From Methanoregula sp. PtaU1.Bin051 (GTDB lineage: Archaea > Halobacteriota > Methanomicrobia > Methanomicrobiales > Methanospirillaceae), in the NCBI GenBank assembly GCA_002067895.1, contig MVRE01000010.1:1-42864 (forward strand): a stretch of DNA of 42,864 nucleotides, written 5' to 3'. The notes beneath the pieces are model-generated. The model did no database searches. It was not told where the DNA came from and saw nothing but the letters and a program-made list of their open reading frames with translations. Both the position numbers and the translations under genes were made by a program. Positions 1 to 42,864 of the stretch are shown here, one piece after another. Positions within the stretch are counted from its first letter, which is position 1, and every line of letters starts with the position of its first letter.

Positions 1-93
1 GTGATCCTCTATAACCTCTCAAGAATGATCTCTACTTTGTCATTTCTGGTTCTTGTTGAGGAATTCTACAGAGCCAATTTCTTAATACTTTAA
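1..93 (+). CDS. Transposase, C-terminal end only (gene runs off the left edge)
   Basis: Thirty codons, open from base 1 and ending at TAA 91-93. The peptide reads VILYNLSR, then a variable hydrophobic stretch, then VEEFYRA. It aligns without gaps to the last 30 residues of the transposase gene at the right edge of the window (VILYNLSR...IEEFYKA), and bases 1-24 equal the reverse complement of 42565-42588. The YNL-R motif is typical of the tail of IS4/IS5-type DDE transposases, where it follows the catalytic Glu. Beyond the shared 24 bases the two copies differ clearly, so they are relatives rather than identical copies. Whether the whole gene is intact cannot be judged from here. Confidence 0.8.
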   Translation: MILYNLSRMISTLSFLVLVEEFYRANFLIL

Positions 94-260
94 GTAGTGA
101 TAAAGAAAGTAGCGGATATGAAAAGACGGCAGCTAATCAATTATTGCCTTCAGCTCATAGAGATATGGTAGAGAATTTGCAACTAGCATCCGATCAAATT
201 CCAGCATTAAAAGAAAAATTGAGAAAATACAGTGAGATAAAACCGTTTATTATTTTTTAA
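60..260 (+). pseudogene. AT-rich reading-frame remnant, unrecognised
   Basis: A frame is open from just after a TGA at 57-59 to TAA at 258-260 (about 66 codons). It overlaps the transposase tail in another frame and has no start codon near its beginning. The peptide has a coding-like look (SSDKESSGYEKTAANQLLPS, then a charged helix ending in KPFIIF), and its low GC differs from the GC-rich genes further on. The first Met lies late in the frame. I do not recognise the family. It may be the 3' end of a gene cut by insertion of the flanking IS element, or chance. Confidence 0.25.
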
Positions 261-340
261 TGCTTATTTACCAAAACTTGTATCACTCATTGCATGCCAC
301 ACAAACTGCATGATAATAATAACCTAAAAAATACAACCTC

Positions 341-426
341 GGGTGATAAGGGATACGATTCCTCAATCACCCACAAGACCAGGCCCTGAACCCCGTGCTT
401 TTGACTCGACCTAGCAACCCCCTCGC
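341..426 (-). pseudogene. Decayed tRNA-Leu copy
   Basis: The stretch aligns along its whole length with the intact tRNA-Leu at 616-700 on the same strand, about two thirds identical by hand count (about 37/53 in the 5' half, 20/31 in the 3' half), with mostly transition-type differences. The 5' acceptor strand GCGAGGG (420-426) and the anticodon loop UUCAGGG (anticodon CAG) are still readable. The 3' acceptor strand no longer pairs with the 5' strand, the T loop has lost its UUC-A pattern, and two extra bases sit after the acceptor strand. These losses should stop it folding into a functional tRNA. It could be an old tandem duplicate or a remnant left by an integrating element. Confidence 0.6.
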
Positions 427-491
427 TTCCGCTCCTCCCGCCGTTTTCCCATCGGCAGGCTGACGCACTCGGACCTGTCAAATCCCGCTAT

Positions 492-538
492 CTTCCGGAC
501 TTAACAATACTACAACCATGCTAACTTCCGGACTTAAC
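492..538. repeat. 14-bp direct repeat, two copies
   Basis: CTTCCGGACTTAAC occurs at 492-505 and again at 525-538, start to start 33 bp. It lies in the gene-free strip between the decayed and intact tRNA-Leu copies. The interval between the copies is AT-rich and codes for nothing I can recognise. The repeat could be a recombination or insertion footprint, or a protein-binding pair spaced by about three helical turns. No third copy was seen in the window. Confidence 0.5.
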
Positions 539-615
539 CATGCAACATTAATTATGGGTAAAAATCTCAAAACCAGGAATCAATTACAGGATCAGAAACA
601 ATAACAAATCCGCAA

Positions 616-700
616 TGCGAGGGAAGGGATTTGAACCCTCGAACGCCTGCGCGACTGGACCCTGAATCCAGCGCCTTTGACCTGGCTTGGCAACCCTCGC
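616..700 (-). tRNA. tRNA-Leu (anticodon CAG)
   Basis: Read on the minus strand from base 700: acceptor strand GCGAGGG, D arm, anticodon stem CUGGA/UCCAG closing the loop UUCAGGG with anticodon CAG, a long variable arm, T arm with loop UUCAAAU, acceptor strand CCCUCGC and discriminator A at 616. The 85-nt length and long variable arm fit a class II leucine tRNA reading CUG codons. CCA is not encoded and no intron is visible. Acceptor, anticodon and T stems pair fully. Confidence 0.95.
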
Positions 701-720
701 GCCTTACATGATTGGGCGAG

Positions 721-733
721 TAAATTAAATAAA
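721..733 (-). promoter_or_regulatory. Box A (TATA) promoter of tRNA-Leu
   Basis: The minus strand reads TTTATTTAATTTA, centred about 27 bases upstream of the tRNA 5' end at 700. That is the usual distance for an archaeal TATA element. The position relative to an unambiguous tRNA start is the main support. Confidence 0.6.
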
Positions 734-840
734 GTTAGGGATGTTTGATTCAGACAGCATTTCCATAATTTTCAACAAAGTGATTGCAAAATTTGAATCA
801 CAGATCCATTTACGATAGCTGTAATTTCTGAATTGCATGT

Positions 841-850
841 ATTTTTTATC
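841..850 (+). promoter_or_regulatory. Possible TATA element of the structured RNA locus
   Basis: ATTTTTTATC ends 18 bases before the first paired base (869) of the hairpin-rich stretch that follows. Its centre lies about 23-25 bases upstream of the expected 5' end, the normal archaeal box A distance. It is the only such element close to the structured region on the plus strand, so it argues for plus-strand transcription. Confidence 0.35.
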
Positions 851-867
851 GCATTCATATCTCCTTT

Positions 868-1097
868 ACGAGAATCCCCGCCCAGTGCGGCGCTACCGAA
901 GGCCGGTGCCTTCTCGAATCAGTCCTTTTGATGAGGGATGATACTCATCAGGCCGCGTGGCGGGCAGGTGGTTACAATCCATTACTGTAAATCTCCACCT
1001 TGATGGCTCTTATTGAGCAATCACCTTTAACAATTTCCACAGATATCGTCTTGCGGGGGATGCCCACGCGGCGGGGGGCTGCTGAAAGCAGACCCCC
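868..1097 (+). ncRNA. Candidate structured non-coding RNA, family not recognised
   Basis: No credible protein frame covers this GC-rich patch, but it folds into consecutive helices. CGAGAA 869-874 pairs with TTCTCG 911-916 around two small hairpins (CCGC 878-881/GCGG 887-890 and ACCG 895-898/CGGT 904-907). TGATGAG 929-935 pairs with CTCATCA 944-950. CCGCGTGG 953-960 pairs with CCACGCGG 1064-1071 and encloses a two-part hairpin 967-999 (GGTGG+TTACA / TGTAA+CCACC) and a hairpin 1001-1023. A final hairpin, GGGGG 1073-1077/CCCCC 1093-1097, ends the locus. I looked for RNase P, SRP and C/D-box signatures and did not find them. The strand is inferred from the TATA-like element at 841-850. Confidence 0.45.
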
Positions 1098-1170
1098 AAG
1101 AGCGTTCTAAAAATCTATAGATTGTAACGACCTGAAACAGCTGCTTGAATACTTCACATAATCTATCGTT

Positions 1171-3030
1171 TTATTTCCTGACCATCCCGCCATTCTCGGC
1201 CGTAACCTTCCTCATCTCCTGCTCGCGGAGCTCCTTTCTCCGGATCTTCCCGGAGATGGTCTTGGGGAGCGCCGCGACAAATTCGATCTGCCGCGGGTAC
1301 TTGTATGGCGCGGTCACCTGCTTGACATGGGTCTGGAGCTCGCGGACGAGGGCATCGGACGGGGTGCTGCCGGGCTTTAAGATGACGAACGCTTTCACGA
1401 TCGCCCCGCGGATGTCGTCGGGCACTCCGATGACGGCGGCCTCCTGCACGGCCGGGTGCTCGAGGAGTGCGCTCTCGACCTCGAACGGCCCGATGCGGTA
1501 GCCCGAGGCCTTGATCACGTCATCGTCCCTGCCGATGAACCAGTAGTAACCGTCCTCGTCCTTGTACGCCTTGTCACCGGTATAGTACCAGCCGTTGATA
1601 AACGACTTTTTGGTCTCTTCCTCGTTGTTCAGGTACCCTTTGAAAAGCCCGACAGGCGCCGGGTCGGCCCGGATCGCGATCCGTCCCTCTTCGTGGAGAC
1701 CGACCTGCTTCCCGTAGTCGTCATGCAGCTCGATCTGCCAGCCGGGCGAGGGCTTGCCCATCGAGCCGAACCGCGGGGTCATGCCGCGGAACGTCCCGAT
1801 GCAGCAGACGGTTTCAGTCTGGCCGTAGCCCTCGTAGATGGTCAGGCCGGTCGCGTCCTTCCACGCCTTGATGACCTCGGGGTTCAGCGGCTCGCCGGCG
1901 CTCGTGCAGTGCCGGAGCTCGGTAAAGTCAAACTTGTCGAGGTCAGCGAGGATCAGCATCCGGTAGATCGTCGGCGGTGCGCAGAAGGTCGTGATCCCGT
2001 ACTTCTCGATTAAGGGCAAAATCTCGGTTGCGTTGAACTTGCCCCGGATATCGTACACAAAGATCGCGGCGCCTTCCAGCCACTGCCCGTACAGCTTGCC
2101 CCAGGCGCTCTTCGCCCAGCCCGTGTCCGAGAGGGTCAGGTGGAGGTCGGTCGTGCGCAGGTCGTGCCAGAACCGTGCGGTCACCATGTGGCCGAGCGCA
2201 TAGCTGTGGTCGTGCACCACCATCTTGGGCTCGCCGGTTGTTCCTGATGTGAAGAAGATCACCATCGGGTCGGTGGCCTTCGTCTTCTTCATGCCCGGCA
2301 GGTTGACAAGACGGGCGGAGACCGGCGCCGGGTAGTCCAGCTCGACCGGGTAGCTGATCCAGCCAGGCCTTTTCCCGTCAATGAGCATCCGGCAGGTCAG
2401 GGACGGGCACTCCTTTGCGATAGCGTCGATCTTGTCGGCATGCTCCGTGCTCGTCACCACCATCTTGACATCGGCAATATTGATCCGGTACTTCAGGTCC
2501 TTCTCCGTGAGCATGGTAGGGGCCGGGCAGTAGACTGCACCACGCTTGATGAGCGCGAGCGTGAACGTCCACCATTCAGGTACACGCGGAAGCATAATCA
2601 GGACGCGGTCGCCCTTGTTAACGCCATACTTGATCAGCATGTTCACGATCTGGTTCGAGAGCCGGGAGAGGTCCCAGAAGGTGAACTTTTTCTCGTTGCC
2701 CTGCTGGTCAACCCAGATCATGGCAAGCTTGTTCCGGTCCTTCTTCGCCCAGGCATCGATCACATCAAACCCGAAGTTGAAGTACTCCGGTACATCGATC
2801 CGGAAGTTCCGGTAGGTCGTCTCATAGTTCCCGATGTTGGGGGCCGTGTCCGCCGGCTCCCCGGCAAGGGACGGGATTAATGCAGGGCTGGCAGCGGACC
2901 TGATGGCTGCACCAACATATGCGGTACAGGCCTCGCTGATACAGTCCGAACGCGATCGGTTTGTTGCCTCTGACACGGAATCGACCTTTTTTGCGAGATC
3001 GTCTGCCATCGTAATTGAGAATCGCACCAT
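1171..3030 (-). CDS. Acyl-CoA synthetase (AMP-forming, medium-chain type) with N-terminal ribbon-helix-helix domain
   Basis: Activates a carboxylic acid with ATP and CoA through an acyl-adenylate; the substrate is unknown, probably a short or medium-chain acid. ANL-family motifs from the ATG at 3030: TSGTTGEPK (261-269), YGQTET (402-407), YYTGD (482-486), GRDDDVIKASGYR (500-512) and catalytic Lys in KTISGKIRR (about 595). Residues 1-39 are an added ribbon-helix-helix domain: strand VRFSITM, helix DDLAKKVDSVSEAT, then NRSRSDCISEACTAYV. A linker leads into the ligase near residue 65. A TTG start at 3060 would add ten residues, but ATG 3030 places the RHH strand at the N-terminus as usual. The 619-aa length equals ligase plus RHH. 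The gene stands alone. The fusion recalls PutA, an enzyme that represses its own gene through an RHH domain; DNA binding here is inference. Confidence 0.9.
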   Translation of the reverse strand: MVRFSITMADDLAKKVDSVSEATNRSRSDCISEACTAYVGAAIRSAASPALIPSLAGEPADTAPNIGNYETTYRNFRIDVPEYFNFGFDVIDAWAKKDRNKLAMIWVDQQGNEKKFTFWDLSRLSNQIVNMLIKYGVNKGDRVLIMLPRVPEWWTFTLALIKRGAVYCPAPTMLTEKDLKYRINIADVKMVVTSTEHADKIDAIAKECPSLTCRMLIDGKRPGWISYPVELDYPAPVSARLVNLPGMKKTKATDPMVIFFTSGTTGEPKMVVHDHSYALGHMVTARFWHDLRTTDLHLTLSDTGWAKSAWGKLYGQWLEGAAIFVYDIRGKFNATEILPLIEKYGITTFCAPPTIYRMLILADLDKFDFTELRHCTSAGEPLNPEVIKAWKDATGLTIYEGYGQTETVCCIGTFRGMTPRFGSMGKPSPGWQIELHDDYGKQVGLHEEGRIAIRADPAPVGLFKGYLNNEEETKKSFINGWYYTGDKAYKDEDGYYWFIGRDDDVIKASGYRIGPFEVESALLEHPAVQEAAVIGVPDDIRGAIVKAFVILKPGSTPSDALVRELQTHVKQVTAPYKYPRQIEFVAALPKTISGKIRRKELREQEMRKVTAENGGMVRK

Positions 3031-3116
3031 ATCTGATCCATATGTGGTGCACCTATTCAAATTTTGGGTTTTTTAATGCACCACTCCGGAAGCGGCACGC
3101 CGGAAAGGTTGCACCC
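3024..3116. promoter_or_regulatory. Phased GCACC(A) repeats at the acyl-CoA synthetase promoter (candidate operator)
   Basis: GCACCA lies at 3024-3029, its inverse TGGTGC at 3045-3050 (inside the palindrome GGTGCACC 3046-3053), GCACCA at 3078-3083 and GCACCC at 3111-3116. Centre-to-centre spacings are 21, 33 and 33 bp, close to whole helical turns. The first copy overlaps the ATG at 3030 and the second the mRNA leader. An A/T-rich TATA-like stretch of the minus-strand promoter (about 3062-3077) lies between the second and third. Such short, helically phased half-sites suit ribbon-helix-helix dimers, and the encoded protein carries that domain. Binding is inference. Confidence 0.45.
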
Positions 3117-3441
3117 CCTTTGTTAATGCCGGAATGGCGAAGGACTGTCGTGCCCTGATACAAATTGACCGGACCGGATACTGCTACCCGGTTATCTGCA
3201 ATCAGGCACGATGAGATCCGCTATCTGTATACTTATGTTATGTCTCTGATCTGAGAGGTCACGGATTTACCCGGCCTTTGCTGCATCATCATAGCCCCTG
3301 CAACTGCGGTCCGGCCAGTGCGGGTATATAGAGCAGGTTCTGCAGGCCGTTTAGGTAAAAAAGGGATCATATCCCGAGGGGAAACGGGACATAAAGGTTC
3401 TCCATTAGTATTATGATTAGAAGTGCAGCATAGTATAGTGG
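3085..3441. other. Divergent intergenic region between the acyl-CoA synthetase and tbp
   Basis: No gene is visible in these 357 bases. The region holds a long imperfect inverted repeat (TCGTGCCCTGAT 3148-3159 against ATCAGGCACGA 3201-3211, one bulged C) around a smaller hairpin (ACCGG 3173-3177/CCGGT 3188-3192). It also holds overlapping palindromes at 3363-3389. A TATA-like string GGTATATAG lies near 3322-3330. Both flanking genes must be transcribed from this region. Confidence 0.5.
3363..3389. promoter_or_regulatory. Overlapping palindromes upstream of tbp
   Basis: GGGAT-cat-ATCCC (3363-3375) overlaps TCCCG-N8-CGGGA (3372-3389), about 55-80 bases before the tbp start codon. Two inverted repeats sharing the same TCCC bases look like an operator or mutually exclusive sites near the tbp promoter. 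Part could instead be an upstream promoter element. Confidence 0.3.
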
Positions 3442-3996
3442 ATGGCTGACAAGCGGTACGAATCATTGAAGATAGAGAATATCGTCGCTTCCGGCGTTAT
3501 TGCCGATTCCATTGACCTTGCCGAAGTTTCAAAGAAGATCCCCAGCTGCGAGCTGAACACAAAACGTTTCCCGGGTGCTGTATACCGCATCGAGAAGCCC
3601 AAGATCGCTTCCCTGATATTTTCTTCGGGAAAGGTGGTCTTAACCGGCATCCGCGACAAGAACGCACTCGATGACGGGCTCACGCTTATTATCAACTCCC
3701 TCAGGAAAGCCGGGGTCAAGACCTACAAGGAGCCGAAGGTTGCGATCACCAACATCGTCTGTTCGTACGATATCGGGAAGTACATCAACCTCAACAAGGT
3801 CGTAATCACCCTCAACCTCGAGAATATCGAGTACGAGCCGGAACAGTTCCCCGGCCTTGTCTACAGGATCCGCGACCCCAAGATCGTCGCTCTCCTCTTT
3901 AGTTCCGGAAAGATCATCTTAACCGGCGGGAAAAACCTCGAAGATATTAAAAAAGGCCTCGACTTCCTCGAGCAGAAGCTCGAGAGCATCATGTAA
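3442..3996 (+). CDS. tbp: TATA-box binding protein (TBP)
   Basis: General transcription initiation factor that binds and bends the TATA box and recruits TFB and RNA polymerase. The 184-aa protein shows the two direct repeats of the TBP saddle: residues about 8-92 (IENIVASGVI, FPGAVYRIEKPKIASLIFSSGKVVLTG) and about 97-184 (ITNIVCSYDI, FPGLVYRIRDPKIVALLFSSGKIILTG). Length matches archaeal TBPs. The start is ATG 3442 with no clear Shine-Dalgarno sequence, so the message may be near-leaderless. The gene is monocistronic, converging on the helicase gene downstream. Methanomicrobiales often encode several TBPs, so this may be one paralogue of several. Palindromes lie in the promoter region. Confidence 0.97.
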   Translation: MADKRYESLKIENIVASGVIADSIDLAEVSKKIPSCELNTKRFPGAVYRIEKPKIASLIFSSGKVVLTGIRDKNALDDGLTLIINSLRKAGVKTYKEPKVAITNIVCSYDIGKYINLNKVVITLNLENIEYEPEQFPGLVYRIRDPKIVALLFSSGKIILTGGKNLEDIKKGLDFLEQKLESIM

Positions 3997-4002
3997 GTAT
4001 CC

Positions 4003-4023
4003 TTTTTTACAATACCACTTTTT
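4003..4023 (+). terminator. T-run terminator of tbp
   Basis: Two T-runs, TTTTTT at 4003-4008 and TTTTT at 4019-4023, follow the tbp stop codon within 27 bases. Archaeal polymerase terminates at such oligo-T tracts. They lie in the 34-bp gap between convergent tbp and the helicase gene. Confidence 0.55.
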
Positions 4024-4030
4024 CTTACAT

Positions 4031-6727
4031 TTACTGCCAGAACCGGTGAGTCTGGATGTATGTACGTTCGGCTTTCAGGATCTCCCGGTAAAATGCGTCC
4101 CCTTCGGCAAGGCTCCGGAGGATCCGGGACGCGTTCTCCGGCCCGACTCCACGTGCGGCAAGCGCAGTGACCGCTTTTTTCCCGCTGGAGAGCACGATGT
4201 TTGCGTTCTTCATAAGACGCAGCTCTGTCGCCCGTTCCTCCGTATTCTTCCTCTTCTTGTTTGCAATGGCATAGAGCGGCTCCTCCCATGGCTTGAGGGC
4301 GGCAATCAGCCGGGCGCCGCACTTTGGGCACTGCGGGTGCTCCGGCACCCGTGAGATAACTGTCCTGCTCTTCCAGTTATGGCAGTTCATGCAGCAGAGG
4401 ACGACATCGTCCGCATCCAGCCGTTTCTTTATAGCTGCGATCACTGCATGGTCTGCTGTGGGGGGCGGGACCTGGTCGCGGGACGAGAGGATCCCCTCGG
4501 CCCCGATGATGGAGAGTGGGCCGGTGCTTACGGTGATCCTGCCGGACGCGATCAGGGCAACGATGCCTGCCGCGGTATCGATGTCCATATAATCCGAGAG
4601 CAGCTCCCGGTACGCCTCCTGCTGGATGATCGTATTGTCAAAGAACTCCAGCAGCCGGTGGATGCTGATCCTCTCGAAATCCGCATCGGGATCGATCGCC
4701 CCGAACTTCTTTGCTACCTGCACCAGCTTCCACTTGAAAAGCGCCGTGCGCTTCAGTGCGAGGCGCAGGATGCCGGGCATGTGGGTGGGATCGAGGGTGG
4801 TAAGGATATCCCGGATATCAGCAGCCCGGACATAGGCCGGCAGCCGGAGCAGGATCCGGTATGCGTCTAGTTCTATTCCGACAGTCGTCCCGAACCGTGC
4901 CGAGACGAGTGCGGAAAGGACACGGGCCAGTGCTTCGTTGGCCTTGTGCCCTGCACAGATATTGCAGACCACCCCGTCATCCGTGTTCTCCAGCACGATC
5001 AGTTCGTCCGATGATACCGGGGTCTTGTTCTTATCCATCTCGGTCAGAAAGTTCTCAGCGAACAGGACGTTCTCCGCATCATGCGAGTATTCACGGATTG
5101 ATCGGCTTCTCCGGATCCTGCCGACCTCACGTGCAATGGAAAATGGCACCGGGATCTGCTCCCCCTCCCATGAGGGAAGATCGCCCTGCACCTTCCGCGC
5201 CGGCTCTACGGTCAGTTTCCCGTCTGCGATCTCCAGCACGCGCCAGAGCTGCCCCTTGGTGATGAAGACCGCGCCGGTATGCACCCAGCCCACAACAAAG
5301 GACTCGTCCAGCGTCCCGACCGTCCTCCTTGAGACGATATCAAAGACCGGCACTTTCCGCTCGTCATGGATCATCGAGAGGTTGGACGAAAGGTATGTCC
5401 GTGCACGTGCGGTCGTAATGATCCGGCTCCCGTCAATCCTGATCAGCCGGTGCTCCTCCATCTGCCGGCAGACATCCGCAAGCATGTCACTGCAACGGGT
5501 AAATACCGAGGATCGTTCCACAATTTCCTGTACGCGGGCCAGTTCGATCTCCCCGTATTCTACGGCGATAGCCGCGACCTGGTTCGCGAGCACGTCGGCG
5601 GCATTTACCGGCACTATTACATCCTCAATCTCGTTCCTGTGTGCTTTCCGTGCGATTACGAGGGATTCCAGAAGGTCGGAGAAACCGGTGGCGAGGACCG
5701 TCCCCCGCGAGACCGTATGGAGCCGGTGCCCCGCCCTCCCGACCCGCTGGACGAGCCGGGCGACTTCGCGGGGTGACCCGAACTGGATCACGTGGTCTAC
5801 CCGACCGATATCGATTCCCAGCTCCATCGATGATGTACAGATCAGGGTGTTGATCTCCCCCCGCTTAAACCGCTCTTCGGCATCGATGCGAACCTCCTTT
5901 GAAAGGGATCCGTGGTGCACCTCAACGTCTCCCCGCTCGAAAAGCTCGTGGCCGAGCGCTTCGGCTGTCACCCGTGTGTTCACGAAGACCAGTGTCGAAC
6001 CTTTCCCCCCGATCATGCCGGAGAGTACCGCCGCCTGCTTCCGGAAGGTATCGCCCGCGTACTTCACCGAGATATCAAGCTGCTTTGCAACCGGCACCTG
6101 CACGACGGTGAACGGCCGGGCACCGCACAGGAACCGCCCGATATCGTCAGGGTTCCCGACGGTCGCCGAGAGCCCGATCCGCTGGAATTCACCGGCATGG
6201 ACATGGAGGCGTTCGAGGGCCACGGCCAGCTGGGCCCCCCGCTTGCTGCCCGCAAGCTCGTGGATCTCGTCGACAATGACGTGCTTCACGCCTGAGAGGT
6301 GTCGCCGGAGGCGCTTCCCCATGAAGAGTGCCTGGACAGTCTCCGGGGTAGTGATCAGGAGATCGGGCGGAGAAAGCGCCTGCCTGCGCCGCTCCGATGC
6401 CGGCGTATCCCCGTGACGGACGCCGATCTTCAGGCCGAGGCGGGCACACCACCATTCCATCCGGGACAGGATGTCGCGGTTGAGCGACCGCAGCGGCGTC
6501 ACATAGAGTGCCGAGATCCCCCCGGTGCGCGGTTCCGAGAGTAACGAGGAAAATACCGGGAGCATCGCGCTCTCGGTCTTTCCGGTCCCCGTAGGGGCGA
6601 TCAGGACGACGTTCTCGTGCCCGAGGATACGGGGGATCGCCTGCACCTGCGCATCAGAGAGCCCGGTAAACCCCCGTTCCGAGACAAGAGAGCGTAGCCG
6701 GGGATCAAGGAGCTTAAGCGGCGGCAT
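4031..6727 (-). CDS. Lhr-type superfamily 2 DNA/RNA helicase
   Basis: ATP-dependent helicase of the Lhr branch, linked in archaea and bacteria to DNA repair and replication-fork remodelling. From ATG 6727 the protein has 898 aa: Walker A APTGTGKT (44-51), the Lhr-type DEIH box (153-156), motif III SAT (187-189), the second RecA domain with STLVFVNTR and the motif VI region QRVGRAGHR, then Lhr winged-helix and core parts. Near the C-terminus a zinc ribbon is formed by CCMNC and CPKC. ATG 6727 has a good GGAGGAG ribosome site; the longer frame to 6790 adds an Arg-rich tail I regard as non-coding. The start overlaps the end of the phosphoesterase gene by 14 bases, so the two are translationally coupled. 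Confidence 0.93.
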   Translation of the reverse strand: MPPLKLLDPRLRSLVSERGFTGLSDAQVQAIPRILGHENVVLIAPTGTGKTESAMLPVFSSLLSEPRTGGISALYVTPLRSLNRDILSRMEWWCARLGLKIGVRHGDTPASERRRQALSPPDLLITTPETVQALFMGKRLRRHLSGVKHVIVDEIHELAGSKRGAQLAVALERLHVHAGEFQRIGLSATVGNPDDIGRFLCGARPFTVVQVPVAKQLDISVKYAGDTFRKQAAVLSGMIGGKGSTLVFVNTRVTAEALGHELFERGDVEVHHGSLSKEVRIDAEERFKRGEINTLICTSSMELGIDIGRVDHVIQFGSPREVARLVQRVGRAGHRLHTVSRGTVLATGFSDLLESLVIARKAHRNEIEDVIVPVNAADVLANQVAAIAVEYGEIELARVQEIVERSSVFTRCSDMLADVCRQMEEHRLIRIDGSRIITTARARTYLSSNLSMIHDERKVPVFDIVSRRTVGTLDESFVVGWVHTGAVFITKGQLWRVLEIADGKLTVEPARKVQGDLPSWEGEQIPVPFSIAREVGRIRRSRSIREYSHDAENVLFAENFLTEMDKNKTPVSSDELIVLENTDDGVVCNICAGHKANEALARVLSALVSARFGTTVGIELDAYRILLRLPAYVRAADIRDILTTLDPTHMPGILRLALKRTALFKWKLVQVAKKFGAIDPDADFERISIHRLLEFFDNTIIQQEAYRELLSDYMDIDTAAGIVALIASGRITVSTGPLSIIGAEGILSSRDQVPPPTADHAVIAAIKKRLDADDVVLCCMNCHNWKSRTVISRVPEHPQCPKCGARLIAALKPWEEPLYAIANKKRKNTEERATELRLMKNANIVLSSGKKAVTALAARGVGPENASRILRSLAEGDAFYREILKAERTYIQTHRFWQ

Positions 6728-7499
6728 CGGGCTCCTCCATCGATGAGACCGGCCCGATATACGTGCCGTCGGATAAGAGCACTTCCGCACTTCCCGCGAT
6801 AATAGAGCGCGAGATGGGAGAGAAGGGGTGTTGTATGATGCTTACGATATCAAAACCAGCGCACTCGTTGAACGCCGGCATGAAGAGCGCCCGGGTTCCT
6901 CCCCCTTTACGCCTTTGTTTCTGTCCTTGTTTCAGTCCCTTGCCAGTCTCTCGGAAGAGAAGGCTGTCGTTGAGACCGGCTAATAGATACGCCGGAGTCT
7001 TAAGGGCGCACCCTACGTCGTCATATATCGAGACAAGCGGGTGGTGGTGACCGGTGATGATAAGGCGACCTGCGAGGTCCGGGGAAGGGAGGGTATGCCC
7101 ATGGAGATACCCGAACCCGTCAAGAACCGCACCGTTTTTTGCCAGCAGTTCCCCTTCCTGCAGGAACCGGGCAATGCCGGTGTCATGGTTTCCGGGCACG
7201 ACATGGAACGGGACGGTTTTCCGGATCGCGGAGAGAAAACCGGGCAGCTCGAAATACTCCTGCCGGGTAGTCCTTGGGAGATTGTGCTTGACATCCCCCA
7301 GCAGGACAACGCGGTCAGGGCTTTCTGATTCGACGCAGGAGAGCAGCCGCAGGAGCCGATCGTTCGTCCTGCTTGCCACATGCCACCCGTGTGCTGCAAG
7401 ATCGGCCTCGATCCCGATATGGAGGTCGGCAGCAACCAGGATGCGCTCCTTGTTCCGGACAAGAAGTGCGGGGCCTTCGCTTACAAACTGGATCTTCAT
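6714..7499 (-). CDS. rpe: RPA-associated metallophosphoesterase (SbcD/Mre11-related)
   Basis: Calcineurin-like phosphoesterase of the archaeal SbcD/Mre11-related family; the substrate is unknown, probably nucleic acid. The 261-aa protein has the full metal-site set: DLHIG (25-29), GDVKH (68-72), GNHD (103-106), HGH (133-135) and GHHH (150-153). ATG 7499 overlaps the TGA of the upstream gene as ATGA, and the ORF end overlaps the helicase start. In Haloferax a phosphoesterase of this type (rpe) is encoded with RPA and an RPA-associated protein; here it follows the RPA-associated protein directly but no RPA gene is present. The symbol is by analogy. A longer TTG-start frame to 7535 is less likely given the coupled ATG. 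Confidence 0.85.
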   Translation of the reverse strand: MKIQFVSEGPALLVRNKERILVAADLHIGIEADLAAHGWHVASRTNDRLLRLLSCVESESPDRVVLLGDVKHNLPRTTRQEYFELPGFLSAIRKTVPFHVVPGNHDTGIARFLQEGELLAKNGAVLDGFGYLHGHTLPSPDLAGRLIITGHHHPLVSIYDDVGCALKTPAYLLAGLNDSLLFRETGKGLKQGQKQRRKGGGTRALFMPAFNECAGFDIVSIIQHPFSPISRSIIAGSAEVLLSDGTYIGPVSSMEEPDAAA

Positions 7500-8272
7500 A
7501 AAAGCCGGACAGTGCCTTTCTGGGGCTGGTAGCACTCATCCTCCCGTATCAGCTCGCGAACTGTCTCCTGCGCACGCCCGTTGTCAATTCCATAAAGCCC
7601 TGCCTGTGCCACCACGTCATCGACTGCTACCCCGCGGGATCCCTGCATATCCCTGATGATCTGTATGATGATAGCGCGGACGTCCTGCACCGGTTCCGTA
7701 TCACCGGCCGGCGCGGATCTGACCCCGGACAGTGCAGATTCGACCATCGCGACAAGCTCCAAAAGACCGGCTTCAGACGTATGGTAATAGTCGATCACTG
7801 CCTTAAGGTCTGCATCATCGTCCTGCCCGTTCAGGACCGAAATGAGCGCCCGTATGCGGCGAAGGGTGATGCCGGCCGTCTGGAGAACCCATGTATCGCG
7901 TACGGTGCGATCGACAATCCATACCGATTCGGGACGGATGAACGGGGAGAGGCCGGCACTACCGTTCCGCACCTGTACCCTGCCGACAACTGCAAGGAAA
8001 GAGGGGATCTCTATCTTCCGTACCGTGTCCGGTAAGGTACTCTTCCCATCCTGCACCATCTCGAGGTCGAATGCACCTGTTGGATCGGCCAGGCGGCAGC
8101 GGAGCATCCCGCGCACATCCGACACCTCGGTTAACGTGCCGGTTAGAAAAACCCTGTTACACCGTGCACCACCACAGGTGATGAGAAGAGACACGCCGGG
8201 CTTTCCATGCACGGGCGTCCGGTACGTTGCACGGCAGAACTCCCCGGCAAAAACCCTGGCTGCGCCTTCCAT
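7496..8272 (-). CDS. RPA-associated protein (COG3390 type)
   Basis: OB-fold protein that partners replication protein A in single-strand DNA binding, known from haloarchaeal rpap genes. Seen here: N-terminal RVFAGEFCRATY, the OB-fold core NRVFLTGTLTEVSDV with DPTGAFDLEM, FLAVVGRV and FIRPESVWIVDR, then a mostly helical C-terminal half. The last ~60 residues (AIIIQIIRDMQGSRGVAVDDVV) look like a winged helix, as in RPA C-terminal domains. The start ATG 8272 begins the conserved block. It heads a three-gene minus-strand operon with the phosphoesterase (4-base overlap) and the Lhr helicase. The partner RPA must be encoded elsewhere. Confidence 0.82.
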   Translation of the reverse strand: MEGAARVFAGEFCRATYRTPVHGKPGVSLLITCGGARCNRVFLTGTLTEVSDVRGMLRCRLADPTGAFDLEMVQDGKSTLPDTVRKIEIPSFLAVVGRVQVRNGSAGLSPFIRPESVWIVDRTVRDTWVLQTAGITLRRIRALISVLNGQDDDADLKAVIDYYHTSEAGLLELVAMVESALSGVRSAPAGDTEPVQDVRAIIIQIIRDMQGSRGVAVDDVVAQAGLYGIDNGRAQETVRELIREDECYQPQKGTVRLL

Positions 8273-8336
8273 AAATCCGGTAGTCTATTTGGGGAGGATG
8301 CCTCTTCAATCTATAGTCGGCTGCACGTATCACGTA

Positions 8337-9500
8337 TCAGTTACAGCTCAGGCAGGCAGAATGGTGGGGAAGTTCGCTTTCCTGGATCGCCTCCAGTGCG
8401 GCAAGACGATCGTTTGTTGAGATGACGAAATTATACGTTGTGACATACGACTGGAGGGCGGCATAGTCATCAGCGGAAAGCGTACCGTTTGCCTTATCGG
8501 CCTTCTCCTGCAGCGCCTCGGTGTTGATCTTGATCGTCTTTAAGTCATGCATGATGGTCGCGATAGTGTCGATCTTCGTGTAGAGGATTGCCCCTTCGCC
8601 GAGGGGAATGACAACCGGTTCAGGTATGGCATCGAACCCGTCGGGATACATGCCGATCAACCGGTTCGCCGACGAATCGATGTACATATAATCCCGTTTG
8701 CCATCGGAAAAGATACGGAAGAAGGGATTTCTTGTCGAAAGGTGGATCCGTACTCCCGCTGCGGCATGCTGTTTTCCGGGGAAGACGAGGAGGGCCGTAT
8801 CGTATCCCTCATGTGCCAGCAGGTTTGCCAGCAGGATCGCTTTTTCCTCCGGCGTCCCCTTCATGTCGTACACGACTTCGACAGGGTAACGGGGGGTGCG
8901 GCTGACACTCTCGGTCGGGATCTGCTGCACAAAACTGACGAGGAATTCAAGGTACTCGTCGTCCAGCAGGGTCTTTCCGTCCCTGTACCTCAGCCTGCCC
9001 AGCTCCCTGCTGATATCATCGTAAAACGGGCGCATGGCAGGGTCATCAGCCATCCGGCTGTAAAAAACCCCGAGCTCCTTGCTGTCGATAATGATGTTGC
9101 GGTTTGCCGATTCGTTGGCAGCCCGGTAGAGCGACTGGTTGACCGGCAGGGTGACTTCGTAATCAATACCACGGTACCGGAACGTGTATGTCCGGTATCC
9201 CGGTGCATCCCTGGGCAGGACGGTTACGTATAGCGGGTTGTATGTACCGGAAACGGCCGGTAAAACCCCGGGCGTGGCCGGTGTTTCGACAGGGTCGGGC
9301 GTTATAGGTACCTGTGATTCATCATCCACAGAGGGTTCTACGGGTGTCGGCATGGGAGATGCCGGGGCACGGGAGTTGAGGTATCGCGGGAGCGGCCCTT
9401 CATCGGTAAGGAGGGTAAAACACCCGGCCGTTACGATAAAACCGGCGAGGATAAGGGCCGGCAGGCATGCATATGAGACAGGTGCCCCGTACTGCTTCAT
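8337..9500 (-). CDS. Membrane-anchored transglutaminase-like protein lacking the catalytic Cys
   Basis: Exported protein of 387 aa from ATG 9500. Residues 12-31 form a hydrophobic segment ending in VTAGC, which could be a lipobox (Cys27) or a simple anchor. A Pro/Thr-rich spacer (about 45-85) follows, then an archaeal transglutaminase-like region. In that fold the nucleophilic Cys lies at the start of the helix before ILLANLL; here the place reads GTPEEKAILLANLL (215-227), with no Cys. His245 and Asp275 (YIDSS) stand at the usual His and Asp positions. The protein probably binds rather than cleaves or crosslinks. A Cys-rich tail (SACLSC) ends it. The TTG at 9539 would give a longer but less convincing N-terminus. 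It lies downstream of two other surface genes on the same strand. Confidence 0.65.
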   Translation of the reverse strand: MKQYGAPVSYACLPALILAGFIVTAGCFTLLTDEGPLPRYLNSRAPASPMPTPVEPSVDDESQVPITPDPVETPATPGVLPAVSGTYNPLYVTVLPRDAPGYRTYTFRYRGIDYEVTLPVNQSLYRAANESANRNIIIDSKELGVFYSRMADDPAMRPFYDDISRELGRLRYRDGKTLLDDEYLEFLVSFVQQIPTESVSRTPRYPVEVVYDMKGTPEEKAILLANLLAHEGYDTALLVFPGKQHAAAGVRIHLSTRNPFFRIFSDGKRDYMYIDSSANRLIGMYPDGFDAIPEPVVIPLGEGAILYTKIDTIATIMHDLKTIKINTEALQEKADKANGTLSADDYAALQSYVTTYNFVISTNDRLAALEAIQESELPHHSACLSCN

Positions 9501-9535
9501 GGATTGTATATTTGCTAAAAGGAGTATTTGAAGGA

Positions 9536-10081
9536 TCAATCAGGCTGATCCGGTTTTTTGCGCAACCGGGTACAGAGAAACCCCCCGAGAGCACAGGCCA
9601 CAACCGCAATCCATAGAGGGAACGGGGCTTTTGTCGGGGTCGGTGTGATCTCGGGGATTGGAAGGGAACTGTCCAGTTCATGGGCTCTTGCAAATGCCTC
9701 CCTCGCTTCCTCAACCATGCCGAGGTGCCGCAGGGCATCCCCCTTATTATAATAAGCGGCGGCATGCGTTGCAGTCAGGTTTCCCTCAACGGCCAGCGCT
9801 GAGTCTGCAGCAGCGACCGCCTCTTCATACCTCCCGAGCATGACAAGGATCCCTGCCCGGTTCGCCTGGACAAGATGGTTGATTGCAGAAACGTTGAATG
9901 CGAGCGCCTGCTCGGCCGCTGCAAGCGCTTCCCCGTACCTGCCCTCGTTGGCAAGGTCAACGCTCTTTGTGTAGAGGGCCCCGGCCGCATTAAACGCGTC
10001 ATCGGCAGCGGATACAATGCTGCAGCTTATACAGAGCAGGAGGGCTGCTGCCACCATATATTTGTACGAAATCATGTGCAT
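9536..10081 (-). CDS. Exported TPR protein with C-terminal membrane anchor
   Basis: A 181-aa surface protein of unknown function. It has an N-terminal signal segment (about 8-25, VAAALLLCISCSIVSA) and three or four TPR-like helix pairs (about 28-140: LANEGRYGEALAAAEQAL, VMLGRYEEAVAAADSAL, YYNKGDALRHLGMVEEARE). A Thr/Pro stretch (TPTPTKAP) leads to a transmembrane segment and a basic tail RLRKK. The Pro-rich/hydrophobic/Arg ending resembles archaeosortase-type sorting tails, but a plain anchor is also possible. ATG 10081 is preceded by AGGGA. Adjacent to the transglutaminase-like gene (36 bases away), it is probably co-transcribed. TPRs imply a scaffold at the outer membrane face. Confidence 0.75.
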   Translation of the reverse strand: MHMISYKYMVAAALLLCISCSIVSAADDAFNAAGALYTKSVDLANEGRYGEALAAAEQALAFNVSAINHLVQANRAGILVMLGRYEEAVAAADSALAVEGNLTATHAAAYYNKGDALRHLGMVEEAREAFARAHELDSSLPIPEITPTPTKAPFPLWIAVVACALGGFLCTRLRKKPDQPD

Positions 10082-10144
10082 CGTCCCTGACAGAAACAGG
10101 TCTCAGGTTGTTTGGCGGGGGTTTGTAAAAAAGGTGGGGGTTGT

Positions 10145-11155
10145 CTATGATCTTCTGATGCGGTACAGCATCGCTATGCCGGTGATGGCGAGGGCGAGGA
10201 GGACGATCTCCGGCGGCAGCGGGGCAGATGTCCAGGTCGGTTTTTGCGTTGGCGTACGGGCAGTGGTCTGGACCGGTGCTGTCGTCGATGAGGTCGCTGC
10301 CGTTACTGTCGGAGATGCAGAACCTGTAATCGTCGTTTGCGTAACGGTGGGGGTCGCTGCAACGGGATCTGCCACGAACGTGACAGTCCGCGGACCGGTA
10401 GCCACCCTGCTGTCATTGCCATAAAAAATGCGCATATTGTTCAGGTTCTGGGCAGCTTCAAAGGTATAGGTGCCCAGCGGGTAGAGCACGGTCCCGTCCC
10501 GGTCCCGTGCTTTGTGATCCCAGAGCCCGCCGTCCTTCCAGTAATAAGGTGAACTTTTCACAATGGGGTTCGTATCAAGCCTGATAATCTGTGTGTCCGG
10601 GGCGCCATAGCTCCCGGTATAGATATTCGTGAACTGTTTCCCGTTGGGCCCGGTTAAGGTTACTGTCATGAAGGAGTCAACGGGAGTGATATCCGGGCGT
10701 TTCAGTTTGTCCTGGACAGAATAGAGGTTCGTGTCAATCCTGTACGTTATCCGTGTACTCTGGTTGACGGTCTGGCCGGTTACATCCTTGTCATGGTCGA
10801 GATCCCACACCTTGAGATCAAATTCCGCTTCCTTAACCTCAAAGACAGGGATGACTGGTTTAAGATCGTACGAATACCATGTGCCGGTATACCCTGAAAA
10901 AACAGCGGGACTGATGGTGTAGTTGTATATTTCCATCGCACCGAGATCGACGGTTTTCCCCGGGGGAGTGTCCGTCGTGTTCCCCGCAGGCCACCATGCG
11001 ATCTGGCGGCAGCCATTCAGGGCGGATGAAATATCAATCCCCGTTTCACCAATAAAGACCGGTGCTTTGGCATCTATTTTCTTTAAACTCGCCGATGCCG
11101 GGACAAGAAGAAATGCCATCACGATGAGAATTAACAGAACAAACCGGTAATTCAT
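10145..11155 (-). CDS. DUF3821 family cell-surface protein
   Basis: Secreted or surface-anchored protein of the DUF3821 type found in Methanomicrobiales envelope proteins; no enzymatic role is known. From ATG 11155 (336 aa): signal peptide (about 4-23), the domain signature APVFIGETGIDI and IAWWPAG near residues 31-57, then FSGYTGTWY and an Ig-like region with TVTLTGPNGKQF. A long Thr/Ser/Pro linker (probably glycosylated), an Ala-Pro-Leu-Pro motif, a transmembrane segment and tail YRIRRS follow. The start at 11155 is chosen because it begins the signal peptide; the frame to 11221 adds a second, unlikely hydrophobic leader. It is divergent from rfcS. Confidence 0.8.
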   Translation of the reverse strand: MNYRFVLLILIVMAFLLVPASASLKKIDAKAPVFIGETGIDISSALNGCRQIAWWPAGNTTDTPPGKTVDLGAMEIYNYTISPAVFSGYTGTWYSYDLKPVIPVFEVKEAEFDLKVWDLDHDKDVTGQTVNQSTRITYRIDTNLYSVQDKLKRPDITPVDSFMTVTLTGPNGKQFTNIYTGSYGAPDTQIIRLDTNPIVKSSPYYWKDGGLWDHKARDRDGTVLYPLGTYTFEAAQNLNNMRIFYGNDSRVATGPRTVTFVADPVAATPTVTQTTITGSASPTVTAATSSTTAPVQTTARTPTQKPTWTSAPLPPEIVLLALAITGIAMLYRIRRS

Positions 11156-11289
11156 AAGGAATAATTTCAAAACTCTTATGATAAAGATTATGACATTGAT
11201 GTAGTACCAGCTGTCATGCATATTCCCTGCCGGCTTTTGGTTTGTACGGTACTATTTATCCAAATACGAGGGAAGTAAAGGGGACGTAC

Positions 11290-12258
11290 ATGGAGGAGAA
11301 CAATACCATCTGGATAGAAAAATACCGTCCCGTACGGCTGGGAGACATTGTGGGACAGGACGAAATTGTCGAACGCCTGATGTCCTATGTCCGCATGAAG
11401 ACTCTTCCCCACCTCCTCTTCACGGGAACAGCGGGTGTCGGCAAGACAACGGCAGCAGTTGCACTCGCCCGTGAAATCTTCGGAGATTCCTGGCAGATGA
11501 ACTTCCGGGAGCTGAATGCTTCCGATGAACGGGGGATCGACGTTGTCCGCAACCAGATCAAGCAGTTTGCGCGTACCACCCCTCTCGGGGAAGCCACATT
11601 CAAGATTCTTTTCCTTGACGAGGCAGATGCCCTGACCCCGGATGCGCAGGCTGCACTCCGGAGAACGATGGAGAGTTACGCGCAGACCTGCCGTTTCATT
11701 CTCTCCTGCAACTATTCGTCCAAGATTATCGATCCTATCCAGAGCAGGTGCGCGATCTACCGGTTCAGGCCGCTTTTACCGGAAGCAATTGCCGAGGAGA
11801 TCCGGCGCATCGCCAGGCGGGAAGACTTAACAGTCGGGCCCGACGCCCTTGATGCAATCACGTACATCGCGCAGGGGGACATGCGCAAGGCAATCAACGC
11901 CCTCCAGGGAGCGGCAATCCTCAGCCGCCGGATCGATGGTTCGATGGTGTACGCGATAACTTCCACGGCAAGACCGGAAGAGATCGAGGAACTGCTAAAC
12001 CTCGCACTGAGCGGGGATTTTGACGGTGCAGAGGCCCTTCTATCCCGGTTGATGCACGAGAGGGGGATCGCCCCCAACGAGCTTATTAACCAGTGTTACC
12101 GTGCCCTTCTCAGGCGCGACATGGATCGTAAACTGAAGGTCCGGTTAATCGACCATCTCGGGGAAGCGGACTTCCGGTTATCGGAAGGCGCAGATTCCGA
12201 TATCCAGATGGAGGCACTGCTTGCAAGGTTTGTCCTTTCCGTTGAGAGAGGAGCGTGA
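11290..12258 (+). CDS. rfcS: Replication factor C small subunit
   Basis: AAA+ ATPase subunit of the clamp loader that opens PCNA and places it on primed DNA. The 322-aa protein has N-terminal WIEKYRP, Walker A GTAGVGKT (46-53), Walker B with DEAD box FLDEAD (108-113), sensor 1 ILSCNYSS and the SRC arginine-finger motif (152-154), then the C-terminal collar. ATG 11290 has an AAGGGGA ribosome site; a frame opening at 11242 lacks one. It lies 9 bases before mcm, giving a replication pair. A second, divergent RFC small subunit lies at 20663, consistent with the three-type clamp loader of methanogens related to Methanosarcina. Confidence 0.97.
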
Positions 12259-12267
12259 GGTGTTCCC

Positions 12268-14379
12268 TTGGAGAAACGTGAACAGGAAGGGGCCGGGGAT
12301 CGTGCATCAGACTGGAGCCGGTTTTTAAAAGGCAGGTATAAAAAGGAACTTGGCGAGCTGAGCCGGGAATACCCGCACCGGCGGTCCCTTTACATCGATT
12401 ACCGCGAGATCGAGCGGTTCGGCAAGACCGGGATCTCGCTTGCAGACGAGCTGCTGGAGAACCCCGGAAAAGTACTCGATGACGTCTGGGACGCAATCCG
12501 GAACAACCAGCTCGTACGGACCAAGGACGGAAAAGAGCCCAAGGGGATTAATATCCGGTTCAGGAACCTTCCTCAGAAGGTGGGGATCCGTCATATCAGG
12601 TCCGATGACATCAACCGGTTCGTTTCCATCGAAGGGATTGTACGAAAGACAACCGAGGTGCGCCCCCGTGTTGTCGAAGCGGTCTTCAAGTGCCCCGCAG
12701 GACATTTCACGAGAAAGACCCAGAAGTACGGGAAGTTCATCGAGCCGGAAGGTTGCGCGACCGATGGCTGCACGTTCAGGAAACTCGACCTCATGCCCAA
12801 ACGCTCCACGTTTATCGATTCCCAGAAGCTGCGCGTACAGGAGTCACCGGAAGGACTGCGGGGAGGCGAGCAGCCCCAGACGCTCGATATCGACGTGACT
12901 GACGACCTTGCAGGGATGGTCGCCCCCGGCGACCGGGTTGTCATCAACGGGATTCTCCGTTCCATGCAGCGTATCGTCCGGGGAGAGAAGAGCACGGTCT
13001 TTGACATCTTCCTCGAATGCAACTCGATCGAGATCCAGGAGAAGGAGTTCGAAGAGGTGGAAATTGACGAGAAGGCTGAAGAGGAGATCAAAAACCTGTC
13101 CTGCGATCCGCTGATCTACCGTAAGATCACTCACTCCATGGCCCCGACGATTTACGGGAGCGAGAATGTGAAGGAGGCGATCGCCCTCCAGCTCTTCGGC
13201 GGGATAGCTAAAGAGATGCCGGACGGGAGCCACCTGCGCGGTGACATCCATGTCCTGCTCATCGGCGACCCTGGTATCGCAAAGAGCCAGCTGCTCCGGT
13301 ACGTGGTGAAGCTCTCCCCCCGCGCAATATATACGAGCGGCCAGTCGTCAACCTCGGCGGGTCTGACAGCGACGGCAGTCAAGGACGAATTCGGCGAAGG
13401 CCGCTGGACACTGGAAGCCGGGGCGCTGGTGCTCGCAGACATGGGCGTTGCTGCGGTGGACGAGATGGACAAGATGCAGAAGGAGGACCGTAGCGCGCTT
13501 CACGAGGCGATGGAGCAGCAGTCCATTTCGGTGGCCAAGGCCGGCATCACGGCGACGCTGAAGTCCCGCTGCGCACTCCTTGGTGCAGCGAACCCGAAAT
13601 ACGGGAGGTTCGACCAGTACGGGGACATCGGGGACCAGATCAACATGCCGCCCTCCCTGCTCTCCCGGTTCGACCTCATCTTCGTAATGACGGACACGCC
13701 CGAGCAGAAGCTCGATCTTGCGATTGCCGAGCACATCTTAAAGACACATAGTGTCGGCGAACTGATCGCCCAGCATGCCAAGACCCCGGTTCCCGGAGTG
13801 ACTGACGAGTACATCGAACAACAGTTGACCCCGGTCAAGCCCGATATAGAGCCGGCACTCTTCCGGAAATACGTGGCTTATGCCAAGCGTTCCTGTTTCC
13901 CGATCCTCTCGGAAGAGGCAAAGGAAGCACTCGTCGCGTACTACCTCAAGCTTCGCGGGGTTGCCGAGCCCAGCAAGCCGGTGCCGGTGACTGCCCGGCA
14001 GCTCGAAGCCCTTGTCCGGCTCGCTGAGGCGAGCGCCAGGATCCGGCTCTCGAACACCATCGATATCGGCGATGCGGAGCGGGTTATCCGGATCGTGGAT
14101 GCCTGCCTGCGGCAGATCGCCTACGATGCCAGGACCGGCACGTTCGACATCGACAAGGTGGCAACCGGCATCTCGAAGGAGAAACGGGATCTCGTGCGGG
14201 TGATCAAGGATACAATCCGGGAGCTTGGCGGGGAAGGCCGGCGTGCTTCCATCGACCAGGTAATCGAGACTGTCTCCGGCCGGGGATTTACCCGGGACAA
14301 GGTCCGTGACGGGATCGATATGCTGCTGCGCAACGGAGAGGCGATGGAACCGAAGAATGGCATCATCCAGCTGATATGA
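12268..14379 (+). CDS. mcm: MCM replicative DNA helicase
   Basis: Hexameric AAA+ helicase that unwinds DNA at the replication fork. The 703-aa protein has an N-terminal OB/zinc region (zinc ligands about Cys142, His146, Cys163, Cys168), Walker A GDPGIAKS (333-340), the Walker B region AAVDEMD (395-401), sensor 1 ANPKYGRFD and the arginine finger LLSRFD (464-469). A C-terminal winged helix follows (about 630-703). The zinc set has His in place of one Cys. Translation starts at TTG 12268, ten bases after the rfcS stop, with GAGGTG upstream; no in-frame ATG lies near. Downstream mptD follows in 9 bases. Confidence 0.97.
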   Translation: MEKREQEGAGDRASDWSRFLKGRYKKELGELSREYPHRRSLYIDYREIERFGKTGISLADELLENPGKVLDDVWDAIRNNQLVRTKDGKEPKGINIRFRNLPQKVGIRHIRSDDINRFVSIEGIVRKTTEVRPRVVEAVFKCPAGHFTRKTQKYGKFIEPEGCATDGCTFRKLDLMPKRSTFIDSQKLRVQESPEGLRGGEQPQTLDIDVTDDLAGMVAPGDRVVINGILRSMQRIVRGEKSTVFDIFLECNSIEIQEKEFEEVEIDEKAEEEIKNLSCDPLIYRKITHSMAPTIYGSENVKEAIALQLFGGIAKEMPDGSHLRGDIHVLLIGDPGIAKSQLLRYVVKLSPRAIYTSGQSSTSAGLTATAVKDEFGEGRWTLEAGALVLADMGVAAVDEMDKMQKEDRSALHEAMEQQSISVAKAGITATLKSRCALLGAANPKYGRFDQYGDIGDQINMPPSLLSRFDLIFVMTDTPEQKLDLAIAEHILKTHSVGELIAQHAKTPVPGVTDEYIEQQLTPVKPDIEPALFRKYVAYAKRSCFPILSEEAKEALVAYYLKLRGVAEPSKPVPVTARQLEALVRLAEASARIRLSNTIDIGDAERVIRIVDACLRQIAYDARTGTFDIDKVATGISKEKRDLVRVIKDTIRELGGEGRRASIDQVIETVSGRGFTRDKVRDGIDMLLRNGEAMEPKNGIIQLI

Positions 14380-14388
14380 GGTAACGTC

Positions 14389-14742
14389 ATGCAGAGCGAT
14401 CGTGAACGGGCAATTTTCGAAGCGGGAATCAAACTGGGTGCGCTCTACCACCAGTGGGTCGGAACCCCTATCTCGCAGGAGAGTGCCGGAAGCGTGGAGT
14501 CGGCTATCGAGAAGAGTGTCGTCCTCCAGCCCTTTGTCGAGGAGATCACCGTGCGCCTCGACCGGAAACAGATGAAAAAGAACCTCTTCGGGTACAGCGA
14601 GCTGGCCGGACTCATGTTCGATGCAGAGATCGTAACAAGGGTCAATTTCACCTACTGCAGGGCCCGCCTTGCCCCGCAGGACGGGTATCCTCTCATGCAG
14701 GTCGTGGAATGCCGTGAGATCACCCCGGTTTCCGATCACTGA
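14389..14742 (+). CDS. mptD: Dihydroneopterin aldolase, archaeal type (MptD)
   Basis: Cleaves 7,8-dihydroneopterin to 6-hydroxymethyl-dihydropterin and glycolaldehyde in tetrahydromethanopterin synthesis. Recognised from the small archaeal family (formerly DUF372): GIKLGALYHQWVGTPIS near residues 13-29, LQPFVEEITV near 46-55, a tyrosine-containing loop and the terminal DGYPLMQV. Length 117 aa is typical. ATG 14389 has GAGGTAAC upstream. It lies between mcm and a TatD-like hydrolase whose start is inside its 3' end. The assignment is by remembered family pattern, not a search. Confidence 0.8.
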   Translation: MQSDRERAIFEAGIKLGALYHQWVGTPISQESAGSVESAIEKSVVLQPFVEEITVRLDRKQMKKNLFGYSELAGLMFDAEIVTRVNFTYCRARLAPQDGYPLMQVVECREITPVSDH

Positions 14743-15544
14743 CGACCATATCCATATCGATCCCAGAAACGGGCGGGGAATCGATGCCGCAAAAGACTTC
14801 CAGCGTGCGGGAGGCACGCATCTCTTCCTCGTCTCGAAGCCGTCCTCATCGTTTGGCATCGGACCGGAATCCGGTCAGGATTACGCACCGGTCTTTGATG
14901 AGACAATCCGGGTTGCCGGCCTTGTCAGGGAGACCGGGCTTGTTGTCTTTCCGGTCCTCGGCGTACACCCTGCCGAGATCTCAAGGATGGCGGAACGGGT
15001 CGGTATTACCCATGCCGCGGAGGTGATGAAGGCCGGGCTCGATCTCGCCGCAAAGCATGTCACCGAAGGAAAAGCCGTTGCCCTCAAGAGCGGGCGGCCG
15101 CATTACGAAGTGACTGCGGAGGTTCTGGCCGCATCGAACGGGATCCTTTCCCACGCTCTCTCCCTCGCCCGCGACTGCGGCTGCGCACTCCAGATCCATG
15201 CCGAGGGAGGGCCGTGCGCCGACGTCGTTGAGATGGCACAAAAGGCAGGAATTCCCACCGAAAGGGTGGTTAAGCATTACGCCACTCCAGACACCTCGCT
15301 AACGCCCTCTTTCATAGCAAAGCACGAGGCGATTCCCGCACTCTGCCGGGAAGGACGGGCTTTCATGATGGAGAGCGATTACATGGACGAGAACTCGCGC
15401 CCGGGAGCGGTGATCGGGCCCAAGTCGGTACCCCGGATTACAAAACACCTGCTGGAACAGGGTGCAATCACCATGGAGGACTGCCACCGGATCCATGTCG
15501 CAACGGTCGAAAAGGTCTACGGGGTTGAGATAACCCTGCCGTAA
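14714..15544 (+). CDS. TatD-related metal-dependent hydrolase
   Basis: Amidohydrolase-fold hydrolase of the archaeal TatD-like group (COG1099 type); the substrate is unknown, possibly nucleic acid. Motifs in order: DDHIHIDP (metal His pair, residues 11-18), VLGVHPAE, LQIHAEGG (metal His), VKHYA and the metal Asp in ESDYMD. I prefer GTG 14714 (276 aa, 29-base overlap with mptD), since it begins just before the metal motif; the longer frame from 14669 lies deep inside mptD. The overlap suggests translational coupling. Confidence 0.8.
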   Translation: MRSPRFPITDDHIHIDPRNGRGIDAAKDFQRAGGTHLFLVSKPSSSFGIGPESGQDYAPVFDETIRVAGLVRETGLVVFPVLGVHPAEISRMAERVGITHAAEVMKAGLDLAAKHVTEGKAVALKSGRPHYEVTAEVLAASNGILSHALSLARDCGCALQIHAEGGPCADVVEMAQKAGIPTERVVKHYATPDTSLTPSFIAKHEAIPALCREGRAFMMESDYMDENSRPGAVIGPKSVPRITKHLLEQGAITMEDCHRIHVATVEKVYGVEITLP

Positions 15545-15587
15545 CGTTGCTCACCTTTTTTACGACCGCCCGCACAATGAGTGATCA

Positions 15588-15881
15588 ATGTTTCTGAAGA
15601 TCCACAGGGCACCGGATGGGACAACCGTCGTGGCACTCTGCGACTGCGAATTGATTAACACGACCATCTCCGACGGAGAGATCGATGTCTGCATCACGGA
15701 GGCTTTCTATGGCAACCGCCGCGCATCGGATGATGAGATACGCGAGGCGCTTTCTCTGGCGGATAATGCCAATATCATGGGAGAACGGGCCGTCTCGTTT
15801 GCTGTTGACATGGGCGTCATCTCCCGTTCATCCTGCATCATGATCGGGAAAGTACCCCACGCACAGGTCTTCAGGTTGTAG
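15588..15881 (+). CDS. DUF424 family protein
   Basis: Small archaeal protein of unknown function (97 aa, usual for DUF424). Visible family pattern: MFLKIHR, ALCDCELINTTI, a CITEAFYGN motif near residue 37-45, ANIMGERAV and the terminal KVPHAQV. It is often encoded near translation factors in archaea; here it lies 4 bases before the NMD3-like gene, which supports a translation-related role but does not prove it. ATG 15588 follows a short T-rich gap of 43 bases after the hydrolase gene. Confidence 0.78.
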   Translation: MFLKIHRAPDGTTVVALCDCELINTTISDGEIDVCITEAFYGNRRASDDEIREALSLADNANIMGERAVSFAVDMGVISRSSCIMIGKVPHAQVFRL

Positions 15882-15885
15882 GACT

Positions 15886-16926
15886 ATGGCAATTACGGAC
15901 CGGTTCTGCCCGAAGTGCGGGCAGCCATCAGAACGTGAGGGGTTATGCAGCCGGTGCCGGGCAGAGTCAGTCCAGTGGTTATCCTGTGACGGCCGGGTGC
16001 AGTCCGTGCACTGTCCGGCATGCGATGCCCGTAAAGTCGGGAGCGTCTGGACAGATACCGGCCGGGACAGGGAGAGCATCGCATACGATCTTGTGCGAAG
16101 TGCCGTACACATCCATCCCGATGTAAAACAGGCTGATGTCAGGATCCGGATCATTGATCTCACGCACAACCGTTCCCGGGCAGAGGTTTCAGTGACCGGC
16201 AGGCTTTACGGGCAGCGGGTCGAAGGATCCTGCGAGACCGAAATTGCCTGGTTAAAAGAGCAGTGCGACCGGTGCAGCCGAATCAGTGGGAGCTATTACG
16301 AAGGAGTCGTTCAGGTACGGGCTGAAGGGCGCCATCCGTCACCGTTCGAGATCCAGACGGCTGCCGCATTCGCGGACGAGGCCGAATCGGCACTACAGAC
16401 CGGCGGAGAACGGCTCTCGTTTATCTCCGATATGACCGAGACCCGGGACGGGCTTGACATCGTCGTCGGTTCGCAGCACATCGGCCTGTTGATCGCCCAG
16501 AAGGTCACCGCGGAACTCGGCGGCAGGTACACTACCCACCCCAAGCTTGTCGGGGAGAAGAACGGGAAACAGCTCTACCGGATCACCTATTCCGTGCGCC
16601 TTCCCCGGTTCCAGAAACGCGACGTGATCCGCTGGAAAGGCCGGTATGCCGAAGTTGTTCAGGTCGAACCGCACGGCCTTAGGGTCTTTGACTTTGCCGA
16701 GAATGCAATCCGGTCGGTACGGGAGGACGAGGTCGAGAAACTGGTAGGAAATGCCCGGCAGGCGGAGGATGCCATGGTCGCCTACTCCGACAGGGACATG
16801 ATCGGTATTATCGACCCGGTCACCTCGAAGACGGTTGAATCCAAGGCAAACGCCGATTACAGGCCACAGGCCGGACAGCACGTGCGGATCCTCAGGGACG
16901 GGGATTTCATCGTGATTCTCAGGTGA
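15886..16926 (+). CDS. NMD3-like protein
   Basis: Archaeal relative of eukaryotic NMD3, the 60S export adaptor; in archaea thought to act on the large ribosomal subunit. The 346-aa protein starts with zinc-binding pairs (FCPKC at 7-11, LCSRC at 20-24, HCPAC near 42-46 and a later CDRC), followed by the NMD3 core (ISGSYYEGVVQVRAEGR) and a C-terminal SH3/OB-like part (VIRWKGRYAEVVQVEP). Start ATG 15886 follows the DUF424 stop by four bases, and the tRNA methyltransferase gene starts three bases after its stop, so the three form a translation-linked operon. Confidence 0.88.
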   Translation: MAITDRFCPKCGQPSEREGLCSRCRAESVQWLSCDGRVQSVHCPACDARKVGSVWTDTGRDRESIAYDLVRSAVHIHPDVKQADVRIRIIDLTHNRSRAEVSVTGRLYGQRVEGSCETEIAWLKEQCDRCSRISGSYYEGVVQVRAEGRHPSPFEIQTAAAFADEAESALQTGGERLSFISDMTETRDGLDIVVGSQHIGLLIAQKVTAELGGRYTTHPKLVGEKNGKQLYRITYSVRLPRFQKRDVIRWKGRYAEVVQVEPHGLRVFDFAENAIRSVREDEVEKLVGNARQAEDAMVAYSDRDMIGIIDPVTSKTVESKANADYRPQAGQHVRILRDGDFIVILR

Positions 16927-16929
16927 AAG

Positions 16930-17808
16930 ATGCGGGTGCGGAAGGTTGCACATGCGGATCTGGCACATGCCATGAGGGAGGACTGGGTCGATCCCGGGAG
17001 AAGGCCGCATGTAAGCGCGGGGATCGCCTATGTGCCGGTACGGGACGGTTATCGATCCGACCTTGAGATCGATGAACCGGCCCGGTACCGGGGCCGCGGC
17101 TTCTTTATGCTTGGCGATGTTGCGGTCATGCACGGAACCCCCCCTTCAAAAGATGAACTGGAGAAGATAATTACCCTCAGAAATCCGCGGGGCATCGTCC
17201 TGATCCATGCTGTGGACTCTCCCACCCGCATCCCGGACTGCGAGATCCTGTACGGGGAATGCGGGGAAGTCCGGCACAAAGAGAACGGGTATACATTTGT
17301 CCTGGACCCATGCCGCGTTATGTTCTCGCAGGGCAACCTGTCCGAGAAACAGCGCATGGCTGACCTTATCCGGGCCGGTAAGGGGCAGGAACGCGTCGCC
17401 GACATGTTTGCCGGCATCGGGTATTTCACCATCCCCATGGCCGGTGCCGGCGCTTCTGTCCATGCAATCGAGATAAACCCGGTCGCTTTTAACTACCTGG
17501 AGCAGAACATCGTGATCAACGATCTCTCAAACCGCATCAGTCCATCTCTCGGCGACTGTCGCACGATGCTCACCGGCACCTATGACCGGATTGTCATGGG
17601 CCATTTCGATGCTATTGCTATGCTTCCGTACGCGCTCCCCCATGCCAGAGCCGGAACCATCATCCACCTTCACAGCATCGGGAGCACAGAGGAAGACATC
17701 CGTTCACAACTTGCAGGCGCAGGTTTTTCTGCTGATATCCGCGTACATAAGGTGAAGAAGTACAGCCCCCATGCATGGCATGTCGTGCAGGACATCCTGA
17801 TCACATGA
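16930..17808 (+). CDS. Class I tRNA methyl/aminocarboxypropyl-transferase, Taw2/Trm5 family
   Basis: SAM-dependent enzyme of the Trm5/Tyw2 family, which modifies position 37 of tRNA-Phe (m1G37 or the wyosine side chain). The 292-aa protein has SAM motif I DMFAGIGYF (158-166), the motif INPVAFNYLEQN and motif IV-like YDRIVMGHFDA. Trm5 usually shows an N-x-P-type motif at that last position, whereas MG is more like Taw2, so I favour the aminocarboxypropyl transferase of wyosine synthesis with moderate confidence. AGGTGAAAG precedes ATG 16930. Its stop overlaps the coaBC start as ATGA. Confidence 0.8.
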   Translation: MRVRKVAHADLAHAMREDWVDPGRRPHVSAGIAYVPVRDGYRSDLEIDEPARYRGRGFFMLGDVAVMHGTPPSKDELEKIITLRNPRGIVLIHAVDSPTRIPDCEILYGECGEVRHKENGYTFVLDPCRVMFSQGNLSEKQRMADLIRAGKGQERVADMFAGIGYFTIPMAGAGASVHAIEINPVAFNYLEQNIVINDLSNRISPSLGDCRTMLTGTYDRIVMGHFDAIAMLPYALPHARAGTIIHLHSIGSTEEDIRSQLAGAGFSADIRVHKVKKYSPHAWHVVQDILIT

Positions 17809-18965
17809 GTACCCTGCGAACGCTTGAAGGAAAGCAGATCATTGTCGGTGTTACCGGGAGCATCGCTGCTGTCGAGATGGTTAAGGTTATCCATGCCCTG
17901 CGGCGCCGGGGGGCAGATGTCCGCGTCGTGATGAGCAGCGCAGCCTGTGGTATCGTAAACCCGGACGCACTGACATACGCATGCGGAAACCCGGCGATGA
18001 CGCGGATTACCGGCCTCGTGGAACACATTGGGTTCTGCGGGGATGGAGGGACAGCCGACCTCCTGCTCATCGCACCCTGCACCGCGAACACGATCAGCAA
18101 GATCGCCTGCGGCATTGATGACACGCCGGTTACGACCTTTGCGACAACGGCTCTCGGCAGCAGGAAACCGGTGCTCATCGTCCCCGCCATGCACCACAGC
18201 ATGTACCGGCACCCGGCTGTCGTTGAGAACATCGAACGACTGAAACAGTGGGGTGTAGGATTCATCGGGCCTGTTATCGAAGAGGGAAAGGCAAAAATCG
18301 CCGGTACCGAGGAGATCGTCCTCTTTTGCGAGCGGGCGCTCATGGGAATGCCGCTTGCCGGTAAACGCGTGCTCGTAACAAGCGGCCCGTGCCGCGAGCC
18401 GGTAGACGACGTGCGGGTGCTCACGACCCGGTCCAGCGGAAGGATGGGGAGGGAGCTCGCGCTCGAGGCGTTCCGGAGGGGGGCAGATGTCACGGTCGTG
18501 CACCGGGACACGTTCCCCAGCATTACGAATGTTCATGCAGAAACAGCTGATGAGATGCGGGACGGCGTTATGCGCTGCCTTGGCAATCAGGGCGCGGATA
18601 TTTTCGTCAGTGCAGCCGCAATATCCGATTTCGCCCCGGTTGTTTTCGATGGCAAGATCCCAAGCGGTAAAAAGACATCGATCAAACTTGCTCCCCTCCC
18701 GAAACTGATCGACGAAGTGCTTGAAAAATACCAGCCCGTTACCGTAGCGTTCAAGCTGGGATGGGAGACAACGCAGAAAGCAAAAGCCCTGTTGAAGAAA
18801 GGATCCGTCCTAGTCGTGACCAATACTCCCGATACTATGGGCAGGAGCGATGGTGAATATATTATCGTGTCAAAAAAAGGGAGTGTTACGCTTTCCGGCG
18901 ATAAACACAAGGTAGCTGCCGGGATATGGGATGCTCTCGCCGCAATTCTCAAAAGATCCCGTTGA
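17805..18965 (+). CDS. coaBC: Bifunctional phosphopantothenoylcysteine synthetase/decarboxylase
   Basis: Joins 4'-phosphopantothenate to cysteine and decarboxylates the product to 4'-phosphopantetheine in CoA synthesis. Residues 1-170 are the FMN decarboxylase (GVTGSIAAVEM, APCTANTISKIACG, PAMHHSMYRHPAV); residues ~185-386 are the synthetase (TSGPCREPVDDVR, TTRSSGRMG, SAAISDFAPV, FKLGWET). Length is typical (386 aa). ATG 17805 overlaps the previous stop as ATGA. Pantoate kinase and phosphopantothenate synthetase follow, completing the archaeal route from pantoate. A hairpin and T-run after the stop suggest it ends one transcript. Confidence 0.93.
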   Translation: MSTLRTLEGKQIIVGVTGSIAAVEMVKVIHALRRRGADVRVVMSSAACGIVNPDALTYACGNPAMTRITGLVEHIGFCGDGGTADLLLIAPCTANTISKIACGIDDTPVTTFATTALGSRKPVLIVPAMHHSMYRHPAVVENIERLKQWGVGFIGPVIEEGKAKIAGTEEIVLFCERALMGMPLAGKRVLVTSGPCREPVDDVRVLTTRSSGRMGRELALEAFRRGADVTVVHRDTFPSITNVHAETADEMRDGVMRCLGNQGADIFVSAAAISDFAPVVFDGKIPSGKKTSIKLAPLPKLIDEVLEKYQPVTVAFKLGWETTQKAKALLKKGSVLVVTNTPDTMGRSDGEYIIVSKKGSVTLSGDKHKVAAGIWDALAAILKRSR

Positions 18966-18975
18966 TTTTATCTGC

Positions 18976-19030
18976 CGTAACAAATTACGTTGGAGTTCTT
19001 GTATTAACAACCCGGCAACGGTTTTTTTTT
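18976..19030 (+). terminator. Probable terminator after coaBC
   Basis: A small hairpin CGTAA-caaa-TTACG (18976-18989) is followed by a run of nine T at 19022-19030. It lies between the coaBC stop and the promoter of the pantoate kinase gene (CATAAGCATACAAT near 19049-19062). The T-run is the stronger signal. Confidence 0.5.
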
Positions 19031-19084
19031 ATTGTGGTAAAAAGAACCATAAGCATACAATTACTGCAGGATTTACGATTCTTT

Positions 19085-19948
19085 ATGAGCCGCAGGGTTG
19101 CAGCATTCTGTCCGGGGCATATATCCGGTTATTTCAAGAGAGTTGACGGCCCGGATGCTGCAACGACCGGGAGTGTCGGTGCCGGCCTCGTGATCAGCGA
19201 GGGCGTCCTCGCCTGCGTAACACCGGCAGAACGTACGGATATTACAGTATGGCAGACTGATCATAGCAGGAACCGGGTCCGGATTGCTGGTGATTCCCCC
19301 CCCATACGGTATGCCATGAAAAAACTCTCCGTTGACGCGTCTGTAATGACAGAATGCCGTCTCCCTGTGGGAGCCGGTTTCGGGCTTTCTGCAGCTGCCC
19401 TCCTTGCGACCATTACCGCCCTGAACCAGCTCTATGATATCGGCATGGACGAACGCCGGATAGCTCACCTTGCCCACGAGACGGAGATCGTCCACCGCAC
19501 GGGTCTTGGCGATGTCACGTCATGCCGTGGCGGCGGGATGGTCGTCAGGACAGTAGCCGGTATCGATGCGCCTGTCCGTCGAATCCATGGTCTTTCAGGG
19601 CCGGTCTCTGCCGTCAGTTTCGGGCCGATTAATACCCCATCGGTACTGGGATCCCCGGGACAGATGGAGAAGGTTGCTGCAGCCTTTCCATCTGGAGAAC
19701 CGAAGACAATAGAAGATTTTTTTTCCTATTCAAGGGCGTTTACAGAAAAAAGCGGCCTTATCACCCCACAGGTAAGGGAAGTGCTGGATTTCTGCGACCA
19801 TAACGGGATCAATGCCAGTATGACGATGCTTGGAAACGGTGTTTTTGCATATGGTGATGATGCTGAACCTATCCTGTCCCGTTTCAGCTCCGTTCACAGC
19901 ATGGCCGTTGCTAAGAACGGCCCGGTTCTTCTTAAGGAGGAGCCATGA
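19085..19948 (+). CDS. Pantoate kinase (GHMP family)
   Basis: Phosphorylates pantoate to 4-phosphopantoate in the archaeal branch of CoA synthesis. The 287-aa protein has CPGHISGYF at the N-terminus (9-17), the GHMP phosphate loop LPVGAGFGLSAAALL (93-107), a GLGDVTSCRGGGM block and the C-terminal MLGNGVFAYG. ATG 19085 is chosen because it sits just before the conserved start; the upstream frame to 18926 covers the coaBC end and terminator. Its stop overlaps the phosphopantothenate synthetase start as ATGA. The pairing of these two enzymes is the hallmark of the archaeal route. Confidence 0.9.
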   Translation: MSRRVAAFCPGHISGYFKRVDGPDAATTGSVGAGLVISEGVLACVTPAERTDITVWQTDHSRNRVRIAGDSPPIRYAMKKLSVDASVMTECRLPVGAGFGLSAAALLATITALNQLYDIGMDERRIAHLAHETEIVHRTGLGDVTSCRGGGMVVRTVAGIDAPVRRIHGLSGPVSAVSFGPINTPSVLGSPGQMEKVAAAFPSGEPKTIEDFFSYSRAFTEKSGLITPQVREVLDFCDHNGINASMTMLGNGVFAYGDDAEPILSRFSSVHSMAVAKNGPVLLKEEP

Positions 19949-20700
19949 TCCCGCTATCGCATCCCCGTTACCGATCGCTCGTGACACGCGAACGCCTCGC
20001 CCAATATGCAAAAGAAGGGATCGTCACCCTTGAAGGACTTACGGCACACGGACGGGGTGAGGCGTTCGACTACCTCCTTGGAGAGCGGACAACCGACAGC
20101 GCAATTGTTGCCGAACGGACTGCGGCGGCCCTGCTGCTCAGGGCACGCCACCCGGTCATCTCGGTTAACGGCAATACCGCTGCACTCGCCGCGCCGGAGA
20201 TCGCCGCCCTCCAGAAGGCAAGCGGTGCGCTTGTCGAGGTGAACCTCTTCCACCGCACGGAGGAGCGGGTACGGCTGATCGAGAACCTGCTCAGGAAGGC
20301 CGGATCCGAGGTTTTTTCCGGTGAGGCCGAACAGCTCCTGCCTCTCCCCCACGACCGTGCCTGGTGCCGGAGAGACGGGATGTACGCTGCCGATGTCGTG
20401 CTTGTCCCGCTGGAGGACGGGGACCGGTGCGGCGTCCTCATGGATATGGGCAAGACCGTAATCGCCATCGACCTTAACCCGCTCTCCCGCACGGCCCGAA
20501 CGGCAACCCTGACCATTGTCGATGAACTGACCCGCGCCCTGCCACGGATCACCGGAGCTTGCCAGGACCTGTCAGCTGCCGATCAGGATCGCCTGATAGC
20601 ATCCCTGAACAACAATTATCTTTTGTCAGACGCAATACGTGAGATGACAGGGAGGCTCTCCCATGCTCTGGACAGAGAAGTACCGCCCGGCCACGTTTGA
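19945..20700 (+). CDS. 4-phosphopantoate--beta-alanine ligase (phosphopantothenate synthetase)
   Basis: Condenses 4-phosphopantoate with beta-alanine to phosphopantothenate, replacing bacterial PanC/CoaA in archaea. The 251-aa protein shows the family pattern (formerly DUF137): IPLSHPRYRSLVTRERL, GLTAHGRGEAFDYLLGE, VISVNGNTAAL, VNLFHRTEER, VPLEDGDR, IAIDLNPLSRTA. It is coupled to pantoate kinase by ATGA overlap, and its last 38 bases overlap the start of the second RFC small subunit, an unusually deep link between metabolism and replication genes. Confidence 0.93.
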   Translation: MIPLSHPRYRSLVTRERLAQYAKEGIVTLEGLTAHGRGEAFDYLLGERTTDSAIVAERTAAALLLRARHPVISVNGNTAALAAPEIAALQKASGALVEVNLFHRTEERVRLIENLLRKAGSEVFSGEAEQLLPLPHDRAWCRRDGMYAADVVLVPLEDGDRCGVLMDMGKTVIAIDLNPLSRTARTATLTIVDELTRALPRITGACQDLSAADQDRLIASLNNNYLLSDAIREMTGRLSHALDREVPPGHV

Positions 20701-21664
20701 AGATATCATCGGTCAGAGGAGCGTCATCCGGCACCTTGCCTCCTTTGCACAGAACCGGTCGGTTCCCCATCTCCTGCTGGCAGGCCAGCATGGGACGGGA
20801 AAGACCTCCGCAATCGAATGCTTTGCCCGGCACCTGTATGCCGATAACTGGGCAGCCAACACCTCCATTTTCCATACCGCCGACCTCTTCCTCTCCGGGA
20901 AAAATTACCTCGAACAGGACGAACGGTACGCGCACCTGTACCGGAAACAGGACAGCCTTCTTACCAATTTCAAGTACATCATCAGGTCATATGCCGCGAT
21001 GCGACCACTCGACGCATCCTTCAAGCTGATGGTCTTCGAGGATGCCCATGTGCTTCCCCGGGAAGCCCAGCAGGCGCTCCGGAGAACCATGGAACGTGCG
21101 AGCGGCACGTGCCGGTTCATCCTCTCGACCACGAACCAGAGCGCCATCATCCCCGCCATCTCGTCCCGCTGCCTCCCCCTCTTTTTTGCACAGATCGATG
21201 GCGACCTGATGCTTGCCCGCCTTAAGGAGATCCGCAGGAACGAATCCTCAAATCCCGGCATGCATCCCTGTGATGACGAGCAACTCGAGCTGATCGTACA
21301 CATCTCAAAAGGGGATCTCCGCCGCGCTATACTCCTTCTCCAGCTCGCAATGCAGTCAGGTATGTCCGGGGATCCTGCGGCAATCGCCCAATCCGAAACG
21401 GCAACGGTAGCCGCTTCTGCCCTGTCCGCAGTACAGAAGGGCGACCTGCGAATCGCAATCCGGGAAATCGATTCGCTGATGATCGATTACGGGCTCTCGG
21501 GAAGCGAAGTGCTGCAGGAAATTCGTCCGGTGATCCGCCGGGAATACAACGACCCGTCCCTGTCGGTAGTTCTCGCGGAGGCTGACGTCCGGATCAGGCA
21601 CTGCAACAACGAGTTTGTCCAGCTTGCATCCTTTGTTGCGGATATGAGAGAGGTGTTGTCATGA
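20663..21664 (+). CDS. Replication factor C small subunit 2 (divergent, altered Walker B)
   Basis: Clamp-loader AAA+ subunit of the second RFC-small type known from Methanosarcina and haloarchaea. The 333-aa protein starts MLWTEKYRPATFEDIIGQ and has Walker A GQHGTGKT (41-48) and SRC (168-170) intact. Walker B reads FEDAH (125-129) where rfcS has LDEAD, so the metal-binding Asp and catalytic Glu positions are swapped and the last Asp is His. It likely binds ATP but may hydrolyse poorly. ATG 20663 has GGGAGG upstream and lies within the end of the ligase gene. Its stop overlaps the methyltransferase start. Confidence 0.93.
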   Translation: MLWTEKYRPATFEDIIGQRSVIRHLASFAQNRSVPHLLLAGQHGTGKTSAIECFARHLYADNWAANTSIFHTADLFLSGKNYLEQDERYAHLYRKQDSLLTNFKYIIRSYAAMRPLDASFKLMVFEDAHVLPREAQQALRRTMERASGTCRFILSTTNQSAIIPAISSRCLPLFFAQIDGDLMLARLKEIRRNESSNPGMHPCDDEQLELIVHISKGDLRRAILLLQLAMQSGMSGDPAAIAQSETATVAASALSAVQKGDLRIAIREIDSLMIDYGLSGSEVLQEIRPVIRREYNDPSLSVVLAEADVRIRHCNNEFVQLASFVADMREVLS

Positions 21665-22389
21665 ATTCAACCGGCCATGAGAAGATCCAGCGGCACTACG
21701 ATTCGGTGGCGGATCGGTACGATCATCACTACGACCATTCCCGTGGGCGGTGCTACCACACCCATCTCAGCCGTCACCTCATCGAGATGCTCCCGGATGA
21801 AGGTACCCTCCTTGATATTGGTTGCGGCACCGGTCTATTCGTAGAAAAGTACAGATCCGGCGGGGGCGGGGCGATCGGGATCGATATCAGCAGGGGCATG
21901 ATCCGGCAGGCGCGGCGCCGGTGCGCAGGAACGGACTTTGTGGTTGGAACGGGGGAGAGTCTCCCGTTTTTCTCCGGATCCTTCGATGCAGTTGCCAGCC
22001 TTCTCGCGTTCTCGTACATGCGCGACCCGCAGGAGATGCTCAACGAGGCATACCGGGTGCTGAAACCCGGAGGTATGATTGCCATCTGCACCCTCGGAAA
22101 GAAGCTGATCACGCGGGGTATCCCCGCGATCTATCATATCGGCGAGCTTATGCAGGTGAAGCACCCGGTAGTCCGGAGTTTCGGGGAGCATTATTTCGAC
22201 GAGGAGGAGATGAAAGAACTATTCACAGGCGCAGGATTTGTAAATGTCCGGACGAAATGGTGCTCATTTGCCCATATCGACCTGATCGATCCGCTCTTCA
22301 CCCTTGCCCGCCATATCGAGCCGTTTGTCGAACGGCGGCTCCCGCAGCTTGCCTACAACATCTGCGTTAACGGGAAAAAACCAGCCTGA
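21661..22389 (+). CDS. SAM-dependent class I methyltransferase, substrate unknown
   Basis: Methyltransferase of the UbiE/Methyltransf_11 type, 242 aa. The N-terminal YDSVADRYDHHYD is typical. SAM motif I LLDIGCGTGLF (50-60), the acidic motif GIDISRGMI, FDAVASLLAFSYM and the post-motif YRVLKPGGMIAICTLG follow. The C-terminal half is hydrophobic but without a clear membrane span. The substrate cannot be told; small molecules such as quinone-like lipids or cofactors are common in this family. Start ATG 21661 overlaps the RFC stop, ending the long plus-strand run. It converges on the next gene. Confidence 0.85.
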   Translation: MNSTGHEKIQRHYDSVADRYDHHYDHSRGRCYHTHLSRHLIEMLPDEGTLLDIGCGTGLFVEKYRSGGGGAIGIDISRGMIRQARRRCAGTDFVVGTGESLPFFSGSFDAVASLLAFSYMRDPQEMLNEAYRVLKPGGMIAICTLGKKLITRGIPAIYHIGELMQVKHPVVRSFGEHYFDEEEMKELFTGAGFVNVRTKWCSFAHIDLIDPLFTLARHIEPFVERRLPQLAYNICVNGKKPA

Positions 22390-22432
22390 TCCGTCATCAG
22401 GATGGTAAAATCCACTTGCGCGGTTAACCTCT

Positions 22433-23755
22433 TTATCCGGGCTGCAGTCTTCTGAGCACCCGCATTTTTTTCTCTATTGCGGCATCGGAAGCTGCGATTA
22501 TTTTCGCTTTCATCTCCTCGAAGTCACGCGCCCGCGTATCGACAACCTTCTTGATTGGAGTATAAGCGGATTCCCGGAATCGCGGCGTGAAATCCTGCTC
22601 CCTGCCATCGATTGCAAGCACAGCCTCTGGTTTCCCGCGCTCCACCCTGCCAATCTCGTGCATCGCCACTCCGGCCGATCCCACGACGCGGCAGATTTCC
22701 TGCGCTGCGTCCTGTGGCGCAACGACCAGCAGTGCATCGAGCGAAACCCCGAGGTAATCAATCTCGAGGGCCTCCAGCAGATCCATAACATGAGGCTCGA
22801 CCAGGGATTTCGTTGCACTTCCGTCAATCACGATCCGGCAGCCGGCAGTTTCAGCCATCTCGAATGCATCGCCGCGCAGGCCCCCATTGGTCACATCGGT
22901 CATGGCGTGGATGCGTGTGAATATGTCGCTCTCCATTAAGGTACTGCATGCACGCAGGAAGTTGAGGTTGATAGTGTGCTCTACGACATCAGGGAACCCT
23001 GAATAAATAGCGGCCGTCGCGATCGTGCCGCCGCCGGCACCCTCGCTCATCAGCAGGACATCCCCCGGTTCCATGGATTTTCGCGCGGTAAGATGATCGG
23101 CAACACCGACAGCCCCGACGCAGCCGGTCATCCGGCTGCCGAGCACCATATCCCCGCCGATACGGAGCGTCGATCCCGTGACAAGGGGAACGCCTGTTGC
23201 CTCACCGACTGTCGTGATACCTGCGGTATAATCGAAGATCTTGGCAACATCTCCGTCGTCAGCCACATGGATATCGGAAAAGAGCATTACGGGGCGGGCC
23301 CCCATTACGTAGAGATCACGCAGGGTGGCCCGGGTCACATGGAACCCCGCAAGGAAGGGGAAATCCGAGAGGCGCGAGTGCATCCCGTCGACAGTACAGA
23401 CGAGATACTTGCCTCCTGCACAGACCGCCCCGGCGTCGTCCATCTCGTCAACGCCGACAGATGCAGAGGTCTTGCCGATGATCCGGGCAATCTGGCGATG
23501 GGCGAAAAAGTCGCCTTTCCCGCGCGACCCGACGCCGAATTCGCCCATGTTCACCCCTGCGGGCTCGAATGAGAACAGGTCGCCGGACAGTTTTTCAGTG
23601 TTTCTTACTTCTGCAATGATCGCCCGGGCAAGGGCTGATGCGTAGGCAGGGTCAGTCTTTTTTATCGCTAAGATATGATCAGAAAGAGATTTCTCAATAT
23701 CGACATCCGCAAGGCCACGGGAGCAGCGGCGGCGGACATATTCCTCCACATCCAT
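22433..23755 (-). CDS. AIR synthase-related protein (PurM/HypE/SelD superfamily, COG1973 type)
   Basis: ATP-binding protein of the PurM-like superfamily, 440 aa. N-terminal helices (~1-60) precede VGSRGKGDFFAHRQIA, then the PurM N-domain (DDAGAVCAGGKYLVCTVDGMH, MGARPVMLFSDIHVADDGD) and the C-domain (MSEGAGGGTIATAA, MTDVTNGGLRGDAFEM, GVSLDALLVVAP). C-terminal helices end it. In methanogens members of this group are linked by position to hydrogenase maturation (HypE-like) but the reaction is unknown. The start ATG 23755 begins the conserved N-terminal pattern. It stands alone on the minus strand, 78 bases after the TPR gene. Confidence 0.78.
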   Translation of the reverse strand: MDVEEYVRRRCSRGLADVDIEKSLSDHILAIKKTDPAYASALARAIIAEVRNTEKLSGDLFSFEPAGVNMGEFGVGSRGKGDFFAHRQIARIIGKTSASVGVDEMDDAGAVCAGGKYLVCTVDGMHSRLSDFPFLAGFHVTRATLRDLYVMGARPVMLFSDIHVADDGDVAKIFDYTAGITTVGEATGVPLVTGSTLRIGGDMVLGSRMTGCVGAVGVADHLTARKSMEPGDVLLMSEGAGGGTIATAAIYSGFPDVVEHTINLNFLRACSTLMESDIFTRIHAMTDVTNGGLRGDAFEMAETAGCRIVIDGSATKSLVEPHVMDLLEALEIDYLGVSLDALLVVAPQDAAQEICRVVGSAGVAMHEIGRVERGKPEAVLAIDGREQDFTPRFRESAYTPIKKVVDTRARDFEEMKAKIIAASDAAIEKKMRVLRRLQPG

Positions 23756-23833
23756 GCAGATGTAATTCGCAGGATCGCCATAAAAAAGCGCCGGAATAAC
23801 AACACCGTTCAGAAGAGCTGCCAGACAGGGGGA

Positions 23834-24799
23834 TCAACGGAGGAGGATCCCGAAAACATCAGACAGTGACCGTACTGCATCATCGACCCTGCCGCTCTTC
23901 ATAAGCGACATAGCCTTCACAATACCCTGCCTGACTTCTTCGGCGTCGATATAATAAGCCTGGTCGAATGCCCGTGCCGACTCATCGAGCCTGCCCAGCA
24001 TGAAACAGGAGTTACTGAGCACAACCCATGCATCCGCGTTGGAAGGATCGAGCGCAAGCGAGCGCTGGAGGTGCTCAACGGCAAGCTCATGCCGCCCGAG
24101 AGCGGAGAGCGAGATGCCTTTATGGTAAAGTACCTTGGGGTGATCAGGTTCGACTGAGAGCGCCCGGTCAAATGATTCGAGTGCCTCGCGATGCCGCTTC
24201 AGGTGCGCCAAGGCAATTCCCCTGTTGAGGAGTGCTGAAAAAAAGTAAGGGTAAATCTTAATCGCACGGTCGTAACAGGCAACCTCCTCGTCATACCGTT
24301 TCAGTTTCCCGAGCGCATATCCCTTGTTCACCCATGCGGACAGGTATCTTGGGCGGACGGCAAGTGCCCGTTCGCAGCACCGGATTTCCTCATCGTACCT
24401 CCCCAGCATGCCGAGTGCGACCCCCCAGTTATTCCATGCCACGGCGTTCTCCCTGTCAAGGGCAAGCGCATGCTCTGAACATTCCGCTTTCTCCTTAAAC
24501 CTCCCGAGCCTGCCGAGCGCAAAGGCCTTGGTGTTCCAGGCATCGATGCATGCGGGATCTATAGCAAGGGCCCTGTCACAGCACCGGATCTCTTCTTCAT
24601 ATCTGCCGAGTTTGCCGAGAGCAAATCCCCGGGCTACCCATGCCAGGGTGAAATGCGGATCTGCCTGCAGTGCCTTTGTCAAAACCTCGAGTGCTTGTTC
24701 ATGGAATCCTTCCCTGCCAAGGTTCAGTCCCTCATGATACCAGTCCTGAGCCGTGCGATCGACGGCCTTGCCGGAAAGAGAGTCTTGTGCAGGAATCAT
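23834..24799 (-). CDS. Tetratricopeptide repeat protein (cytosolic)
   Basis: A 321-aa protein made almost wholly of TPRs: about eight 34-residue repeats starting near residue 18 (YHEGLNLGREGFHEQALEVLTKAL) with the pattern A-(F)-LG-LGRY-EE---C-DRALAIDP repeated. The repeat unit recurs with little change at ~50, 85, 120, 154, 188, 222 and 256. There is no signal peptide or membrane span, so it acts in the cytoplasm as a protein-binding scaffold. Methanomicrobiales carry many such genes. The partner is unknown. The AIR-synthase-like gene follows on the same strand. Confidence 0.85.
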   Translation of the reverse strand: MIPAQDSLSGKAVDRTAQDWYHEGLNLGREGFHEQALEVLTKALQADPHFTLAWVARGFALGKLGRYEEEIRCCDRALAIDPACIDAWNTKAFALGRLGRFKEKAECSEHALALDRENAVAWNNWGVALGMLGRYDEEIRCCERALAVRPRYLSAWVNKGYALGKLKRYDEEVACYDRAIKIYPYFFSALLNRGIALAHLKRHREALESFDRALSVEPDHPKVLYHKGISLSALGRHELAVEHLQRSLALDPSNADAWVVLSNSCFMLGRLDESARAFDQAYYIDAEEVRQGIVKAMSLMKSGRVDDAVRSLSDVFGILLR

Positions 24800-25058
24800 G
24801 ATTGCCTTCTGTTATCTGCTTGGACGGATTTGAGCGGTGAACCGATGCCGGCAGAGCTGTTAAAAACCTGTCCGCCCCGGCCGGCGATCCTGTTCACACC
24901 TTACTCTATTCCGTAAGAATTGCAGATGAAATTTTCTACGCCCGCGCATACCCCGGCCCCTGTCAAAGGATGATTTTCCGGGCAAAACCGTGATCTTCCC
25001 TGCCAAAATCATGGAAAACAGGAAATATCAAAGAATCTTTCTCCGATTAAACAATAAC

Positions 25059-25068
25059 ATATATATAC
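25059..25068 (+). promoter_or_regulatory. TATA box of the pilin gene
   Basis: ATATATATAC within an A-rich context, preceded by GATTAAACAATAAC. Transcription would start near 25090, leaving a leader of about 50 bases before ATG 25140, which is long for this genome. Confidence 0.65.
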
Positions 25069-25099
25069 AAAAACGTAAAACAGAAGCGTACACATTGTC

Positions 25100-25119
25100 A
25101 TGTCCTCGCATGAGGGCAT
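25100..25119 (+). promoter_or_regulatory. Hairpin in the pilin mRNA leader
   Basis: ATGTCCTC (25100-25107) pairs with GAGGGCAT (25112-25119), one U-G wobble and a four-base loop. It lies between the expected transcript start and the GGAGAGA ribosome site, 20 bases before the start codon. It may stabilise the mRNA or gate translation. Confidence 0.45.
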
Positions 25120-25139
25120 TATTTCGGAGAGAACTGATT

Positions 25140-25547
25140 ATGAAGTATACCAAGAATGAAGATGCAGTGTCACCGGTCATCGGCGTCATCCTCATGGTCG
25201 CCATCACGGTGATCCTTGCAGCAGTCATCGCTGCATTCGTGTTCGGTATGGCAGGAAACGTCCAGAAGACGAGAGTGGTAACCGCTACCGTTGCCCAGCA
25301 GGGAGATCAAATCGCGGTAACATACCAGGGAGGAACTGACGCCGCTTCGTTGTCAGGGCTGAATGTCACGATTACCTCAAGTGGAACAACGACCCCTGTA
25401 AAAGTTAATAATTTGGTACCGAACCTTGTCACGACAGTTGGCAATACCAGTTACTTCGGTGGTGGAACTGCAGGGCAGGACAAGGTCATCATCGTCGGTG
25501 TCTTCAAGGACGGCACGGAACAGGTCCTTCTTGATACCTACGTATAA
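25140..25547 (+). CDS. Type IV pilin-like protein with class III signal peptide
   Basis: Archaeal pilin subunit, 135 aa. The N-terminus carries charged KYTKNED, then a hydrophobic stretch VSPVIGVILMVAITVILAAV (residues 10-29), the hallmark of euryarchaeal pilins (DUF1628 type) processed by a prepilin peptidase near residue 9/10. The rest is beta-rich and Thr/Gly-rich, as expected for an exposed pilin head. GGAGAGA precedes ATG 25140. It has its own TATA box and a T9 terminator, so it is a strong single-gene unit. No assembly ATPase or peptidase gene lies in the window. Confidence 0.9.
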   Translation: MKYTKNEDAVSPVIGVILMVAITVILAAVIAAFVFGMAGNVQKTRVVTATVAQQGDQIAVTYQGGTDAASLSGLNVTITSSGTTTPVKVNNLVPNLVTTVGNTSYFGGGTAGQDKVIIVGVFKDGTEQVLLDTYV

Positions 25548-25555
25548 TCCCATCC

Positions 25556-25564
25556 TTTTTTTTT
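25556..25564 (+). terminator. T9 terminator of the pilin gene
   Basis: Nine T in a row, eight bases after the pilin stop codon. No stem precedes it, as is usual for archaeal oligo-T termination. Confidence 0.6.
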
Positions 25565-25627
25565 CAAACCGGTTTCTTCCAGCTAACTGATAAGCTGTCT
25601 GTTCATTCACAGGATTTTATCGACAGT

Positions 25628-25679
25628 GAATACTATTTCGGTATCCATATAAAGAAGCGTTGAATACCTTTTAGTATTC
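25628..25679. promoter_or_regulatory. GAATAC repeats at the second pilin-like promoter
   Basis: A perfect inverted repeat GAATAC-N6-GTATTC at 25662-25679 ends one base before the start codon at 25681, and another direct GAATAC lies at 25628-25633. A TATA-like CATATAAAG (25646-25654) lies between them, so the inverted repeat covers the expected transcript start. It could be a repressor operator; a hairpin is unlikely if the mRNA is leaderless. Confidence 0.45.
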
Positions 25680-25680
25680 C

Positions 25681-26196
25681 ATGAAAAACGAGGACGCCAG
25701 CTCGAATAACATCGGTACGATCCTGGTGGTTACCACAACGATCCTTCTCGCAGCGCTCGTCCTCATTCTCTGTACCCGCTACCTTTACCTGACCGAATGG
25801 GAAATATCGGCAATTCCGGCAATTTTTGTTATCACCAATGTCTTTCATGTCGATGATTATACCGGTAAAATGAACTACGACAGCCGGATCATTGTCCTTC
25901 ATACAGGTACGAAGACCTATGATAACGCAAACCTTAAGGCATACATCTTCAGGAATGGAGAACCGCTTGGTTGTGCAATAGAGACATTAAATGGCAATGA
26001 TTTCATCAGCACCGTTCATCTCGGGGTCCAGTGGATCGGATATGCCGGCTGCAGCGGGGCGACGTGGGCCCCGGGCGAGATGAGCGCAATCGACCTCACT
26101 GACGGGACATTCCATCCCGGCGACGAGGTGCAGATCGACATTATCGATAAAAGCTCAAACCAGATTATTTCACGGCATAAATACCGGGTAAGCTGA
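25681..26196 (+). CDS. Second pilin-like secreted protein
   Basis: A 171-aa protein starting MKNEDASSNNIGTILVV, close to the pilin upstream in its KNEDA motif, followed by a hydrophobic segment (about 11-32, IGTILVVTTTILLAALVLIL). The usual pilin Gly and Pro pattern (VSPVIG) is not kept, so processing by the prepilin peptidase is uncertain. The body (ITNVFHVDDYTGKMNYDSRIIVLHTG) looks like the beta-rich head of DUF1628-type proteins, with WAPGE and FHPGDEVQIDIID. It may be a minor pilin. No ribosome site is visible, consistent with a leaderless mRNA. Confidence 0.75.
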   Translation: MKNEDASSNNIGTILVVTTTILLAALVLILCTRYLYLTEWEISAIPAIFVITNVFHVDDYTGKMNYDSRIIVLHTGTKTYDNANLKAYIFRNGEPLGCAIETLNGNDFISTVHLGVQWIGYAGCSGATWAPGEMSAIDLTDGTFHPGDEVQIDIIDKSSNQIISRHKYRVS

Positions 26197-26219
26197 TTTG
26201 ACAATAAGAGGAAAATCTC

Positions 26220-26447
26220 TTACTCTTCAAGACGTCTGAACACACCCTTTTTTACTTTAAGGATCTTGCATTCCGGGCAACGCCATGTATCAGGGAGCGA
26301 CTCAAACGATATCCCCGGAGGGATTTCCTGCGTCTTATCCCCCTTTGCCGGGTCATAGATGTAATGACATTCGAGGCAGACCCAACGCGATGAAGCATTT
26401 TTCTGTACCAATTCAACCATCTCCTCTTTCAGTACCGGAAATAGCAT
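26220..26447 (-). CDS. Rubredoxin
   Basis: Small iron protein for one-electron transfer, probably in oxygen or peroxide defence. The CxxC pairs WVCLEC (Cys24/Cys27) and WRCPEC (Cys57/Cys60) form the Fe(SCys)4 site; YIYDPAKGD and [13 protein letters not shown] are family-typical. Length is 75 aa from ATG 26447. An internal ATG at 26420 gives 66 aa and also fits the family, but GAGGAG abuts it with no spacing. I keep the longer form. The gene converges on the pilin-like gene and ends 23 bases from it. Confidence 0.93.
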
Positions 26448-26518
26448 ATCTCAATATCAGGTCCAAGAATATGAAGGCAACTCTTCAGGTACGGGATCTT
26501 TTCGGGACAGCTTTTTTA

Positions 26519-27085
26519 CTACCCCCGCTCATGAAAGGAAAACGCCTGCCGGGCGCAGAGACGAGCAACCCGAAGCGGTTCGGGGATCCTGCCCTCCAGT
26601 GTAAAAGCATCACAGAACTTAGCCGCATCCGCCCCGGAAATGCCCCAGCTGCGCAGGAAGATTGTCTGGCCGGTGTGCAGGAGGACGGGAACACGTTCGC
26701 CCAGCCTCTCGTATGCCAGAAGCCTTGCCGTGTCATCAGGGAAATGGTGTCGTATGTCCCCGGAAAGACCCTCAGATTCCTCATAAGTCACGCAGATAAC
26801 AGGGATACCGGTTACGTCTTCGATACGCGCCGGGTCGATGACGTTAAACCACGCAATCACGCAGCCGGAGAGGAGGATTGCGTTGATATCCCTCCGGTCC
26901 AGCTCCTGTACCATCCCGATGACCGCATCCGTTGCATCCATCCCCCCGACCGTAACGGAACCGAATACGAAACCATCAATCCGCAGATCTTTACGCATCA
27001 CCACTCCTGCCAGCGTGGAATGAGTCCTTCCGGCATAACTCTCGGCGATGCCCAGCGCACGGAGTCCCTTCTTTGGGATGTGCAT
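26519..27085 (-). CDS. DUF99 family protein (endonuclease V-like fold)
   Basis: Archaeal protein of unknown function with an endonuclease V-like fold. The 188-aa protein shows the DUF99 pattern: KKGLRALGIAES near the start, GVVMRKDLRIDGFVFG, VGGMDATDAVIGM, ILLSGCVIAWFNVID and GIPVICVTYEE. ATG 27085 begins just before the conserved start; a TTG start at 27106 is less likely. It is divergent from the glycosyltransferase gene, sharing the AT-rich 38-base gap between them. Confidence 0.82.
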   Translation of the reverse strand: MHIPKKGLRALGIAESYAGRTHSTLAGVVMRKDLRIDGFVFGSVTVGGMDATDAVIGMVQELDRRDINAILLSGCVIAWFNVIDPARIEDVTGIPVICVTYEESEGLSGDIRHHFPDDTARLLAYERLGERVPVLLHTGQTIFLRSWGISGADAAKFCDAFTLEGRIPEPLRVARLCARQAFSFHERG

Positions 27086-27123
27086 AGAAGCACTTATGAT
27101 AACCAATTAAAAATAGTATACCG

Positions 27124-28047
27124 ATGAAATTTTCCAAAGACGATGTCTGTATCCTCATCCCCACCCTCAACGAAGCTCCTACCATCGGCAACGTCGTTCG
27201 GGAATTCAAAACAATGGGGTATAAGAATATCCTCGTCATGGACGGGAAGAGCACCGACAATACGGTAAAGATTGCCCGTGAAGCTGGTGCAACCGTTAAA
27301 ACCCAGTCCGGGACCGGTAAAGGCAACGCGATCATGGAAGCGTTCGAGATCATCGAACAGCCATACATTCTCATGCTGGATGGGGATGGCACTTATTCTG
27401 CCAAGGATGCTGAAAAGATGCTGACGCCACTCTTCCTGGGTTTCGATCAGGTTATCGGCGATCGGCTTATTAATGCAGAAGAGGGGTCATTTTCAAGGAT
27501 GAACCTTTTCGGCAACCATATGCTCAACCTCCTGTTCAAGATTGCGCACAGCCGGGACCTGCATGATATCCTCTCCGGCTACCGGGCATTTACCAAGCTT
27601 GCTGTCCAGCAGATGCACTTAAAAGAACATGGCTTCGAGATTGAAACCGAAATCTCCGTAGAGGCTGTCCGCAACGGACAGCGAATCATGGTTGTGCCGA
27701 TCAAATACCTACGCCGTCCGGGCACAGCGACAAAACTATCCCCCTTCCACGACGGGATCAAGATCGTCAGTACAATCTACCGTCTCGCACGCGTGAACAA
27801 TCCCATGTTCTACTTCGGTATGATGGGTGCATTCACGAGCATTCTCGGGGTATTAACAGGCGTCTATGTCGTACTGGAGTGGTTCAGTGGAACCGAGCAT
27901 ATCCCGCTGACCATTCTGACCGTACTACTGATTGTCGTCGGCATCGAAATCTTCATGTTCGGTATGATCTCCGATATGCTCCTCGTTTTCCACCGCGAGA
28001 TCGTGCGTGAGCTCCAGCTCCTCCAGCCCCCGCGACAACAGAAGTAG
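27124..28047 (+). CDS. GT2 glycosyltransferase, AglJ-like (dolichyl-phosphate sugar transfer)
   Basis: Family 2 glycosyltransferase that probably adds the first sugar to dolichyl phosphate for archaeal N-glycosylation. The 307-aa protein has the nucleotide-binding start CILIPTLNEAPTIG, the acidic motif DGKSTDNT, the metal motif LDGDGTYS (85-92), the GYRAFT and FEIETEIS blocks, and a C-terminal membrane part with two spans (about 228-250 and 260-285). AglJ of Haloferax has the same length and layout. The pilins and surface proteins nearby are likely glycoproteins. ATG 27124 follows a TATA-like region. It converges on the broken aldolase gene. Confidence 0.82.
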   Translation: MKFSKDDVCILIPTLNEAPTIGNVVREFKTMGYKNILVMDGKSTDNTVKIAREAGATVKTQSGTGKGNAIMEAFEIIEQPYILMLDGDGTYSAKDAEKMLTPLFLGFDQVIGDRLINAEEGSFSRMNLFGNHMLNLLFKIAHSRDLHDILSGYRAFTKLAVQQMHLKEHGFEIETEISVEAVRNGQRIMVVPIKYLRRPGTATKLSPFHDGIKIVSTIYRLARVNNPMFYFGMMGAFTSILGVLTGVYVVLEWFSGTEHIPLTILTVLLIVVGIEIFMFGMISDMLLVFHREIVRELQLLQPPRQQK

Positions 28048-28064
28048 CTGTATATCAGGCCAAT

Positions 28065-28612
28065 TCAGTTCTTTTTATTGTCAAAAAGTCTGTCGAGCGC
28101 TATCACTCTGTACGCATGCTCGGCCAGAGATGTAAATACATAAGCCTCGTCAAGAGTCCTGCTACCGGCAAAAGTCCCATGCCCGCGCGCGATGACGGCC
28201 TGTGCAACAGAAAGTCCCTTCGCAACTTTTTCAGCCAGTTCATTTGTTCCGGGCATTCCGGTTACAACAGGATCCTTGGGCATAACAGTATGCCTTCACA
28301 ATCGATCGGTACGATCTCGTTAACCCTTAGTGAGGCAGGAGTAGCGTACGGTGGATGAGCGTGTATGATTGCAGCGTATCGCGTTGCGAGATAAACCTCA
28401 CGGTGCACTCGGTATTCGCTCGACGCATTTGCTGGAACTTCTCCCTTTATCGGGACGAAGACCGGATTGCAGGAAACGTCGAGAAATGCCCCGCCCGGCT
28501 TGATATAGAACCCTTCGTCCCCCACGCGCACACTCGTATTCCCGAAACTGCCGCCGACAAGGTGTTCGGCAAACAACTGTTACCCTATTCTTTCGAACTC
28601 TTCAGAATACAA
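28065..28612 (-). pseudogene. Broken class II aldolase (fuculose-phosphate aldolase-like)
   Basis: Two adjacent frames together make one class II aldolase/adducin domain. The first (28576 to 28262) has GGSFGNTSVRVG, GFYIKPGGAFLD, SSEYRVHREVYLATRYAAIIHAHPPYA and VPIDCEGILL; the second (28283 to 28065) continues with MPKDPVVTG, ARGHGTFAGSRTLDEAYVFT and LAEHAYRVI. The join near 28262-28283 needs one base more than is present, a -1 frameshift. Upstream, FERIG is followed by TAA at 28580-28582, where the family has Lys (G-K-x-L). With a frameshift and a nonsense codon the gene is probably dead, and two lesions make a sequencing error less likely. Zinc-ligand HAHP and RGHG motifs are intact. Confidence 0.75.
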
Positions 28613-28697
28613 TGGCTATCATCTCACGAACATACTGCCCCGCCTAAATGGAGGAATGGCGGATTGGTCAGGTTTACCGTCACTATCCCGTTTTTTT

Positions 28698-29348
28698 TCA
28701 CCTGAACTGAATACCGACATCCCTCATCCTGTTATACCGGGCGATATTCAGGAGGAGCGGCGTTAACGATTCGACCATGGCTGAGACTGCCAGCGGGCCG
28801 GCATCAAATGCCTGAAGTTTCGAGATTGTATTGATTACCTTCATCACCTGTTGTTTTGCTGCTGCATCATCGCTGCAGACCGGAACGGAATAGACAAGTT
28901 CCTCGTCAAGAGCTTTCCATTTGTTGGCGGCTATCGTGTTGAATGCCGAACATACCCGTGCACGTTCGGGAAGTATCTTTTTTACAAGCAGTGCCGCCGA
29001 CCCTTCCGGTGGAGGAACAAATACAAAGAACTCCCTTTTCTCCATGGGATTTATAGGACTTACAACAATCTTGTCGTCGAAACCGTGCAATGTTTCCAGG
29101 GTTCCGGCAAGATGTCTGAAGGGTATTGCTAGGATTACGATTTCTGCATCATCGATCGCTTTCTGGTTTGAGGCGGCGCTCAGGTAGCACTCATGACCTC
29201 GTTTTTTTAACGTCTCGTTTCCCTGCTGGCAACTGATCTCCGCTTTTTCTTTTTCGCGGGATCCGACAAGAACATCAAAATGCGGGGCGAGGCGCATTGC
29301 CATGCCCTCGCCGATATCCCCGGTCCCACCCACGATGCCGATCTTCAT
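28698..29348 (-). CDS. npdG: F420-dependent NADP reductase
   Basis: Transfers hydride between F420H2 and NADP+, supplying NADPH for biosynthesis. The 216-aa protein has the Rossmann loop GIVGGTGDIGEGMA (4-17), LVGSREKEKA for the NADP phosphate, VILAIPFRHL, ISPINPME-like VVSPINPM, CSAFNTIAANKW and the closing AGPLAVSAMVESLTPLLLNIA. Length is typical. ATG 29348 directly follows the thioredoxin stop codon (TAA 29349-29351), with GGTGGGA as ribosome site, so the two are co-translated. The broken aldolase lies downstream on the same strand. Confidence 0.93.
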   Translation of the reverse strand: MKIGIVGGTGDIGEGMAMRLAPHFDVLVGSREKEKAEISCQQGNETLKKRGHECYLSAASNQKAIDDAEIVILAIPFRHLAGTLETLHGFDDKIVVSPINPMEKREFFVFVPPPEGSAALLVKKILPERARVCSAFNTIAANKWKALDEELVYSVPVCSDDAAAKQQVMKVINTISKLQAFDAGPLAVSAMVESLTPLLLNIARYNRMRDVGIQFR

Positions 29349-29621
29349 TTATCCCACCAGCGGACGGAGCAGTTTTTCAAGTGTTGCCGCATCGGTAACT
29401 CCTTCCATCGCATGGACGACGGTCCCCTCCTTCTCAATGATCAGGGTAGGAACGACACGGATACCGTATTTCTCGGCCATATCCATGTGCTGGTCGATAT
29501 CTATTTTTTGTATGTCGATGAGATCCCCCATCTTTTTTCTCAGGTCCTCGAGAATCGGTCCCTGTATCCTGCAGGGTCCGCACCAAGTAGCAAAGAAATC
29601 GTACAGTACCGGTTTCGCCAT
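29349..29621 (-). CDS. Thioredoxin
   Basis: Dithiol-disulfide oxidoreductase. The 90-aa protein has the active site WCGPC (13-17), the PILEDLRKKM helix, KIDIDQH and the cis-Pro motif VVPTLII, followed by EGV-type ending. Length is short, as usual for methanogen thioredoxins. CCGGAG precedes ATG 29621. It abuts npdG, which makes NADPH from F420H2; the pairing suggests a redox link, but thioredoxin reductase is not present here. Confidence 0.93.
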   Translation of the reverse strand: MAKPVLYDFFATWCGPCRIQGPILEDLRKKMGDLIDIQKIDIDQHMDMAEKYGIRVVPTLIIEKEGTVVHAMEGVTDAATLEKLLRPLVG

Positions 29622-29673
29622 TGTTTACTCCGGAACAATAGTCGATAAAAAAAGTGATAAAGGTATGTAATTG

Positions 29674-31134
29674 TTATTTTGAGAGGATCGTCATAATGAC
29701 CCTGCCGTACGCAGGACGGGTAATAATGACTCCTACCAGAACACCCATGATGGTGATTAACGCAAAGCCCTGTAGTGTGGTAAGCGGCATGACCATCAGA
29801 GGCACCATGGCGATAACAACCGTTGCTGCAGCTGTGACGATTATTGCCAGCGCCCGGGCAAGCCTTTTCAGGTAAAGGTTAGGTGATGGCACCTTGCCTT
29901 CATGCAGGATTTCATCAGTTATAACCACCAGTTGGTCGATGCCTGTTCCGAGCACCGCGATCAGACCGGCGATTGTGGGAAGATCCATCTGGAATTTAAT
30001 GGCGCTGATGAAACCAAGGAGGATGATCATTTCAGAGGCATTGATCATGACCATCGGCAGCACGATGCCGGGTTCACGGTAGCGGTAATAGATAACCAGG
30101 GCGACAGTTACCAGTGACAGGATCCCGGCAAACAGGGAGACATACATATTCTGGCGGCCCTGTTCTGCCGGAACCGTACCGGCACCAACCGTCTTTACAT
30201 CCACGGGTAATGCACCGGCATGCAGGTGGATCTTGAGCGTCTTGGCAGCGGCCTCACCTGCTTTTCCGGTTCCTGTTGTAGCAACCCACTGGCGGTTGGG
30301 ATCCTTGGCTAGCTTGGCAGCTGCCTCGGCATCCATCGGTGCGTCGAAAACTGTTTTATTATCAAGGATCATGAGCAGGTGATGGTTATCAGGATCTAAG
30401 ATCAGGCCGGTCCTGATAGCTGCGTCCTGCAATGCGATTGCCCCGGCTTCGCTGATTGTAAAAGGTACACCCCAGGAGCTGCCACGGGTTATTTCCATCT
30501 GTTCATTGCTGACACTGGTAATGGCATCACCATACAGGACATGTTCGGTCTGGTTCCCAATCGTCTGGATCCGTATCTCGAATTTTCCCTGTTTGCCGAC
30601 GATTTCCTGTGCCTGGTTCATGTTCACGCCGGCAAGCTCGACCCGGACATACCGGGCTACGTTGTTCAGACCGGAAAGGGTGTTGACCCTCGCATCCTTC
30701 GTGCCGAGAGCATTGATCTTGTTTTCGAGAATACTTTTTACGTCATCAGCGGTCTTCTTCGACACTCCCTGCTGGTAGGATGTGATCGTCCCGCCAGAAG
30801 CTGCAAAGACGGGTTCAAGCTCAGTCTGGTTATAGAATTTACGTATCTCCAAGTGGTTTTCGTCAACGAGAAGAACTTCGGTATCCAGGCTCTTGGACAG
30901 ACTGCTGATGAATTCTTCAACCGGTTGATCGGTAGTAAACCCGACAATCTCGGCACGGTATTCAAGCTGTATCCATGCGCCATTCTGGAGATCAAGACCG
31001 TACTGCAGGTTGGTTGTGAGATTGCCCCTGCTATCGAAATGAGGGTATATGGCTATGACCGAAAGAAGGACAAGAATTATCAGCGTGGCTACACGCCAGT
31101 CCATGAGGAGTCTTTTCAGTTCCTTGGAGTTCAT
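29674..31134 (-). CDS. secD: Protein translocase accessory subunit SecD
   Basis: With SecF it assists protein export through SecYEG. From ATG 31134 (486 aa): first membrane segment (about 14-32), DLQNGAWIQLEY (archaeal form of the SecD DLxGG motif), a large extracytoplasmic part, then five membrane segments in the C-terminal third with GTGIDQLVVITDEIL. Start ATG 31134 overlaps the secF stop as ATGA; the longer frame to 31242 lies inside secF and is rejected. Gene order secF-secD is the archaeal one. Confidence 0.93.
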   Translation of the reverse strand: MNSKELKRLLMDWRVATLIILVLLSVIAIYPHFDSRGNLTTNLQYGLDLQNGAWIQLEYRAEIVGFTTDQPVEEFISSLSKSLDTEVLLVDENHLEIRKFYNQTELEPVFAASGGTITSYQQGVSKKTADDVKSILENKINALGTKDARVNTLSGLNNVARYVRVELAGVNMNQAQEIVGKQGKFEIRIQTIGNQTEHVLYGDAITSVSNEQMEITRGSSWGVPFTISEAGAIALQDAAIRTGLILDPDNHHLLMILDNKTVFDAPMDAEAAAKLAKDPNRQWVATTGTGKAGEAAAKTLKIHLHAGALPVDVKTVGAGTVPAEQGRQNMYVSLFAGILSLVTVALVIYYRYREPGIVLPMVMINASEMIILLGFISAIKFQMDLPTIAGLIAVLGTGIDQLVVITDEILHEGKVPSPNLYLKRLARALAIIVTAAATVVIAMVPLMVMPLTTLQGFALITIMGVLVGVIITRPAYGRVIMTILSK

Positions 31135-31985
31135 CTGCCACCTCCTTTCTGGACATACCATTTGAGAATCGCGGCATTGGTAAGCCATGTATTCAGGACA
31201 TCGACCGCGAGTCCTATCAGCAGAACTGCTGATATCTGCCACATTATCTCAACCCCGCCGAAATACGAGACTATGAACATCGCAGTAACGGCTACAAATG
31301 TCGTCGAGGTCATGATAATGCCTGTCTGGAATGCGCCGGCCAGTTTATCGGAAAGCTTCCCCTGCCTTTTTAAAACCCGCGTCGTCAGAAGGATGTCACT
31401 GTCAACAGAATACCCAATCAGCATCAGCAATGCCGCTGTCGTCCCGAGCGTGAGCTGGATACCGACAATATCCATGACGGCAGCTGTCATGACCATATCC
31501 GCAAATGCCGACAAGACGACGGCCATGGAGGGTACGAATGTCCGGAAGGAAATAAAGACAACGACTGACATCCCGATAAAAGAAATAATCAGTGCCAGAA
31601 CAGCCATCGCCTGGTTGTTCTTTCCGAATGTCGCGTCGATACCGGCTATAGGTTCATGTTGCGGATAAGTACTCCCGACAAGTGCGTCCAGAGAGTCCCG
31701 TTCTGCCTGCTCCATGGGGCCGAACTGAAGCTGTTTGCCTGTCGGCCCTTCTTTGATAACGACAAGCGGGTAGTCCGTAAATACGGCCCGGATTTGATCG
31801 TCACTCTGGGTTGTGATAATGGAATAGGAGTAACCACCGGCAAAATCGATGCCGGGTGTGACCGGCATTCCTGTTGCAGCGATATTTAACCCCAGTAACA
31901 GAAGGGATACGACCAGCAGGACAAGAGGGATGCTCATCAGCTGGAGGGGGGGGTATTTTTCGATATTGTACTTAATCAATCCCAT
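31131..31985 (-). CDS. secF: Protein translocase accessory subunit SecF
   Basis: Partner of SecD in the membrane. The 284-aa protein has an N-terminal membrane segment (about 17-36), PGIDFAGGYSYS, an extracytoplasmic loop, then five membrane segments with the conserved IGYSVDSDILLTTRVLK. Length is normal for archaeal SecF. A TATA-like TTACTATTATAATC sits about 30-40 bases upstream of ATG 31985 (near 32011-32025 on the minus strand). It leads a two-gene unit with secD. Confidence 0.93.
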   Translation of the reverse strand: MGLIKYNIEKYPPLQLMSIPLVLLVVSLLLLGLNIAATGMPVTPGIDFAGGYSYSIITTQSDDQIRAVFTDYPLVVIKEGPTGKQLQFGPMEQAERDSLDALVGSTYPQHEPIAGIDATFGKNNQAMAVLALIISFIGMSVVVFISFRTFVPSMAVVLSAFADMVMTAAVMDIVGIQLTLGTTAALLMLIGYSVDSDILLTTRVLKRQGKLSDKLAGAFQTGIIMTSTTFVAVTAMFIVSYFGGVEIMWQISAVLLIGLAVDVLNTWLTNAAILKWYVQKGGGR

Positions 31986-32162
31986 GGCCTAATCATCTGT
32001 TCATGAACGATTATAATAGTAACACGGAACACGTGGCATTTTTTTAATCTGTATATCAAGATACTGTCATGAAAAAGAGCATGGAATGATTGCGTAGAGA
32101 GAAAAAAGTTCCTTTGTAAATTGCCGCTAGCAGCAATCAGGGATTGTAAATCGCGAAAAATC

Positions 32163-32198
32163 AAAAAATATATATACAGACCGTTGTGAAACACAACG
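32163..32198 (+). promoter_or_regulatory. TATA box and perfect operator-like palindrome before the DUF2551 gene
   Basis: AAAAAATATATATACAG (32163-32179) is a strong TATA element. It is followed by the perfect inverted repeat CGTTGTG-AAA-CACAACG (32182-32198), which ends one base before the start codon at 32200. The expected transcription start (near 32195) lies in the palindrome, so a bound protein would block initiation. The encoded protein looks like a winged-helix DNA-binding protein, so autorepression is a natural guess. Confidence 0.6.
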
Positions 32199-32199
32199 T

Positions 32200-32511
32200 A
32201 TGAGATCTCCACAAGAGATCAAGAGAGTCATTGAGTCACGCCTGCGCTCATACCTTTCCCGTGACAGGACCGGAATCCGGCGTGAGCTTCTCCGGCTCTT
32301 TGTCAGAATCAAATCGATGACTATTGCTGACCTCGTAAGAGAACTGCAGAAGCAGTTTGCGGTCACATTTCATGCAATTGCATCGATGGTAGGGATCATT
32401 GCTTCTCGCATCGGCATCCTGCGTATGACAAGGAATGCCGATGGCATGCACTTGTACGAACTGAAGGAAAAGTATGTCGACATCGTAGTAAGGATCGTCA
32501 GGGTTGCCTGA
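32200..32511 (+). CDS. DUF2551 family winged-helix protein (candidate regulator)
   Basis: Archaeal protein of unknown function, 103 aa. The pattern SPQEIKRVIESRLRSYLSRD and RTGIRRELLRLFVR matches DUF2551. The following helices (MTIADLVRELQKQF, TFHAIASMVGIIASRIGIL) and strand-turn-strand (LRMTRNADGMHLYELKEKY) look like a winged helix-turn-helix with recognition helix and wing. No ligand domain is present. The start is ATG 32200, leaderless by promoter position. It lies 55 bases before the small CxxC gene leading to archease-RtcB, with a T-run at 32533-32538 between. Confidence 0.75.
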   Translation: MRSPQEIKRVIESRLRSYLSRDRTGIRRELLRLFVRIKSMTIADLVRELQKQFAVTFHAIASMVGIIASRIGILRMTRNADGMHLYELKEKYVDIVVRIVRVA

Positions 32512-32566
32512 AACCCCTATCCTACCATTACGTTTTTTAGTATCCATTACCTACTGAGTGAGCATC

Positions 32567-32857
32567 ATGTATATCCGTACTGACCAGACTGTCGCTTTAA
32601 ACGATATCAGCATCGCTCCTGATGTCCTCGACTACATTTCCAGACGCAACTGTGATTTCAGGATATGCACATCCTGTGGTGGTCCGATCCTCCTGCCGAC
32701 CCTGATAAAACCCCCGAAACCAACTGATCTTCTGTTAAAGGCCGGATCCAGGCTGATTTACATATCCGTCCACCAGGCCCGTTATCTGCATACAATACGG
32801 ATGGATATGATACCATTCATAGACGATCCTGATCTTACCAGGCACGAGTCCGAATGA
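32567..32857 (+). CDS. Small conserved protein with a CxxC knuckle, unknown
   Basis: A 96-aa protein I do not recognise. It begins MYIRTDQTVALNDISI, carries one zinc-knuckle-like CTSCGGPILLP near residues 34-44 and continues with LIKPPKPTDLLLKAGSRLIY. There is one CxxC pair plus Cys29 (RRNCDFRIC), so metal binding would need a dimer or extra ligand. ATG 32567 is preferred over the GTG at 32558. Its stop overlaps the archease start as ATGA, linking it tightly to the RNA-ligase operon. Confidence 0.75.
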   Translation: MYIRTDQTVALNDISIAPDVLDYISRRNCDFRICTSCGGPILLPTLIKPPKPTDLLLKAGSRLIYISVHQARYLHTIRMDMIPFIDDPDLTRHESE

Positions 32858-33261
32858 GTTTCGAAGAGATTCCACATACCGCTGATATTAAAATCCGGGC
32901 ACGGGCACCGACACTTGCATCTCTTTTCTCTGAAATATTAAAAGCCCTGATGCAGGTGATGTACGGGGAATCGCGTGGGAAAACCCTAAAAAAAGAAATT
33001 TCCTTAACCGGCGAAGATACAGAATCCCTGTTGCTCGATTTCCTCTCCGAGATCCTATACATTTCAGAAGTTGAAGCGATTGTATTTGCAGATGCCCGGA
33101 TTATCATCAAAAACAATGCCCTGCATGCAGTACTGCAAGGAGAACCATTCGATATACGGAAACATTCCGGAGGAACAGAAGTGAAGGGGATTTCATACTC
33201 AGGGCTTTTAATCAGCAGCGATGCGAACGGATATATGGCAGAGATCGTATTTGATGTATAG
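32854..33261 (+). CDS. Archease (RtcB cofactor)
   Basis: Small protein that speeds guanylylation and turnover of the RNA ligase RtcB. The 135-aa sequence begins SFEEIPHTADIKIRARAPTL (family start with His8/Asp11), has LLLDFLSEILYISEVE in the middle and ends with VKGISYSGLLI and EIVFDV, whose Asp belongs to the metal site. Length is typical. It lies directly before rtcB (9-base gap), the arrangement seen in many archaea and bacteria. Start ATG 32854 overlaps the previous stop. Confidence 0.93.
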   Translation: MSFEEIPHTADIKIRARAPTLASLFSEILKALMQVMYGESRGKTLKKEISLTGEDTESLLLDFLSEILYISEVEAIVFADARIIIKNNALHAVLQGEPFDIRKHSGGTEVKGISYSGLLISSDANGYMAEIVFDV

Positions 33262-33270
33262 GATCGCAGA

Positions 33271-34719
33271 TTGGGGGAAGAGAGGTTGCTTGAGGGTATA
33301 ACAAGAACCGGTACATTTGAATGGGAGGTGCCGATAGGATATGTACCAGGCATGCGAGTGCCGGGCAGGTTCTACCTCTCGGAATTTCTGGCAAAGACTC
33401 TTGAAACAGGGGCGGTCCAGCAGCTGGCTAATGTTGCCACCATGCCGGGCATCAAGAACAATTCACTTGCGATGCCCGATATACACTGGGGGTATGGCTT
33501 TCCTATTGGTGGCGTTGCAGCATTTGACCTCACAGAGGGAGTGATATCGCCGGGCGGGGTTGGGTTTGACATCAACTGCGGGGTCCGGCTTTTTACAACA
33601 CCCCTCATGCCACAGGATGTTACCGGAAGGCGGGATATCATAGATGCGTTGTATAATACAGTACCGGTGGGGGTCGGGGCGAAAAGCTCTTTAAAAGCTA
33701 GCGCACAGGCGCTTGACGGCATGATGACAAAAGGCGCCCGGTGGGCGGTTGAAGCAGGTTACGGGATAGAGAAGGATCTCGCACGCTGCGAAGAGAACGG
33801 CTTCATGAAATCCCCGGATATAAAAGCGGTCTCATCAAAAGCACGACAGCGGGGGATCCCCCAGGGCGGTACGCTTGGATCCGGCAACCATTTTCTGGAA
33901 CTCCAGATCGTACGGGAGGTCTATGATAAAAACGCGGCTTCCGCTTTCGGCATTTCAGAAAACCAGGTCTGCTGCATGATCCACTGTGGATCCCGGGGAC
34001 TCGGTCACCAGGTATGCACGGATCATATCAGACTTCTCGAAGCGGCAACAAGGAAATACCAGATCCGGCTTCCTGACCGGCAGCTCGCCTGCGCACCGGT
34101 TACCTCACCGGAAGGAAAAGCTTATTTTGGCGCTATGGCAGCATCTGCCAATTATGCCTGGGCAAACCGCCAGCTGATTACCCACGCTGCCAGACAGGTA
34201 TTCCAGAAGACCTTCGGCATCGCGTACGAGGAGATGCAGCTTGTCTACGATGTTGCCCATAATGTGGCGAAGATGGAGGAGCACATAATTTCAGGAAGAA
34301 AGGATACCGTTTGTGTTCACCGCAAGGGTGCGACACGTTCCTTCGGGCCTCATTCTCCTGATCTTCCGGGAGAACTCGCTGATACAGGCCAGCCGGTAAT
34401 CATACCTGGTAGTATGGGAACGTCGTCCTTTATTCTTAAAGGTACTGAGATAGCGATGGACAAGACATTCGGCAGCACATGCCACGGCGCCGGGAGAGTA
34501 ATGAGCAGGTCGCAGGCTAAGAAAAGGATCTCCGGGAGGGAGATTGCCGTAAACCTTGCCCGGCAGGGAATCATTGTGAGAGCTCCAAACGAGACGGCAA
34601 TCTCTGATGAAGCCCCGGAGGTCTACAAACCGAGCGCCGAGGTTGTGAATGTAGTACATGAGGTTGGACTATCGAGCCTTGTTGCCCGGTTGGAACCCGT
34701 CGGGGTGATCAAGGGATGA
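33271..34719 (+). CDS. rtcB: RNA-splicing ligase RtcB
   Basis: Joins 2',3'-cyclic phosphate or 3'-phosphate RNA ends to 5'-OH ends with GTP and Mn2+, sealing split tRNA exons and broken RNA. The 482-aa protein has GGVGFDINCGVRL (Mn-binding Asp and Cys), GSGNHFLE, CMIHCGSRGLGHQ, VHRKGATRSFGP, IPGSMGTSSF and the guanylylated His405 in STCHGAGR. There is no intein. The start is probably TTG 33271 (GGATCG upstream); a later TTG 33286 is possible. The stop overlaps the next gene as ATGA. Archease sits directly upstream. Confidence 0.96.
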   Translation: MGEERLLEGITRTGTFEWEVPIGYVPGMRVPGRFYLSEFLAKTLETGAVQQLANVATMPGIKNNSLAMPDIHWGYGFPIGGVAAFDLTEGVISPGGVGFDINCGVRLFTTPLMPQDVTGRRDIIDALYNTVPVGVGAKSSLKASAQALDGMMTKGARWAVEAGYGIEKDLARCEENGFMKSPDIKAVSSKARQRGIPQGGTLGSGNHFLELQIVREVYDKNAASAFGISENQVCCMIHCGSRGLGHQVCTDHIRLLEAATRKYQIRLPDRQLACAPVTSPEGKAYFGAMAASANYAWANRQLITHAARQVFQKTFGIAYEEMQLVYDVAHNVAKMEEHIISGRKDTVCVHRKGATRSFGPHSPDLPGELADTGQPVIIPGSMGTSSFILKGTEIAMDKTFGSTCHGAGRVMSRSQAKKRISGREIAVNLARQGIIVRAPNETAISDEAPEVYKPSAEVVNVVHEVGLSSLVARLEPVGVIKG

Positions 34720-35291
34720 TCTGCAAGGCCGGATTCGTCTGGGATGCAAACCAGCATTTTACCAGATTTCTCGAGGAATGCGGTATTACCTGCGAACTGA
34801 TTACTCCCCACATGCTTGCCGCGCCATTCTTCCGCAGCTCGTTCTCCTGCCTGATTATTCCAACAGGCTTTGGAAATCCCCTGTATTCCAACCTCCTTCC
34901 GGCACTACGCGCTTCTGCATCCCGTATAAAAAAATTCGTTGAAAATGGAGGCAACGTCCTTGTATTCGGTGCAGCAGACAGCAAACCTGATGCGTACGAC
35001 TGGCTGCCCTTCCCTGTTATTTACTCTCATGACTACCACCAGAGATCTGTAAGTATCGCCCCGTCATGCAAGGCATCAACATTGATTGAGGATTATGACT
35101 CCTCCTGCATCGAGTGCGATGGCACATTTCCGAAATATAGCGGCACCATGGCCGGTAATACAAACGCTGATGCCGTCATCCTGGAACAAACAATCGGTAA
35201 AGGCTGTATCATCGTAACAAGTATCCACGAATATCCCTCCCGTTCCTTCATACGTTCGTTCTGTTGCTCGGGGACGCAAACATTATTCTAG
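34716..35291 (+). CDS. Unknown protein, glutamine amidotransferase-like fold possible
   Basis: A 191-aa protein, ATGA-coupled to rtcB. The layout recalls class I amidotransferase-like or ThuA-like folds: CLIIPTGFGNPLYS, then ASRIKKFVENGGNVLVFGAAD, then a late CIIVTSIHEYPSRSFIRSF. A catalytic Cys-His pair is not convincing: no nucleophile elbow is seen where expected after the first strand-turn. The middle (CIECDGTFPKYSGTM) is Cys- and Asp-rich. I do not assign a function. The coupling to rtcB suggests a role in the same process or shared regulation. Confidence 0.6.
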   Translation: MICKAGFVWDANQHFTRFLEECGITCELITPHMLAAPFFRSSFSCLIIPTGFGNPLYSNLLPALRASASRIKKFVENGGNVLVFGAADSKPDAYDWLPFPVIYSHDYHQRSVSIAPSCKASTLIEDYDSSCIECDGTFPKYSGTMAGNTNADAVILEQTIGKGCIIVTSIHEYPSRSFIRSFCCSGTQTLF

Positions 35292-35322
35292 ATGGACAAT
35301 GACCAGACTATGAGGTTTACCG

Positions 35323-35745
35323 ATGCGCAGCTATACCCTTTCAGACTCCGCGGGGGCAGATGATCTTGAACCCTTCGTCCTTGCTGTACATGATCTTCTA
35401 AACAGGCTGCCAGTGACCGCAAAAACAAGGGAGAAGCCCGGCATCCGTGTCGAGGATGGAAGGGTTGTAAGCCGTGAATATACCGGTCCCGTGCTCGAAG
35501 ACGTGATTCGTCTGAACAAACTTTTAAAAACAACACCTTCATCAGGGGCCTACAAGGGCGTACCGGTCACCGTCGCACCATTACGCGATGCGGATGGCTT
35601 TGCAATCGGCGCGATAGGGGTTGTTGACATCACCGGGATTTTTGATCTCGCCACCCTTATGGAACACCAGTCGGCGATCCTGAAACAGGTATGCGGAAAA
35701 GATCCCTGTCCGCTGCCTACAGAAAGAATTGATGCAAAGCGGTGA
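35323..35745 (+). CDS. DUF2111 family protein
   Basis: Methanogen protein of unknown function, 140 aa. It has the DUF2111 pattern: VHDLLNRLPVTAKTREKPGI, RVEDGRVVSREYTGPVLEDV, GVPVTVAPLRDADGFAIGAI and GVVDITGIFDL. The central part suggests a PAS/GAF-like alpha-beta domain, possibly ligand-binding. TATGAGGT precedes ATG 35323. Its stop lies just before the birA start, whose ribosome site GGTGA includes this stop codon, so the two genes are coupled. Confidence 0.7.
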   Translation: MRSYTLSDSAGADDLEPFVLAVHDLLNRLPVTAKTREKPGIRVEDGRVVSREYTGPVLEDVIRLNKLLKTTPSSGAYKGVPVTVAPLRDADGFAIGAIGVVDITGIFDLATLMEHQSAILKQVCGKDPCPLPTERIDAKR

Positions 35746-35749
35746 TTCA

Positions 35750-36730
35750 ATGCCCGACTCCGCTTTCAAGGTCCTGGGAATTCTTGAACGGGTCAATGAA
35801 CCAATTTCAGGCGAGATGATCAGCAAGGAACTGAAAATAACCCGTTCAGCAGTATGGAAACACATCAATGAACTCCGTGCGATGGGATATGACATCTCTG
35901 CTTCGCAGAAAGAGGGTTACCGGCTTACGAAAACTACCGGCAAGCTTCTCCCGTATGAGGTTCAGAAAAAATTACAAACGCGGTTTGTTGGTAAACAGAT
36001 GCGGTACCTGGAGAACACACCTTCAACAATCTGGGTAGGAAAGCAGATCTGCTCTGAAGAGGATATGGAAAAGATGCACGGTCTCGTGATCATCGCAGAA
36101 GAGCAGACCGGGGGAATCGGCAGGCTCGGCAGGGCATGGGTCTCACCGTCAGGCGGGATCTGGATTACCATTGTACTAAAACCTCGCATACCCATCGACC
36201 ATGTCTTCATGGTTACGATGGCAGGCTCAGTCGCCGTTGCAAGAGCTATACGCAAGGAGTACGATCTCGGTGCCCTGATCAAATGGCCGAATGATATTTT
36301 CATAGGGGACAAGAAAGTTGCCGGCCTCCATCTCGAACTTTCTGCCGATGCTGATGTCATCCACCATTGCCTGCTAAGTATCGGGGTCGATGTCAACGTC
36401 CCCCTCAGCCAATTCTCGCCAACACTCCAGAAGGATATTACCTCTATCAGTAACGAAATCGGCCATGAGGTCGATCGCGCTGCACTTCTTGCCCGCATCC
36501 TGCGCGAATTTGAAACCCGCTTCCTGCTCATCGAAAGTGGTGAGTACGACACAATTATACGGGAATGGAAGAGCCTGTCCTGCACACTGGAGCACCGCGT
36601 CCACATAACGACAATGAAGAACAGCTTCGAAGGAGACGCCATAGATATCGATGAATCCGGTGCACTCATTGTCCGAAAGGATAATGGCCGGATCGAAAGG
36701 GTAATCGCCGGCGACTGTTTCCATCTGTAA
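35750..36730 (+). CDS. birA: Biotin operon repressor / biotin--protein ligase BirA
   Basis: Makes biotinyl-AMP, attaches biotin to carrier lysines and, with a DNA-binding domain, represses biotin genes. From ATG 35750 (326 aa): winged helix about 1-62 (EMISKELKITRSAVWKHINEL, GYRL), ligase domain with EEQTGGIGRLGR (117-128, biotin loop), KWPNDIFIGDKKVAGLHLE (178-196), and the C-terminal SH3-like domain. The Leu in GRLGR replaces the more common Gly-Arg pattern GRGRxG. ATG 35750 has GGTGA five bases upstream; TTG 35729 and ATG 35732 would extend it into the previous gene. A candidate operator lies immediately after it, before bioY. Confidence 0.94.
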   Translation: MPDSAFKVLGILERVNEPISGEMISKELKITRSAVWKHINELRAMGYDISASQKEGYRLTKTTGKLLPYEVQKKLQTRFVGKQMRYLENTPSTIWVGKQICSEEDMEKMHGLVIIAEEQTGGIGRLGRAWVSPSGGIWITIVLKPRIPIDHVFMVTMAGSVAVARAIRKEYDLGALIKWPNDIFIGDKKVAGLHLELSADADVIHHCLLSIGVDVNVPLSQFSPTLQKDITSISNEIGHEVDRAALLARILREFETRFLLIESGEYDTIIREWKSLSCTLEHRVHITTMKNSFEGDAIDIDESGALIVRKDNGRIERVIAGDCFHL

Positions 36731-36743
36731 CTGCCTGTTTTTT

Positions 36744-36777
36744 ATCGTCAACCGACTAACTTTTTATGGTTGACGAT
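36744..36777. promoter_or_regulatory. Candidate BirA operator before bioY
   Basis: ATCGTCAACC (36744-36753) and GGTTGACGAT (36768-36777) form a perfect 10-bp inverted repeat with a 14-base spacer. BirA sites described in bacteria and archaea share long spaced palindromes with a -AACC-N14..16-GGTT- core, which this matches. It overlaps the likely TATA (TTTTTTAT 36738-36745) and the bioY start, so binding would block transcription. The adjacent birA encodes a BirA with a DNA-binding domain. Binding itself is inference. Confidence 0.75.
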
Positions 36778-37285
36778 GTTCGGTGATATCCGGAAAACCA
36801 GACTGATAGCATTTTCTGCTGCGTTCATCGGACTAATCTGTCTTGCGAGCTGGATATCAATCCCGTTTTTCCCGGTGCCCCTTACACTCCAGACACTATT
36901 CGTTCTCCTGACGGCAATCGTCATGCACAGGTATGCTGCGATCCCGGTCGCGCTCTATGTTCTTCTCGGGGCGCTGGGACTTCCGATATTTCACAATGGG
37001 CTTGCGGGGGTCGGGGTGCTTCTGGGCCCTACAGGAGGATACCTTATTGGTTTTATTTTTGCTGCGCTGATAGCAGGTATTGCTTTCGAGAACTCCTCCA
37101 AGACCTCCCGCATCGCCGGACTTGCCGGAGCAACATTAGCTATCTATTGCTGTGGCATCACCTGGCTGATGATCTCGACCGGGATGGAGTTTCTCCCATC
37201 AATCATGATCGGCATGCTCCCATTTGTTCCCGGTGATATCGTAAAGGCATATGCTGCATATGAAATTTCCAAAAGGTTACCATGA
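36776..37285 (+). CDS. bioY: Biotin transporter substrate-binding subunit BioY
   Basis: Membrane S-component of an ECF-type transporter that captures biotin. From ATG 36776 (169 aa) there are about six hydrophobic segments; family motifs are IPFFPVPLTLQTLFVLL and GAXGLP-like LLGALGLPIF, then GVGVLLGPTGGYLIGF and LPFVPGDIVKAY. TTG 36770 is an alternative start; ATG 36766 opens a different frame and stops after six codons. The message is probably leaderless. The first gene of the biotin transport operon, coupled to the ATPase gene by ATGA overlap. Confidence 0.94.
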   Translation: MFGDIRKTRLIAFSAAFIGLICLASWISIPFFPVPLTLQTLFVLLTAIVMHRYAAIPVALYVLLGALGLPIFHNGLAGVGVLLGPTGGYLIGFIFAALIAGIAFENSSKTSRIAGLAGATLAIYCCGITWLMISTGMEFLPSIMIGMLPFVPGDIVKAYAAYEISKRLP

Positions 37286-37953
37286 TAGAGATTACAGGGC
37301 TCCGTCACAGAACGCTCACAATAAACCATCTTACCATAACCCCCGGCAGAACTTTCCTGATCGGACCCAATGGCAGCGGCAAAACAACATTGTTACGCCT
37401 GATTTCCGGCATTGATGAACCAGAATCAGGAACCATCATCATAGATGGCAATGTCCCCCGGATGGTTGAAACCGGCTGGGTCAATGAGTACCCGGACAGG
37501 AATATTCTTTTCTCCCAGGTCTATGACGAGATTGCAGCAGCTCCTCGGTTTGCACACTTGTCATGTCCTGACACAGAGACGCAGGTTCTTGATCTTAGTT
37601 TCAGGATAGGATTAAAACATATCCTCAGACGAAATGTGAGAGATCTATCCGGGGGTGAAAAAGTACTAGTCGCAATCGCTGCTGCAATCATATCCCGGCC
37701 GGCACTTCTGGTTCTCGATGAATATGACTCGCACCTCGATCCTGAATCCTGTCATCAGATTGATACTATTCTCAGATCAGGGGAGATGCGGTATATAATC
37801 GGTTGTACTCAGCATATGGACATTGCAGCAACCGGGGATCATGTTATTGCCCTTGAAAGAGGCCGCGTAGCATATACCGGTTCCCCCAGCGAGGTTTTCA
37901 GGCATTATGAAAATACCGCCTTTTACCCCAATTCATGGAGGATTACTCAATGA
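37282..37953 (+). CDS. ECF transporter ATPase subunit 1
   Basis: ABC ATPase powering biotin import. The 223-aa protein has Walker A GPNGSGKT (28-35), signature LSGGE (122-126), Walker B LLVLDE (142-147) and a H-loop His in CTQHMD. The sequence ESGTIIIDG after Walker A is usual. It is shorter than typical EcfA proteins (about 270 aa), lacking the C-terminal extension. ATGA overlaps couple it to bioY and to the next ATPase gene. Confidence 0.9.
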   Translation: MIEITGLRHRTLTINHLTITPGRTFLIGPNGSGKTTLLRLISGIDEPESGTIIIDGNVPRMVETGWVNEYPDRNILFSQVYDEIAAAPRFAHLSCPDTETQVLDLSFRIGLKHILRRNVRDLSGGEKVLVAIAAAIISRPALLVLDEYDSHLDPESCHQIDTILRSGEMRYIIGCTQHMDIAATGDHVIALERGRVAYTGSPSEVFRHYENTAFYPNSWRITQ

Positions 37954-38582
37954 GGATCTGCCTCAACAGGGTGCAGATACTGCGTGATGACTGGTTTTTA
38001 TCAGCAGACGGAAGATTCTGCGAGGGGACGCACTTGGTGAGCGGGCGTATCGGAAGTGGAAAATCCACGCTGGCACTTGTCATGGCAGGTCTCTTTTCAC
38101 CTACTTCGGGAACTATAGAGTACGAGGGGTCGCCATCAACGATGCTCTCGCTGCAGTTTCCAGAATATCATGTTACCGGTTCAACGTTGATTGAAGAATG
38201 CTTGTCCTGGGGTCTTGATCCGTCACGCATTCTTCTCAACGTGGAGCTGGAGGACCGGCCTGACTCTGACCCCCTTTCGCTAAGCAGGGGCGAACTGAAA
38301 CGCCTTCATCTGGCATGTGTGCTGGAACAGCAAAACGATATACTCCTTCTCGATGAACCGTTCAGCGCACTTGATTGCGATCAAAAAATGCGTCTCTGCA
38401 ACCAGTTATCAAAACGTACATCCGGAATAACGGTTATCTTCACCCATGAGCAGGAATTTCTTCCCCCAATTGACCGGTATTGGGAGATTAGGGAAGGGAA
38501 CCTTATGGATTTAGGGAGATCCCCTGGCGATGGTAATCAGATTTTGTATTACGGTCAGAAACAGGAAAGACCGGAGACTTAA
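37950..38582 (+). CDS. ECF transporter ATPase subunit 2
   Basis: Second ABC ATPase of the same transporter. From ATG 37950 (210 aa): Walker A GRIGSGKS (32-39), signature LSRGE (111-115) instead of LSGGE, Walker B LLLDE (132-136), H-loop His166. The signature change and short length suggest one composite ATP site is weaker, as happens in paired EcfA/EcfA'. ATG 37950 overlaps the previous stop. The stop is followed at once by the ecfT start. Confidence 0.87.
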   Translation: MRICLNRVQILRDDWFLSADGRFCEGTHLVSGRIGSGKSTLALVMAGLFSPTSGTIEYEGSPSTMLSLQFPEYHVTGSTLIEECLSWGLDPSRILLNVELEDRPDSDPLSLSRGELKRLHLACVLEQQNDILLLDEPFSALDCDQKMRLCNQLSKRTSGITVIFTHEQEFLPPIDRYWEIREGNLMDLGRSPGDGNQILYYGQKQERPET

Positions 38583-39236
38583 ATGATGAATGATATAAGG
38601 ATACGGACTGGAGCTGCTTTTATACTGTCTCTGGCAGCTTTCCTCAATACAACAGGGGCAGTGGCCGTAATGTTGTGGTGGCTGCTGTTTACCCGCAGGT
38701 TCAAATCATTTAACCGTTCATCCATTCCTATCGGATCAATCGTGATGGTAAGTGCCATCACCCTTATTCTCCAGGCATTGTACGGAACCGGTATCTCATA
38801 TGGCATACGGATGTCCGCGATCCTGCTGGTTGCAATCTGGTTGTGGTCTGAACAACAGCCCGGTGAGTTCCTGCACCTCGGGGTCTGGTTGTTCGGGCGT
38901 CGATGGGGCTTTGAGCTGGGTGTAGCTGCAGATCTGGCCATGCTGGCATTTGATGATCTGCTCCGTGATCTCAGCCGTATCAGGATCGCATGGAGAATTA
39001 AGAGTATCCAGCTGACTGCGGGCAATCTGAGTAAAGCCGCGATTGTCCTTGTCAGAAGGACAATCGAGAGGGCAACAGATACAAGCGAGCTCCTTGCAGT
39101 ACGGGGGTACCAAAGGGGGGGGTCCTTCTGCCCCGCTTTTCATACCGAATCCGGTGACTTCTTGGGAGGTATCGCAGCAGTTGCTGTTGGGTTGTTTGCG
39201 ATTATTCCTGTAAGTGGATTTTTTATACTTCCGTGA
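38583..39236 (+). CDS. ecfT: ECF transporter transmembrane subunit EcfT
   Basis: Membrane coupling protein linking the ATPases to BioY. The 217-aa protein has membrane segments near residues 11-38, 50-68, 76-90 and 195-215, and the coupling-helix motif ELLAVRGYQRGG, matching the EcfT A-R-G signature. ATG 38583 follows the previous stop directly. It is the last gene of the biotin uptake operon; pycB follows after 51 bases. Confidence 0.87.
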   Translation: MMNDIRIRTGAAFILSLAAFLNTTGAVAVMLWWLLFTRRFKSFNRSSIPIGSIVMVSAITLILQALYGTGISYGIRMSAILLVAIWLWSEQQPGEFLHLGVWLFGRRWGFELGVAADLAMLAFDDLLRDLSRIRIAWRIKSIQLTAGNLSKAAIVLVRRTIERATDTSELLAVRGYQRGGSFCPAFHTESGDFLGGIAAVAVGLFAIIPVSGFFILP

Positions 39237-39287
39237 TGAAGTTTTGTGAGGCTTGATCTGATCACCTTGAGCTCCAGAGGTCAATCC

Positions 39288-41027
39288 ATGCGATCTTCCC
39301 ACCACTCAAAAGTCCTGATTACAGATACCACGTTGCGGGATGCCCACCAGTCCCTGATTGCAACGCGGCTCAGGACCGAGGATATGATACCTCTTGCTCG
39401 GGCGATCGATGAATGCGGGTTCTTTTCCGTAGAAGCATGGGGCGGTGCAACCTTCGACACCTGCATACGGTTCCTTAATGACGACCCCTGGGATCGTCTC
39501 CGCCAACTCAAGGCCGAACTCAAACACACGCCAATACAGATGCTGCTGCGCGGCCAGAACCTTGTCGGATACCGCCACTACCCGGACGATGTCGTTGACC
39601 GGTTTGTCGCAGCAGCGCACAAGAACGGCGTCGATATCTTCCGCGTCTTTGATGCGCTCAATGATATCCGGAACATGAAACGCTCAATGGAGCAGGTTAA
39701 AAAAGCAGGCGCCCACCTGCAGGGGGCTATCTGCTATACCATAAGCCCGGTCCATAGCATAACCTCATTCATTGAGATGGCCAAGGAACTCTACGCGATG
39801 GACTGCGATTCTATCTGTATCAAGGATATGGCGGGTCTGATTATGCCGGAGGCCGCGCGGGAACTAGTATCCGGTATTAAAAAGGCTGTTGACATCAAGG
39901 TCGACCTGCACAGCCATTGCACAAGTGGGATTGCCCCGATCAGCTATCAGGCTGCGATTGACGCAGGAGTCGACATCCTTGATACCGCAATGTCGCCGTT
40001 CGCGATGGGGACATCCCAACCTCCTACGGAAAGCGTCATTGCCTCCCTCAAGGGTACACAAAGGGATACCGGAATAGACCTTATCCGGCTCCGTGCCGTA
40101 CGCAACCTCTGCCTGCAGATCCGGGAAAAATACGGGGGACTCTGCGATCCGATCTCAGAACGTGTCGACAGCGACGTGCTGATCTACCAGCTACCGGGCG
40201 GGATGATTTCAAACCTTGTCTCCCAGTTACGGGAGCAGGATGCCCTGAACCGGCTGGATGAGGTGTTTGCCGAAGTGCCAAGGGTTCGTCAGGATCTCGG
40301 GTACCCCCCGCTTGTCACGCCTACCAGCCAGATTGTAGGAACTCAGGCCGTGCTGAACGTTCTCGTGGACGGGCAGCGGTACCGTAACGTGACAAAGGAG
40401 GTAAAAGACTATGTCCATGGCCTTTATGGAAAATCACCGGCCCCGGTCAGTGACGAGATCCGCACTTTGATCATCGGAAATGATGAGGTTATCACTGTCC
40501 GGCCTGCCGATCTCCTCGAACCAGCGTACGTTAAGATGAAAGCGGAGGCTGATAAAGCCGGCCTTATTAAAAAAGAGGAGGATGTATTGACATACATCCT
40601 TTACCCGGCAATCGCCCCGGCATTTTTAAAGGGTGAGAAAAAGCCGGAAGAGCTTCCTAAAAAGCAGCAACAGTCAAAACAGGCAGACAATTTTCCCGAT
40701 CAGATGGAAGTGGAAGTGGACGGGGAGATCTTTTCAGTACGCATCGTATCGGTTGGCGGAAGTGCGGTCGAGGTTACGAACGCCACTCCCCGGAAGATCC
40801 CGAGGGGAGATATTGCCGGTGGCATCAGGAGCAATATGCAGGGCATGGTCCTCAAGGTCATGGTCAGCAGGGGAGCGACAGTCAAGAAAGGCGATACTCT
40901 TCTGATCCTTGAAGCGATGAAGATGGAAAATCCCATCCACAGTCCTGTTGACGGGCAGGTTTCAGAGATCTTTGTCGACGCCGGTGACGTTGTCCAGAAC
41001 GGGGACGTCCTTCTGGTGGTTCAATGA
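39288..41027 (+). CDS. pycB: Pyruvate carboxylase subunit B (carboxyltransferase and biotin carrier)
   Basis: Transfers the carboxyl from carboxybiotin to pyruvate, giving oxaloacetate for anabolism. The 579-aa protein starts with the carboxyltransferase TIM barrel (ITDTTLRDAHQS at 11-22, DIFRVFDALND, DLHSHCTSG), followed by the PYC/OADA middle domain, an Lys/Glu/Gln-rich linker (GEKKPEELPKKQQQSKQ) and the biotinyl domain with LEAMKMENP, biotin on the Lys near 545. AGAGGTC precedes ATG 39288. It belongs with the biotin genes upstream and overlaps pycA as ATGA. Confidence 0.95.
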   Translation: MRSSHHSKVLITDTTLRDAHQSLIATRLRTEDMIPLARAIDECGFFSVEAWGGATFDTCIRFLNDDPWDRLRQLKAELKHTPIQMLLRGQNLVGYRHYPDDVVDRFVAAAHKNGVDIFRVFDALNDIRNMKRSMEQVKKAGAHLQGAICYTISPVHSITSFIEMAKELYAMDCDSICIKDMAGLIMPEAARELVSGIKKAVDIKVDLHSHCTSGIAPISYQAAIDAGVDILDTAMSPFAMGTSQPPTESVIASLKGTQRDTGIDLIRLRAVRNLCLQIREKYGGLCDPISERVDSDVLIYQLPGGMISNLVSQLREQDALNRLDEVFAEVPRVRQDLGYPPLVTPTSQIVGTQAVLNVLVDGQRYRNVTKEVKDYVHGLYGKSPAPVSDEIRTLIIGNDEVITVRPADLLEPAYVKMKAEADKAGLIKKEEDVLTYILYPAIAPAFLKGEKKPEELPKKQQQSKQADNFPDQMEVEVDGEIFSVRIVSVGGSAVEVTNATPRKIPRGDIAGGIRSNMQGMVLKVMVSRGATVKKGDTLLILEAMKMENPIHSPVDGQVSEIFVDAGDVVQNGDVLLVVQ

Positions 41028-42499
41028 GCTATTTCGACAAGATCCTGATCGCCAACCGTGGTGAAATTGCCATCCGTGTCATGCGGGCATGTCGGGAGCT
41101 GGATATCGAAACCGTCGCAATTTACTCCGAAGCCGATAAGAATGCACTTCATGTAAAATATGCTGATGAGGCATTCAATGTTGGTGAAGCGCATCCCTCT
41201 AAAAGTTACCTGAACATGGATCGGATCATGGATATTGCCCATAAATCCGGTGCAGAAGCAGTTCATCCTGGCTACGGATTTCTTGCTGAGAACCCAAAGT
41301 TCGCTGCGCTCTGTGAAAAAGAGGGGATTATTTTTATCGGACCGTCAGCAAAGACAATCGATCTGATGGGGTCAAAGCTGGGCAGCAAGCATATGATGGA
41401 AGAGGCCGGTGTGCCGGTCCTTCCCTACACCCCCAGAGGTGTAAAATCGGCAGAAGAGGCATCTGATATCGCCGATAAAATTGGATATCCGATTATTGTC
41501 AAAGCAAGTGCCGGTGGAGGTGGTATCGGGATGCAGATTGTACCGGATCCATCATCTCTTGAGGAGGCAATCGAAAAGGGCATGCGCACAGCAAAATCTG
41601 CATTCGGAGATTCCACGGTATTTCTTGAAAAATATCTCGTAAAACCGCGTCACATCGAACTGCAGGTTCTCGCTGATTCCTATGGCAACAGGATTCACCT
41701 CTTTGAGCGTGAATGTTCAATCCAGCGAAGGCACCAGAAACTTGTCGAAGAGTCTCCCTGCCCGATCATGACACCCGAACTGCGGGAAAAAATGGCAGAC
41801 TCCGCACTCACTGTTGCTAAGGTATCGGGTTATACGAATGCTGGTACAGTCGAATTCCTGTATTCTGACGGCAATTACTATTTCATGGAGATGAATACCC
41901 GCCTTCAGGTCGAACACACCATCACCGAGATGGTGACCGGTATTGACATCGTCCATCAGCAGATGCGGATAGCTGCTGAAGAAGAACTTCAGTATGTTCA
42001 GGATGATGTACGGATCCGGGGTCATGCGCTCGAATGCCGGATCAATGCCGAGGATCCGCTGAACAATTTCGCAGCCGATCCGGGCAAAATCCAGCGCTAT
42101 CGTTCACCCGGAGGTCCCGGCATCAGGCTCGATTCAGGTATCCATATGGGATATGCGATCCCACCGAATTACGATTCGATGATTGCCAAGCTCTGCGCAT
42201 GGAGTGGCGACCGGACAACGGCAATCAAACGAATGAGACGTGCAATATCCGAGTATGTCATTCTCGGTGTCAAAACAACCCTTCCGTTGCATTATGCAAT
42301 CATGAACAATCCGGAGTTTATAGCTGGTAATACACACACCCATTTCCTGCAGGAAGAGCATATCGCACGTACTCTCGAACGATATCAGCGGGATGAGGAG
42401 ACCCGTATGCAGACACTTGCAGGTTCTTTCGGTAAAGAAAAGAAAGTTGCAGCAATTACAGCTGCAGTCAATTCATACCTGCAGGGAAAAACGCCTTAA
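41024..42499 (+). CDS. pycA: Pyruvate carboxylase subunit A (biotin carboxylase)
   Basis: Uses ATP and bicarbonate to carboxylate biotin on PycB. The 491-aa protein has the family start DKILIANRGEIAIRV, HPGYGFLAEN, the ATP-grasp Gly loop KASAGGGGIGM, ERECSIQRRHQKL and the metal/bicarbonate motif FMEMNTRLQVEH, then the C-terminal biotin carboxylase domain (ALECRINAEDP). The length is typical, so the adjacent transposase has not shortened it noticeably. The two stop codons overlap (42496-42499). Start ATG 41024 is coupled to pycB. Confidence 0.96.
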   Translation: MSYFDKILIANRGEIAIRVMRACRELDIETVAIYSEADKNALHVKYADEAFNVGEAHPSKSYLNMDRIMDIAHKSGAEAVHPGYGFLAENPKFAALCEKEGIIFIGPSAKTIDLMGSKLGSKHMMEEAGVPVLPYTPRGVKSAEEASDIADKIGYPIIVKASAGGGGIGMQIVPDPSSLEEAIEKGMRTAKSAFGDSTVFLEKYLVKPRHIELQVLADSYGNRIHLFERECSIQRRHQKLVEESPCPIMTPELREKMADSALTVAKVSGYTNAGTVEFLYSDGNYYFMEMNTRLQVEHTITEMVTGIDIVHQQMRIAAEEELQYVQDDVRIRGHALECRINAEDPLNNFAADPGKIQRYRSPGGPGIRLDSGIHMGYAIPPNYDSMIAKLCAWSGDRTTAIKRMRRAISEYVILGVKTTLPLHYAIMNNPEFIAGNTHTHFLQEEHIARTLERYQRDEETRMQTLAGSFGKEKKVAAITAAVNSYLQGKTP

Positions 42500-42864
42500 A
42501 AAAACAAAAACATGGCTTTGTAGAATTCCTCAATGACAATCAGAACAGAAATCCCCTTCCTTAATCTTGAGAGGTTATAGAGGATCACCTTGATTTTAAT
42601 CTCCTTGACCTGGAGTCGGTATTTTCTTGCTTTCAGGGATTCCCCGAACTTTCTTTTCAAGACGGAGAACACGGTTTCGACCTTAATCCGTTGATAGTAT
42701 AGTTCCGGATCGAACAACACCCTCATTCTTCGGCGGTAATAACCGGAGATCCGTTTCCTTTCTCTCTCCCGGATCGGGATGAGCGAACAAGAGTTCAGCG
42801 TATCCCGGATCAGCCGGTGGATCTCTTCGGAGTCGTATCCGTTGTCCATGACATAGAGGTCAGA
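42496..42864 (-). CDS. IS4/IS5-type transposase, C-terminal part (runs off the right edge)
   Basis: A DDE-type transposase, open to the window end (first codons SDLYVMDNGYDS). The visible 122 codons include the middle catalytic Asp region MDNGYD and the Glu region RIKVETVFSVLKRKFGESL with the usual Tyr/Arg-rich spacer, then the conserved tail ILYNLSRL...VIEEFYKA. The family is shared with the fragment at 1-93, which points the opposite way. Its stop lies inside the last codons of pycA, so no terminal inverted repeat fits between the two genes. The N-terminal part and the IS ends are outside the window. Confidence 0.85.
   Translation of the reverse strand, partial: SDLYVMDNGYDSEEIHRLIRDTLNSCSLIPIRERERKRISGYYRRRMRVLFDPELYYQRIKVETVFSVLKRKFGESLKARKYRLQVKEIKIKVILYNLSRLRKGISVLIVIEEFYKAMFLFF

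Follow-up and report, generated by a model that had tools for sequence, protein, structure and literature searches.

Among described mobile repeats, two kinds come closest to the locus reported here: the MITEs of IS elements, mobilised by the elements of their host (reviewed in PMC10969869), and composite palindromes such as BOX of Streptococcus pneumoniae (PMC3049150). For BOX and other prokaryotic MITEs, it has been proposed that copies in transcribed regions fold within the message (PMC3049150; PMC10969869). A further group comprises REPs and related GTAG- and CGTC-tagged palindromes (PMC3733652). The kind of repeat is thus already known; a limited search of the literature on such repeats in Methanoregula found no description, and IS5-linked MITEs and BOX-like composite palindromes of Methanoregula-like archaea are apparently undescribed.

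We analysed a stretch of 42,864 nucleotides (hereafter the window), which is the whole of contig C10 of Methanoregula sp. PtaU1.Bin051, a genome of 2.31 Mb in 23 contigs. The original prediction for this stretch placed a single, unclassified, multi-branched RNA at 841-1097, next to a tRNA-Leu gene. The helices are real, yet on sequence comparison the patch is not one RNA but two adjacent repeat units with separate histories, designated here A and B. In our view the patch is very probably a mosaic in which two non-autonomous, dispersed repeats have inserted between tRNA-Leu and acs: unit B, the core of an IS5-family MITE, and unit A, a BOX-like, MITE-like palindrome.

The tRNA-Leu/acs junction and its two repeat units

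The neighbourhood of the patch is defined by three features:

616-700, minus strand: tRNA-Leu (CAG), which also adjoins acs in the genome with the empty site
1-75, plus strand: end of an IS5-family element, terminal ...TTCTACAGAGCC, with 85% identity to the end of a 1009-bp IS of genome G006
42514-42864, minus strand: piece of an IS5-family element at the opposite end of the window, with 78% identity over 351 bp to the same 1009-bp IS

The two IS5-family stretches are pieces of one IS in opposite orientations and bound the window on both sides. The original prediction was right in taking the patch for structured and lineage-specific, in a mobile, IS-bordered setting. Contigs C6, C7, C11, C12, C13, C20 and others of this genome likewise break off some 75 bases into that IS5-family element, so that this repeat interrupts the assembly. 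On the minus strand, 348-426 repeats the neighbouring tRNA-Leu in degenerate form (it aligns with a score of 32, shuffles with at most 24), possibly the trace of a duplication or of an element's integration at that gene. In G002, a genome of the same genus, tRNA-Leu adjoins acs without the stretch corresponding to window positions ~740-1167. Given the copy numbers of the units, an insertion in the window's lineage is more likely than a loss in G002, a single relative being insufficient as proof.

When the patch was used as query in a DNA search of its own genome, 14 partial matches were returned, and separate parts of the query matched separate places: query positions 1-193 led to one set and 204-281 to another, indicating two repeat units side by side. 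Units A and B also occur apart elsewhere in the genomes searched. Their parts in the window are as follows:

780-1024, plus strand: unit A in its long form, whose imperfect inverted ends are GTGATTGCAAAAT (from 780) and ATTGAGCAATCAC (to 1024); extension and ends common to copies C6:233k and C6:62k
877-964, plus strand: unit A core, outer stem CCCGCC-CA-GTGCGGC with GCCGCGT-GGCGGG and two hairpins inside (model R1 match at 863-980, 115.9 bits)
898-913, plus strand: unit A hairpin P2 (GAAGGC CGGT GCCTTC), stem kept with double changes across copies
918-942, plus strand: unit A hairpin P3 (ATCAGTC ... GGATGAT), 6 of 7 pairs changed on both sides across copies
965-982, plus strand: left arm of the inverted repeat that encloses unit B (18 bp, 16/18; none of 200 shuffles did as well)
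1035-1053, plus strand: shared 5' part of unit B (TTCCACAGATATCG...), also present in further unit B copies within the genus
1054-1105, plus strand: unit B core, or MITE core (model R2 match, 62.8 bits), the core of the TIR-bounded MITEs L340, L342, L343 and L345
1117-1134, minus strand: right arm of the same 18-bp inverted repeat (0 of 200 shuffles)

The left arm of the inverted repeat is the conserved tail of unit A; beyond the right arm, no remainder of an inverted unit A follows. Around most single copies, inverted arms were no better than in shuffled sequence.

As a whole, the patch folds better than dinucleotide shuffles, with z-scores of -3.56 on the plus strand and -3.63 on the minus strand, and such near-equal values are to be expected of palindromic DNA. 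The 8-bp stem said to close the structure, 953-960 (CCGCGTGG) with 1064-1071 (CCACGCGG), is present as an exact complement, but its first strand forms part of the 3' side of unit A's outer stem, and its second falls within unit B. In L087, the only other place where we saw unit A followed by unit B, the corresponding 8-mers (TCGTGCGG and CACAGTGG) are non-complementary, and we read the joining of the two units by this stem as a coincidence. At the TATA-like element noted near 841, the paralogous long copies have CATGTATTTTTTCGC or CATCTATCTTCCATCGC, so that it is no conserved promoter element. The patch does stand outside the known RNA families: an Rfam search at gathering and at loose thresholds returned only the neighbouring tRNA-Leu and chance matches, with no other family at gathering score.

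Unit B and an IS5-family element

Unit B has a core laid out as GGGGGATGCCCACGCGGCGGGGG-hairpin-CCCCCAAGAGCGT and was found in 24 of 150 genomes of the order; in three genomes (genus g28) the count is at least 38 apiece, 38 being the number of candidates that were scored. The same core forms the interior of elements of 154-184 bp with GGCTCTGTAGAAA-type ends in G004 and G006, both of the window's genus, and, as one copy, in the window's own genome, and longer elements of 245-462 bp bear ends of the same type. These ends are common to the MITEs L340, L342, L343 and L345 and to the IS copies L308 and L321. An 8-bp target duplication is perfect in L340, L342, L345 and both IS copies, not in L343. 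When the 8-mers on either side of 13 MITE and IS copies are compared, 92 of 104 positions agree; no shuffle gave more than 72. In G006, a 1009-bp IS carries the same ends as the unit B MITEs and is bordered by 8-bp duplications; the IS5-family model NF033579 (9.1e-64) and PF01609 (1.4e-23) both match its transposase. Since the ends and the 8-bp duplications match those of this IS, unit B is a MITE core tied to the IS5 family.

At the window's own copy, neither MITE ends nor a target duplication can be recognised, and GGCTCTGTWGAAA does not occur in contig C10; we therefore call this copy a MITE-derived core and not a complete MITE. In the viral contigs, no exact unit B core was found.

Several related elements carry further hairpins. 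In L035, L036 and L044, the loop of unit B holds the array of TGAT-loop hairpins of unit A in reverse orientation, so that small hairpins seem to move between elements. One MITE of G006 (L338:256-462) contains a 49-bp hairpin unit repeated 4.2 times, with fewer repeats in the related L335 and L336. In G053 and G058, which belong to another family of the order, unit B is present in dozens of copies (L047-L070) beside a second GC-rich hairpin, CGGGAGGGGGC...GCCCCCTCCCGG, in some cases as inverted pairs with GAGCGTCTCACCAGTA-like outer ends.

Unit A and the pairing within it

The core of unit A, a GC-rich palindrome, has the consensus CCCGCC-CA-GYGCGRC ... GYCGCGY-GGCGGG and surrounds a variable set of inner hairpins, mostly with a TGAT loop: two in the window, four in C6:62k and C6:211k, and none in a 38-bp short form. 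Its long form, with imperfect inverted GTGATTGC-type ends, is kept in three copies (the window, C6:233k and C6:62k), and the 5' extension recurs in a fourth, C6:211k. With the covariance model we found 12 copies in the window's own genome, three in a second genome of the same genus and a small number in g5, a genus of the family; overall, 6 of the 150 scanned genomes gave a match. Searching at the DNA level yielded additional copies, in G002. Most copies are intergenic, and their position relative to the neighbouring genes is not fixed. Within five same-genus genomes, no IS matched the inverted ends at two or fewer mismatches, and the flanks yielded no clear target duplication.

Some candidate matches were set aside. 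The R1 match L075 (E 4.7e-4) looks like a chance match, and an 18-base unit A pattern run against genome contigs proved too unspecific, returning mostly chance matches in GC-rich bacteria; its 31 matches in viral contigs are likewise probably due to chance. Short minus-strand ORFs in the 5' extension, lying after an SD-like GGAG, were rejected as their frame is not kept between copies.

Covariation among homologous loci proved strong within unit A, but it cannot tell RNA from DNA palindromes. When six copies are aligned with MAFFT, 95% of the cells are paired, and 2 of 500 shuffles reach the covariation score. In the model-fitted alignment of 22 distinct rows, which leans towards structure and whose shuffles ignore relatedness, 13 of 27 pairs have changed on both sides and no shuffle reaches the covariation score. 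These pairing and covariation scores indicate that the palindromes are kept. If RNA is the selected form, G-U departures from pairing should exceed A-C departures on one strand. We counted 18 G-U against 10 A-C (p = 0.18), with model fitting itself favouring G-U; as this difference is not significant, the covariation of unit A is no demonstration of selection at the RNA level. Compensatory changes are present in its helices, and they are also expected from DNA palindromes kept by repair. The pairing is compatible with RNA selection, with DNA palindrome repair and with cruciform selection.

Interpretation and comparison with known repeats

Behind the observed multicopy dispersal, the mostly intergenic sites, the empty site, the ends and target duplications shared by IS and MITEs and the conserved pairing, the mechanism would be as follows. 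The IS5-family transposase would mobilise unit B elements in trans, with duplication of 8 target bases, and the window's copy would have lost its ends, probably through decay. Unit A may spread by transposition as a similar non-autonomous element, for which no mobiliser was found in the five same-genus genomes. The pairing would stem from palindromic DNA or from read-through transcripts rather than from a dedicated RNA gene, and copies landing in transcribed regions would fold in the message. Against the mosaic stand the window's unit B, which has neither ends nor duplication, the inverted ends of unit A, for which the five genomes gave no partner IS and the flanks no clear duplication, the empty site, which comes from one relative, and the covariation of unit A, which exceeds what a typical MITE would need.

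This last point bears on another reading, namely that unit A, and perhaps the MITE hairpin arrays too, are a mobile structured RNA, with transposon-spread copies that are transcribed and whose folds are under selection at the RNA level. The double changes, the covariation scores of the fitted and of the independent MAFFT alignment and the fact that no Rfam family is needed all speak for it, and the covariation leaves it a small probability. We nevertheless judge it unlikely, given that the G-U excess is not significant, the z-scores are equal on both strands, there is no conserved promoter, the position relative to genes is inconsistent and short copies do without the inner hairpins. If true, methanogens would gain portable RNA control elements at gene ends. 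Classical REPs propagated by RAYT, a Y1 tyrosine transposase, would account for the 38-bp intergenic palindrome that is the short form of unit A, but no Y1_Tnp match (PF01797) was found in the window's genome, the assembly of which is 96% complete, whereas five control genomes were positive, and no GTAG or CGTC tag was noticed by eye; this origin is very improbable. The single lineage-specific RNA gene over 841-1097 is now scarcely credible. It would agree with a fold better than chance and with the 8-bp closing complement, yet its halves are independent multicopy repeats with separate distributions, one of them the MITE core, neither the closing helix (non-complementary in L087) nor the TATA-like element is conserved, and G002 lacks the stretch altogether.

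The mosaic reading thus removes a candidate RNA gene and puts a set of mobile-DNA repeats in its place; as the patch consists of two short hairpin repeats of many copies and not of a unique RNA gene, it is mostly ordinary, although matched base changes conserve its helices. Repeats of this type are carried about by insertion sequences in methane-producing archaea. Well folded and covarying as they are, they might lead covariance-based searches for RNAs in this order astray, and with them one could test at which level, DNA or RNA, the palindromes of archaeal MITEs are maintained.

Set beside the described systems, the short form of unit A resembles REPs and the tagged palindromes (PMC3733652) in being a short extragenic palindrome in several copies, and unit A differs from them in that no tag was noticed and no RAYT gene was found in the genome. 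With BOX of S. pneumoniae (PMC3049150), unit A shares conserved outer modules, variable inner hairpin modules, intergenic location and strong folding; it belongs to another domain of life and its mobiliser was not found, and the likeness is architectural, homology not being claimed. Unit B, like the MITEs mobilised by host IS (PMC10969869), is short, gene-free, multicopy and folded in its interior, with IS-shared ends and 8-bp duplications, and it departs from typical MITEs in its GC-rich interior, partly kept across families, and in the window's own copy, which has no ends left. The 1009-bp IS of G006, finally, has a DDE transposase that scores over the NCBIfam IS5 cut-off and is an ordinary member of the IS5 family.
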